A stretch of 64,000 nucleotides of DNA from Fulvia fulva (lineage: Eukaryota; Ascomycota; Dothideomycetes; Mycosphaerellales; Mycosphaerellaceae), in assembly GCF_020509005.1 (NCBI RefSeq), contig NC_063013.1, positions 1,860,001 through 1,924,000 of the forward strand, written 5' to 3'. Positions within the stretch are counted from its first letter, which is position 1. Every line of letters starts with the position of its first letter. Below are positions 1-64,000 of the stretch, one piece after another. The position numbers and the translations under genes were made by a program. The notes below the pieces were generated by a model. That model was not told where the DNA came from and did not search any database. It worked only from the letters and a program-made list of their open reading frames with translations.

Positions 1-2
1 CA

Positions 3-380
3 ACAACAGCCCACTGGAAGCCCGACGAATCTGCGCCGTCATGCTATGTATGCAACGAGTCGTTCACCTGGTACTTTCGTCGACACCACTGTCGACGCTG
101 TGGAAACCTTGTATGCGACTACCACATCAAGAACAGCGTCCCATTGGATCAGAATGCGCGCTACCACCCACAAGGCCTTGACAGCAAAGCCTGCAAGCCA
201 TGTTTTGACGGCTGGAGGGTGATTAGGAAGCTTCACCACTCCCGTACCAACAGCATCGCCGAGTCCAGCAGCTCCGGCGGCACCGCCATGCCCATTCCTA
301 ACCTTCGCCACCGACGTGACGATGTCCGTATCGGCAGCATGGCCCGCTCAGAGGGTGGCATGGTCTGGAGCACATTCTAA
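3..380 (+). CDS. FYVE zinc-finger protein, C-terminal part (gene runs off the left edge)
   Basis: The frame is open from the window edge to a TAA at 378-380 and gives 125 residues. It holds the FYVE signature: a WKPD tetrapeptide, then CYVC, the basic RRHHCRRCG motif, CDYH and a final CKPC pair, which together supply the eight zinc ligands. FYVE domains bind phosphatidylinositol 3-phosphate and place proteins on endosomes or vacuoles. After the domain come about 50 residues rich in Ser, Arg and Gly, ending VWSTF. Codon use is ordinary, with CA and TG dinucleotides present, so this is unmutated host DNA. The N-terminus and start lie outside the window, so I cannot say which FYVE family this is. 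A similar domain followed by a short tail is common in small fungal FYVE proteins. Confidence 0.9.
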   Translation, partial: TTAHWKPDESAPSCYVCNESFTWYFRRHHCRRCGNLVCDYHIKNSVPLDQNARYHPQGLDSKACKPCFDGWRVIRKLHHSRTNSIAESSSSGGTAMPIPNLRHRRDDVRIGSMARSEGGMVWSTF

Positions 381-2160
381 ACTTGACATACCGTATCGAC
401 ATCCTCGATCCACAACGAACAAACACAACATCGCAACATTACTAGCGATGTACTATTACGACTTTTAGCACAGGAGTCCACGGCGGCCGGTTTTGGTTTG
501 GAGGTTCTCCAATTTGGGAGGCTATCACTGCGTTCAAGCGCTTCGCTTCTTCACCATTGCCTAGGCACTTTTCTGCATATTAGCGTTGACGATTAATGTG
601 ATACCCCAGTGCACACAATAGATCGTATGCTTGATCTGATTATTTTACAACGGCGTTACTTGGGATGCGGAGAGGCCACGAGATGGGAGGGCAAGCCTCG
701 TAGGGGAAGCGAGAATTTACTGTATCATTAGCAATATGAGTGCGCACAACAACGAGACGCCTAATTATCATCATCAACACATCAATGCTCTGCCCACCTT
801 CATCTGTGGTCTGATCATGCTTCGGCGTCGCTGTTTGACCACATGCAGTTGGTCGACCGGCTTGGCTAAAGAAGAAGCGGACTCAAGTGAGGCGTCAGCT
901 AGTGACATCGGCAAGTCAACGATTGGACAGAAGTGAATCCTGGCAGAGGCTGTCGCTCCTTCCCTCTTCGGCACAAGCCAGGCCTTTAACGGCAGTCAGA
1001 TCCCTGCAGCTCCCGTACAGACGCTCCTACTTCGGCATCGGTCTTCACACCACGCAAGCAAAACAAGAATAATACATCACCCGTATAGTAGCGCTACAAC
1101 GCCACACTGCTTCAATTGCAAACGGAATGCAACAAGACCTCGTATATCCATGCTCGGGACGGATTGCCGTAGCTCCGTCGCCGGCGCTGTCTTGCCGTGG
1201 GCGAAGCAACATGTACACCGGTATACCCACCACGTACAAGCTACATACTCCTTCCGGCATAGTAGCAGATCATGTTGGCAAGATTGTCAGCTACTGTATA
1301 AGCTACAGCACATAATGCACTTGTTGGGGCCACCTGGGGTTGGTCTTCTGCACACCGCTTCACGGGCTGAACAGCTGATCGTCAGATGTTGTTGGTGAGC
1401 ACCACTAAGCAAAAACTCATTCGCCGAAGGACGCGTTCTTGCTCGGGAGATCTGTGGCTGTGGTGGGATAGATGATATGGCATGGTCTAGGCCTGGCTGT
1501 GGTGAGATGCGGCAGGAATCGGCTTTGCGGCTGCAGTAGAGCTTTGAGCTCTCTTTCATCGGAGAGAAGAAGGACGCCGTGTTGGCCATGTGAGTGGAAG
1601 AGTGTGCAGCTCTAATGGTCACGATGCCTCGCAACATGACTTGTCATCAAAAGCGACAGACCAAACAACCCTATAGCACCGCCGTACCAAAGGACAAGAC
1701 CGGACGTGAGGTCGAAACAAAGACCGACCCGCAAAAAGTTGGTCGTCTGCAGACTGCAGTTGAGATGACGAGTGGCAAGGCCTTGCTGTCAGATTGGATT
1801 CCCGGTGCTCGCATGCATGCGAGCCTAGAGATTGATCTCATGGGACCCCAGCAATCTATCTGGTTGGCGCTCGGACAGTAGGCACGATCAACTTCCTGAT
1901 CCCTTTGCACCTTCTGTCGGTCAAAGTCAGTGCGGAAGCCCTATCTAAGTTTTGAACGTTGTACAACAACAACAGATCCTGACTGGTCCGGTCCGTCGCT
2001 GTCAGACTTGCACAGACAAATTTGTGAAGACTATGCAGCTTAAGCCCTTGTTTTGAGGCTGAACTCAGAAGCTGAGTTTTGTGGACCAAATAGCAAAGGG
2101 ATATTGTGAAACTGGAGATCTCGATTTGGAAAGTACAGGGCATTGGTTTGCAAGGTGTGA
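381..2160. other. Host intergenic DNA, no supported gene
   Basis: The sequence has normal dinucleotide balance, with CA and TG common. It probably begins with the 3' UTR of the FYVE gene. Several short frames (up to 116 aa on the minus strand at 1287-1637) overlap each other on both strands. They have no recognisable domain, motif or intron structure. I see no tRNA, rRNA or tandem repeat. Confidence 0.6.
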
Positions 2161-2600
2161 AAAACTATGTCATTTAAAAGCAGTGTCTTATTAGCTCTTA
2201 TATAGGGCAAGTTATAACTCTAAATTAGTTATCGCAATCTCCTCGGCTAATACCTATTATATCCTTATACTCTATAATACTTATTTTCACCTTATAATCT
2301 TATCTTACGCTATAATTTTATATTATCTTTTTATACACCCCCTTAGAGTTTTAAAGTAAGGTACTTTAGGACTTTAACTTCCTTACCGAGTACCTTAAGA
2401 GCTATAGTTACCTTATTAATCTTACCCTTAATATCCTTAATTAAGTCCTTAATCTCCTTCTTATTACTAGTAGAGGTCTTCTTCTTTTAGGAAGGGCTAT
2501 TACTCTTATCCTTATTACTAGGTTCCTTAGCTCGCTTCTTTAAGGGTAAAACGGTATTCTTAAGTATATTACTAATCTTATTAACAAGCCCTTAAATACT
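2161..2600. repeat. Unidentified RIP-altered repeat fragment
   Basis: CA and TG become rare and TA abundant near 2165-2190, marking the start of the RIP-affected block. The minus strand between about 2360 and 2570 reads as a lysine-rich stretch (for example KKEIKDLIKDIKGKINKV) ending in LTLKL and a stop. This looks like the C-terminal tail of some mobile-element protein, but no family can be assigned. Its right edge is set by the LTR that begins at 2601. Confidence 0.5.
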
Positions 2601-3119
2601 TGTTATAGTCTCCCTATAGAGTATATAGAAGGTAGGGACAGAAGAGCCTTAGAGTACTTAGAAGTCGTTAAGAAGTGAAAGTCTAGCTTAGTATATAAGC
2701 GCTAAGAATTATATACCCCGTAATATTTACTACGGGACCTAGCCCTCCAAATTTACTACTCTACTAACCCTTAATAGATTTACTTCGGCTCGTAACTATA
2801 TGACTTACGGTACTCCCGCGAGTACCCGCGACTACGGTAGACCCTAGAAGAAGCTCGTAGAAGACTCGGAACGTAGGATAGGTTAGAATAAGGTTTTGAG
2901 CAAAGCTACTAAGCGCGGCTTCGTACGGGTTAGCCCTATTAATGCGGGGACACGTACTCGCGAGGGTCGCGTATAAATATCTGGCCTTCCCTAGGCCTCT
3001 CTTACTTTCTTCGTCTTTTATTTTATATAGCAATTATACTATACCCTTTATATCTATACTTCGTACCTACATTCTCGCTTTTATTCTTATATCTTATAGG
3101 CTAGGCTCTCGCCCTAATA
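2601..3119 (+). repeat. Gypsy B copy 1, 5' LTR
   Basis: 519 bp, starting TGTTATAGTC and ending CCCTAATA, where the other copy's outer edge keeps CCTAACA. It is near-identical, apart from C/T and G/A differences, to the reverse complements of 20723-21242 and 26494-27013. A TATA box (TATAAATAT) lies at 2972, and the presumed RNA start motif GTCTTTTAT lies 41 nt further on at 3013. Confidence 0.92.
2972..3021 (+). promoter_or_regulatory. Gypsy B LTR promoter: TATA box and presumed RNA start
   Basis: TATAAATAT begins at 2972 and GTCTTTTAT begins at 3013, 41 nt downstream. In the less mutated copy 2 the same 9-mer is GTCTTTTGT. That 9-mer is complementary to the sequence 2 nt after the LTR (3122-3130), which supports placing the RNA 5' end here. 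The start site is inferred. Confidence 0.55.
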
Positions 3120-3121
3120 TT

Positions 3122-3130
3122 ACGAAAGAC
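3122..3130 (+). other. Gypsy B copy 1 primer-binding site, self-complementary to its own LTR
   Basis: ACGAAAGAC starts 2 nt after the LTR end and pairs with the LTR 9-mer at 3013-3021, as judged from the less mutated copy (GTCTTTTGT, one G-U pair). No TGG start typical of a tRNA 3'-end primer site is present. It is one of three families in the window with this arrangement. Confidence 0.55.
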
Positions 3131-6100
3131 TAATAAACCGTTAACTACTCGAGTCATCCTTATAGGTAACTACGCTACCGATAGAGGTGTTAACCTCGAT
3201 AACTAAGACACTCTATTCTACTTTAGTAAGTAGGCTAATATCCCCTTCTTAAACGCCGCTACCTTCGGTACCTAGGTAAACGCTAACCCCGATACCGCCT
3301 ACGCTCTTATTAACCGTACCGTCTCCTCTTTCCGTAAGACCGCCTAGTAGGTCGAGTAAGTAAATAACTAAGTAATATACCTTTAAGGTATTATAAACAC
3401 CTTCTAGAACCTCGTCCCGTACGCCGACGACAACCGCCGCTAGTACTTCTCTAAGAAGGTTAACGACCTAGACGAGTTCGACGGTAATAAGAGCAAGTTT
3501 AAGGCATTTAAGACATAGCTCACTATTAAGCTATTAGCCAATACCGACTACTTTCCCTAAGAGAAGGACAAGGTCACGTACGTCTTCTCCCTCCTTCGGG
3601 GAGACGCCGCGGCTTAGGTATAATACTATATCGATAACGCTACGTAGACTATCGGCTACCTAGACGTCCTTACCTTAATATAGGACCTCCGTGCTACCTT
3701 TAGTAATCTAGACCGTAGAGCCACCACCTAGAACGCTATCTATAACCTCCTCTAGAAGAATAAGAGCTTCGTAGAGTACCTCGCGGCCTTTAACCGCGAC
3801 ATCGGGTTTACCGGCTATAATAAAGAGACTAAGAAGAGCACTCTCCGCCGTAGCTTATTAGTAGAGCTTCTTTAAGCCCTCGAGGATAAGGACGTCGGTA
3901 CTATAAGCTTCCGTAAGCTCGTCGAGACCTACTAGCGCCTCGACTCTAATATAAAACATACCGCCTCTCTCCTCGCTTCCCGTTATTAAGGTCGTTAGCC
4001 TCGTAGTCCCGGAAGCCACTTCGCTACTCTACTAGGCGCCGCCGCTCCTATAGCTCTCCCTCCCGTCTCTATAGGTAACGCTATAGATCTTAGCGCTAGT
4101 ACCGCCGTCTCTCGAGTCTAGGGCCTCGTTAACGGTAAGCTTACTCCCGAAGAGAAGCTTCGCCGTCGCTAGGCCGGACTCTATACCTACTACGGCGGTC
4201 TAGGCTATATCGTAGTTAACTATCTATAGCTCGCTACCCGTAACGCCCGTAACCCGGTTCGCGGCGCTATCGGCGCTATCGAGCCTACTCCTACTACTCC
4301 CGCTAAGTAGGAAAAAGCCTAGGTCTTCCTTATCGACGCGATAAAGACTAAGAATAACGTTTACCGAAAGTGAAGAGAGGAAAGAAGTTAAGGATCAATA
4401 TAGTATAGCTAGACCTATACGACGAGACGGGTAAGGACTACGCTTATAAACCGTTCGTTACGAATGTAAATATCGGCTTAAAGAAACTCTCTTCTTCCGA
4501 TCTTACTCTTATAGATACTAGCGTACTAGGCGAGTCTTTTATAGACTATAAACTCGCGACCTCTCTTAACCTCGAATCCTAGGAACTAAAGTACCCTCGT
4601 ACCCTTGAACTCTTTAACGGTACGGAGACTACTACTAGTAAGATTACTTATGTTATATATACGTTAATCACCCTCGGAGGTAAGCGTATGTCGATTACTA
4701 GCTTCCTTACGTCCCTACCGTATTAGAAGTTTATCCTCGGCCTCCTCTAGTTTAGACGATACTAACCTATTATCAACTAGACTTCCCTTACTATTAGCTT
4801 CCCTCTAGAAGCTCCTCCGGTACCTCCGCCTTCTCCGCCGCCTTAGCGCGGTCCTAAGTATACTAAGATCTTCTAGGTAAACGCCGCTACCTTTACTACT
4901 ACTACTAAGTAGCCTAAAGCTTAAGTCTTCGCCGCCTCTCTCCGCTATATCGACATCGCCCTCGAGAAGCTCGATAAGAAGCGTATACCTACCGACCCTA
5001 CTACGAAGGTCCCTCCTTAGATATACTATATCCTCTACGTATTCGATACTAAGGCCGTAGACGAGCTGTCTCCTTATCGCCCTTATAACTACAAGATTAA
5101 GCTAGAAGAAGGTATAGAGATACCGTTCGGACCGCTATATTCTATATCCCGAGAAGAGCTTATCGTCCTTAAGAGATACCTCGAAGAGAACCTAAAGAAG
5201 GGGTTTATTCGAGCGAGTCGTTCTAGCGCTAGTAGTCCCGTTATATTCGTTAAGAAGCCCGGCGGTAGTCTACGCTTCTACGTAGACTACCGAGGCTTAA
5301 ACGCTATTATAAAGAAGAACCGCTACCTAATACCGTTAATTTAGGAGACGCTCGAGCGCCTCTCTAAGGCCAAGTACTTTACTAAGCTCGATGTTATTAC
5401 TACGTTTAATAAGTTACGAATAGTAGAAGGATACGAGTATCTTATAGCCTTCCGTACTCGCTACGGGCTATTCGAGTCGCTCGTTATACCCTTCGGCGTT
5501 TATAACGGGCCTAGTACCTTCTAGAACTTTATTAACGACATCCTTTAGGAGTTCCTCGATTAGTTCTATACTACCTATATCGACGACATCCTAGTCTATA
5601 GCGAGACTAAGCAGGAGCACCGCGAGCACGTCTATAAGGTCCTTTAGAAGCTCGTAGACGCCGGCTTATAGCTCGATACCGACAAGTACGAGTTTAAGAA
5701 GACCGAAGTCAAGTTCCTTAGTTTGATTATTACCGTAGACGGCATTAAGATAGACTAAGAGAAGATCGACGCTATCGTCGAATAGGATGCTCCTACGAAC
5801 GTTAAGGAGGTATAGGGTTTTCTAGGCTTTACTAACTTCTACCGCCGCTTTATCTACGTATTCTCGGGCGTAGTACGCCCTTTAACGAAGCTTACGCGTA
5901 AGGGTAAGAAGTTTGCCTAGACCGACGAATACTAGGAGGCTTTTAACTTGCTTAAAGCGAAGTTTATTAAGAACCCGCTTCTATAGCACTTCGATTTCGA
6001 ACTAGAGACCCGTATAGAGACTAACGTATCCGACGGCGTAGTAGGCGGTGTCCTACTATAACGCCGCTCGCCTAAATCTCCCTAGTTACCTATCGCCTTC

Positions 6101-6356
6101 CTCTCTAAGAAGATGACCGCTACGGAGTATAACTACGAGATCTATAATAAGGAGCTTCTCGCTATTATTAAAGCTTTTAAAGAGTAGCGCCCCGAGCTCG
6201 AAGGCTCTACTATACCCGTCTAAGTAAGCTCCGACCACAAGAACCTCGTCTACTTTATAAAGAGCAAGCTACTTAATCGTCGCTAGGCCCGCTAGAGCGA
6301 GTTCCTCTCCCGGTTTAACTTTATAATCTCGTATACGCCCGGTAAGGCTAACTCGA
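3131..6356 (+). pseudogene. Gypsy B copy 1 gag-pol remnant, RIP-inactivated and truncated
   Basis: Reading through many RIP stops, the order is as follows. Gag has a CCHC-like knuckle near 4171-4219 (pattern YxxYGGLGYIVVNY, with the Cys and His codons mutated to Tyr). Protease follows near 4500-4550 (LIDTSVLGESFIDY, from an LIDTG-type site). RT starts near 5190 ([19 protein letters not shown]), with its active site near 5576-5600 ([15 protein letters not shown]). RNase H follows from about 6000 and stops abruptly at 6356. The encoded proteins would have packaged and copied the element's RNA. Dozens of TAG and TAA codons rule out any function. Confidence 0.88.
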
Positions 6357-7924
6357 GTTTACTACTATTACGTAATCTAAGGTATCTATTTCTAGAATAG
6401 TCTCTCGCCCTAGGTAGAAGTGTTTTAAGGTAGGCGTATCGATAAATGCTTGCTTTAATACCTCGAACGCCTATTAATATACTAGAGACTAGTCCTATAG
6501 GACATTCTTCCTCGTAAGCTTCGTTATAGGTAAGTAGATCTTACTAAAATCCTTAATAACCCTACGGTAGAAGTTAGTAAACCCTATAAACAATAAGATA
6601 TTAGTAATATTCGCGGGTATAGGCTAATTCTTAACGTATTTAATCCTAGCTAGGTCTATCTTAATGCCCTTATTTGTAATAATAACACCTAGATAAGTAG
6701 TCTCGTATCTAAAGAACTCGTATTTGTTAATATCTAACTAGAGCCTGGCGGTATCTAGCTTTTATAGAACCTTTAGGACATATTAGACATGCTCTCCTCT
6801 TGTCTTACAAAAGACAAGTACGTTTTTAAGATAACATAGTACGAAGTTATCTAGAAACTCCCTTAGTATATCGTTCATAAGTAACTAAAACGTTCCTAGT
6901 ACATTATATAGTCTAAAAGGTATAACTACGTACTTAAACTGCCTATATCTAGTAGTAAAGGCCGTTTTCTACTCGTCTCCTACTATAATACGGATACGAT
7001 TTAACGTAGCGATAACATCTAGCTTAGTGAACTATTACGCGCTAGTAATACGATCTAAGGTCTCTTAAAATAGTAGAATCGGGTAGCGACTCTTCGTCGT
7101 AAGCGCGTTTAGAGCTCTATAGTCTATATATACTCGTAGCCCTCTACCTAGCTTTTTGACTATTAGAATAGGTACTACTACTAGTAATACGCTTCTCTAA
7201 ATAAAACCTTTCTTAAGTTAGTCGTCGATCTACTTCTTAATCACCTCGTTCTCTCGTATAGAGAAGGAGTATAGTCTTCGAAATAGCGGTGTCTAACTAT
7301 TCTTTAGCTTAATCTTATAGTCTACGCTAGGCCGTTACGGTAGGACCTTATCTACTTCCTTACGGCTAAATAGCCTAGCCATTTCCCTAAACTCTACTAG
7401 TAATAAAGGGATAGGATCCTAGTCTTTGTCCTTACCGTTTATAAAACGTTAATAGTCGTTAGCTAATATAGTAGAGGCGTTAAGTTACCGCTAGGTATAG
7501 TCACCCCGGGGCTCCTCCTATCTATCTATATTTTCTTAAGTGTTAGTATCTACTAATATCGCCGCGTTACCTCCTAGTACTAGCTTCGCTCTTATACCGA
7601 AAGCCTTTAGTATATACGCGGATAGCGGGTTTCGCGCGACTTACTTATTAGGATTTTCTTTTAGGTTAAATATCTATATTATATATACTTTATAGCCCTT
7701 CCTCCGGCTTATACGCCGAAGTGCTTCTATATTAATAGGCTTAATATCGATCTCCGGCTCAGTCTCGACCTTTAGTTCTTTCTTCGTTCGACGCGCTAGG
7801 CGCTTAAGTATTTTAACCCTATCGGCGGGTAGTAGCTAGCGGACGTAGTAAGACGGTTCCGGTTTATTATAGGTGTCGACGGTATGTCGTATTACTACCT
7901 TCGTCGTATACGTCTCCTATACTA
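6357..7924 (-). pseudogene. Gypsy C pol remnant: spacer, RT and part of RNase H
   Basis: On the minus strand, from right to left, there is an acidic and basic spacer (near 7700-7880), then RT motifs ([17 protein letters not shown] near 7130-7190, then FTTRYRQFKYVVIPFRLYN). The active site reads YLKN near 6825-6840, where YLDD is expected and G-to-A changes explain the loss. Connection and RNase H sequence (GRETILEIDTLDY) then run to 6357. Stops typical of RIP interrupt it. It is the downstream end of the family C copy whose gag lies at 56690-58200. The frame ends inside RNase H, so the 3' end and 3' LTR were lost at the junction with gypsy B copy 1. Confidence 0.85.
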
Positions 7925-8960
7925 GATAGATAGATTTGTTATTCCCCTATTCTAGGACCCTATCCGGCCTATATAGGTATATATCTATTATTATATATAA
8001 AGGGAAACTTGAATAGGTAAAAACCCTTCCCGCCCTCGACTACTCCTTATCTAGATTAGCTTTCCCTCTGAACGTACGTAGTCTATATTACTACCCCGTT
8101 AGCCCCCGCTCCTAGCCGGTCTCGTCGCGCTACGTCGTGTCCTCTCTTCCTATACTACTCTTACTAGGCGGTACTGTTCTAGCTAGCCCTTCTCTAGTAT
8201 CTAGTTCGTAATACGCCGTAGGTCCTTAGCGTTGTTAAGAAGTGCCCTAATCGTCCGGTTCCTCGCCTTTACTATCTACTCCCCCCTTCCTAGCGACTAC
8301 CTTAGATAGACGAGGAGTACGTACCGTACGTTCTAGGAGTAATAGCCGTAGGGGTAGCTAGTATTCGTATATCCTAGAACCTTCCTCTATAATAGGTACC
8401 CCTAGAGGCCGATATATTCGCTTTGTAGTTAGGTTACTATACTACTCTATACCCTCGTAAGGCGGTAGTAGATAAGCTTCGGGGGGTACTTAACCGCGGA
8501 TCTCGTAGCTAACTATTCCTTAGGTTGTCCCGCTAGCTAAGGGCGTCTACTATACTCTATACCCTAGTTGTTCTACCTCTCTTTCTATAGTTACTCTATA
8601 AACGACTTCTTACCTTCCTATCGTATTACTAGCTATTCGTCCCTTACCCGGTAGTTCGGCTCGTTCCCGGGTCGAATGCCCTTATACGCTAGTACTAATT
8701 CGCGGGCCCTTACGACTATACTAGCGATAACCTTCTATACTAGGTACTATACCGACTTACCTAAGTAGGAGGTCCGTAGTCCCTAGATATATAGGTCGAT
8801 CGGCGGTATAGCGGTCTCGTACTTAAGTATCCTTATTAGTATCGACTTATATACCCCGGTGACCTTCCTTAGGCATTAGTTTTAGATCTTCGCTAGCGGC
8901 GCGACGAGTCCCTTCGATAGGTAGGCCCTCTTGCCTAAGGACTATACTTAGCTACTATAG
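7925..8960 (-). mobile_element. LINE-1b, 5'-truncated RIP-altered LINE inserted in gypsy C
   Basis: Its reverse complement matches the 3' kilobase of LINE-1a (51350-52400). It includes the ORF2 C-terminal region, a Cys/His cluster, the GGGTTTTCACC-like 3' UTR block and an (ATCT)n tail at 7922-7934. Identity to LINE-1a begins just after the shared CTTAC near 8955-8960, so the copy is 5'-truncated, as is usual for target-primed insertions. I found no convincing target-site duplication. Gypsy C sequence lies on both sides. Confidence 0.8.
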
Positions 8961-10542
8961 TAAGGAAGGAATCGTATTTAGTAAGCTAGCTACGAGATAA
9001 GGTAATAAGTCTTAACCGCGCTTTCCTACTTATCTAGTACTACCGTATAGCCTCGTTTCGAGAGGTTAGCCCGGAGTAAAAGCTTCCCTCTACGCCCTCC
9101 CTCCCTATTTACTCCTTAAGCTAATATCTACCTCTATAGGCCTAAGCCCTTTAGTGCTCTCTATTAATCGATATACGTATCCGTCCTCTCGGGCTATATA
9201 GACAGTATTAGCCGTCGCTACTAGTATATACTACGCCCTAGGTTTTGACGCCCTTCGCGTTACCGTAGCCTATCTCTAGAAAGCGGCCGTCTATACCTCG
9301 TAGGTTTGCTCGGGGCATACACTACGCCGGGTAGCGTACTCCTTACGTTTCTACCTACTAACTAATATAAAGTTCCTTATTACCCTACCCTCGATCCTCC
9401 CCGATTATAGAACTAATCTACTTATATTATACGTCTTTTCCCCGTCCTAATAGCCGTCTTTTCCTTACTTAGGCTATCGTCTTTTCCTCGTCGTAATCTA
9501 CTATATTAGACTAGGTGCGTTATATAGCGGGATAGGTAGTGCCTTAGGCAAAACCCTCGTTCCCTTACCGGGTATTTAATAGGCCCTTATAGGCTTCGTC
9601 GCGTATCTACCTACCTACCGTATTACCCGCTAGTAAATACTAGATTGTTTTGTAGTCCGCTCGACGCCGTCGTATAGTCCGCTTAGTTGTTATTCTATAG
9701 TCCGCTCGTCTAATATTCGTCGCTTAGCCCGCTTAGTTTACGGTCTCCGGAGGTAAAAATTCTATACTTATACTAGAGGTGTCCTATCGAGCGTATAGGC
9801 CACGGTTCCGCGCCCTTCTTATACGTAGAAAGAAGAGGGACTCGCTCCCGATACGAGTACACGCTCGTCGGATAGCTTTTATACCCGTTTTGCTAGTAGT
9901 CCTCTATTCGCCGCGGCTTCGCCTACGTTACGCGCCCGTCGCGCCTACGACGCTCTAGCGTAAGAATACTTAGCTCTCTCGTAGTAAGACGAGAGGTTCG
10001 TAGCCGATACTACGTATAGGTAATTCTTGTCGTCGACCCGTATCCTATACTACTATAGGTTCGTCTTTATCCTCTATATAGGGTTTAGCGTAATTAGATA
10101 GAGCTTAAGGTCGTAAACTCTCTAGTACTAGTATCTCGGTCTAAAGAACGCCTCTTAGTATAATACCCTTGTCGTTAATAGACTATACGTATACTAGTTT
10201 AGTTCCGAGTATATAGTTCTGTCGACAATTTAGTAAGAATAGAGTTATAGTTCCGAACGTATAGTAGAACGTAGGTTAATGCTCGTCGTACTAGGGACGG
10301 CCGAGGACTATATTATATTCTAGTAATACGTAGTAGCTAGACCTAGTCTCTACGTAGTTACCGATCTAAATCTATACCGTTGTTCTATAAGTAATAAGGT
10401 TACTAGTAGGTCGGCTATCTACTAATATTAGCCCTAACGGATTAGGTAGCTATATTATATTAAGGTTGTTCTTATACGTAAAGTTAATACTAAAATATAT
10501 AGAGTTAGTACTATTATTATAAAGGGTTTAAGTAGGGATCTT
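8961..10542 (-). pseudogene. Gypsy C remnant: protease and downstream pol spacer
   Basis: On the minus strand a retropepsin-like segment lies near 10180-10440 (LVDSRPTSNLIT, then NIVLGRP). It is the piece expected between the gag zinc knuckle (42300-42345) and the RT (6357-7924). Between about 8961 and 10100 the translation is a long, poorly conserved spacer rich in Arg and Ser that I cannot assign to a domain. RIP stops occur throughout. Confidence 0.7.
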
Positions 10543-10560
10543 TCTATTTACTATATATAG
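10543..10560. repeat. LINE-4 target-site duplication, left copy
   Basis: The 18 bp tctatttactatatatag is repeated exactly at 41943-41960, across 31 kb. It marks the original insertion point of LINE-4 in the gypsy C protease region. Confidence 0.93.
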
Positions 10561-10599
10561 ATAGATAGGTAGATATTTCATTAAGCTGTTATAGTGCCC

Positions 10600-10720
10600 T
10601 TTAGCCTATATAGCTATACTATCTTGTTTTTGTATATATAGAGGGGAAACCGTATTAGTAAAAACCCCTCCTCCTTCCCGCCTATCTTTTCCTCCTAGTT
10701 ATCGTCTTAAATTTCCCTTA
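10600..10720 (-). other. LINE-4 3' UTR with the module shared by three LINE families
   Basis: The minus strand contains GGTTTTTACTAATACGG followed by TTTCCCC, then CTATATAGGC and an A-rich block before the (ATCT)n tail. The same order is seen in LINE-1a near 52296-52399 and in LINE-3 near 63830-63942. Confidence 0.6.
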
Positions 10721-13700
10721 TTAGGGGTACGCTAGTATTATAGGCCTGCCCTAATAACTACCCTATCTACAACCCCCCTCGCTTCCGCCTCTTATCTATC
10801 TACTCCTCCGTCTCGCTCGCGAGGCTAAACTACTAGAGGTATCCCTACTATAGTATCTACCGAGAGATTCGGCGAATATTGCCTTTGTCCCTAATAATTG
10901 ACTTATAGTCTCTCCTTCCCGCTTAGTGCCTCTAATTTCCCCTACCTCTTGCCTACTACGGGCATCGTAGTAGTATATATTCTAGGTTTTGCGATAGGTA
11001 GCTATACTAGTAGGCTAGGCTATAGATGTCTAGTACGCGTCTCCTAAATAGGTAGGCCCTTAATCTAATATATTCGGACCTGATTTAGATCGCTATACTT
11101 GCTTCGGCCCTTGTTAGGTCCCTATATAGCTAGTAATTATGTCTCTAGAAGGCTCGGAGCGCTATCGGGCCTATTGTCTTAGGGGGCTTCCTTTTCTAGT
11201 CCTACTCCTATAGGTAGCTCGCTATCTATTCCGCTAGGCTTTAGGTCTTAGCCTTGCTCCCGCCGGCCTAGCGAGTCCTACGCTCCTCCTCTTTTTGTAC
11301 TAGCTATTCGGTACTTGTCTATACGGCCGTAAAGGTAGTAAGGTCATCCTCTTTTTGGCTTGTCCTATGTCCGGCCCCTCTCCGGTAGTAGCTTTCTATC
11401 TTGTTCTTTACCTCCTAGATCGTAGTTTGTACTAGGTAATCTGTCGTCTTTACCGCGTATTGAATTCTTATTCCCCGGATGTATTAGCCGATTAGTAGTG
11501 TTCCCGTCTCTATTTCTACCGTACTTATTAACGTTGTCTTATATACGCCTAGTATCCTACGTAGGTTGCCTACCTATATCCTGTTTAGGGGTTACTCTAT
11601 CCGTTTCGGGATCGGCTTACCTACGCCTCCTATTCCCTAAATCTATACCCCGTATAATATAGCTAGTCTAACGATCGCCTTATATATTACTCTTACCTTG
11701 TCGAATGTTACTCCCTATATAGACGCCGTAAGCCTCTTTATCGAGGCTTTATTGACTTGCGCTCGACTCTAGGCTTTCTTAATCTATACATTCTAGCTTA
11801 GCTTCGGGTCGAGCTAGATCCCTAGTACTCGTAGCTCCGCTAATAGCTTAGTCTCGTAGCCTTAGATTCTTACCGCCGCCTTTATATTATAGTGTGTTCT
11901 TGCTTTACTAAAGTGTATAAGTTGGTACTTTTTAGGGGCGAACCGGGCACTATACTTCTTTACCTACTCCTCGTATTTCTTATACCTATCTTTAAGGAGG
12001 CGACAGTTCTCTTCTATCAAGTCTAACTAGGCTAGGATGTTTATATTGTCTACGAACCCCGATACTAAGGTTTACGGAGAGTTGAGTAGGGGGATTAGAT
12101 CCGACATAAATATTAGAAATAGGATAGGGGAGAGAGTAGATCCCTAAGGTATTCTAGTCTCTACCTTTACCGGGTCGGACGTATACCTTCCTAGGACTAG
12201 GTATGTCGTCCGTTCCTAGAGAAAGGAGTAGACGAACGTCGTTACCTACTAGGGAATACCTTTCTACTATAGGATATATATTAGCCTTTAGTATAAGACG
12301 TTGTTAAAGGCCCCTACGATGTCGAGGGATAGTAAGGACGCCGCTCGGTTCCTACCGTAGTGCTAGAGGGTCTGAATTTGCTCCGTAATTAGCTCTATTA
12401 CTATTAGTATCGATCGCTAGCTTCTTCTCCCTATCTATATTGCTAGGAGTACGTGGTTGTCCTCGGTAAGCTACGTAAGTCTCTAGGCTACTATCTTTTC
12501 TAGGACCTTCCCTATCGTATTTAGAAGTACTATTAGTCTATACGACTTGGGCTAAGTATAGTCTTCCTTCTATAGCTTACGTAGCACTACTGTTATAGAC
12601 TCTCTATACGGCTTCGGGTGATACCCTAGCCGTAGGTACGCGGTAAATAGGTTTATAAGGCTCGGCGCGATCTCTTCTCTACACTCTTTTAGTAGTACGT
12701 TTAGTATCCTATCTAGGCCTAGGGCTTTTTGTCCTTTTAGCTTACTTATAACTCCTATTACTATATTAGAGCTAACCGCCTAATCTATGTCTAGGGGTTC
12801 CGGGTATATACTCGGGTCGATATCCGTAAGATCTGCCTCTACTTACGTTAAAAAGAAATGGTCGGCTAACGCTTTTGCCTTGCCCCGGGGCGTAGCCTAG
12901 GCAATCCCTTTACGGTCTACGATTAGGGGGAAGTAAGGGGCTTATTACTCTTCCGGTAGTCGTGCCTATTTAGTAAGTCTCTACATCTATTACGGGTTTT
13001 CTATAACGAGCCCGATCGTCGCTCTCTAGTCCTATAGCTTATCGCGTCTTATCTATGCCTTCTTCTCTTATGTCGCGTAACAGTATTGCTCCTACGTCTC
13101 TTAGGTGTGCTCCTTCGTCTACTATCGCCTTACCCTTCTAGCCTCCCTTACCTTCGTAGAGTATTTAGGGGTCTAGAAGGCCTTCTACTATATTAAGGGC
13201 CGGAGTAACGGCGTATATTGTTCCGCTACTTACTATATAACCGAGGTATCCTATTCCGCTACTTAATCTAGCTAAGCTGTCGTCTCGAGTTCTCTATACT
13301 ATAGTAGGTTCGCTATTAGGAAGCCTCTTATATCGTCCTAGCGTACCTTCTTCTAGTTACGGCGTAGTTCGTTTACTAGCTCCTCTATCGCCTTTACCCC
13401 TAGCGTCGTCTAGATAGGGATATAGTCTAAGGAGGCTTCTAGCGCGTAGTTCGGTCGGCATTAGACTAGTCTCTCTTTAAGTTCTCGTAATAGAAAGTAT
13501 AGGTCGATCGTACTTATACTAGTACGGGCCTTCTACGTCTCTATTCCCTTTAGTATTACTAAGGCCATTCCGTAGCGTACGGTTATATCTAGTAGCTTCC
13601 CCCCTAGAAACGCGTACCGGGGAGTGAATTCGAGTCCCTACTATAGGTAGTAGAGGTTGAAGTCGCCGAGGAGTACTTACTTTATATCTTAGCTTAGGGT

Positions 13701-14205
13701 CCGCTCTAGGTAGGCGAGGGTTCCTAGTTCCCTACTCGTCCGACCCCGCGGTAGCGGGTTATAAACGTTATAGATCTAGATAGGGCCTTGTGTCGTGTCG
13801 ATCTAGATTAATAGTATGTCTCCTAGGTTGCCCTACTACGGTAGTATAACCTTCTACGACTTAAGGTCTATAGTCTTACTTACGTATATATATATCCTCG
13901 GGATAAAGCCTCGTTAGCCCGCGATTACGGTATAGTATCTCTAGTCATTATAAGTAGCTAGGAGTCCTACGTAAGGGTTGATCTATAGTTCCTATACCGT
14001 AATAACGTAGTGCCGTAGCGGGTCTAGCTCTTATAGAAAGTGGCGCTAGACCTTGTCCCTACTTTTGTTTACGTTATACTATACGATAGTAATGTCGTCG
14101 TATAGTATTATTCGTTATCCGTAAGGTCTATTTCCGTACTAACCTACTATATCTCCTAAGCCTATATCTCGCTGTCCGGCTAGCCCTAGGGCCGCTAGGG
14201 CGCCC
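10720..14205 (-). pseudogene. LINE-4 ORF2 remnant: endonuclease and reverse transcriptase
   Basis: The minus strand reads an APE-like endonuclease first. It opens with LQYNVNKSRDKV near 14050 and has the catalytic-loop motif LLGDFNLYYL near 13645-13672, which corresponds to GDFN of this family. Reverse transcriptase follows, with the active-site block GFVDNINIL near 12031-12058 (FVDD expected, D to N by RIP). The C-terminal region then runs to the 3' UTR. It nicks target DNA and copies LINE RNA in its intact form. The coding sequence is interrupted at 14205 by the Copia insertion and continues at 19747. Many RIP stops are present. Confidence 0.85.
14201..14205. repeat. Copia D target-site duplication, left copy
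   Basis: cgccc here and at 19742-19746 flank the Copia LTRs exactly. Confidence 0.9.
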
Positions 14206-14439
14206 TATTAAGAACATATAGGCCGTAGGACAAGCATGTAGGTGTGGGTATGTTATATGATTAGATTACGTGACTAGGGTTTACTAGCCTATAGGCTAGT
14301 AAACATCCGGACACCTAGTATCTACCTATACTAACACCGGCGATACTGTATATAGATATACGCTATCCCATTAGGTCCTTCTTCGTCTTTTGTGTAATCC
14401 GCCGTCTTCTACTACTACGTAACTCGTACCTATATAATA
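14206..14439 (+). repeat. Copia D 5' LTR
   Basis: 234 bp, the same length as the 3' LTR. The two differ only by C/T or G/A. The start reads TATTAAGAAC here (TGTTAAGAAC in the 3' copy). It contains a 26-bp palindrome at 14279-14304. Confidence 0.92.
14279..14304 (+). repeat. Perfect 26-bp palindrome in the Copia LTR
   Basis: The segment reads the same on both strands, centred on CCTATAGG and ending in GTTTAC/GTAAAC. The 3' LTR copy (19581-19606) has one mismatch, a G for A. RIP at symmetric TG and CA positions may have preserved or restored the symmetry. It could form a hairpin in RNA or bind a dimeric protein. Its function is unknown. Confidence 0.85.
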
Positions 14440-14455
14440 GGTTATAAGCCCGGGT
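14440..14455 (+). other. Copia D primer-binding site, matching the initiator tRNA-Met anticodon arm
   Basis: GGTTATAAGCCCGG follows the 5' LTR directly. Allowing one RIP change (GGTTATGAGCCC), its complement GGGCTCATAACC is the anticodon stem-loop of initiator tRNA-Met with the CAU anticodon. Drosophila copia and some fungal Copia elements prime with a 5'-half fragment of this tRNA. The match is seen in the sequence, and the primer use is inferred. Confidence 0.65.
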
Positions 14456-14499
14456 TAGTAACTCGGTATTTTACCCTCGACAAAGTCGTATTAGAGTTA

Positions 14500-17400
14500 T
14501 TCCTCTTTAGAACAAAAGGAAGGCAGACTGGAGGCCGTACCCGCCTTATATAGGAAGCTATAGCCGTGCTATAGGTGTATATAAGACGTAAAAGAGCCTA
14601 GTAAGGTACTGTTAGACTCCGAGTTAGGGAGCCTATACTAATACCTTAGACAAGTAGGCGAGCTTACTAAGAAGAGTCGCTCTCCGGACATCGCGTTCGC
14701 ATCGACTAACTGTTTATTCTAAGAGAGCCGCAGTGTCTTAGAAACCCCCTCTACTAAGAGAGTTACGCTATAGTGTCTTAGTACTAACACGATCCTTACC
14801 GACCGACTTTCCTCCTCTTCCCGGCGGATAGCCATCCTCTCCGCTATTAACCTCGCGTTCGGTTTATCCCATTTCGATCCGATCGCGTACGACCGAATAT
14901 ATCCTTTTACCTAAGGGCAGCTAACCTGTCCCTTAACTTATAAAAATAGAGAACGAGACTAGGTTTATAAGAAAGAGAGTAGCACCTCTTCTAATAAGAG
15001 AGAACCACGAAATATGGTTCAAGCTAATAAGAATACACCTAGTATTAAAGTAGGTTGACTAGGTCCTCGAAGACATTATTACGGACATTCCCGCTACAAC
15101 CCTATCTATAGCGATACCCTCTACATCATCGGAGTCATCCCTTCCTTTAGATTAAGCGATAAGGAAGGCATCGTACAGACGGCACAATGTAACGGCCCTA
15201 TATAAGATGTATATCTGTCTGTCGATAGATGACTAAGAGATGATATACGAGATCCGGTATACGAAGGAGTTGTAGGAATGGGCTGAAGCTAAATATAAGA
15301 GAAGACTTCTCGCTACTAGAAGAAGTTTGCTTTAGCAATATACCAATTTCGTGATAACAGAAGACTAGTTAATAGATAACGCCTAGCAGGAGCTTAGCTT
15401 AATTATAAGGAGGGCTGTTTCAATCTCGCCTTAGTTCTAAGACATTAAGACTAAGGACAGAAAGATCTAGCAACTCTTAGTAGCTCTACTAGACTCATTT
15501 GGCTCAATTCGCGATACAATTGATGCCTAGGTGAATCTCTCACTATAAGACATTCTTGCAATTCTTAGGGAGAAGTAAGAATCAATAATTCATTAAGGGA
15601 TAGCTATATTCGCTAAGAAGGGTTTCTAGGGCAAGCTTACGTACTATCTCTACGGTAGTGACCATTTTATGAGCAAGTGCCCACACCTTTCTACAGCTTA
15701 GTAGGCTATTAGGAACAAGGACAAACTAGCTAGGGTTACCTACCCTACTAAGAGACAACCGTCACCACCTCGTAGGAGGTCATTATTACTAAACCTTCGT
15801 AATGTCCTTAAGGTGATAACGGACCTTATAAAGCAGATGAAGGAGAGCCGTAAGCTAAAGGCCTCCTCTAGTAAGCCTACAAGGGCCTATACGACCTAGG
15901 AAGACGTATCAGACCCTAAGATACTATTAGAAGATGATGATGTTAATGAGGTTGCCTATTCTACTATAGAAGCTAAAGGTAAGTACCCCTCGTCCGAGTA
16001 GTTGCTTAACTCTTGTGCATCATTATATATAACTGACTAAGATTTACTATTCAGGACACTGAAGCCTCTTTAAAAGAGGAAGTGGATCAAGGTTAGGGGT
16101 GGCTATCTACAAGCTACATATATAGGAAGTGTAGTAATAGGTAGTCCTTCTAGAAAGCAAATTGTCTTAGAAAATGTCCTGTTTGTTCCTAGCCTTAGAG
16201 TTAGTCTTGTTTCGTAGAATCAGTTTAGCTAATAGTTTGCTATCTAACCACCTAGTTTCACCCTTAAATCCTTGTCTAGTAAACCCGTTATCTAGACCAA
16301 ACTTCGAGGAGGAGTACCGTTTATCTACTCGATCTCGGAAATTCTTAAGCTATAGTATACTAGTATACTCTCTTAAGAACGTGACGGTACCGCTATAGCT
16401 AACACTAAGTCCGAAGATTAGTAGGAGCTATAGTATAGAAGATGTGTACACCTTAGCAAGGGACTGCTAAGAAACCTATATAGAGTTACTAACAAGAAAG
16501 ATCCTATTCCTGTTCCTTCTAAACACTAGAATTGTAAGGTCTGCTCCCTTATAAACATAAGGAAGTTCAAAGGACCTGCTATAGAGAGGAAAGGGGAGAG
16601 GCTGGCCCTCATCTCTATTGACATCTGTAGGCCTTTTTAGGGCGTAGTCTCTAGGCTAGGATACAAATATTGGCTTGAGATTGTAGACAACTTCTCTAGG
16701 AAGAAGTGGGTAATCCCTTTGAAGGCTAGGAGCGACGCTCCTATAGCCCTACGGGATTAGAAGGTCTAGGCAGAACGGCAGTCAAGGTGCTTTCTGTCTA
16801 CGATCCGTAGTGATAGTACAAAGGAAATTCTCGCCTTGCTAAAAGAGTAGGAGAAGGAGTTTAGTACTCAGATAGACACAACTGATGCCTACAACTCTCT
16901 TCAAAATGGACCTGTGGAAAGGTCAATTCAAGCCTCTAAGAATATAGTCCGGGCTATGCTTAAAGACTCTAGTATGCTAGTTAAGTTCTGGCTAGAAGCT
17001 TTGTAAGCACAGACTATGATCAGAAACAGACTGCCTAATAGTCCGATCATTGATAGTATTGCTCTTTCACTAGAAGAAGCCTTTACTAGCTAAGTACCGT
17101 CAGTCGACCATTTCCGCGTCTAGGGATGTAAAGCTATAGTCTATATAGACCTAAGAGCCCAACCTCAAGGCTTGAGGAGAGACAAGTTAATGAACCGAGG
17201 AAAAGAAGCCGTGTTTATAGGCTACTTAGAAAACACCACAAAACAATAGCTGTTCTAGGATCCCGACATAAAAGTAATAAAAGCGTATAGTTACGTCGAC
17301 TAGTTTAAGAATAAGAAGGGGGGAGATATAGATCTTGGTATCACCTTCACTAACTAGCCGAGTCGAGCGCTACAGCGCAATCCTATTAGGAGGAAGCCCT

Positions 17401-19480
17401 TTAGGGCGAAATTTTCCGATAGGGGATTATTAGAGACACCGTTACGAAGGCTAGGAGAAAATATTAAGGCGGTTTTAACACTGTCGAAGGCCGATAACGG
17501 TGGATCTATACAGAACCTACCCAAGTTATCAACACTATAGCAACCGCTATTTGTGCAACTTCCCCCTCCCCTAAAGGACATTAGGGAATACTAGAAGTTT
17601 GGAGATTAGGGTACTCTAATAAAAGAAAAAGAAGATGTCGTTCAGTTCGACCTATCCGAACACCTAGCGCTACCTTAGGTTATAGGCAACAAGAGGTTAA
17701 GGGGGGACGGAGATAATAACTCTAAAGAGTATAAGGCTAAATACTATAAGGCTCTTATCGCCTAGATGTTCTATCTAGACCCTACAATGAGCTAGGTAGA
17801 GGAGATTCTGAACGACGTAGAAGAATATACATTTGCTACTGTTAGGTAGGCCATAGCCTATTAGTAGGAAGTGCTAATCCCAAAGTCCTATAAGGCAGCC
17901 GTAGGAGACCCCGAATAGGGACATATATAGAGAGAGGTAATCGAGAACGAACTTATTGCCTTAGTAAGCAACAACACCTAGGAAGCAGTTATTCCGCCAA
18001 AGGGTGCGAATCTAATTACTTCTAGGTGGGTCTTTGATATAAAAAGAATGATTAGTAGAGCTATTAAGAAGTTCAAGGCAAGACTAGTTATAAGAGGGTT
18101 TTTATAGAAATATAGGGTTGACTTCGAAGAGACCTTTACACCTACTATTAGACATAATACTCTCCGAGTATTCATAGCAGTAGTATGTAAGAGAGATCTC
18201 GAGATGTACCTAGTGGATATGAATAATACTTTTACCTAAAGCAGCCTTCTTAAAGACATCTATATAATCCTACCCCTAGGAGTTGAAGCACCTCTAAACA
18301 TAGTGTTCAAGGTCCTACGAAGCCTTTATAGGCTTAAGCAAGTAGCTAGAGACTAGAACAAGCTCTGTGTTACGAAGCTAGAGAAGATTAGATTTACCTA
18401 GTCCTAGGTAGATCTATACCTACTTATCTATACGGATAGAGAACTTATAGTCCTTACCTATATAGATAACATACCTATTATAGCTCCGAAGCTATTAGAT
18501 GTTTAGTGGTTTAAGGCTAAGCTTAGAAAAGTGTTTAAGATTAAAGATCTTAGTGAACCTACGAAGATCCTTAGAATAAGGATTATAAGAGACAGGTCCT
18601 AAGGCACTTTGAAGCTTAATTAAGGACACTATGTCTACGCTAACTTAGCTAAGATGAACATAGCTAGAGAGAAGGCTACGCTAACCTACTTACCTATAGA
18701 GAGCTACGAGCATTTAGTGCCTACGGCACCTATAGATAAGAGGTGTAACAAACAGGATTACTAGAGCCATAATAGTACCTAGATGTGGCCAATGACAATG
18801 ACAAGGCTAGACTTAGCATTCCCCCTTAGAAGATTTAGCTCATTTGTTGCTAATCCCTCGTAGTAGTATATAAAGGCTTTAAAGAAGCTCTCCCGATACC
18901 TACGGTCGTACCTAGACCTAGGTCTTATATATAGAAAGGGAGGGGGCAATCTCTAGGGATACTCGGACTCTGACTACGCTATAGACAAAGTGGATAGAGT
19001 CTTAATTCTAGGATACGTGTGGTTCCTTTATAGATCACCTATGTCCTAGATAAGTAGGAAGCAGAAGTCTATTGTAATATTAACAATAGAAGCTGAGTTT
19101 ATAGCTATAAACGTAGCCGTAAAGCAGTCACAATTTCTTACTGCTGTCCTTAGGGAAATGGGGTGCCTAGAACTAGTGGGAAAGAGCTCTTTCTAGCCGA
19201 GTATAAGGGCAAGCAAGGGCACTGTTAACGAGCTAAGGCTAGTCAAGCTTATAGGTGACAACTAAGCCGCTTTAATACTTGTTAAAGATGCCTATATATA
19301 TAAAAGGTCAAAGCATATTGATGTTGTATATAACTATATTAGACATCTCTAGTAGTAGAAGAAGATTATAGTAGACTACTGCTATATAAAGGACATAGCT
19401 ACTAATAGGTTAATAAAGCCCCTTAATAGCCAGTAGTTCCAAAACTTTGTAAGGCAGCTCTAGCTTACGTAAAGGGATTG
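14500..19480 (+). pseudogene. Copia D gag-pol polyprotein remnant
   Basis: Read through RIP stops. Gag has a CCHC knuckle near 15640-15683 (YYLYGSDHFMSKCP, where CYLC is expected). Next comes protease-region sequence (near 16000-16200). Integrase is recognisable by LISIDICRPF and LEIVDNFSRKKWVIPLK (near 16610-16725). RT follows, with VDMNNTFT near 18217, SLYRLKQVARD near 18325 and YIDNIPIIAP near 18460 (YVDD-type site, D to N by RIP). RNase H has KHIDVVYNYIRHL near 19315. The single polyprotein would have supplied all replication functions. Stops at former CAA, CAG and TGG codons are frequent. The polypurine stretch before the 3' LTR is short. Confidence 0.87.
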
Positions 19481-19507
19481 TAGGAGACCATATGGCCTAA
19501 GTAGGAG

Positions 19508-19741
19508 TGTTAAGAACATACAGGCCGTAGGACAAGTATATAGGTGTAGGTGTGTCATATAATTAGATCACGTAACTAGGGTTTGCTAGCCTATAGGCTA
19601 GTAAACATCCGGACACCTAGCATCTACCTATACTAACACCGGCGATACTATATATAGATACACGCTATCCTATTAGGTCCTTCTTCGTCTTTTATATAAT
19701 CCGCCGTCTTCTACTACTACGTAACTCGTACCTATATAACA
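19508..19741 (+). repeat. Copia D 3' LTR
   Basis: 234 bp, TGTTAAGAAC to TATATAACA, with the TG and CA ends intact. It is followed by the cgccc duplication at 19742-19746. Confidence 0.93.
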
Positions 19742-19746
19742 CGCCC

Positions 19747-20722
19747 TAAAGATTCGTATTTAGCCTAGTTCGTTAGTAGCCCGGTTAAGGTGTCGAGGCC
19801 TACCGGGAGGTAGATACGTTTACGGTTAGGTTCTATTGTTCGTCTCTTCTACCCTCTTCCTTTTACTCGGCTCGAAGCCCTTATATACGGTAGGTCCCTC
19901 CTACTATCGTTAGGGGTACCTAGCTAGTATAGAGATCCTTACTTGTCTCGCTCGTTCTTATACTACTATTCTAGCTATACATTAGCTTAAATACGCTAGG
20001 TGCCTTCTACCGTAGTATACGTACCTACTCTCCTTTTTTAGGCATTCCCTTCCCTAGTATAGGCCTACGTAGTAAGGACACCTTAGGGTCTTCTCCCCGT
20101 ATTTTAGGGCTATATAACCGTACTATTGGTATTAGAAGCATTATAGTACCCTATAGCTACTCTAATAGATCTCCGTGTCTATTCTCTTATAGTTCTAGAA
20201 TAGCCTATTATCTAGTATCTAGTCAGCTTATTCCGCTGTCTCTACCTAAATAATAAGCGATAAATGCGTCTTTTCTCGGTCTACTATCTTATATAGCTAT
20301 ACCGCCTTCGTTAGTCGTACTCCTAGGGAGGTATTCTAGTTCTATACTTAGAGGTAGGGAAGGTCTTCGACCTTAAATGTCCTAGGGACCCCGTAGGCAA
20401 TAACGGTATACTATTAGTAGGAGACTCGTACCGACTTCGCGACTTTAGTAGTCTACTCCTTATAGGTCTCTAGCTTTCGTCTATTAGACTCTTATACGGT
20501 AAAGAGTCTTACTACGCCTATTGCCTCTACCCTCGCCCTAACTACCTCCTTTTAGCCGATTCTATCGACAATCTCCTTGCTTATTAGGGCTACGATTTCT
20601 TGTTTCTCCGCCGGATTAGTAATGTATAGGCGTACCGCCTTACTTGCCTTCGGAGGGGGTTAATTCTTACCTACTACTACTATTACCTATATAGTTAGTC
20701 TCTAGGCTATCTTCTATATTAC
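19747..20722 (-). pseudogene. LINE-4 ORF1 remnant with zinc knuckle
   Basis: The minus-strand translation through stops gives a Gag-like LINE ORF1 protein. It includes a knuckle region near 20095-20135 (QYQQYGYIALKYG, from a CxxCxxxxHxxxxC pattern with Cys changed to Tyr). In intact LINEs ORF1p binds the element RNA. The segment is bounded on the left by the Copia duplication and on the right by the gypsy B copy 2 duplication. Confidence 0.75.
20718..20722. repeat. Gypsy B copy 2 target-site duplication, left
   Basis: attac here pairs with gttac at 27014-27018. The single difference is a G-to-A in a TG context, as expected from RIP. Confidence 0.75.
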
Positions 20723-21242
20723 TGTTAGGGCGAGAGCCTAGCCTATAAGATGTAAGGGTGAAAGCGAGAATATAGGTACGAAGTGTAGATGTAAAAGGGT
20801 ATAGTATAATTGCTACATAAAACAAAAGACGAAGGAAGTAAGAGAGGCCTAGGGAAGGCCAGATATTTATACGCGACCCTCGCGAGTACGTGTCCCCGTA
20901 TTAATAGGGCTAACCCGTACGAAGCCGCGCTTAGTAGCTTTGCTCAAAACCTTATTTTAACCTGCCCTACGTTCCGAGTCTTCTACGTGCTTCTTCTAGG
21001 GTCTAGCGTAGTCGCGGGTGCTCGCGGGAGTGCCGTAAGTCATATAGTCACGAGCCGAAGTAAATCTGTTAAGGTTTAGTAGAGGGGTGAATTTAGAGGG
21101 CTAGGTCCCGTAGTGAATATTACGGGGCATATAATTCTTAGCGCTTATACACTAAGCTAGACTGTCACTTCTTAACGACTTCTAAGCACTCTAAGGCTCT
21201 TCTATCCCTACCTTCTATACTCTCTATAGGGAGACTATAATA
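20723..21242 (-). repeat. Gypsy B copy 2, 3' LTR
   Basis: 520 bp. The outer edge keeps TGTTAGGGC (plus strand), the reverse complement of the CCTAACA end. A C-rich run at 21246-21252 immediately inside is the polypurine tract of the minus strand (GGGGGGG followed by CTAC). Confidence 0.92.
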
Positions 21243-24200
21243 GTAGCCCCCCCGAACAAAGCTAAGTTCCTACGAAGCCGTAGTAGTTCTATATATCGAG
21301 GATGTTTAGCTTTAGTACTAGGCCTAGGCCTAATGTTATAGTCGATACACTATTAGTAAGCCCCGTCGAAGAGCTTAGATTCGAAGAGCCTACCGATATT
21401 GACTTCTAGGCCGTCTACGCGGGCGTAGTATTCTTCGATTACTTAACGATTAAAGATGATATATTAGATAGGTTCCTATAAGGTATCCTACTTAGGGCAA
21501 CCTTACTATTCGACTTTATACTTGATCGGCGGTAGTCCTTTAACGTCGTTAGGCTCTACGCGGATTCCCCGGATCTTACGGACGGCATAGTCGTTAGAAG
21601 GTAGGTTAATAGGCTCGTCGACTTCTACTTTATCGGGAGGACCTAGTATGTCTTAGTTTTGGTTCGGGAATAGGTCCTTAGCCGACGGCCGAAGGCGTAC
21701 GGGATAGAAGACGTCGTAGATCTTTATGTTCGTAGGAAGAGCTAGACGGTAGGCGTGTAAACTAATACGCTCGGTGATCTTAAAAGGACCTAGGTTCTTC
21801 TAGTTCAGCTTCTTAGAGGGGCGGTCTGTCTTAATGTTCTTAGAGTTAAGGTAGACTATATCGCCTACTTAGTAGTCGGGAGCTAGCTAGCGACGACGAT
21901 TAGCTTGATCCTCGTAGATTGCTTATACGTACACTATCTCGTCGTGAATTTCTTTATAGATCTATAAGAGTATAGTAGCGAACTCGTCTACTACTTACTC
22001 GTTTACGTCTTCGGTAGGCGGGAGAGGTTCTTCTAGTTCTATACCTATACGAGGGTAGTAACCTCTCGTAGTATAGAAGGGAGAGTAGCTAGTAGTCTCC
22101 GAGTCCTAGTTACGAGTAGCGAACTCTACCGTAGGGATATACTAAGGCCAATCCTTCTAGTAGTAGTCGACGAAGTAACGAAGGACCTACTCGAGGATAG
22201 CGTTCGTAATTTCGGTCTAGCCGTCGGTCTGTAGCTAAAAACTAGTCGAGAGGTTATGCTTAATGCCTAGGATAGTACACAGACGCTTCTAGAAGTACGA
22301 GATGAACTAGGTGCCTCTATTAGAGGTGATGCTATCCGGGAGGCCTTAAAAGCGCTAGACGAATTCGTAGAACAAGCGAGTAGTCTCCTTTACGGTTATG
22401 CTCTAGCACGGGATTATATACCGGTCCTTAGAGTAACGGTCTACGATTACTAGAAGGGCCTTTACTTTCACGCCGCTAAAGGTCTTACCGTAAGGAAGAT
22501 CGGTAATAAAGTCTATAGTAATATACTTCTACGGACGATTAGGAGCCGGGAGAGGGTATAAGAGACCGTAGGGACGGTAGCGGTTAGCTTTAGCTCTTCG
22601 GTAAGTAGCGTAGTTTAGTACGTAGCGGCGGACGTCCTTCTAGGAATACGGCTACTAGTAATACCTAGCGAGGAGCTTATAGGTCTTAGCTACGCCTAGG
22701 TGACCCCTAGAGGCGGAGTCGTAGATAATTTAAAGAATCTCAGCTCGGATATTAGAGCCTTCGGGCTGCGGTACGTAAAGCTTCTTACGGAAGTAGACGA
22801 CACCTTCCTAGAGCTCGTACTCGGATAGCGAGAAGCCCGGGAATGTCCTCGCGCTAGATTTAAGGGCCTGAACTAACTCTTAGGCGTCTATATCGGCATC
22901 GTACGCTATTCGTACTCGTACTATAATGCCTTCGGGCTACTCCTTATTATCAAACCCCTTAAAGTCTAATTCGGATAAGCCGTCGGTCGTTACTAAGCCC
23001 TCTTTATCGTCGTTCAAGTCCTTAGCGTCCGAGGCGTATTCTTTAGGCTCGGATTCATCGTCACTCTCGTTAAGGTAGGTAGGAGCGAGCACGAGAGTAG
23101 CAAAGGAAGCGGCGAGCGTAGGCTAGCCGTTCGATAGGTACTCTCGAAGCTCGGAAGAGAGGTTGTGCTCTTTAATAACTTATTGCCCTACGATTTACCG
23201 GCCCCCTCTTCGATTAACTAGAGAGTTACTAGGGCGGCGGGTAAGGGCGTCGGCTATCGAGTTGGCCTTACCGGGCGTATACGAGATCACGAAGTTGAAC
23301 CGGGAGAGGAACTCGCTCTAGCGGGCCTAGCGACGATTAAGTAGCTTGCTCTTTATAAAGTAGACGAGGTTCTTATAGTCGGAGCTTACTTAGACGGGTA
23401 TAGTAGAGCCTTCGAGCTCGGGGCGCTACTCTTCGAAAGCTTTAACGATAGCGAGAAGCTCCTTATTATAGATCTTGTAGTTATACTCCGTAGCGGTCAT
23501 CTTCTTAGAGAGGAAGGCGATAGGTAACTAGGGAGATTTAGGCGAGCGGCGTTATAGTAGGACACCGCCTACTACGCCGTCGGATACGTTAGTCTCTATA
23601 CGGGTCTCTAGTTCGAAATCGAAGTGCTATAGAAGCGGGTTCTTAATAAACTTCGCTTTAAGCAAGTTAAAAGCCTCCTAGTATTCGTCGGTCTAGGCAA
23701 ACTTCTTACCCTTACGCGTAAGCTTCGTTAAAGGGCGTACTACGCCCGAGAATACGTAGATAAAGCGGCGGTAGAAGTTAGTAAAGCCTAGAAAACCCTA
23801 TACCTCCTTAACGTTCGTAGGAGCATCCTATTCGACGATAGCGTCGATCTTCTCTTAGTCTATCTTAATGCCGTCTACGGTAATAATCAAACTAAGGAAC
23901 TTGACTTCGGTCTTCTTAAACTCGTACTTGTCGATGTCGAGCTATAAGCCGGCGTCTACGAGCTTCTAAAGGACCTTATAGACGTACTCGCGGTGCTCCT
24001 CCTTAGTCTCGCTATAGACTAGGATGTCGTCGATATAGGCAGTATAGAACTGATCGAGGAACTCCTAAAGGATGTCGTTAATAAAGTTCTAGAAGGTACT
24101 AGGCCCGTTATAAACGCCGAAGGGCATAACGAGCGACTCGAATAGCCCGTAGCGAGTACGGAAGGCTATAAGATACTCGTGTCCTTCTACTATTCGTAAC

Positions 24201-26482
24201 TTGTTAAACGTAGCGATGACATCGAGCTTAGTAAAGTACTTAGCCTTAGAGAGGCGCTCGAGCGTCTCCTAAATCAACGGTATTAGGTAGCGGTTCTTCT
24301 TTATAATAGCGTTTAAGCCTCGGTAGTCTACGTAGAAGCGTAGACTACCGCCGGGCTTCTTAACGAACATGACGGGACTACTAGCGCTAGAACGGCTCGC
24401 TCGAATGAACCCCTTCTTTAGGTTCTCTTCGAGGTATCTCTTAAGGACGATAAGCTCTTCTCGGGACATAGAATATAACGGTCCGAACGGTATCTCTATA
24501 CCTTCTTCTAGCTTAATCTTATAGTCGTAAGGGCGATAAGGAGGCAGCTCGTCTACGGCTTTAGCATCGAATACGTAGAGGATATAGTGTGCCTAAGGAG
24601 GGACCTTCGTAGTAGGGTCGGTAGGTGTACGCTTCTTATCGAGCTTCTCGAGGGCGATGTCGATATCGCGGAGAGAGGCGGCGAAGACTTAAGCTTTAGG
24701 CTACTTAGTAGTAGTAGTAAAGGTAGCGGCGTTTACCTAGAAGATCTTAGTATACTTAGGACCGCGCTAAGGCGGCGGAGAAGGCGGAGGTACCGGAGGA
24801 ACTTCTAGAGGGAAGCTAATAGTAAGGGAAGTCTAGTCGATAATAGGTCGGTATCGTCTAAACTAGGGGAGGCCGAGGATAAACTTCTAATACGGTAGGG
24901 ACGTAAGGAAGCTAGTAATCGACATACGCTTGCCTCCGAGGGTGATTAACGTATATATAACATAAGTAATCTTACTAGTAGTAGTCTCCGTGCCGTTAAA
25001 GAGTTCAAGGGTACGAGGGTACTTTAGTTCCTAGGGTTCGAGGTTAAGAGAGGTCGCGAGTTTATAGTCTATAAAAGACTCGCCTAGTGCGCTAGTGTCT
25101 ATAAGAGTAAGATTAGAAGAAGAGAGTTTCTTTAAGCCGATATTTATATTCGTGACGAACGGTTTATAAGCGTAGTCCTTGCCCGTCTCGTCGTATAGGT
25201 CTAGCTGTACTATATTAATCCTTAACTTCTTTCCTCTCTTCACTTTCGGTAAACGTTATTCTTAGTCTTTATCGCGTCGATAAGGAAGACCTAGGCTTTT
25301 TCCTACTTAGCGGGAGTAGTAGGAGTAGGCTCGATAGCGCCGATAGCGCCGCGAACCGGGTTACGGGCGTTACGGGTAGCGAGCTACGGACAGTTAGCTA
25401 CGATATAGCCTAGACCGCCGTAGTAGGTATAGAGTCCGGCCTAGCGACGGCGAAGCTTCTCTTCGGGAGTAAGCTTACCGTTAACGAGGCCCTAGACTCG
25501 AGGGACGGCGGCACTAGCGCTAAGATCTATAGCGTTACCTATAGAGACGGGAGGGAGAGCCGTAGGAGCGGCGGCGCCTAGTAGAGTAGCGAAGTGGCTT
25601 CCGGGACTACGAGGCTAACGACCTTAAGAACGGGAAGCGAGGAGAGAGGCGGTGTGTTTTATATTAGAGTCGAGGCGCTAGTAGGTCTCGACGAGCTTAC
25701 GGAAGCTTATAGTACCGACGTCCTTGTCCTCGAGGGCTCGAAGAAGCTCTACTAACAAACTACGGCGGAGAGTGCTCTTCTTAGTCTCTTCGTTATAGCC
25801 GGTAAACCCGATGTCGCGGTTAAAGGCCGCGAGGTACTCTACGAAGCTCTTGTTCTTCTAGAGGAGGTTATAGATAGCGTTCTAGGCGGTAGCTCTACGG
25901 TCTAGATCACTAAAGGTAGCACGGAGGTCCTATATTAAGGTAAGGACGTCCGGGTAGCCGATAGTCTACGTAGCGTTATCGATATAGTATTATACCTAAG
26001 CCGCGGCGTCTCCCCGAAGGAGGGAGAAGACGTACGTAACTTTGTCCTTCTCTTACGGAAAGTAGTCGGCATTAGCCAATAGCTTGATAGTAAGCTATAT
26101 CTCAAATGCCTCAAACTTATTCTTATTACCGTCGAACTCGTCTAGGTCGTTAACCTTCTTAGAGAAGTACTAGCGGCGGTTGTCGTCGGCGTACGGGGCG
26201 AGGTTCTAGAAGGTATTTATAATACCTTAAAGGTATGTTACTTAGTTATTCACTTGCTCGACCTGCTAGGAGGTCTCGCGGAAAGAGGAGACGGTGCGGT
26301 TAATAAGAGCGTAGGCGGTATCGGGGTTAGCGTTTGCCTAGGTACCGAAGGTAGCGGCGTTCGAGAAGGGGATGTTAGTCTACTTACTAAAGTAGAATAG
26401 AGTGTCTTAGTTGTCGAGGTTGACACCTCTATCGGTGGCGTAGTCACCTATAAGGATGACTCGAGTGGTTGACGGTTTGTTA
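21243..26482 (-). pseudogene. Gypsy B copy 2 gag-pol remnant
   Basis: Minus strand, right to left. Gag lies at about 26460-25300, with its knuckle near 25395-25440. Protease follows at 25031-25243 (LIDTSALGESFIDYKLA; the catalytic DTG has become DTS, a RIP change). RT starts at 24469 ([19 protein letters not shown]), with its [12 protein letters not shown] active site near 24005-24035. RNase H is near 23250-23620 and integrase follows between about 22900 and 21700. Near 21400-21570 a chromodomain-like tail reads KIRGIRVEPNDVKGLPPIKYKVE and ends in a DTL-EPI motif, suggesting a chromovirus. RIP stops break all frames, although some 60-70 residue stretches survive. Confidence 0.87.
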
Positions 26483-26491
26483 GTCTTTTAT
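26483..26491 (-). other. Gypsy B copy 2 primer-binding site, self-complementary to its LTR
   Basis: On the minus strand ATAAAAGAC begins 2 nt after the 5' LTR. Before one CA-to-TA RIP change it would be ACAAAAGAC, an exact complement of the LTR motif GTCTTTTGT (plus 26593-26601). That motif begins 41 nt after the TATA box at 26642. Confidence 0.6.
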
Positions 26492-26493
26492 AA

Positions 26494-27013
26494 TATTAGG
26501 GCGAGAGCCTAGCCTATAAGATATAAGGGTAAAAGCGAGAATATAGGTACGAAGTGTAGATATAAAAGGGTATAGTATAATTGCTATACAAAACAAAAGA
26601 CGAAGGAAGTAAGAGAGGCCTAGGGAAGGCTAGATATTTATACGCGACCCTCGCGAGTACGTGTCCCCGTATTAATAGGGCTAACCCGTACGAAGCCGCG
26701 CTTAGTAGCTTTACTTAAAACCTTATTCTAACCTGCCCTACGTTCCGAGTCTTCTACGTGCTTCTTCTAGGGTCTAGCGTAGTCGCGGGTGCTCGCGGGA
26801 GTGCCGTGAGTCATATAGTTACGAGCCGAAGTGAATCTGTTAAGGTTTAGTAGAGGGGTGAATTTAGAGGGCTAGGTCCCGTAGTAAATATTACGGGGTA
26901 TATAATTCTTAGCGCTTACACACTAAGCTAGACTGTCACTTCTTAACGACTTCTAAGCACTCTAAGGCTCTTCTATCCCTACCTTCTATACTCTCTATAG
27001 GGAGACCATAATA
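26494..27013 (-). repeat. Gypsy B copy 2, 5' LTR
   Basis: 520 bp, near-identical to 20723-21242. On the minus strand the promoter TATAAATAT starts at 26642 and the presumed RNA start motif GTCTTTTGT starts at 26601. It is followed on the right by gttac (27014-27018). Confidence 0.92.
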
Positions 27014-27018
27014 GTTAC

Positions 27019-27073
27019 TTATTAGATTATCTTCGGGATTTAGTATAATAGCGCTTTTAGCGCTCCTAGTAGC
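27019..27073 (-). pseudogene. LINE-4 5' fragment between gypsy B copy 2 and gypsy A2
   Basis: These 55 bp of LINE-4 separate two independent LTR-element insertions. The last five bases, gtagc (27069-27073), are the left target-site duplication of A2 and are repeated at 41523-41527. Confidence 0.8.
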
Positions 27074-27257
27074 TATTACGGGCAGCCCGCGACCCCTCAC
27101 TATAGCTACGTCGGCCCGGCTAAACCGCGGACCTTCTACATCGGGTTAGCGCGGCTTAGCTTTGCTTTATAACTTCGCCGCGCCTCGCGCTCCTCTTTCG
27201 TAGCTTCGTAGAACAATAACTATCTCATTCGGACCCTATAGTACGCGCGCCCTTATA
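27074..27257 (+). repeat. Gypsy A2 5' LTR
   Basis: 184 bp, aligned without gaps to the A1 LTR. It starts TATTACGGGC where A1 has TGTCACGGGC and ends CCCTTATA where A1 has CCCTTACA. Confidence 0.95.
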
Positions 27258-27393
27258 GTTTGTTCTACCTTACTACCTAGATCGCGGATCTAGGTAAGGG
27301 ATGCGTAACAATAGGAATAGATAGAACCGTAGAACTCGAGAACGCGTAGAGCCGTATTAGAACACAGAACACGGTAAGGCGTATAGCGCGTAG

Positions 27394-29520
27394 ATGCCTA
27401 GAGAACGTAACGCGGCGACACTATTAGTAGGTAGTCGCGCGCTCGTAGACAGTCAGGATATAGGCACCGTTACGCCTCCCCTAAACCTAGATAACATAAC
27501 TTTATAAATAGCGAACGGCGGTATACTACCGCTACCTAAGCCTAAGGGCAAAAGTAAGTAGCGTATATCTCTTTTCCCCGACCTCTCCTCTTTTCCTTAG
27601 AGTTAGATATAGGACGACAACCGGCGGGTTATAGTAGACACCGGTGTCGCGCTATAACAAGAGATTAATAAAGCTTACTAGAAGGCCTTCGAGCGAGAAG
27701 AAGGTAGTAAGATTGACTTTATAGGACTGTTCGAGTTCAAGCTCGAAGAGAACCTAGGCGGCGACCTAGACGAGGTGTATCTATTACTCGACGAGGCAGA
27801 ATATATTCTCGTATCCGAATACTAGAATGTCACCCTAGACAACCTTACGACCCTTACATCCTAATACCCGAAGACCACCTACGACTTCGTACTATAAGTA
27901 GTTAATACGGTAATTACTAAGGGTAGACAACTCGATATAATAGAGCGAGCTAACGACCTCTAGAACACCTAGTATACTACGCTATATACCGAATACGACC
28001 GTATCTACAAGATACTGCGAAGTAAAGAGCTTGTTATACAGAAAATAGTAGTAGATCTTAAGAGTAAGAAGGATTACGACCTAGCTAAGTTATAAGAGCT
28101 AGGGAAGAAATATAAGGAAGCTAATAACCTATATAAGCAGTTTAGCGAGATCTACGAGAAGGAGAAGAAGAAGGCATAAGATGCTAAGGCGAAGAACTAG
28201 GCCCTATAACAAGAAGTCGATAACCTAAAGGCTCGGCTTAAGGTAGGAGACACTATATAGAACGGAGGCAGGGGCCGCTTAGGCCGCCGACCCTCTCGTT
28301 CCCGCCTACGCGAGACCTTACTCGAGTAGCTATTACGTAGGTATCGCGAAGCTACTAGTAGAGGGGGCGGTAGCGGTAGTAGTAATAACGATAACGATAG
28401 AGACGACGATGACCGTAGCGATAATAGCCGAGGACGTAATAACGACCGTCCGCGACTAGGACCTAATAATAGTCGTAACTCGAGAATACGTAACACCCGT
28501 ACCTAGACACTACTAGTTGACCTTCTAGAACGTCTCTTTACTATTAACCGTACCCTTACTCGCGGCATAGAGATCGGTAAGGGTGTGCCCGACCCTAAGC
28601 ACTTTAAGAACGATGACGACCCTAATTTCGATAGCTAGTATAGTAGTGTTCTCCTAAAGCTAACTATAGTAACCTTCCGTACTAAGGCAGATAGTCTACG
28701 CTTCGTGTATAGGTAGATATAAGGTAATCCTTAGCGAAGTATTAAGCCGAGGACCCCTATGCCTAGACAGTAGTCCTTTAACGAGTTCAAGACTAGAGAA
28801 GAGTTATTAGACTAGATAACACGCTAATATAGTATACGTAATAAGGGAACTAAGGCTATAGTTAACATTACTACCTATAAGCAAGAATAAGGCGAAACCT
28901 TTATAGCCTTCTATACCCGCTACTCGAAGTTGCGCGCCTAGATGTTATAGACCGATAAGACCGAGCTTATACTGTTCCGTAACCGACTAAACCGCAAGTA
29001 CTTTATTAAGACCTTCGGCGACCGCGAAGTCGACCGCCGCCTAGACAGTATATAAGACGTTATCGAGGAGTGTACCGTACTAGACGAGAGTTTCTACGAG
29101 ACAGATCGACTATACCCGTAGAAGGAGCGCCCCCGGGGCAATAGTAACTCAAATAGTAATAGCGGCTAGAATAACTAGAATAATAGTAACGTAGTTACTA
29201 GTACCGCTACCGGTATAGTAGGTACCTTAGTATAGCGCCTACTATAGTACGCTAGTACTAAGAAGAAGGAGGATCTGCCGACATATCTATAGAACCTGCC
29301 TACGCTTAACCGTAAGTAGCGCGAAGACCTTAAGAAGTGGGGTAAGTGCTACCGCTACCGTATAGGTTCTTACGTATCGACTAACCCTAAATACCTAATA
29401 TATAGGTACGATAGCGACTATCGCCTACCGCGTCTACGTAATACTACGCCGAATCCGAACGCGAACCTTAGTTCCCTAGCCGCCGATCCGCGGTAGGGAA
29501 ATAGTACGACCGCTACCTAA
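27394..29520 (+). pseudogene. gag: Gypsy A2 gag, RIP-inactivated
   Basis: 2127 bp, exactly the length of intact A1 gag, with the ATG and the final TAA at matching places. Many former CAG, CAA and TGG codons are now TAG or TAA. The zinc-knuckle Cys codons near 29347-29395 are partly changed to Tyr. The frameshift heptamer GGGAAAT is preserved at 29496-29502, since it contains no CA or TG, and the stem below it has lost one pair. No protein can be made from this copy. Confidence 0.95.
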
Positions 29521-30379
29521 GCGTAGTAGACAGCGGTCACCCGAACTTCCTAGGATAGAAAGAGCATAAGATTAAGAGACACGGAACGTAAGAGACGGTA
29601 ACAGACTATAGTAAGGAGCTTAAGATATCGGTATACGTACTAGATAAGTAATAGCTAGCTATGTACCCTTATATAGTATTACCCGTAATGATATAATAGA
29701 GAAAGGCTCGAGGCCTTATAGATTCTACTTCTACCTCTCTCTTTCTTAACTAGAAATTTATACGCAAATACACAATACCCCTAATCCCTTTGACGCAAAG
29801 CCGACGACTAACACTAGGAGATAGAACGGCCACTACGCGGCAGATTATACACGCGGCCCCTATAGACGTAGTTATAGGCGATTATTACGAGCAAATGTTA
29901 TACTACGTCACCGACCTCGAATACGACATCGTCTTTAGCCTACCGTAGCTTATAGCGTACAACCTAAACATCTTCTAGGAGATAGGCGAGGTAGTATTTA
30001 GGTCGGATTACTACTTTAGTCACTGTCTATAGAATAAGACACCGACAATAGTGTAATCCCTAAACTACCGCGAGAAGAAGAAGTAGGCACTAGTACGGTA
30101 CAGACTAGAGCCCTTTACTAGAGATGTAGCGAGCTTTATAGTAGGAGGGGCAGAGCTAAATGTCTTATTATATGACCTAGAAGACATAGACGATGAAGAA
30201 GTAGACTACTAGGGCGTTTCTTAACGCGCGTAGGGGATGTACGCGTACCGGCCTAGGGCTAAGTACTTCTATATTATGCCTACTAGGCGTAAGAGCGACG
30301 GCGGAGAGCTTAAGCTAAGTGTAATAGCTACTAATAATCTAGACTAATTCTTAAACAAGCAGTTCAATCACAACCCGAA
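29521..30379 (+). pseudogene. pol: Gypsy A2 pol remnant, 5' part (protease)
   Basis: Collinear with A1 32827-33679: the protease region and linker before the RT, with RIP stops. The catalytic Asp-Ser codons survive near 29727-29732. It is cut at 30379 by the A1 insertion and resumes at 37602. Confidence 0.93.
30375..30379. repeat. A1 target-site duplication, left
   Basis: ccgaa, repeated at 37602-37606. The duplicated site is a single copy in A1's own pol (near 33674), which proves insertion into a member of the same family. Confidence 0.97.
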
Positions 30380-30563
30380 TGTCACGGGCAGCCCGCGACC
30401 CCTCACTGTAGCTGCGTCGGCCCGGCTGAACCGCGGACCTTCTGCATCGGGTTAGCGCGGCTTGGCTTTACTTTATAACTTCGCCGCGCCTCGCGCTCCT
30501 CTTTCGTAGCTTCGTAGAACAACAACTATCTCATTCGGACCCTATGGTACGCGCGCCCTTACA
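30380..30563 (+). repeat. A1 5' LTR
   Basis: 184 bp, TGTCACGGGC to CGCGCCCTTACA. By inference U3 is 30380-30513 and R-U5 is only about 50 nt (30514-30563). Identity to 37418-37601 indicates a very recent insertion. Confidence 0.96.
30472..30522 (+). promoter_or_regulatory. A1 promoter: TATA box and presumed RNA 5' end
   Basis: TTTATAA at 30472-30478 is the only good TATA box in the LTR. GTAGAACAA at 30514-30522 begins 40 nt after TATAA. It is complementary to the primer site at 30566-30574, which is why I place the RNA start here. The start site is inferred, not mapped. Confidence 0.6.
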
Positions 30564-30565
30564 GT

Positions 30566-30574
30566 TTGTTCTAC
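30566..30574 (+). other. A1 primer-binding site, complementary to the element's own RNA start
   Basis: TTGTTCTAC begins 2 nt after the LTR. It is the exact complement of GTAGAACAA in the LTR (30514-30522). There is no TGG as expected for a tRNA 3'-end site. This matches the arrangement known for Tf1 of fission yeast, in which the folded-back 5' end of the transcript is the primer. Confidence 0.7.
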
Positions 30575-30581
30575 CTTACTA

Positions 30582-30600
30582 CCCAGATCGCGGATCTAGG
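30582..30600 (+). other. Small hairpin just below the A1 primer site
   Basis: AGATC (30585-30589) and GATCT (30593-30597) form a 5-bp stem with a GCG loop, extended by CC/GG beyond one mismatch. It lies 8 nt after the primer site and could help fold the RNA for priming. The role is speculative. Confidence 0.35.
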
Positions 30601-30699
30601 TAAGGGACGCGTAACAACAGGAACAGACAGAACCGCAGAACTCGAGAACGCGCAGAGCCGCATCAGAACACAGAACACGGTAAGGCGCACAGCGCGCAG

Positions 30700-32826
30700 A
30701 TGCCTAGAGAACGCAACGCGGCGACACCATCAGCAGGTGGTCGCGCGCTCGTAGACAGTCAGGATACAGGCACCGTCACGCCTCCCCCGAACCCAGACAA
30801 CATGACTTCACAAACAGCGAACGGCGGCATGCGACCGCCACCTAAGCCTAAGGGCAAAAGCAAGCAGCGCACATCTCTTTTCCCCGACCTCTCCTCTTTT
30901 CCTCAGAGTCAGACACAGGACGACAACCGGCGGGTCACAGTAGACACCGGTGTCGCGCTACAACAAGAGATTGATAAAGCTTACCAGAAGGCCTTCGAGC
31001 GAGAAGAAGGTGGTGAGATTGACTTTACAGAACTGTTCGAGTTCAAGCTCGAAGAGAACCCAGGCGGCGACCCAGACGAGGTGTATCTATCACTCGACGA
31101 GGCAGAACACATTCTCGCATCCGAATACCAGAATGTCACCCCAGACAACCTCACGACCCTTGCATCCCAACACCCGAAGACCACCCACGACTTCGTGCTA
31201 CAAGCAGTCAACACGGCAATTACTAAGGGCAGACAACTCGATGTAATGGAGCGAGCCAACGACCTCCAGAACACCCAGTACACCACGCTGTACACCGAAT
31301 ACGACCGCATCTACAAGATGCTGCGAAGTGAAGAGCTTGTCACACAGAAAATGGCAGCAGATCTCAAGAGCAAGAAGGATTGCGACCCAGCTAAGTTGCA
31401 AGAGCTGGGGAAGAAATACAAGGAAGCCAACAACCTGTGCAAGCAGTTCAGCGAGATCTGCGAGAAGGAGAAGAAGAAGGCACAAGATGCTGAGGCGAAG
31501 AACCAGGCCCTACAACAAGAAGTCGATGACCTGAAGGCTCGGCTTGAGGCAGGAGACACCACACAGAACGGAGGTAGGGGCCGCTCAGGCCGCCGACCCT
31601 CTCGTTCCCGCCCACGCGAGACCTCACTCGAGCAGCTATTGCGTAGGTATCGCGAAGCTGCTGGTGGAGGGGGCGGTGGCGGTGGTGGTGATAACGATAA
31701 CGATGGAGACGACGATGACCGTGGCGACAATGGCCGAGGACGTGACAACGACCGTCCGCGACCAGGACCCAACAACAGTCGTGACTCGAGAATGCGCAAC
31801 ACCCGCACCCAGACACCACTGGTTGACCTTCCAGAACGTCTCTTCACCATTGACCGCACCCTCACTCGCGGCATGGAGATCGGCAAGGGTGTGCCCGACC
31901 CTAAGCACTTCAAGAACGATGACGACCCCAATTTCGACAGCTGGTACAGCAGTGTTCTCCTAAAGCTGACTGTAGCAACCTTCCGCACTGAGGCAGATGG
32001 TCTGCGCTTCGTGTATGGGTGGACACAAGGTGATCCTCAGCGAAGCATCAAGCCGAGGATCCCTGTGCCTGGACAGCAGTCCTTCAACGAGTTCAAGACT
32101 GGAGAAGAGTTATTAGACTGGATGACACGCCAATATGGCACACGCAATGAGGGAACCAAGGCTATGGTTGACATTGCTACCTGCAAGCAAGAACAAGGCG
32201 AAACCTTTGTAGCCTTCCATGCCCGCTACTCGAAGTTGCGCGCCTGGATGTCATGGACCGATGAGACCGAGCTCATGCTGTTCCGTAACCGACTGAACCG
32301 CAAGTACTTCATCAAGACCTTCGGCGACCGCGAAGTCGACCGCCGCCTAGACAGCATGCAAGACGTTATCGAGGAGTGCACCGCACTGGACGAGAGTTTC
32401 TACGAGACAGATCGACTATACCCGCAGAAGGAGCGCCCCCGGGGCAATGGCAACTCGAACAGCAATGGCGGCCAGAACAACCAGAACAACGGCAACGCAG
32501 TTGCTAGTGCCGCTGCCGGTGTAGCAGGTGCCTTGGTACAGCGCCCACTACAGTACGCTGGTACCAAGAAGAAGGAGGATCTGCCGACACATCTACAGAA
32601 CCTGCCTACGCTCAACCGTGAGCAGCGCGAAGACCTTAAGAAGCAGGGTAAGTGCTACCGCTGCCGTACAGGTTCTCACGTGTCGACCAACCCTGAATGC
32701 CCAATGTATGGGTACGATGGCGACTATCGCCCACCGCGTCCACGCAATACCACGCCGAATCCGAACGCGAACCTCAGTTCCCTAGCCGCCGATCCGCGGC
32801 AGGGAAATGGCACGACCGCTGCCTAA
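30700..32826 (+). CDS. gag: A1 Gag, capsid-nucleocapsid precursor (708 aa)
   Basis: Gag assembles the cytoplasmic particle that packages element RNA. Visible parts in order are a proline-rich N-terminus and an acidic helical region. A Lys/Glu coiled coil spans about 208-284, and an RS-rich basic patch (RSGRRPSRSRPRE) comes next. A Gly9/Asp-Asn low-complexity linker spans about 322-370. The conserved gypsy Gag core runs from about 385 to 585 (for example FNEFKTGEELLDWMTRQYG, then FHARYSKL). The zinc knuckle has C652, C655, H660 and C667, so its last spacing is 6 rather than the usual 4. The ATG at 30700 is the first in-frame start I find after the LTR, 137 nt downstream. A -1 frameshift signal 16 nt before the stop links it to Pol. 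It is longer than most gypsy Gags because of the coiled coil and linker. Confidence 0.95.
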   Translation: MPRERNAATPSAGGRALVDSQDTGTVTPPPNPDNMTSQTANGGMRPPPKPKGKSKQRTSLFPDLSSFPQSQTQDDNRRVTVDTGVALQQEIDKAYQKAFEREEGGEIDFTELFEFKLEENPGGDPDEVYLSLDEAEHILASEYQNVTPDNLTTLASQHPKTTHDFVLQAVNTAITKGRQLDVMERANDLQNTQYTTLYTEYDRIYKMLRSEELVTQKMAADLKSKKDCDPAKLQELGKKYKEANNLCKQFSEICEKEKKKAQDAEAKNQALQQEVDDLKARLEAGDTTQNGGRGRSGRRPSRSRPRETSLEQLLRRYREAAGGGGGGGGGDNDNDGDDDDRGDNGRGRDNDRPRPGPNNSRDSRMRNTRTQTPLVDLPERLFTIDRTLTRGMEIGKGVPDPKHFKNDDDPNFDSWYSSVLLKLTVATFRTEADGLRFVYGWTQGDPQRSIKPRIPVPGQQSFNEFKTGEELLDWMTRQYGTRNEGTKAMVDIATCKQEQGETFVAFHARYSKLRAWMSWTDETELMLFRNRLNRKYFIKTFGDREVDRRLDSMQDVIEECTALDESFYETDRLYPQKERPRGNGNSNSNGGQNNQNNGNAVASAAAGVAGALVQRPLQYAGTKKKEDLPTHLQNLPTLNREQREDLKKQGKCYRCRTGSHVSTNPECPMYGYDGDYRPPRPRNTTPNPNANLSSLAADPRQGNGTTAA

Positions 32827-35800
32827 GCGTGGTAGACAGCGGTCACCCGAACTTCCTAGGACAGAAAGAGCATGAGATTGAGAGACACGGAACGCAAGAG
32901 ACGGTAACAGACTATAGTGAGGAGCTTAAGATATCGGCATGCGCACTGGATAAGCAACAGCCAGCTGTGTACCCTCACATAGTGTTACCCGTAATGATAC
33001 AACAGAGAAAGGCTCGAGGCCTTGTAGATTCTGCTTCCACCTCTCTCTTTCTTGACTGGAAATTCACACGCAAATACACAATACCCCTGATCCCTTTGAC
33101 GCAAAGCCGACGACTAACACTGGGAGATGGAACGGCCACTGCGCGGCAGATTACACACGCGGCCCCTGTAGACGTAGTCATAGGCGATCATCACGAGCAA
33201 ATGTTATGCTACGTCACCGACCTCGAATACGACATCGTCTTTGGCCTGCCGTGGCTTACAGCGCACAACCCAAACATCTTCTGGGAGACAGGCGAGGTGG
33301 CATTCAGGTCGGATTACTGCTTTGGTCACTGTCTACAGAATAAGACACCGACAACAGTGCAATCCCTGAACCACCGCGAGAAGAAGAAGCAGGCACCAGT
33401 ACGGTACGGACCAGAGCCCTTCACTGGAGATGTAGCGAGCTTCACAGCAGGAGGAGCAGAGCTGAATGCCTCATCATATGACCTGGAAGACATAGACGAT
33501 GAAGAAGTGGACTGCCAGGGCGTTTCTCAACGCGCGTGGGGGATGTACGCGCACCGGCCTGGGGCTGAGTGCTTCTACATCATGCCCACTAGGCGTGAGA
33601 GCGACGGCGGAGAGCTTAAGCTGAGTGCAATGGCTGCTGATGATCTGGACCAATTCTTGAACAAGCAGTTCAATCACAACCCGAAGGAGAAGTTGCCGCC
33701 AATGTACCACGATATTGCGGACGCTTTCTCAGCTAAGGATCATGAAGGACTCCCACCTCACCGACTAGGCGTAGATCATGAGATTCACATTAAGCCTGAT
33801 GGTCCACAAGAGCCACCATACCGCAAGCCCTACGGCCTAGCTGAGAAGGAGAACGAGGCAGTTAAAAAATGGCTAGACGAGCAAACATCTGAAGGGAAGG
33901 TGCGGAAAGCAGGGCAAAAGACGAACCAGTCTCCTGCACCAGTGCTAGTGGTACGTAAGCCTGGAGGTGGGCTGCGTGTTTGTATCGACTACAGAGGATT
34001 GAATGCGATCACTATCAAGAACCGGTATCCGATTCCCTTGATACAAGAGACGCTCAACCGCATGCACGGCAAGAAGTACTTCACAAAGCTGGACATTGTA
34101 GCAGCCTTCAACAAGTTACGGATAGCTGAAGGGCACGAGTGGTTGACAGCGTTTGCGACACGATACGGCATCTACGAGTGTCTAGTGTTGCCATTCGGCT
34201 TGTGCAACGGACCAGCATCGTTCCAATCATACATCAACAAGGTCTTGCAAGAACACCTAGACGACTTTGTGTCGGCCTACCTGGATGACGTACTTATCTT
34301 CAGTGACACCTTGGAGGAGCACATTGAACACGTGCGGAAGGTTCTCACCAAGCTACGCGATGCAGGACTTACAGTGGACATCGACAAAAGCGAATTCCAC
34401 CAACAGAAGGTGAAGTATCTTGGGCTAATCATAACCCCTGACGGCATCGAGATGGACCCCGAGAAACTCGAATGTATTCAGACATGGGAAGCTCCTGAGA
34501 ACCTGAAGGATGTCCAGGCCTTCCTTGGATTTGCCAACTTCTACAGGCGATTCATCGAAGCATTTTCGCGCATAGCTGCTCCTCTCACAAACCTGACCAA
34601 GTCGGACGGACCAAGCAATCACAAGAACAGAAGGATTCAATGGTCACTAGATTGCCAACGAGCCTTTGACAATTTGAAAGCTGCGTTCAGCAAAGCCGGC
34701 ATGCTCGCACATTACGTGCCAGGCAGGGAAACAGTAATAGAGACAGATTCTTCAGATTTTGTGAACGCCGGCGTGCTTTCGCAGTATGACGAGAATGGTG
34801 TGCTACATCCTGTGGCCTTCTACTCGAAGAAGTTGAGTCCACAGGAGTGCAATTATGAAATCTATGATAAGGAACTGTTAGCCATCATCAAGGCTTTTGA
34901 GGAATGGAGACCCGAGCTCGCCTGCGAGGCAGATGATGAGGACTCACAGCCAGTCAAGATTTACACCGACCACAAGAACCTGGAATACTTCATGACGACA
35001 AAGCAGCTAAATCGGCGACAAGCGCGTTGGGCTGAGTTCTTGTCACAGTTCAACTTCAAGATAATATACCGTCCAGGACTTCAAGGTACAAAGCCAGACA
35101 GCCTGACGAGACGCAGCCAGGACCTTCCGCAGGGGGTGGACGACCCTCGGAACCAGCATCAGCATCAGACATTGCTGCCTCCTAAGCGATTCCTTAAGAT
35201 CGCCTCACTACAGGCAACAGTAGAAGATGCGCCGGAAGAAGAGGAACCAGTACCGCTAAACCCTGAAGCTGAAGAGTTTATGCCTACAGAACGAGATGCG
35301 CCTACTGAACAACCGGCGACGCGTGAAAGTCAGCGGGAAGCCGAACTCGAGTATCGAATGTCGACGGCGTACGTAACCGATAACGAGCTCAAGACCGCGA
35401 TTAAGGACCTGCAGAAAGACCGCACTCCTACACTGCTACAGAGAGCGAAGATTCACCCAGCACACTGCAAAGTGGATGGCGACCTGCTATATGTTCGAAA
35501 CCAATACGACGGCTGGAGCTTATGGGTACCAAATGACCAAGCTTTACAGACCAGGATAATCAAGATAAACCATGACGCTCCAGCAGCAGGCCATCCAGGA
35601 CGAGCTCGCACTTATGAACTCGTAGCACGTGAATTCTACTGGCCTGGATTAGCGAGATCCGTGCGCAGATACACCGCGAATTGCCGCACCTGCCGTACAA
35701 CAAAATCTCTGCACTCCCAGCCACTAGGATTACTACAGCCACTTCCTGTTCCAGATCGGCCTTGGAAACACATTGCAGTCGACTTCGTTGTCGGACTCCC

Positions 35801-37493
35801 AGACAGCACTCTTGACGGCATGGTCTACAACAACATTATGACCGTCACTGACAGGCTCACTAAGGAAGTCGAGCTGATCCCTATTGGCGCAATGACAGCA
35901 CAGAATACGGCAAGGCTTTTCCTCAAACATGTGTTCTGTCGGCGCGGGTTTCCTGACACCATTACATCAGACCGTGGCAAGCAGTGGGTTGCTACCTTCT
36001 GGAAGAAACTCTGCAAGATGCTCCGCACAAATCGCAAGCTGAGTTCTTCGTATCACCCAGAAACTGATGGACAGTCAGAACGCACTAACCAGGCGATGGA
36101 ACAGTATCTCCGCATGTTCACCAACGAGGCACAGGATGACTGGGCAGAATGGCTGTGCCTTGCTCAGTTCGCGATCAACAATCACCTGTCTGAGACTACT
36201 GGTGTGTCGCCGTTCTACGCCACCTTAGGATACAACCCTGAGTTCATAGAGCGAGTTGACCTGAACGCTGGAAAGGAGGGAGGACTGACCACTCTCCAGC
36301 GACTGGACGCGCGATCAGCAGAAACCTTTGTGCGTCGAATTTGCGAGCTTCACAAACACCTTCAAGAGAATATGCGAATGTCACAAGCTCTCCAAGCAGA
36401 GGCAGCAAACCGCCACCGAAGCATTCCTCCAGACTACAAGGTGGGTGATTGGGTGTATCTTAGCACCAAGAACATCCGCACGACTCGACCATCTAAGAAG
36501 CTGGACAGGAGATATGCCGGCCCTTACCAGATCACGGAAGTTATGCCGGCCAGACTCTCTTATCGACTGAAACTATCAGACGCTCTAGTAGGACTTGATA
36601 ACTGCTTCCACACCTCACTACTACAACGAGCCGACCACCCCGATTTCCCACCACTTGAAGGGCAGCATCTGGCGCCGCCACCACCGATAACTATCGAACC
36701 TGACACCACCGAGGCTGATGCAGCAGCCGATGTAGTGGCAGCACCTACGCACATGTACGAGGTGGAAAAGATCCTTGACATGTACACCCGTAAGCGGGCA
36801 GGCAAGGTGAAGAAGGGGCACAAGCGCAAAGTAGATACATGGTACAAGGTGAAATGGGCTGGATATCAGAACGAAGAGGATGGTGAGACCTGGCAACCTG
36901 CAGAGGACATGCTTGAACACGCAGCCGCCGCTGTTGCAGACTTTCACCATAACCGGCCGGAGTTGTCTACGCCTGTAGGCTTCGCAGCTCCATCTGACTG
37001 GTCCCTACCAGCCACTGAGATACTCGGGCTCAACTCGATCAGGGTCATTCCGAAAGACACCGTCACGAATGAGTCGCCTCGAGCCTTGCCTCTAATAGAA
37101 TCTGCTCCGCACATATTCGATACTCGAGTGGAGCCTACAGAGCCTGCAATGATACCCAACTTTGGTCATAAGGATCATACGCGAGTGCGAGCCGAAGACA
37201 GACTTAGATCTGGGGCAAGCCAGCTAACTAGGCAACATGTTTCTCGAAGGAAGCCGGTCGAGGATAGTCTTGATAGAGCGAATGCGATGTTATCGGATGA
37301 CGACAGGGCACTAGAGGATGATTCGGCGTTCGCGCGATCATGGAGCTCGACAGGCAAGTGGCCTCACAAGGTGAATAACGCTCAGAGGACTGAGGCGTGT
37401 TTTGGGAGGGGGGGTACTGTCACGGGCAGCCCGCGACCCCTCACTGTAGCTGCGTCGGCCCGGCTGAACCGCGGACCTTCTGCATCGGGTTAG
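32697..37493 (+). CDS. pol: A1 Pol: protease, RT, RNase H, integrase, chromodomain
   Basis: This frame lies -1 to gag and overlaps it, and is probably entered by frameshifting at 32802 rather than at the first ATG (32697). Numbering from 32697, the retropepsin site is LVDSAS (D111). RT starts near 395 ([19 protein letters not shown]) and has active-site YLDD at 528-531. RNase H includes D684 and the YDKELLAII and YTDHKNLEYF motifs. Integrase has an HHCC finger starting at H959 and the DD35E triad D1029, D1092 and E1128. A GPY module (RYAGPYQITEV) is followed by a chromodomain at about 1353-1412 (YEVEKIL, WYKVKWAGY, TWQPAEDML). Chromodomains of this group bind methylated histone H3 and direct integration into heterochromatin. 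About 185 further residues follow, and the frame runs through the polypurine tract and ends 76 nt inside the 3' LTR. Confidence 0.96.
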   Translation: MPNVWVRWRLSPTASTQYHAESEREPQFPSRRSAAGKWHDRCLSVVDSGHPNFLGQKEHEIERHGTQETVTDYSEELKISACALDKQQPAVYPHIVLPVMIQQRKARGLVDSASTSLFLDWKFTRKYTIPLIPLTQSRRLTLGDGTATARQITHAAPVDVVIGDHHEQMLCYVTDLEYDIVFGLPWLTAHNPNIFWETGEVAFRSDYCFGHCLQNKTPTTVQSLNHREKKKQAPVRYGPEPFTGDVASFTAGGAELNASSYDLEDIDDEEVDCQGVSQRAWGMYAHRPGAECFYIMPTRRESDGGELKLSAMAADDLDQFLNKQFNHNPKEKLPPMYHDIADAFSAKDHEGLPPHRLGVDHEIHIKPDGPQEPPYRKPYGLAEKENEAVKKWLDEQTSEGKVRKAGQKTNQSPAPVLVVRKPGGGLRVCIDYRGLNAITIKNRYPIPLIQETLNRMHGKKYFTKLDIVAAFNKLRIAEGHEWLTAFATRYGIYECLVLPFGLCNGPASFQSYINKVLQEHLDDFVSAYLDDVLIFSDTLEEHIEHVRKVLTKLRDAGLTVDIDKSEFHQQKVKYLGLIITPDGIEMDPEKLECIQTWEAPENLKDVQAFLGFANFYRRFIEAFSRIAAPLTNLTKSDGPSNHKNRRIQWSLDCQRAFDNLKAAFSKAGMLAHYVPGRETVIETDSSDFVNAGVLSQYDENGVLHPVAFYSKKLSPQECNYEIYDKELLAIIKAFEEWRPELACEADDEDSQPVKIYTDHKNLEYFMTTKQLNRRQARWAEFLSQFNFKIIYRPGLQGTKPDSLTRRSQDLPQGVDDPRNQHQHQTLLPPKRFLKIASLQATVEDAPEEEEPVPLNPEAEEFMPTERDAPTEQPATRESQREAELEYRMSTAYVTDNELKTAIKDLQKDRTPTLLQRAKIHPAHCKVDGDLLYVRNQYDGWSLWVPNDQALQTRIIKINHDAPAAGHPGRARTYELVAREFYWPGLARSVRRYTANCRTCRTTKSLHSQPLGLLQPLPVPDRPWKHIAVDFVVGLPDSTLDGMVYNNIMTVTDRLTKEVELIPIGAMTAQNTARLFLKHVFCRRGFPDTITSDRGKQWVATFWKKLCKMLRTNRKLSSSYHPETDGQSERTNQAMEQYLRMFTNEAQDDWAEWLCLAQFAINNHLSETTGVSPFYATLGYNPEFIERVDLNAGKEGGLTTLQRLDARSAETFVRRICELHKHLQENMRMSQALQAEAANRHRSIPPDYKVGDWVYLSTKNIRTTRPSKKLDRRYAGPYQITEVMPARLSYRLKLSDALVGLDNCFHTSLLQRADHPDFPPLEGQHLAPPPPITIEPDTTEADAAADVVAAPTHMYEVEKILDMYTRKRAGKVKKGHKRKVDTWYKVKWAGYQNEEDGETWQPAEDMLEHAAAAVADFHHNRPELSTPVGFAAPSDWSLPATEILGLNSIRVIPKDTVTNESPRALPLIESAPHIFDTRVEPTEPAMIPNFGHKDHTRVRAEDRLRSGASQLTRQHVSRRKPVEDSLDRANAMLSDDDRALEDDSAFARSWSSTGKWPHKVNNAQRTEACFGRGGTVTGSPRPLTVAASARLNRGPSASG
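32802..32808 (+). promoter_or_regulatory. -1 frameshift slippery heptamer G GGA AAT
   Basis: In the gag frame the codons are GGA AAT preceded by G, which fits the X XXY YYZ rule. After slippage they read GGG AAA in the pol frame and continue KWHDR into Pol. It lies 16 nt before the gag stop (32824-32826). The related heptamer GGGAAAC is used by some lentiviruses. Confidence 0.8.
32814..32844 (+). other. Frameshift-stimulating stem-loop
   Basis: GACCGCTG (32814-32821) pairs perfectly with CAGCGGTC (32837-32844) around a 15-nt loop containing the gag stop. The spacer from the heptamer is 5 nt, within the usual range. CCTA in the loop (32822-32825) could pair with TAGG at 32857-32860 to make a pseudoknot, but this part is weak. 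Confidence 0.75.
37405..37417 (+). other. A1 polypurine tract
   Basis: GGGAGGGGGGG (the G/A run at 37404-37414), then TAC, directly before the 3' LTR. It primes plus-strand DNA synthesis in this superfamily. Here it is also coding, as Pol reads through it (FGRGGT). Confidence 0.85.
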
Positions 37494-37601
37494 CGCGGCT
37501 TGGCTTTACTTTATAACTTCGCCGCGCCTCGCGCTCCTCTTTCGTAGCTTCGTAGAACAACAACTATCTCATTCGGACCCTATGGTACGCGCGCCCTTAC
37601 A
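37418..37601 (+). repeat. A1 3' LTR
   Basis: 184 bp, identical on inspection to 30380-30563. It contains the Pol stop codon at 37491-37493. It is followed by the ccgaa duplication (37602-37606). Confidence 0.96.
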
Positions 37602-40600
37602 CCGAAGGAGAAGTTGCCGCTAATATACTACGATATTACGGACGCTTTCTTAGCTAAGGATCATAAAGGACTCCTACCTTACCGACTAGGCGTAGATCAT
37701 GAGATTCATATTAAGCCTAATAGTCTATAAGAGCCACTATACCGCAAGCCCTACGGCCTAGCTAAGAAGGAGAACGAGGCAGTTAAGAAATAGCTAGACG
37801 AGCAAATATCTAAAGGGAAGGTACGGAAAGTAGGGCAAAAGACGAACTAGTCTCCTACACTAGTACTAGTGGTACGTAAGCCTAGAGGTGGGCTACGTGT
37901 TTATATCGACTATAGAGGATTGAATGCGATCACTATTAAGAACCGGTATCCGATTCCCTTAATATAAGAGACGCTTAACCGTATATACGGCAAGAAGTAC
38001 TTCATAAAGCTAGACATTATAGTAGCCTTTAACAAGTTACGGATAGCTAAAGGGTACGAGTGGTTAATAGCGTTTGCGACACGATACGGTATCTACGAGT
38101 GTCTAGTGTTGCCATTCGGCTTGTATAACGGACTAGCATCGTTCTAATTATACATTAATAAGGTCTTATAAGAACACCTAGACGACTTTGTGTCGGCCTA
38201 CCTAGATGACGTACTTATCTTTAGTAACACCTTAGAGGAGCACATTAAACACGTACGGAAGGTTCTTACTAAGCTACGCGATATAGGACTTATAGTAGAC
38301 ATCGATAAAAGCGAATTCTACTAATAGAAGGTGAAGTATCTTGAGCTAATTATAACCCCTAACGGCATCGAGATAGACCCCGAGAAACTCGAATGTATTT
38401 AGACATAGGAAGCTCCTAAGAACCTAAAGGATGTCTAGGCCTTCCTTAGATTTGCCAACTTCTATAGGCGATTCATCGAAGCATTTTCGCGTATAGCTAC
38501 TCCTCTTACAAACCTGACTAAGTCGGACGGACTAAGCAATCATAAGAACAGAAGGATTCAATAGTCACTAGATTACTAACGAGCCTTTAACAATTTGAAA
38601 GCTACGTTTAGTAAAGCCGGCATGCTCGTATATTACGTACTAGGTAGGGAAACAGTAATAGAGACAGATTCTTTAGATTTTGTAAACGCCGGCGTACTTT
38701 CGTAGTATGACGAGAATAGTATACTACATCCTATAGCCTTCTACTCGAAGAAGTTGAGTCTATAGGAGTGTAATTATGAAATCTATAATAAGGAACCGTT
38801 AGCTATTATTAAGGCTTTTGAGGAATAGAGACCCGAGCTCGCCTACGAGGTAGATAATAAGGACTTATAGCTAGTCAAGATTTATACCGACCACAAGAAC
38901 CTAGAATACTTCATAACGACAAAGTAGCTAAATCGGCGACAAGCGCGTTAGGCTAAGTTCTTATTACAGTTCAACTTTAAGATAATATACCGTCTAGGAC
39001 TTTAAGGTACAAAGCTAGACAGCCTAACGAGACGTAGCTAGGACCTTCCGTAGGGGGTAGACGACCCTCGGAACTAGTATTAGCATTAGACATTACTGCC
39101 TCCTAAGCGATTCCTTAAGATCGCCTTACTATAGGCAATAGTAGAAGATACGCCGGAAGAAGAGGAACTAGTACCGCTAAACCCTAAAGCTAAAGAGTTT
39201 ATACCTATAGAACGAGATACGCCTACTAAACAACCGGCGACGCGTAAAAGTTAGCGGGAAGCCGAACTCGAGTATCGAATGTCGACGGCGTACGTAACCG
39301 ATAACGAGCTTAAGACCGCGATTAAGGACCTACAGAAAGACCGTACTCCTACACTACTATAGAGAGCGAAGATTCACCTAGCATACTACAAAGTAGATAG
39401 CGACCTACTATATATTCGAAACTAATACGACGGCTAGAGCTTATAGGTACTAAATGACTAAGCTTTATAGACTAGGATAATCAAGATAAACTATAACGCT
39501 CTAGTAGTAGGCTATCTAGGACGAGCTCGTACTTATGAACTCGTAGTACGTGAATTCTACTAGCCTAGATTAGCGAGATCCGTACGTAGATATACCGCGA
39601 ATTGCCGTACCTACTATATAACAAAATCTCTATACTCCTAGCCACTAGGATTACTATAGCCACTTCCTGTTCTAGATCGGCCTTAGAAACACATTATAGT
39701 CGACTTCGTTGTCGGACTCCTAGATAGCACTCTTAACGGTATAGTCTATAATAACATTATAACCGTTACTAATAGGCTCACTAAGGAAGTCGAGCTAATC
39801 CCTATTAGCGTAATGATAGTATAGAATGCGGCAAGGCTTTTCCTTAAATATATATTCTATCGGCGCGGGTTTCCTAACACTATTACATTAGACCGTAGTA
39901 AGTAGTAGGTTGCTACCTTCTAGAAGAAACTCTATAAGATGCTCCGTATAAATCGTAAGCTAAGTTCTTCGTATTACCTAGAAACTGATAGACAGTCAGA
40001 ACGTACTAACTAGGCGATAGAACAGTATCTCCGTATATTTACTAACGAGGTATAGGATAACTAGGCAGAATGGCTATGCCTTGCTTAGTTCGCGATCAAC
40101 AATCACCTGTCTAAGACTACTAGTGTGTCGCCGTTCTACGCTACCTTAGGATATAACCCTAAGTTTATAGAGCGAGTTGACCTAAACGCTAGAAAGGAGG
40201 GAGGACTAACTACTCTCTAGCGACTAGACGCGCGATCAGTAGAAACCTTTATACGTCGAATTTACGAGCTTTATAAACACCTTTAAGAGAATATACGAAT
40301 GTCATAAGCTCTCTAAGTAGAGGTAGCAAACCGCTACCGAAGCATTCCTCTAGACTATAAGGTAGGTAATTAGGTGTATCTTAGTACTAAGAACATCCGT
40401 ACGACTCGACTATCTAAGAAGCTAGACAGGAGATATGCCGGCCCTTACTAGATTACGGAAGTTATGCCGGCTAGACTCTCTTATCGACTAAAACTATTAG
40501 ACGCTCTAGTAGGACTTAATAACTACTTCTATACCTTACTACTATAACGAGCCGACCACACCGATTTCCTACTACTTAAAGGGCAGCATCTGGCGCCGCT

Positions 40601-41338
40601 ACTACCGATAACTATCGAACCTAATACCACCGAGGCTGATGTAGTAGCCGATATAGTAGCAGCACCTACGTATATATACGAGGTGGAAAAGATCCTTAAT
40701 ATATATACCCGTAAGCGGGTAGGCAAGGTAAAGAAGGGGTATAAGCGCAAAGTAGATACATAGTACAAGGTGAAATGGGCTAGATATTAGAACGAGGAGG
40801 ATAGTAAGACCTAGTAACCTATAGAGGACATACTTAAACACGTAGCCGCCGCTATTACAGACTTTTACTATAACCGGCCGGAGTTGTCTACGCCTATAGG
40901 CTTCGTAGCTCTATCTAACTAGTCCCTACTAGCCACTAAGATATTCGGGCTCAACTCGATCAGGGTCATTCCGAAAGACACCGTTACGAATAAGTCGCCT
41001 CGAGCCTTGCCTCTAATAGAATCTGCTCCGTACATATTCGATACTCGAGTAGAGCCTATAGAGCCTATAATAATACCTAACTTTAGTTATAAGGATTATA
41101 CGCGAGTACGAGCCGAAGACAGACTTAGATCTAGGGCAAGCTAGCTAACTAGGCAATATGTTTCTCGAAGGAAGCCGGTCGAGGATAGTCTTAATAGAGC
41201 GAATACGATGTTATCGGATGACGATAGGGCACTAGAGGATGATTCGGCGTTCGCGCGATTATAGAGCTCGATAGGTAAGTGGCCTTATAAGGTGAATAAC
41301 GCTTAGAGGACTAAGGCGTGTTTTAGGAGGGGGGGTAC
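37602..41338 (+). pseudogene. pol: Gypsy A2 pol remnant, 3' part (RT to chromodomain)
   Basis: Collinear with A1 33675-37417 and free of visible indels. Order: RT (YLDD codons kept near 38200-38212), RNase H, integrase and chromodomain region (near 40670-40860), then a polypurine run at 41326-41335. Most Gln and Trp codons are now stops. Confidence 0.94.
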
Positions 41339-41522
41339 TGTTACGGGTAGCCCGCGACCCCTCACTATAGCTACGTCGGCCCGGCTGAACCGCGGACCTT
41401 CTATATCGGGTTAGCGCGGCTTGGCTTTGCTTTATAACTTCGCCGCGCCTCGCGCTCCTCTTTCGTAGCTTCGTAGAACAACAACTATCTCATTCGGACC
41501 CTATAGTACGCGCGCCCTTATA
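41339..41522 (+). repeat. Gypsy A2 3' LTR
   Basis: 184 bp, starting TGTTACGGGTAG and ending CCCTTATA, followed by the gtagc duplication at 41523-41527. Confidence 0.95.
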
Positions 41523-41527
41523 GTAGC

Positions 41528-41942
41528 TATGCTATAGTGTTCTTATATACCCGGGCTAGGTATTCGTTATCCCCTAGTAAGTTTTCCGCCTCCGTATATA
41601 GGGTCGTCTACGCTATATTATTTGTCGTTAGCCTCTACTTTCTATATAGTAGGCCTTAGCTTATGTCCTAGGTTTTTTCTTAGTTTGTTCCCCGGTTTAA
41701 CTCTTAGTATAGAATGTTCGTAAGGCTGTGGCTCTCGTTAGTTACTATCCTTCGCTACTATTCGGGGTCGCGCTTCCTAATTAGGCAGTTGTCCTCCGTA
41801 ACTCCGTAATTCTAGGGTCTGCCTTTAGGGGAAAGGGACCTCGGGTTTAGGGTTTTTTATACTACGATTACGCCGCTACTAGCGTAGGCGGGTCGCTATT
41901 ACTTAAGTAGATTGCTCGTCTTAATAAGGGCTGTCGATTAAA
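41528..41942 (-). pseudogene. LINE-4 5' end: 5' UTR and start of ORF1
   Basis: On the minus strand it begins TTTAATCGACAGCCC and contains CTTATTAAG near its start, as does the 5' end of LINE-1a (47484 on). The 5' end is defined by the 18-bp duplication beginning at 41943. The coding content is unreadable through stops. Confidence 0.7.
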
Positions 41943-41960
41943 TCTATTTACTATATATAG
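41943..41960. repeat. LINE-4 target-site duplication, right copy
   Basis: Exact repeat of 10543-10560. Confidence 0.93.
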
Positions 41961-42549
41961 TATAACTAGATAAGAAGCTATTACCGGATTATGTTTATCT
42001 ATAGAGTAGTTTATAGCTAGTAGGGAGTATACTAATATACTTAAAACCTTACCTCCCTTAGGAGGCCTATATTTATATTTATACTTTTTCTCGTTTTCCC
42101 GTAACTCTAGCTCGTATAGTCTACTACGTATTACGCTTACGGAGTAGACTAGGCGTTTCCTACGCCGCCGGTATTATTAGCGTTACTACTATTACTACCG
42201 TTACGGCGGTTATTACTTAGGTTATAGCCTAGCGTAAATAGGCGGCGGGCGATATCTTAAAGGGGGTACTAATCGGTATCGATACGGCGTGACCTTCTTG
42301 TTCGTATTTTAAGCACCGATTCTAATCGATATATTCCTAGGCGCGAGTAGTATCTAAAGGTTAGATATACTAAAATGCCTAAGGTCGATTAGCCTACTTA
42401 GTCTTAGCGTTCGGGTTAGTATTATTACCGCTACTACCCGAAGCCGTATCCTTCTTATCGTCGTTACCCTTAGTAGTCTTCTTATTACCTTAGGTCTTAT
42501 TACTATTACCGGTCTTACCGTACTTAAGGTCGAACGCCTTAAACTTGTC
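41961..42549 (-). pseudogene. Gypsy C gag end (zinc knuckle) and following linker
   Basis: On the minus strand from 42549 it reads YNYEDKFKAFDLKYGKTGNSNKT, a charged Asn/Lys/Asp linker, then the knuckle CLKYEQEGHAVSI near 42285-42325 (CLKC expected). The sequence then runs toward the protease. The reading continues across LINE-3b from 56690 and across LINE-4 to 10542, confirming a single underlying gypsy C copy. Confidence 0.8.
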
Positions 42550-42564
42550 CTCGTAGTTATATAG
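42550..42564. repeat. LINE-3b target-site duplication, left copy
   Basis: The 15 bp ctcgtagttatatag is repeated exactly at 56675-56689. The last four bases are ambiguous with the (ATCT)n tail. Confidence 0.9.
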
Positions 42565-44081
42565 ATAGATAGATTATTCATTCGCCTGTTTTAGTACCCT
42601 ATAGCCTATATAGGTCTCTCGCTATTTAGGTCTATTTGTGTAGGTAGGAAACCCGATTAACGGATAAAAACCTCCTCGTCTTTGCCCTCCTCGTTCTTTC
42701 CTATCTTGTCCTTTCGTTCTCCTTCCTTTAGGGTACGCTAGTATTATAGTTGTTACCCTATAACTACCTTGCCCGTAACCCTAGTGATGTCCTCCTCTCG
42801 ATTCCCTTTCTCCCTTCTGTTTCCCCGGCTCTTCTCTCTCTCTCCCTCCTCTCTATCTACCTTTCCGTTTCTACTACTAGGGAGAATTGCTCTAGGTAGT
42901 CCTCGTTAAGGATCTATCTTGTCACTCTCCTTATATATTGTCTGTCCTAGATAATGGCCTAGTATTGCCTATCTCTTGCCTTCGCCCTCTACTAGCTTCT
43001 CCCTTTTACCCACTTAGTACAGTTCAGTACTATATGCTCCGGGTTTTAGGATAGGTAGCTATAGGGGTAACGTTTAGAATCGTATCCTAGGACTCTTCTT
43101 TAGTGCAAGTATGCTCTTAGCCCAATGTGCTTAGAGCAAATCTAGATAGCTATGCTTGCTTCCGCCCTCTTCAGGTCTTTGTAGATAAGGTATTTATACC
43201 TCCCGAAGGTCCTGGCCGCTAGTAGGGCTCCTAGCCCTACCGGATTTTAGTTCTAACGCGTTTCCTATAGGTGACCTACGATCCTTTCTACTTAGCTTTG
43301 CTTCTTTTTCCCTTTGTCCCCTATATTAGCTTGCTCCCTTAGAGCTTCTCTCTGTTTAAGGGCTGCTAGGATTTCCTATAATGTTTTTAGGTCTGCTTCC
43401 TTCTATAGGATTATATATAGCCGGTTAGGTCTTCTCCTCCTCTCCTACTAGGTTCTTATCCTTTAAGTAGCTACTTAGATAGTTCCCTAGGCTGGGTATA
43501 CTAATGTCTTCTCTACGTATTGACACCTTATACCCTAGAGGTACTCCCTAATAGGGGCTATACCTAATTCTATTTCTATTGTCCTATAAGGGGTTGACTT
43601 ATATACCCCTAGTACTCTCTTTAGGTAGGCTACCTACGCTCTATTAAGGGGGTCCTTAATTCTCTTCGGGATGTGTTTTTCCGCTACCCAAATTGCTACT
43701 CTATATAGCATTACGGGCTTGACAATAGCCTTATATATAGTCTAGGCCTTTATGAAGGTCGCCCCCTAGGTTAACGTAGTAAGTCTCTCGATTAATTGTC
43801 TATTAGTGTCCGCTCTCGCTTACGCCTTCTTCACTTATAGTCCCTAGCTAAGTTTCGGGTCTAGCTATATCCTAAGGACTCTAAGTTCCCTTATAGGATA
43901 GGTCTCGAACCCCTGGATTTTTACTAGTACTACTAAGTTATGTTTTGTCTTTGCCTTACTAAAATAGATAAGTTAGTACTTGTCCGGTACGAATTTTGCC
44001 CTATACTCTCTTACCTACTTTTCGTATTGTCTATGTCTCTCCTCTAGAGTACGTAGTTTTCCTCTATAGACCCCGACTACG

Positions 44082-44265
44082 TATAAGGACGCGCGTACTA
44101 TAGGGTCCGAATGAGATAGTTATTGTTCTACGAAGCTACGAAAGAGGAGCGCGAGGCGCGGCGAAGTTATAAAGCAAAGCTAAGCCGCGCTAACCCGATA
44201 CAGAAGGTCCGCGGTTTAGCCGGGCCGACGTAGCTATAGTAAGGGGTCGCGGGCTACCTATAATA
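44082..44265 (-). repeat. Gypsy A3 3' LTR
   Basis: 184 bp, reverse complement of the family A LTR. The C-run at 44269-44276 just inside is the polypurine tract of the minus strand. Confidence 0.94.
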
Positions 44266-47200
44266 GTACCCCCCCTCCTAAACCACGCCTTAGTCCTCTA
44301 AGCGTTATCTACCTTATAAGGCCACTTACCTATCGAGCTCTATAATCGCGCGAATGCCGAATTATCCTCTAGTGCCCTGTCGTTATCCGATAACATCGTA
44401 TTCGCTCTATTAAGACTATCCTCGACCGGCTTCCTTCGAGAAACATATTGCCTAGTTAGCTAGCTTACCCTAGATCTAAGTCTGTCTTCGGCTCGTACTT
44501 ACGTATAATCCTTATAACTAAAGTTAGGTATTATTATAGGCTCTATAGGCTCTACTCGAGTATCGAATATATACGGAGTAGATTCTATTAGAGGTAAGGC
44601 TCGAGGCGACTTATTCGTAACGGTGTCTTTCGGAATGACCCTAATCGAGTTGAGCCCGAGCATCTTAGTGGCTAGTAGGGACTAGTTAGATAGAGCTACG
44701 AAGCCTATAGGCGTAGACAACTCCGGCCGGTTATAGTAAAAGTCTATAATAGCGGCGGCTACGTGTTTAAGTATATCCTCTATAGGTTGCTAGGTCTTAC
44801 TATCCTCCTCGTTCTAATATCTAGCCTATTTCACCTTATACTATATATCTACTTTACGCTTATGCCCCTTCTTTACCTTGCCTACCCGCTTACGGGTATA
44901 TATGTTAAGGATCTTTTCTACCTCGTATATATACGTAGGTGCTACTACTATATCGGCTACTATATTAGCCTCGGTAGTGTTAGGTTCGATAGTTATCGGT
45001 AGTAGCGGCGCTAGATACTACCCTTTAAGTAGTAGGAAATCGGGGTGGTCGGCTCGTTATAGTAGCGAGGTGTAGAAGTAGTTATTAAGTCCTACTAGAG
45101 CGTCTAATAGTTTTAGTCGATAAGAGAGTCTAGCCGGTATGACTTCCGTAATCTAGTAAGGGCCGGTATATCTCCTATCTAGCTTCTTAGATAGTCGAGT
45201 CGTGCGGATGTTCTTAGTACTAAGATATACCTAATCACCTACCTTATAGTCTAGAGGAATGCTTCGGTAGCGGTTTGCTACCTCTACTTAGAGAGCTTAT
45301 AACATTCGTATATTCTCTTAAAGGTGTTTATAAAGCTCGCAAATTCGACGTATAAAGGTTTCTACTGATCGCGTATCTAGTCGCTAGAGAGTAGTCAGTC
45401 CTCCCTCCTTTCTAGCGTTTAGGTCAACTCGCTCTATAAATTTAGGGTTATATCCTAAGGTAGCGTAGAACGGCGACATACTAGTAGTCTTAGATAGGTG
45501 ATTGTTGATCGCGAACTAAGCAAGGTATAGCTATTCTGCCTAGTCATCCTATGCCTTATTAGTGAATATACGGAGATACTGTTCTATCGCCTAGTTAGTA
45601 CGTTCTGACTGTCTATTAGTTTCTAGGTAATACGAAGAACTTAGCTTACGATTTGTACGGAGCATCTTATAGAGTTTCTTCTAGAAGGTAGTAACCTACT
45701 ACTTACTACGGTCTGATATAATAGTGTTAGGAAACCCGCGCCGATAGAATATATATTTAAGGAAAAGCCTTGCCGTAGTCTATACTATTATTACGCTAAT
45801 AGGGATCAGCTCGACTTCCTTAGTAAGCCTATTAGTAACGTTTATAATGTTATTATAGACTATACCGTTAAGAGTACTGTCTAGGAGTCCGATAACGAAG
45901 TCGACTATAATATGTTTCTAAGGCCGATCTAGAATAGGAAGTGGCTATAGTAATCCTAGTAGCTAGGAGTGTAGAGATTTTGTTATACGGTAGGTACGGT
46001 AATTCGCGGTGTATCTACGTACGGATCTCGCTAATCTAGGCTAGTAGAATTCACGTACTACGAGTTTATAAGTACGAGCTCGTCCTAGATAGCCTACTAC
46101 TAGAGCGTCATAGTTTATCTTAATTATCCTAGTCTATAAAGCTTAGTCATTTAGTACCTATAAGCTCTAGCCGTCGTATTGATTTCGAATATATAGCACG
46201 TCGCTATCTACTTTATAGTATACTAGGTAAATCTTCGCTCTCTATAGTAGTATAGGAGTACGGTCTTTCTTCAGGTCCTTAATCGCGGTCTTAAGCTCGT
46301 TATCGGTTACGTACGCCGTCGACATTCGATACTCGAGTTCGGCTTCCCGCTAACTTTTACGCGTCGCCGGTTGTTTAGTAGGCGTATCTCGTTCTATAGG
46401 CATAAACTCTTTAGCTTTAGGGTTTAGCGGTACTAGTTCCTCTTCTTCCGGCGTATCTTCTACTATTACCTATAGTGAGGCGATCTTAAGGAATCGCTTA
46501 GGAGGCAGTAATATCTAATGCTAATACTAGTTCCGAGGGTCGTCCACCCCCTACGGAAGGTCCTAGCTACGTCTCGTTAGGCTATCTAGCTTAATACCTT
46601 GAAGTCCTAGACGTTATATTATCTTGAAGTTAAACTATAATAAGAACTCAGCCTAACGCGCTTGTCGCCGATTTAGCTACTTTGTCGTTATAAAGTATTC
46701 TAGGTTCTTATAGTTAGTATAAATCTTGACTAGCTATAAGTCCTTATTATCTACCTCGTAGGCGAGCTCGGGTCTCTATTCCTTAAAAGCCTTAATAATA
46801 GCTAATAGTTCCTTGTTATAGATTTCATAATTACACTCCTATAGACTTAACTTCTTCGAGTAGAAGGCTATAGGATGTAGTACACTATTCTCGTTATACT
46901 ACGAAAGCACGCCGGCGTTTATAAAATCTGAAGAATCTGTCTCTATTACAATTTCCCTACCTAGTACGTAATGTACGAGCATGCCGGCTTTGCTAAACGC
47001 AGCTTTTAAATTGTCAAAGGCTCGTTAGTAATCTAGTGACTATTGAATCCTTCTATTCTTATAATTGCTTAGTCCGTCCGACTTGGTCAGGTTTGTAAGA
47101 GGAGTAGCTATACGCAAAAATGCTTCGATAAACCGCCTATAGAAGTTAGTAAATCTAAGGAAGGCCTAGACATCCTTTAGGTTCTTAGGAGCTTCCTATA

Positions 47201-47443
47201 TCTAAATATATTCGAGTTTCTCGGGGTCTATCTCGATACCGTTAGGGGTTAAAATTAGCCTAAGATACTTTACCTTCTATTAGTAGAATTCGCTTTTATC
47301 GATGTCTACTATAAGTCCTATATCGCGTAGCTTAGTAAGAACCTTCCGTACGTGTTCAATGTGCTCCTCTAAGGTATCACTAAAGATAAGTACGTTATCT
47401 AGGTAGGCCGATATAAAGTCGTCTAGGTGTTCTTATAAGACCT
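44266..47443 (-). pseudogene. pol: Gypsy A3 pol remnant: RT end, RNase H, integrase, chromodomain
   Basis: Reverse complement aligned to A1 from about 34240 to 37417. The chromodomain region lies near 44770-44940 and integrase near 45500-46150. RT is cut at 47443 by LINE-1a, shortly before the YLDD codons. RIP stops occur throughout. Confidence 0.92.
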
Positions 47444-47457
47444 TATTAATATATAAT
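47444..47457. repeat. LINE-1a target-site duplication, left
   Basis: The 14 bp tattaatatataat is repeated exactly at 52400-52413. Confidence 0.9.
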
Positions 47458-47599
47458 AAAAAACAAGACACATTCGAAAGCTCTTATTAAGGCCATTCTA
47501 ACGATATAAAAAGCAGGCCACTGCCCCTAGGACTAAGGGAGTTCTACCTTATTTAATCTAGATAGCTTGAAGCTCTCTTCACCCTGTTTCTTCAGCTCT

Positions 47600-48700
47600 A
47601 AACGCCGCGGAGGTGCCTAGCTACATTAGGCAACTCCTAGGCAATAGTAGCCTAGGCTACGGTACTAACGGCGCCTACGGCCCTATAGGCGAAGCCCCCC
47701 TAAGACAACTAGTAGCAACTTATAGAGGACGTAAAAAGTATAGAAACTAACGATTAGCTCCCTTACCGGTCTCTATAGGTAATAATCACTTAGCTACGTA
47801 CGGCGCTTATACTGTCGTATTACCGAGGGTAATAAGAAATAAGGACGACGTCCTAGGCGATTAGTAAGGCCACCCGGAATTAACACCCCTATAGCTAGGT
47901 ATCGGTCGCGGCATCGATACTAGGCCCCCGCCTAACGCACGATATAGTTACGATCCGTTTTATAGCAAAGGAAGACTAGGCCGAAGTTACGAAGCTATCG
48001 AAGAAGGAGCTCGCCTAACGAATTAACTAACTAGGGGTGGTCGTAGTGAACTAACAGTCTAACGGTACTCTATAGATCTATACTAGCTCTACTACTACTA
48101 GGAGGTACCTAGAGGCATAGCTATAGTAGGTATCTAAGGTTACGGTATTAGCGAAGGTCTTAACGAAACAATTTACGATCCTAGTCTACGACATACCTAA
48201 GGAGTTTGACCTGACTAACTAGGGTCACCTACGCGCTCTCTAAGAGGACAACCCGGTCACTCTTAACTCTCTAATCTCGAAGGCGACTTGGCTCTATAGG
48301 AAATAGCTCGAAGGCAAGAAGGCCTCGGCGCTAATAGTATAGCTATAAGACGCGAAAGCGGCGGATCTAGCGATAGAACAAGGCCTAGTCTAGTAATATA
48401 GCCTTAAGATAGTAGAAAAGCACTCCCTATCCTTTCGTATCCTCTAATACTTCAAATACTAACAGTATAGACACTAAACCTACACGTGTACAAACAAGCA
48501 GGCCTACTCGAACTATATAGGAGACTATATATCTAGGGACTATATATCGAATACGAGACGGTACGCGAACTGTCCGGGGCACTACCTATCGTATAGTACG
48601 GAATGCCTATAGCGGAAACTAGCGAAAAACAAGGCAATCACAAACAGAACCGTCGCCCTAAGATTCTACGGCGACCGTAAGGCTAGCCTATACCGGAACT
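47600..48700 (+). pseudogene. LINE-1a ORF1 remnant
   Basis: Read through stops, this is an Ala/Lys/Glu-rich RNA-binding type protein. Cys/His clusters lie near 48460-48620 (YTCTNKQAYSNYI, then YANCPGHYLSYSTECL), consistent with two or three CCHC knuckles of a Gag-like ORF1. The start codon is uncertain. Confidence 0.7.
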
Positions 48701-48899
48701 AACTAGCGGCGGTCGGGTATAAGCGCCCTAGGGCCGAGAACGATATAAAGGATACGTAACCTAGGGCGTACGGGAGGCCACGTGCTCTACTAGCTACGGC
48801 GAGGGAATCTAACTAGGCCCGGCTCCCCTTTAGTATATAGCCGATAGGCGTAGACTAGGACGTATAGGGTAGTAGGACATAGGACGATATAGAGGAAAT

Positions 48900-51800
48900 G
48901 ATTGTCGATACCGATAACTAGCCTCGACACGCTTAGTATTATCTAGTATAACGTTAACTATAGCAAGGATATAGTCTAGAACCATTTCCTATACGAGGCG
49001 GACCCGCGCGTCTACTACGTCCTTATAATCTAGGAGCTATAGATTAACCCGTACTATAAGAGACTAACGACCTACAAGTCACTAGGCTATACGATATGCC
49101 TACGAGGCGACGGTAGAACCCGTACGTGCTTCTATGTTAGCAAGGACATACTAGAATCCGACTGGGAGGTAGTGTACTACGTAGACGAAGAAGGCGGGGG
49201 CGATATTACCTCCCTCTACGTAGGTAGCATCTAGATACACAACCTATATATATAACCGCTAGCCTCGAGGTCTAGCCGCGACCTAGGGGTCTATAGACAC
49301 CTAGATAGTGCGCTTAAGAGACAAGGGTGCCACATCGTAGTAGGAGACTTTAATATATACTACCCTTCCTAGGAAAGCCTTATATAGCCGTACCCTATAG
49401 CCGACGAAGTACTCGACTTAATAGCAAGCAACGTAATTGCCCTTAATACCCCGAAGGACCTAGGCACCTAGAAGAGAGGGGGACTCTAAGGCACGATCGA
49501 CCTCTCCTAGATCTTAGATAGCTACTACTATACAGTAACCTACTATAGGATCGAACATAAACTCGAGGCGTCGTTAGACTATATACTAGTCAGGACCTCT
49601 ATTACGATATAGATATAACGTATACTAGCGAGAACCCCTAAGCTAAACTAGGGAAAGACCTACTAGGCTAACATCTAGGCGTACCTCGATAACTCTAAGA
49701 GGCTAGTCCAGATCGCGTAGTAGCAATATAATAGTAAAGACGAGATAGACGAAGCAGTCTAGGGGTTAATAGACGAAATAAGAAAAGCGACCTCACTTCA
49801 CGTTCCGCTTGCCTAACTAACGACATAGTCTAAACTATACTAGACGCCGGAGTACACTACGGTAGTAAGAGAAGTAAGGAGAGCCCGCCGGGTATAGACG
49901 AGCAGCTATAGCGAGGAGGCCTAGAACGTATATAGGGAGGCATACTAACAGAAGAAAGCTATAATACGAAGGGAGAAAGTAGTCGGCTAGAGGGCTATAG
50001 TAGAAGAAATCGCCGGCAAGCTAGAGAGGATATAGAAGCTAGCGAAATGGGCCCGACAGGACCCTACACAGGGCCCCTCCTTCTCTATCCTAGCGCTACA
50101 ATCGCCTAGTAGCCCGGTTAGCGACCCCGAGGCTAAGGCGCGTCTACTAGCTAGCAAGTTCTTCCCGCCCTTAGTCGAGGCTAATCTAAGCGATATAAAC
50201 AGCTCTACTCCCCTAGCCCCTAGTATCGCGGTCTAATAGGAGGTGTCCGAGGGAGAAGTTACCGCTATACTAAGGAAGTTACCGGCGAAGAAAGCCCCGG
50301 GGCCGGATAGGATCCTAAACGAGCTACTAAAGAAGTGTAGAGATTAACTAGCCCTAGTAGTTATAGCGATCTTTAACGCCTGCCTATAGACCGGGTACTA
50401 CGCGATAGCTTTTAAACAATCGACGATAGTAGTCCTACGTAAGCCGTAGAAGGAAGACTATACGTAGGTGAAGTCGTACCGCCTAATTACGCTCCTTAAT
50501 ACTCTTAGGAAGGCGCTTAAGAAGCTAGTTATAACGAGACTCTCCGAGGCGGTAGAGGAACACTCCCTACTCCCGGACACCTAGATAGGTACGCGCCTAT
50601 AGCGATCGACGCTATCCGCGATAGAACTTATCACCTCTTAGGTAAAGGCCATCTAGTATAAGAATAGGGACAAGGTAGCTTCCTTACTTAGCCTAGACAT
50701 ATCGGGAGCCTTCGACTATATATTATACCCGCGGCTACTCTATATCCTAAGGTTAAAGGGACTCCCTAAGTAGCTTGTCAACTTCGTACGGTCCTACCTC
50801 TAAAACCGTAGTACGTCGATCCTAGTCGGCTAGTATAGAAGCCTATTTCAAGTAGTCTATACTAGAATCCCGTAAGGCTTAACGCTAGTACCTATTCTGT
50901 TCCTCTTCTTTATAGCGACGCTACTCCTAGCCCTAGAATCCTAGAACACCGCTACGAGCGGCTTCGTAGACGACATAAACATCCTAGCGTAGTCTTCCTC
51001 GACTAAGGAGAACTATAGGCTACTAGAAGAGAAGCACAAGATCTACGAGGACTAGGCTAGGAGGTACGGGGCTCGGTTTGCCCTAGAAAAGTACAATCTA
51101 ATACACTTTACGCGCCGGCCGCGGTTCTACAATATACAAGCTTCTATCTAGATATAGGGGTATACGACTAACCCGGCAAATTAGCTTAGGATCCTCGGAC
51201 TATAGGTAGACCCGGCGCTACGGTAGAGGAAGCACGTATAGGCAATATTACGGAAAGCTAAACAGAATATAGCATTATACTAGAGGCTCACTACGTCTAT
51301 ATAGGGGGCGGACTTCCGGTAGTTACGACTTCTATATATAGCTATTATACGGCCAGTCCTTACCTATAGTAGCTAAGTATAGTCCTTAGGCGAGAGGGCC
51401 TACCTATCGAAGGGACTCGTCGCGCCGCTAGCGAAGATCTAAAACCAATGCCTAAGGAAGGTCACCGGGGCATATAAGTCGATACTAACGAGGATACTTA
51501 AGTACGAGACCGCTATACCGCCGATCGACCTATATATCTAGGGACTACGGACCTCCTACTTAGGCAAGTCGGTATAGTACCTAGTATAGAAGGTTATCGC
51601 TAGTACAGTCGTAAGGGCCCGCGAATTAGTACTAGCGTATAGGGGCATTCGACCCGGAAACGAGCCGAACTACCGGGTAAGGGACGAATAGCTAGTAATA
51701 TAATAGGAAGGTAAGAAATCGTTTATAGAGTAACTATAGAAAGAGAGGTAGAACAACTGGGTTATAGGGCATAGTAGACGCCCTTAGCTAGCGGGACAAC

Positions 51801-52240
51801 CTAAGGAATAGTTAGCTATAAAATCCGCGGTCAAGTACCCCCCGAAGCTTATCTACTACCGCCTTACGAGGGTATAGAGTAGTATAGTAACCTAACTACG
51901 AAGCGAACACATCGGCCTCTAGGGGTACCTATTAGAGAGGAAGGTTCTAGGATATACGAATACTAGCTGCCCCTATAGCTATCGCTCCTAGAACGTACGG
52001 CACGTACTCCTCGTCTATCCGAGGTGGTCGCTAGGAAGGGGGGAGTAGATAGTAAAGGCGAGGAACCGGACGATTAGGGCACTTCTTAACAACGCTAAGG
52101 ACCTACGGCGTATTACGAACTAGATACTAGAGAAGGGCTAGCTAGAATAGTACCGCCTAGTAGGAGTAGTGTAGGAAGAGAGGACACGACGTAGCGCGAC
52201 GAGACCGGCTAGGAGCGGGGGCTAACGGGGTAGTGACATA
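48900..52240 (+). pseudogene. LINE-1a ORF2 remnant: endonuclease, RT, C-terminal Cys/His region
   Basis: The endonuclease motif VVGDFNIYYPSW lies near 49337-49372. RT spans about 50230-51010, ending with GFVDDINIL near 50959-50986 in which the catalytic Asp pair is unmutated. A long C-terminal region follows (KHVQAILRKAKQNIA, then LLYIAIIRPVLTY). A Cys/His motif CPYSYRSQNVRHVLL near 51970-52013 precedes the end. No RNase H motif was recognised. The order fits the Tad/I group of fungal LINEs. TAG and TAA codons at former CAG, CAA and TGG make it a pseudogene. Confidence 0.85.
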
Positions 52241-52289
52241 GACTACGTACGTTTAGAGGGAAAGCTAAACTAGATAAGGAGTAGTCGGG

Positions 52290-52399
52290 GGCGGGAAGGG
52301 TTTTCACCTATTCGGGTTTCCCTTTGTATATAACAATAGATATATACCTATATAGGCCGGATAGGGTCCTAGAACAGGGGAATGACAAATCTATCTATC
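52290..52399 (+). other. LINE-1a 3' UTR module and (ATCT)n tail
   Basis: GGGTTTTCACCTATTCGG, then CTATATAGGCC, an AACAGGGGAATGA block and ATCTATCTATCT. The same ordered blocks occur in LINE-3 and LINE-4. Confidence 0.65.
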
Positions 52400-52413
52400 T
52401 ATTAATATATAAT

Positions 52414-53815
52414 TAGAACGATGCTAGTCCGTTATACAAGCCGAATAGTAACACTAGACACTCGTAGATACCGTATCGTGTCGTAAACGCTATTAACCAC
52501 TCGTGCCCTTTAGCTATCCGTAACTTATTAAAGGCTACTATAATATCTAGCTTTATAAAGTACTTCTTACCGTATATACGGTTAAGCGTCTCTTATATCA
52601 AGGGAATCGGATACCGGTTCTTAATAGTAATCATATTTAATCCTCTATAGTCGATACAAACACGTAGCCTACCTCTAGGCTTACGTACTACTAGTACTAG
52701 TATAGGAGACTAGTTTGTCTTTTGCCCTACTTTCCGTACCTTCCCTTTAGATATTTGCTCGTCTAGCCATTTCTTAACTACCTCGTTCTCCTTCTTAGCT
52801 AGGCCGTAGGGCTTGCGGTATAGTAGCTCTTATAGACTATTAGGCTTAATATAAATCTTAAAATCTACGCCTAGTCGGTAAGGTGGGAGTCCTTTATAAT
52901 CCTTAGCTAAGAAAGCGTCCGTAATATCGTAGTATATTAGCGGTAACTTCTCCTTCGGGTTGTGATTAAACTGCTTATTCAAGAATTGGTCCAGATTATT
53001 AGTAGCTATTACACTTAGCTTAAGCTCTCCGCCGTCGCTCTTACGCCTAGTAGGTATAATGTAGAAGTACTTAGCCCTAGGCCGGTACGCGTACATCCCC
53101 TACGCGCGTTAAGAAACGCCCTAGTAGTCTACTTCTTTATCGTCTATATCTTCTAGGTCGTATAATAAGACGTTTAGCTCTACCCCTCCTACTATAAAGC
53201 TCGCTACTTCTCTAGTAAAGGGCTCTAGTCCGTACCGTACTAGTACCTACTTCTTCTTCTCGCGGTAGTTTAGGGATTATACTATTGTCGGTGTCTTATT
53301 CTATAGACAGTAACTAAAGTAGTAATCCGACCTAAATGCCACCTCGCCTATCTCCTAGAAGATGTTTAGGTTGTGCGCTATAAGCTACGGTAGGCTAAAG
53401 ATAATATCGTATTTGAGGTCGGTAACGTAGTATAACATTTGCTCGTAATAATCGCCTATAACTACGTCTATAGGGGCCGCGTATATAATCTGCCGCGTAG
53501 TGGCCGTTCTATCTCCTAGTGTTAGTCGTCGGCTTTACGTTAAAGGGATTAGGGGTATTGTGTATTTACGTATAAATTTCTAGTTAAGAAAGAGAGAGGT
53601 AGAAGTAGAATCTATAAGGCCTCGAGCCTTTCTCTATTATATTATTACGGGTAACACTATATAAGGGTATATAGCTAGCTATTGCTTATCTAGTACGTAT
53701 ACCGATATCTTAAGCTCCTTACTATAGTCTATTACCGTCTCTTACGTTCCGTATCTCTTAATCTTATACTCTTTCTGTCCTAGGAAGTTCGGGTAACCGC
53801 TATCTACTACGCTTA
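52414..53815 (-). pseudogene. pol: Gypsy A3 pol remnant, 5' part (protease, RT start)
   Basis: Reverse complement of A1 about 32824-34240. An 88-codon open stretch (52830-53096) between protease and RT survives by chance. The frameshift heptamer is kept as ATTTCCC on the plus strand (53831-53837). Confidence 0.9.
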
Positions 53816-55932
53816 GGTAGCGGTCGTGCTATTTCCCTACCGCGGATCGGCGGCTAGGGAACTGAGGTTCGCGTTCGGATTCGGCGTAGTATTACGTAGA
53901 CGCGGTAGGCAATAGTCGCTATCGTACCTATATATTAGGCATTTAGGGTTAGTCGATACGTAAGAACCTATACGGTAGCGGTAGTACTTACCCTACTTCT
54001 TAAGGTCTTCGCGCTACTTACGGTTAAGCGTAGGTAGGTTCTTTAGATATGTCGGTAGATCCTCCTTCTTCTTAGTACTAGCGTACTATAGTAGGCGCTA
54101 TACTAAGGTACCTACTATACCGGTAGCGGTACTAGTAACTACGTTACCGTTATTCTAGTTATTCTAGCCGCTATTACTATTCGAGTTACTATTCCCCGGG
54201 GGCGCTCCTTCTACGGGTATAGTCGATCTGTCTCGTAGAAACTCTCGTCTAGTACGGTATACTCCTCGATAACGTCTTATATACTATCTAGGCGGCGGTC
54301 GACTTCGCGGTCGCCGAAGGTCTTAATAAAGTACTTACGGTTCAGTCGGTTACGGAATAGTATAAGCTCGGTCTTATCGGTCTATAACATCTAGGCGCGT
54401 AACTTCGAGTAGCGGGTATAGAAGGCTATAAAGGTTTCGCCTTATTCTTACTTATAGGTAGTAATATTAAATATAGCCTTAGTTCCCTTATTACGTATAC
54501 TATATTAGCGTGTTATCTAGTCTAACAACTCTTCTCTAGTCTTAAACTCGTTAAAGGACTACTGTCTAGGCATAGGGGTCCTCGGCTTAATGCTTCGCTA
54601 AGGATCACCTTATGTCTACCTATATACGAAGCGTAGACTATCTGCCTTAGTACGGAAGGTTACTATAGTTAGCTTTAGGAGAAAACTACTATACTAGCTG
54701 TCGAAATTAGGGTCGTTATCGTTCTTGAAGTACTTAGGGTCAGGCACACCCTTACCGATCTCTATGCCGCGAGTAAGGGTACGGTTAATAGTAAAGAGAC
54801 GTTCTAGAAGGTCAACTAGTAGTATCTAGGTACGGGTGTTACGTATTCTCGAGTCACGACTATTATTAGGTCCTAGTCGCGGACGGTTGTTATTACGTCC
54901 TCGGCTATTATCGCTACGGTCATCGTCGTCTCTATCGTTATCACTACTACCGCTACCGCCCCCTCTACTAGTAGCTTCGCGATACCTACGTAATAGCTGC
55001 TCGAGTAAGGTCTCGCGTAGGCGGGAACGAGAGGGTCGGCGGCCTAAGCGGCCCCTACCTCCGTTCTATATAGTGTCTCCTACCTTAAGCCGAGCCTTTA
55101 GGTTATCGACTTCTTGTTATAGGGCCTAGTTCTTCGCCTTAGCATCTTATGCCTTCTTCTTCTCCTTCTCGTAGATCTCGCTAAACTGCTTATATAGGTT
55201 ATTAGCTTCCTTATATTTCTTCCCTAGCTCTTATAACTTAGCTAGGTCGTAATCCTTCTTGCTCTTAAGATCTACTGCCATTTTCTATATAACAAGCTCT
55301 TCACTTCGTAGCATCTTATAGATACGGTCGTATTCGGTATATAGCGTAGTATACTAGGTGTTCTAGAGGTCGTTAGCTCGCTCTATTATATCGAGTTGTC
55401 TACCCTTAGTAATCGCCGTATTAACTACTTATAGTACGAAGTCGTAGGTAGTCTTCGGGTGTTAGGATACAAGGGTCGTAAGGTTGTCTAGGGTGACATT
55501 CTAGTATTCGGATACGAGAATGTGTTCTACCTCGTCGAGTAATAGATACACCTCGTCTAGGTCGCCGCCTAGGTTCTCTTCGAGCTTGAACTCGAACAGT
55601 TCTATAAAGTCAATCTCGCTACCTTCTTCTCGCTCGAAGGCCTTCTAGTAAGCTTTATTAATCTCTTATTATAGCGCGACACCGGTGTCTACTATAACCC
55701 GCCGGTTATCGTCCTATATCTAACTCTAAGGAAAAGAGGAGAGGTCGGGGAAAAGAGATGTACGCCACTTACTTTTGCCCTTAGGCTTAGGTAGCGGTAG
55801 TATACCGCCGTTCGCTATTTATAAAGTCATATTGTCTAGGTTCGGGGGAGGCGTAACGGTGCCTATATCCTAACTGTCTACGAGCGCGCGACTACCTACT
55901 AATAGTATCGCCGCGTTACGTTCTCTAGGTAT
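53813..55932 (-). pseudogene. gag: Gypsy A3 gag, RIP-inactivated
   Basis: 2120 bp against 2127 in A1. The start codon is now ATA (55930-55932), and one Asp-Asn repeat unit of the linker is missing near 54945. Stops occur at former Gln and Trp codons. The 97-codon open stretch at 54836-55129 on the plus strand is the antisense of the low-complexity linker and not a gene. Confidence 0.92.
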
Positions 55933-56068
55933 CTACGCGCTATACGCCTTACCGTATTCTATATTCTAATACGGCTCTACGCGTTCTCGAGTTCTACGGT
56001 TCTGTCTCTTCCTATTATTACGCGTCCCTTACCTAGATCCGCGATCTAGGTAGGGTAGTAGAACAAAC

Positions 56069-56252
56069 TATAAGGGCGCGCGTACTATAGGGTCCGAATG
56101 AGATAGTTATTATTCTATAAAGCTACGAAAGAGGAGCGCGAGGCGCGGCGAAGTTATAAAGTAAAGCTAAGCCGCGCTAACCCGATATAGAAGGTCCGCG
56201 GTTCAGCCGGGCCGACGTAGCTATAGTAAGGGGTCGCGGGCTGCCCGTAATA
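56069..56252 (-). repeat. Gypsy A3 5' LTR
   Basis: 184 bp. On the minus strand it is followed by the same 2-nt gap and TTGTTCTAC primer site (56059-56067 region) as in A1. Confidence 0.94.
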
Positions 56253-56674
56253 CTACGCTAGGATATTTATATTATCTACGAACCCTAATACTAAGGTGTT
56301 TACTATTTCTAGGAGTGGGGTCAGGTCGGCTATAAAGAGGAGGAATAGAATTGGGGAGAGTGTAGAGCCCTATAGGATGCCCGTGTTCGTAATTAGGGTC
56401 TACGGGGCTTTAAAGGACCCTAGGAGGATCTAGGTTGTTCTGTCCTTAAGGAATGACTACACAAAGTATACTATCTAGGCTAGAATGCTTTTTATTCTAA
56501 GGATATATAGGAGCCTTACGTAGGACACGTTGTTAAAAGCCCCTAATATATCTAGTAAAAGCAGTAAGGCTACCTTATTATTACTATAGTACTAGATATG
56601 TCTAATTTGCTCTATGATCAGTTCGACTACTATAAGGGTAGATCTCTTTTATCTCCCCCCTATTTACGTTACCG

Positions 56675-56689
56675 CTCGTAGTTATATAG
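56675..56689. repeat. LINE-3b target-site duplication, right copy
   Basis: Exact repeat of 42550-42564. Confidence 0.9.
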
Positions 56690-58210
56690 CGTAGACACGA
56701 TTTGCTTAAGGGTCATATTAACTATATCCTTATTTATAATACGGTTATCGTAGCGCGAGTTTAACTTACGGAGTAGGAAGTCCTTCTCGAGTTTCTTTTT
56801 CTTCGCGCTATTATTAAGGTTAATAATATCGGCGTTCTTACGGAAGGATAGGTAGAAGTTACTAAACTTCTCCTTATTACCCTAATATAGACTATTAAGC
56901 TTAGTTATAGTATTAGTATAGGCATTACGAGTACCGTAGCGCCGGGCTAGATCTTCTATTATCTTATCTATAGAAGCGTACTAAGTAGTCGTACCTTCTA
57001 TAGACTTAGTAAGACTAGGGATCTTTAAGTCGATATAGGTCTATATACCGTTCTTTAACTAGCTCTAGACGTTCTAAAGGGAGTTCTTTATAGTACGGTA
57101 CTTAGAGGCTTAGAGCTTAGCTTTAGTAGTACGCTACTACTCTTAGAACTTAATATTATCGCTCTTTAGATCGAACTTAGTAGGGGCCTTTAGCTCGTTA
57201 GAGGACTTGATACTAGTAGTTATATCGGCGTCGTAAGTCGTATATACGGAGATAGGGTTACTATCTAAGTCGGTACTCGGGCGATTCTTCCTACCCTTAC
57301 GACTACCGTCCTTACGGCTATTCTTACGGCCCTTATTACCGTCGTCCTTGTCGTCTAATAAGTCCGATAAATCCGGGTCCGACTTCTTCTTATTAGGCTT
57401 ACCTCTATTTTGCCGACGCTCTAGTAACTCTTTAGACTCGGTTCGCTAAGGTAGTAGGTCTTACCTTTCCTTAGACCGGCTACGGTCTATCTCTTACTTC
57501 TTAAGCTTAGTAATACGCTTCTCGGCTACTACGAGCTTAGTCTCGGTCTCTACTAGCTTGTTCTCCGCTACCTTATACTACGTACGATATACCTTCTTTA
57601 TATCTTTAGCCCTCGTAAGCTCGTCTAGGTCGATAACGATAGTATTATCGCGCTTAGCGAGCTCCTCCTTTAGTCGCGTAACCTCCTCTTCTAGGGACTA
57701 TCTAGTCGCCTATTCCGTATCGATTATATTCTCGAGTCGGTCTATCTAGTCCTTAGTATCTTACGCCTTACGGAGGTTAATACGGTTAGCTATATTAAGC
57801 GTAGTATTAAGTTTATACGTACGTCGGTAATCGGACTCGATATTATAGAGGATCTTATAGATCTACTAGGGATAGTTATTGACCGTCTTCTTAAACTTGT
57901 CTATATTCAACCCGTTTAACGAGTCGAAGGCTTCCTAGAAGTTGTCGATAGTAACCCTCCTCTTCCTCGGTACCTTAGTATCCTTATCTTCTATCTTATC
58001 CTCGATAAACTCCGCCCTATATAGGTTAGCTAAGTTTAGCTCTACCTCGACCTCCTCTTCCTTAATCGCCTTAAGTTGGTTTGAACACCTTCTTATACTA
58101 CTTACGGTACTAGTTATTCTCGTCGAGGAGCCTATTTACGATATCCTCTTTACGTCCTTAAGTCTATATCGCCGGGTTCGCGCTATCGTTATCGGGTAGA
58201 TTAGATAGTA
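56690..58210 (-). pseudogene. Gypsy C gag remnant
   Basis: Minus strand through stops. The N-terminal region near 57900-58080 reads AEFIEDKIEDKDTKVPRKRRV. A coiled coil (EEEVTRLKEELAKRDNTIV) and a VAENKLVETETKLVVAEKR helix lie near 57480-57680. A Lys/Asp-rich linker (PNKKKSDPDLSDLLDDKDD) follows near 57340-57400. A gypsy capsid core lies near 56700-57100 (IEDLARRYGTRNAYTNTITKL, then NFYLSFRKNADI). The layout of coiled coil, charged linker and capsid core resembles family A Gag. It continues at 42549 across the LINE-3b insertion. Confidence 0.8.
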
Positions 58211-58452
58211 GGGTAAAGAAGGATAATCTATTAAGGGACGCGCGATAAACGCGTCTATTAGTATTCTCTATACTTACGCCTAGTACGCCGGTGCCGGTCT
58301 ATCTCGCTATTATTACTATATTAGCTATAGTCTACTTTAAGGTACGACTTAGCGAGTACGATACCTAATCTTAGTACTTCCTCGTATACTATCGCGGTTT
58401 CTCTATAATCTCCTAAATATAGCTTCTCGTATCTCTCTATACGTTAGTAATG

Positions 58453-58462
58453 ATCTATTCGA
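58453..58462 (-). other. Gypsy C primer-binding site, self-complementary to its LTR
   Basis: TCGAATAGAT on the minus strand begins 2 nt after the inferred LTR edge at 58465. It is the exact complement of ATCTATTCGA in the LTR (plus 58507-58516). That motif begins 41 nt downstream of a TATATAA box (minus strand, from 58557). Confidence 0.6.
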
Positions 58463-58464
58463 AG

Positions 58465-58649
58465 TATTATAAGTAGGTATAAGTACGTAGTCGGGTAAGG
58501 TATAAGTCGAATAGATATTCTATCTAAGAGAGGCGCGGAGGGCGCGAGAGTTATATACGGGCGCTAAGCCGCTAGTCGGATTAGTTAGCGGGCGCGAGGT
58601 CTAGGTACGTACCCGCGGGTTTAAGTAAATATACGCCGGTACGGAAATA
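58465..58649 (-). repeat. Gypsy C 5' LTR (inferred)
   Basis: About 185 bp. The inner edge is fixed by TATTATAAG (TGTTATAAG before RIP) and by the primer site 2 nt beyond it. The outer edge is placed at GGAAATA, where gypsy RT sequence of another copy begins. No second LTR is in the window, so the outer edge is uncertain. Confidence 0.5.
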
Positions 58650-58886
58650 GCTTAATAGGATAGCGGGTAAGAAGTAGTTTACTAAGCTCGATATAATCGC
58701 CGCCTTTAATTATATCCGTGTTACGAAGGGTTACGAATAGAAGACCGTATTTACTACTAGATATAGACAGTTCGAGTACTTAGTAATATCGTTTAGATTA
58801 TATAATACGCTAGGTACATTTTAGTCTTATATTAACGACACTCTTCGCGAGTTCCTAGATGATTTCTGCTCTATATACTTAGACGG
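58650..58886 (+). pseudogene. Gypsy RT fragment (C-like), plus strand
   Basis: Reads LNRIAGKK then FTKLDIIAAFN, YEWKT-like sequence, FTTRYRQFEYLVI and YINDTLREFLDDFCSIYLD, then breaks at the active site. It is probably the element into which gypsy C inserted. RIP stops are present. Confidence 0.75.
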
Positions 58887-59040
58887 AGGGCGTAGTAGTC
58901 GACGTAGACGCGGAGCCCGCCTCCTAGCTTTTTAATAATTAATACGGGAGACGATATATCTAATTTTAAATAGTTCGACCGTACCGTTAGCTATACTATT
59001 ATTAATAAATAGGACCCGCCTTCCTTACGTATAACTTATA
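58887..59040 (-). pseudogene. Gypsy RT fragment (C-like), minus strand
   Basis: Reads YLKLDISSPVLIIKKLGGGLRVYVDYYAL on the minus strand, the start of an RT. It meets the preceding plus-strand fragment head-on near 58886, so a rearrangement lies between them. Confidence 0.7.
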
Positions 59041-59045
59041 AAAAA

Positions 59046-60250
59046 TGGCGATAACGACGGTAGTAGACGACCGAGAGTAAGGGGGAGACGAGTAGAGGAC
59101 GCTCTATAAGAAGGCGGAAGAGATAGTAGCGGTAGAAGAAGGGAGGTTTCCGGAGAGAGTACTAAAAGGAGTAATAAGCAAACTGCTCGGGGGACTAAAG
59201 GCGCTTAAACAATAAACAAGCACTACGATTAATATAGCAATCGAGGTAGTAATACGAAACGTAAGAAACAACCCTTAAAGAGACCCGAGATAGACCTAGG
59301 GCCTAACGACCTAGGTAAAAATCGCGAGCTAACCTACCCCGCCTTAGAGTATAGTACTACGAGTCTATATTACGGACTAGAAAGAGAAGGAAGAGATAGG
59401 AAAGATGACCGGGAGGGAGATAGTCGAGAAGATCGGAGTAAAGGGAATAGTAGGGGTAAGGGTAGATAACAAAGGGGTCAAGCTGTTTATAGTATATATA
59501 TAGGACAAGAAGGCCCTCGAAATAAACAAGGAGTAGACACTAAAGATCGGGAGCACAGCGAAAGTCTCCTATCAATAGTATATAGTAATTGCGTATAGGG
59601 TCCTACGAACCTTTAATATATAAAGGGATACACTAAACCTCTAGAGGCAAAACTAGGTAACAGCACTAGGACTATAGATCACAAAGACAGCGTAGGTCAA
59701 GAAGAAGATAGAGGAGGGCAAGAGGGCCTCCTCGCTAATCTTATAGGTTGTAATACTAGAGTAAGCGAACAAGGTCTTAGACTAAGGGTTATACTAGGAC
59801 TTTAAGAGGCTAGATATAGAAATCTATTAGAGTAACTATAGAATCCTTTAATGTTTTAACTGTCAATAGTACGGACATATTGCCCTAAAGTGTAGTAAAG
59901 CTATACTAGTCTACTCCTACTATACTAGTAATTACGCGACCTAAGAGTACTAAAAACGGAAGGAGGATATAAGATACGTAGTATATAGGAGAAAACACCC
60001 GGTATAGTCAAACTAATGCCTAGTTAGACTATTAGCCTAGTAGAGAGCGCGGGAAGCAAGGGTAATAACACTAACTAGGTTCCTAGTAGGTAAACAGAAA
60101 CAACTAGAGAGAACTACCTACCCGAATAAGAGACCCCGGCTATAAGAGGAGCTATAAATAGTGCTAGTAATAGGGAGACTAACGTTCTTATATAAGGTAG
60201 CGTAGAGCAATAGACAAATGAGAATCAACCAAATAATAGGGAGCTAACCC
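59046..60250 (+). pseudogene. LINE-3a ORF1 remnant
   Basis: Starts MAITTVVDDRE and then a stop at a former Gln codon. A helical Lys/Glu-rich region follows, with a well-kept knuckle NCQQYGHIALKC near 59857-59894, followed by further Cys/Tyr clusters. It corresponds to the RNA-binding ORF1 protein of LINEs. RIP stops make it non-functional. Confidence 0.78.
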
Positions 60251-60359
60251 TAAAGGGAAGAACAGGAGGAGGGACGGGAAAACTAATAGCAAGACTAATA
60301 GTAAGACTAAACGGACCTAGATATAAACATATCCTAATGCCTTATACTAGTAGACTATT

Positions 60360-63300
60360 AATCATTTAGTATAATGTAAACAGAAGCAAAGACAAGGTCT
60401 AAAGGAGATTTCCACAAGCCTTAGACCCGGAGGAACACTATATTATAGTAATATAGGAACCGTAGATCAACCTATACTCTAGGATTCTATTAACTATACG
60501 AGACCCGAGATACTACGTAGTAATAAACAGAACCGAGGGAGTCCTACGAACTTGTATCTATATTAGTAAGAAGGTACTAGTAGAGGACTAGCAGGCCTAG
60601 CCGAGAACCGATAGGAATATTACTATAGTGTAGCTCAAAACAACTTAAGGCCAGGTCCTAATCTATAGCGTATATAACCTACCTCTAGAGTCTAGAAGCA
60701 GTACATAACTATATACGCTAGGAAGGCTCCCGGAAGCAATAGACTAACAAAACCACAACATCGTAATAGGAGATTTCAACCTCTACTACCTAAAGTAGGG
60801 ATCGGACTTCACCCTAGTATACTACTTCTTAGTAGGGAGGCTTATTAGTTAGATAGAAACAGCCCAAATGGACTTGATCACGCCAAAGGGAACAGAAACT
60901 TAGGCTAGAAACAACAGTTCTAGTACGCTAGACCTATACTTTATGTCCTACGCCTTAACACGACGGGTAGAAAGCTATATAGTTAATAACTAACTAGAGT
61001 CCTTATTAGACTACTATCTAATCCAAACCGACATCTAACTTATAGTTAAGGAGGAGAGGGAACCTAAGAGGAGGCTCTACTAGAAGTAGGCCGAGTAGAC
61101 ACTAGTACAGTAGCGGCTAGAAGGCGAACTAGAACAGGTGAACATTGACAATATATATATAACGGAGGGGATTGACCAAGTAGTAGAGCAGCTAATAGAA
61201 GCTATATAAAGGGCAGCCTAGGCCTATATACCTAAGAAGAGATGGTCGCTATACTAGAAGCTATACTAGACACTAGAGCATATAGCTAAAGTCAAGGAGG
61301 TAAGGAGAGTAAGAAGGAGATAGGAGTAACGACGTACCTAAGCAAACTAGGAAGCCTATAACAACGCGTATAAAGCAAAGAAGGCGTAGATCAGAAGAGA
61401 CAAGACGTAGGAGTAGAGGTTAACGGTAGGAATGATTATAGAACACCCGGAACAAATCTAGAGACTAGTAGAATAGGCTAGGAAACTAGACGAGGAACGA
61501 AACTCCCCGCCCTAGTTTCCCTTAATATAGGACTAAGACGGGGAAACGTAAACCACTCCGATAGGGAAAGCGAAAGCATTCGTAGACCACTTCTTCGGGA
61601 CTTAGGTAGAGGCAGACCTAAGTAACATCCTAGGAACACACATTCCTCCGCTAAGGGAGGCTAACTAGTAAGTGTCTACTATAGAGATCGGAAACATTAT
61701 TAAGAAACTGAAGGGTAACAAAGCCCTAGGCCTAGACAAGATCCCTAACTATTACCTAAAAGCTAGTAGTAGCCTTATTATTCTAGTGCTTACGCCAATC
61801 TTTACCTAGTATATAAAGCAGGGGTATTGCCTAAAGGCCTTTAGGTAATTACTAACTTACGTCCTAATGAAACCCTAAAAGGAAGACTATACTAAGTTGA
61901 AGTCATATAGACCAATTACGTTACTAAATATACTAGGGAAGCTCCTAGAGAAGGTCGTAGCTATAAGGCTCACCGGAATAGGAGAAGAACACAACCTCCT
62001 CCCGGTAACGTAAATAGGGAGGAGATAAAAGAGATCTACCCTTATAGTAGTCGAACTGATTATAGAGTAAATTAGACATATCTAGTACTATAGTAACAAT
62101 AAGGTAGCCTTACTACTTTTACTAGACATATTAGGGGCTTTCGACAACGTGTCCTACGTAAGGCTCCTATATATCCTTAGAATAAAAAGCATCCTAGCCT
62201 AGATAGTATACTTTATATAGTTATTCCTTAAGGACAGAACAACCCAGATCCTCCTAGGGTCCTTTAAAGCCCCGTAGACCCTAATTACAAACACGGGCAT
62301 CCTATAGGGCTCTATACTCTCCCCAATTCTATTCCTCCTCTTTATAGCCGACCTGACCCTACTTCTAGAAATAGTAAACACCTTAGTATCGGGGTTCGTA
62401 GATAACACAAATATCCTAGCGTAGTCGGGGTCTATAGAGGAAAACTGCGTACTCCTAGAGGAGAGACATAGACAATACGAAAAGTGGGCAAGAGAGTATA
62501 GGGCAAAATTCGTACCGGATAAGTACTAACTTATCCATTTTAGTAAGGTAAAGACAAAACACAACTTAGTAGTACTAGTAAAAATCCAGGGGTTCGAGAC
62601 CTATCCTATAAGGGAACTTAGAGTCCTTAGGATATAGCTAGACCCGAAACTTAGCTAGGGACTATAAGTGAAGAAGGCGTAAGCGAGAGCGGACACTAAT
62701 AGACAATTAATCGAGAGACTCACTACGTTAACCTAGGGGGCGACCTTCATAAAGGCCTAGACTATATATAAGGCTATTGTCAAGCCCGTAATGCTATATA
62801 GAGTAGCAATTTGGGTAGCGGAAAAACACATCCCGAAGAGAATTAAGGACCCCCTTAATAGAGCGTAGGCAGCCTACCTAAAGAGAGTACTAGGGGTATA
62901 CAAGTCAACCCCTTATAGGACAATAGAAATGGAATTAGGTATAGCCCCTATTAGGGAGTACCTCTAGGGTATAAGGTGTTAATACGTAGAGAAGATATTA
63001 GTATACCTAGCCTAGGGAACTATCTAAGTAGCTACTTAAAGGATAAGAACCTAGTAGGAGAGGAGGAGAAGACCTAACCGGCTATATATAATCCTATAGA
63101 AGGAAGCAGACCTAAAAACATCATAGGAAATCCTAGCAGCCCTTGAACAGAGAGAAGCTCTAAGGGAGCAAGCTAATATAGGGGACAAAGGGAAAAAGAA
63201 GCAAAGCTATATAGAAAGGATCGTAGGTCACCTATAGGAAACGCGTTAGAACTAAAAACCGGTGAGGCTAGGAGCCCTACTAGCGGCCAGGACCTTCGGA

Positions 63301-63790
63301 AGGTATAACTACCTTATCTACAAAGACCTAAAGAGGGCGGAAGCAAGCATAGCTATCCAGATTCGCTCTAAGCACATTAGGCTAAGAGCATACTTGTACT
63401 AAAGAAGAGTCCTAGGATACGATTCTAAACGTTACCCCTATAGCTACCTATCCTAAAACCCGGAGTATATAGTGCTGAACTGTACTAAGTAGGTAAAAGG
63501 GAGAAGCTAGTAGAGGGCGAATGTAAGAGATAGGCAATACTAGGCTATCATCTAGGACAGACAAGATATAAGGAGAGTGACAAGATAGATCCTTAACGAG
63601 GACTACCTAGAGCAATTCTCCCTAGTAGTAGAAACGGAAAGGTGGATAGAGAGGAGGGAGAGAGAGAGAAGAGCCGGGGAAATAGAAGGGAGAAAGGGAA
63701 TCGAGAGGAGGACATTACTAGGGTTACGGGCAAGGTAGTTATAGAGTAACAACTATAATACTAGCGTACCCTAAAGGAAGGAGAACGAAA
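60360..63790 (+). pseudogene. LINE-3a ORF2 remnant: endonuclease and RT
   Basis: The endonuclease has VIGDFNLYYLKWGSDFT near 60757-60810. RT spans about 61680-62430, with KPIKEDYTKLKSYRPI-like sequence near 61870-61915 and the active-site block GFVDNTNIL near 62395-62420 (FVDD expected). A C-terminal region (KKAYARADTNRQ, then RLTTLTQGATF) extends to about 63760. Stops at former CAG, CAA and TGG codons occur throughout. The minus-strand 69-codon frame at 62199-62408 is antisense to RT. Confidence 0.83.
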
Positions 63791-63819
63791 GGACAAGACA
63801 GGAAAGAACGAGGAGGGCA

Positions 63820-63942
63820 AAGACGAGGAGGTTTTTATCCGTTAATCGGGTTTCCTACCTACATAAATAGACCTAAATAGCGAGAGACCTATATAGGCTA
63901 TAGGGCACCAAAACAGACGAATGAATAATCTATCTATCTATA
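63820..63942 (+). other. LINE-3a 3' UTR module and (ATCT)n tail
   Basis: GGTTTTTATCCGTTAATCGG, then CTATATAGGCTATAGGGCAC, AAAACAGACGAATGAAT and ATCTATCTATCT. It is matched by LINE-3b, LINE-1a and LINE-4. Confidence 0.65.
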
Positions 63943-64000
63943 TAACTACGAGGACAAGTTTAAGGCGTTCGACCTTATAGACCTACGCGGACTCTTTTTC
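63943..64000 (+). pseudogene. Gypsy C-like gag flank at the right window edge
   Basis: TATAACTACGAGGACAAG and the following bases to about 63978 match the gypsy C gag sequence flanking LINE-3b (reverse complement of 42525-42560). The sequence then diverges. It is too short to judge further. Confidence 0.6.

Follow-up and report, generated by a model that had tools for sequence, protein, structure and literature searches.

The window, i.e. the whole 64,000-nt stretch of DNA that was analysed (Fulvia fulva contig NC_063013.1, positions 1,860,001 to 1,924,000), lies in a genome of 67.17 Mb on 14 contigs that contains many LTR elements. On the forward strand of the window an intact element of a family termed A here extends over 30380-37601, with identical LTRs and the duplication CCGAA on both sides, and an older family A copy surrounds it. 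Its 5' LTR (TGTCAC...CTTACA, 30380-30563, with the 5-bp CCGAA flank) matches the 3' LTR (37418-37601, 184 nt) at 184 of 184 positions. TATAA (30474-30478) is located 40 nt before the word GTAGAACAA (30514-30522), a putative self-primer that probably marks the RNA 5' end, and the complementary word TTGTTCTAC (30566-30574), the putative primer-binding site, lies 2 nt beyond the LTR end at 30563, all of which agrees with the earlier note on this DNA. Two arms, one in U5 (30549-30562) and one downstream (30600-30612), may form a stem that flanks this site. The element has two long open frames. Frame 1, in gag position, runs from stop to stop (30604-32826, 740 aa); a gag domain search gave no match to it, the only match being a coiled coil below its cut-off. 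The second frame (32697-37493, 1598 aa) is a pol with reverse transcriptase, RNase H, integrase, a Tf2-like SH3 domain (SH3_Tf2-1) and a chromodomain.

The earlier note had described A, together with two further families, B and C, as three unrelated gypsy families sharing a Tf1-like pair layout. The pairs are real, but "unrelated" is too strong, as the pols of A and B share 41.8% identity in an alignment of 1177 aa and thus represent related families, and the gypsy label of C found no backing, since the protein comparison of the C pieces yielded no usable match. Family B was examined in two damaged copies in the window. The copy on the reverse strand has the primer word GTCTTTTGT at 26593-26601 and a binding site with a single RIP-like change at 26483-26491, which is the one mismatch that the earlier note had allowed for. 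The forward-strand copy has two mismatches instead, i.e. a RIP-like change from G to A in the primer (GTCTTTTAT, 3013-3021) and an A to G change in the binding site (ACGAAAGAC, 3122-3130) relative to an undamaged copy outside the window (L069). This copy, whose repeats of 523 nt are 99.6% identical, exhibits a perfect 9-nt pair, GTCTTTTGT/ACAAAAGAC, at an offset of 2. Family C lies on the reverse strand, and here the earlier description of the pair is confirmed: the primer ATCTATTCGA (58507-58516) and the putative binding site TCGAATAGAT (58453-58462) form an exact 10-nt pair with an offset of 2 nt and a TATA-to-primer distance of 41, or 39 if counted from a TATAAC 2 nt further on. The LTR of C is probably located at 58465-58649 on the same strand, as copy homology starts near here and the ends resemble a RIP-changed TGTTA...TAACA; a second LTR was not seen.

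A further element of the window, F, has a RIP-damaged 5' LTR at about 14206-14439 on the forward strand and its other LTR at about 19508-19741. The searches gave no sign that it is a chromovirus: a chromoviral protein match over 60 aa was not found, and among ten pieces of F there was one domain match, to Pol_BBD, with 26.7 bits versus a cut-off of 27, which presumably points to copia. In the genome as a whole, copia-type reverse transcriptases are abundant: at least 150 were scored from 1254 candidates, and some of them sit in open frames of about 1600 aa. The two LTRs of F carry CTTCGTCTTTTGT in one and CTTCGTCTTTTAT in the other (14381-14393 and 19683-19695), both at a TATA-like spacing and both containing the B primer word.

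Recurrence of the pairs in the genome

The exact A pair is found at 228 genome places and the B pair at 217, the reversed-pattern control giving 0 in either case; since the members of a family are not independent of each other, these numbers are not separate trials. For C we compared 24 copies, including the one in the window, from 40 scored places of 317 candidates. Primer and site pair exactly (10/10) in 18 of the 24 and with one or two mismatches in the other six, and one of the 18 exact copies (L071) carries a matching change in both primer and site.

Outside the window a group that is absent from the earlier note, D, uses a fourth primer word in the same layout as A, B and C. Three copies of it (L065-L067; members D1-D3) come from sister families with pols that are 82-93% identical. 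The pair is GGCGTTCAA/TTGAACGCC with an offset of 2-3, and is one base longer in L067. The sister set also comprises family E, represented by the copy L068. A pattern for D1, D2 and E, which fixes seven of the nine site letters and excludes D3 by its gap, occurs at 28 genome places, with 0 in the reversed-pattern control; 27 of these places have GGCGTTCAA and one, L068, has GGCGTTCGA.

At the LTR edge of L068 the exact pair is absent and the observed complement is only 5 nt long. The copy carries an insertion that moves the full site, TTGAACGCC, 69 nt downstream and therefore it fails the exact test. The primer GGCGTTCGA and the apparent site TTGAACGTC of L068 could be joined by two G-U wobble pairs, but we rejected this as evidence for an RNA duplex because of the insertion, the full site further downstream and a junction word that is found at a single place in the genome. 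The generality of self-priming was tested on A, B, C and the D/E set, which covers part of the gypsy elements in the genome; the sequence supports self-priming for A, B, C and the added group D, and L068 fails in the exact-pair test.

Each of the four primer words matches its own site over 9-10 positions in register, and the other sites over 5 or fewer. Within the first 150 leader offsets the longest complement is located at offset 2 or 3 in A, B, D1, D2 and D3, and elsewhere in E (8 nt at offset 86). Target duplications of 5 bp border the LTRs in five of six copies (A, D1, D2, D3 and E), so that the LTR edges and the offsets of 2-3 nt are sound in these; none was found for the B copy L069. 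The distance from the TATA-like word to the primer is 40 nt in A, 41 in B, 39-41 in C, 35 in D1 and 34 in D3, the TATA-like word of D being TATTTA. CTTC directly precedes the primer in A and B, and D1, D3 and E have it 1-2 nt ahead of the primer; it is absent at this position in D2, which has GTTC, and in C. From the TATA-like spacing (34-41 nt) and the placement of CTTC we infer that the RNA would start at the primer word, which is the expectation for the Tf1/sushi group and not a surprise.

Source of the primer, chance and RNA folding

The hallmarks of a tRNA-primed gypsy element, i.e. a TGG start and a complement to a tRNA 3' end, were not found. As the earlier note had stated, none of the sites begins with TGG, which can be read directly. 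The best 3'-end match among 20 tRNA models, an incomplete coverage of the tRNAs, is 6/9 (CCA was appended unless already terminal, as in 4 of the 20). These models stem from 63 scored of 1234 candidates, which gave 22 matches, 20 of them with ARAGORN models; they amount to 16 distinct sequences, and six are copies of one tRNA-like gene in an LTR element. A host tRNA or an internal tRNA fragment might thus prime, the LTR complement being incidental, and internal tRNA matches of 8/9 to a tRNA-Pro model for D and of 8/10 to two models for C would fit this. However, the exact LTR complement recurs at many places with a word that differs from family to family, and we consider priming by tRNA unlikely.

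Even less probable is that the paired words act in the DNA, as an inverted repeat that serves as promoter or binds a protein, and not as an RNA primer. The 5' LTR of F contains the B primer word GTCTTTTGT as well, 36 nt downstream of TATATA and with CTTC immediately in front of it; therefore this word may partly be a start-site motif, possibly one shared by B and F. Against a mere DNA repeat, the binding site borders the LTR, which is the place where minus-strand priming has to start, and F has no complementary site, since at offsets 0-7 its leader start GGTTATAAGCCCGGG (14440-14454, forward strand) complements the LTR over at most 5 nt, although F is a weak control because it is RIP-damaged. 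The F leader resembles the complement of the anticodon arm of initiator tRNA-Met, a possible half-tRNA site; two typed-pattern searches gave 0 matches to an initiator tRNA-Met gene in this genome.

In the shuffle test, which asked for a complement of at least the observed length between a dinucleotide-shuffled LTR and leader offsets 0-4, the observed complement was reached by 2 of 5000 shuffles for A, 69 for B, 17 for D1, 21 for D2 and 2 for D3, the D trials not being independent as the D members are sister families. The E copy L068 fails this test, with 4180 of 5000 shuffles as long as the observed 5 nt. For C the shuffle was a simple one, applied to the upstream 300 nt of copy L071, and the observed match was reached 9 times in 5000. 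That the pairs are chance matches preserved through copying is the least credible of all explanations: it may draw on the dependence among family copies and on the result for B, yet A, B, C and the D group have different words in a common layout.

Unconstrained folding, by a method that cannot predict pseudoknotted structure, gave primer:site pairing probabilities of 0.89 for B, 0.98 for D3, 0.02 for A and 0.00 for D1, D2 and E, and of 0.36, 0.54 and 0.94 for three C copies. The predicted structures thus support pairing in B, D3 and partly C, and not in A, D1, D2 and E. As to a stem between U5 and leader that flanks the binding site, such as has been described for Tf1, a narrow test, which came after a wider one without any conspicuous family, found a stem as strong in 7 of 1000 shuffles for A and 35 of 1000 for B; in D1-D3 and C it was matched by 581-948 of 1000. 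The wider test was unremarkable everywhere (z = -1.4 for A, -1.8 for B and -0.3 to +1.5 for the other rows), and a second flanking duplex was at chance level in all six rows tested.

Relation to Tf1/sushi chromoviruses

The pols that were scanned, i.e. those of A, B, D1, D3 and E, have a chromodomain at the integrase C-terminus together with SH3_Tf2-1. Based on these chromodomains and Tf2-like integrase ends we place A, B and D with the Tf1/sushi chromoviruses, and the LTR edge was also found to carry a site that complements an LTR word close to where the RNA is expected to start, except that L068 fails the exact test. Among the homologues listed (120 of 6027) are named fungal as well as amphibian and fish proteins with 41-62% identity; in viral_contigs no LTR-bearing relatives were found for two query sequences.

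Tf1-like self-priming in A, B, C and D is well supported by sequence, through the recurrence of the pairs in many copies, the family-specific matching, the lack of a good tRNA 3'-end fit among the 20 models and, in A, B and D, the domains. We regard Tf1-type self-priming by Tf1/sushi-type chromoviruses as the best explanation, with a probability of roughly 0.87. In this mechanism the element RNA would begin at the primer word or no more than one to two bases from it, some 34-41 nt after the TATA-like box, and its 5' end would fold back onto the complementary site 2-3 nt past the 5' LTR. RNase H would then cut just beyond the duplex of 9-10 nt and leave a short RNA whose new 3' end would prime minus-strand DNA. 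We infer the cleavage and the priming by the short RNA, as well as that C belongs to the same type of element as A, B and D.

Passages of PMC10085805 describe self-priming as a common feature of Tf1/sushi chromoviruses, together with a "pretzel" structure of three duplexes, and what PMC6317226, PMC4600332 and PMC7175516 say of self-priming in this group, in the parts concerned, agrees with this. Since the literature regards the process as common there, the F. fulva families join a known kind, i.e. they are additions to an already described group and reveal no new mechanism. With them, self-priming reaches several families in a single fungal genome that use different primer words; their recent copies, in which the two LTRs are identical or nearly so, constitute a natural data set for the matching of primer and site over time.

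With Tf1 and Tf2 of Schizosaccharomyces pombe the families have in common the LTR-edge site complementary to an LTR word at the expected RNA start, the order of reverse transcriptase, RNase H and integrase, SH3_Tf2-1 and the chromodomain. They differ in that the F. fulva element has two long frames, that the flanking stem shows up in one of two tests and there just in A and B, and that the pair comprises 9-10 nt versus 11 nt in Tf1 according to a passage of PMC7175516. For Tj1 (S. japonicus) and Tosmo/Tcry1, self-priming has been proposed from the same kind of complementarity, as passages of PMC4600332 and PMC10085805 put it; these elements have other hosts, and the likeness is drawn from published descriptions.

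Chromoviruses of filamentous fungi include MAGGY, skippy, REAL, grasshopper and Cgret. Some of these are self-priming. A figure legend in PMC10085805 sets all five beside the fission-yeast elements, and the same legend also names plant elements. Passages of other papers report exceptions, namely no evidence of self-priming in a Tcn1-clade element of a spikemoss (PMC2864245) and Skipper chromoviruses mostly without TGG and with no LTR complement (PMC5006619), and describe GalEa copia elements of fungi that lack both a tRNA site and a complement of the Tf1 type (PMC5445492).

One may speculate that the binding site is rewritten in each round by copying of the self-primer, so that changes pass between the partners; we consider this doubtful, and the copy L071, in which both partners are changed, can be cited for it, as can the copy L068. 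In L068 (1286-1370) a 59-nt inverted copy (1294-1352) of positions 1646-1704 comes after the 5' LTR and the first part of the binding site, and is itself followed by a second copy of the LTR end and binding site; the junction word is the one that occurs once in the genome. This arrangement resembles a scar left by a template switch during reverse transcription, and the inverted piece, joined within the primer-binding word, is possibly a fossil of plus-strand DNA that ended inside the copied primer.

Finally, L065 carries a tRNA-like gene (1720-1834) in antisense orientation, downstream of the pol frame and ahead of the 3' LTR, which was not found in the sister copies L066, L067 and L068. It scores 41.9 bits with Rfam, is modelled by ARAGORN as a tRNA-Trp with a 41-nt intron, and matches six genome places in all.
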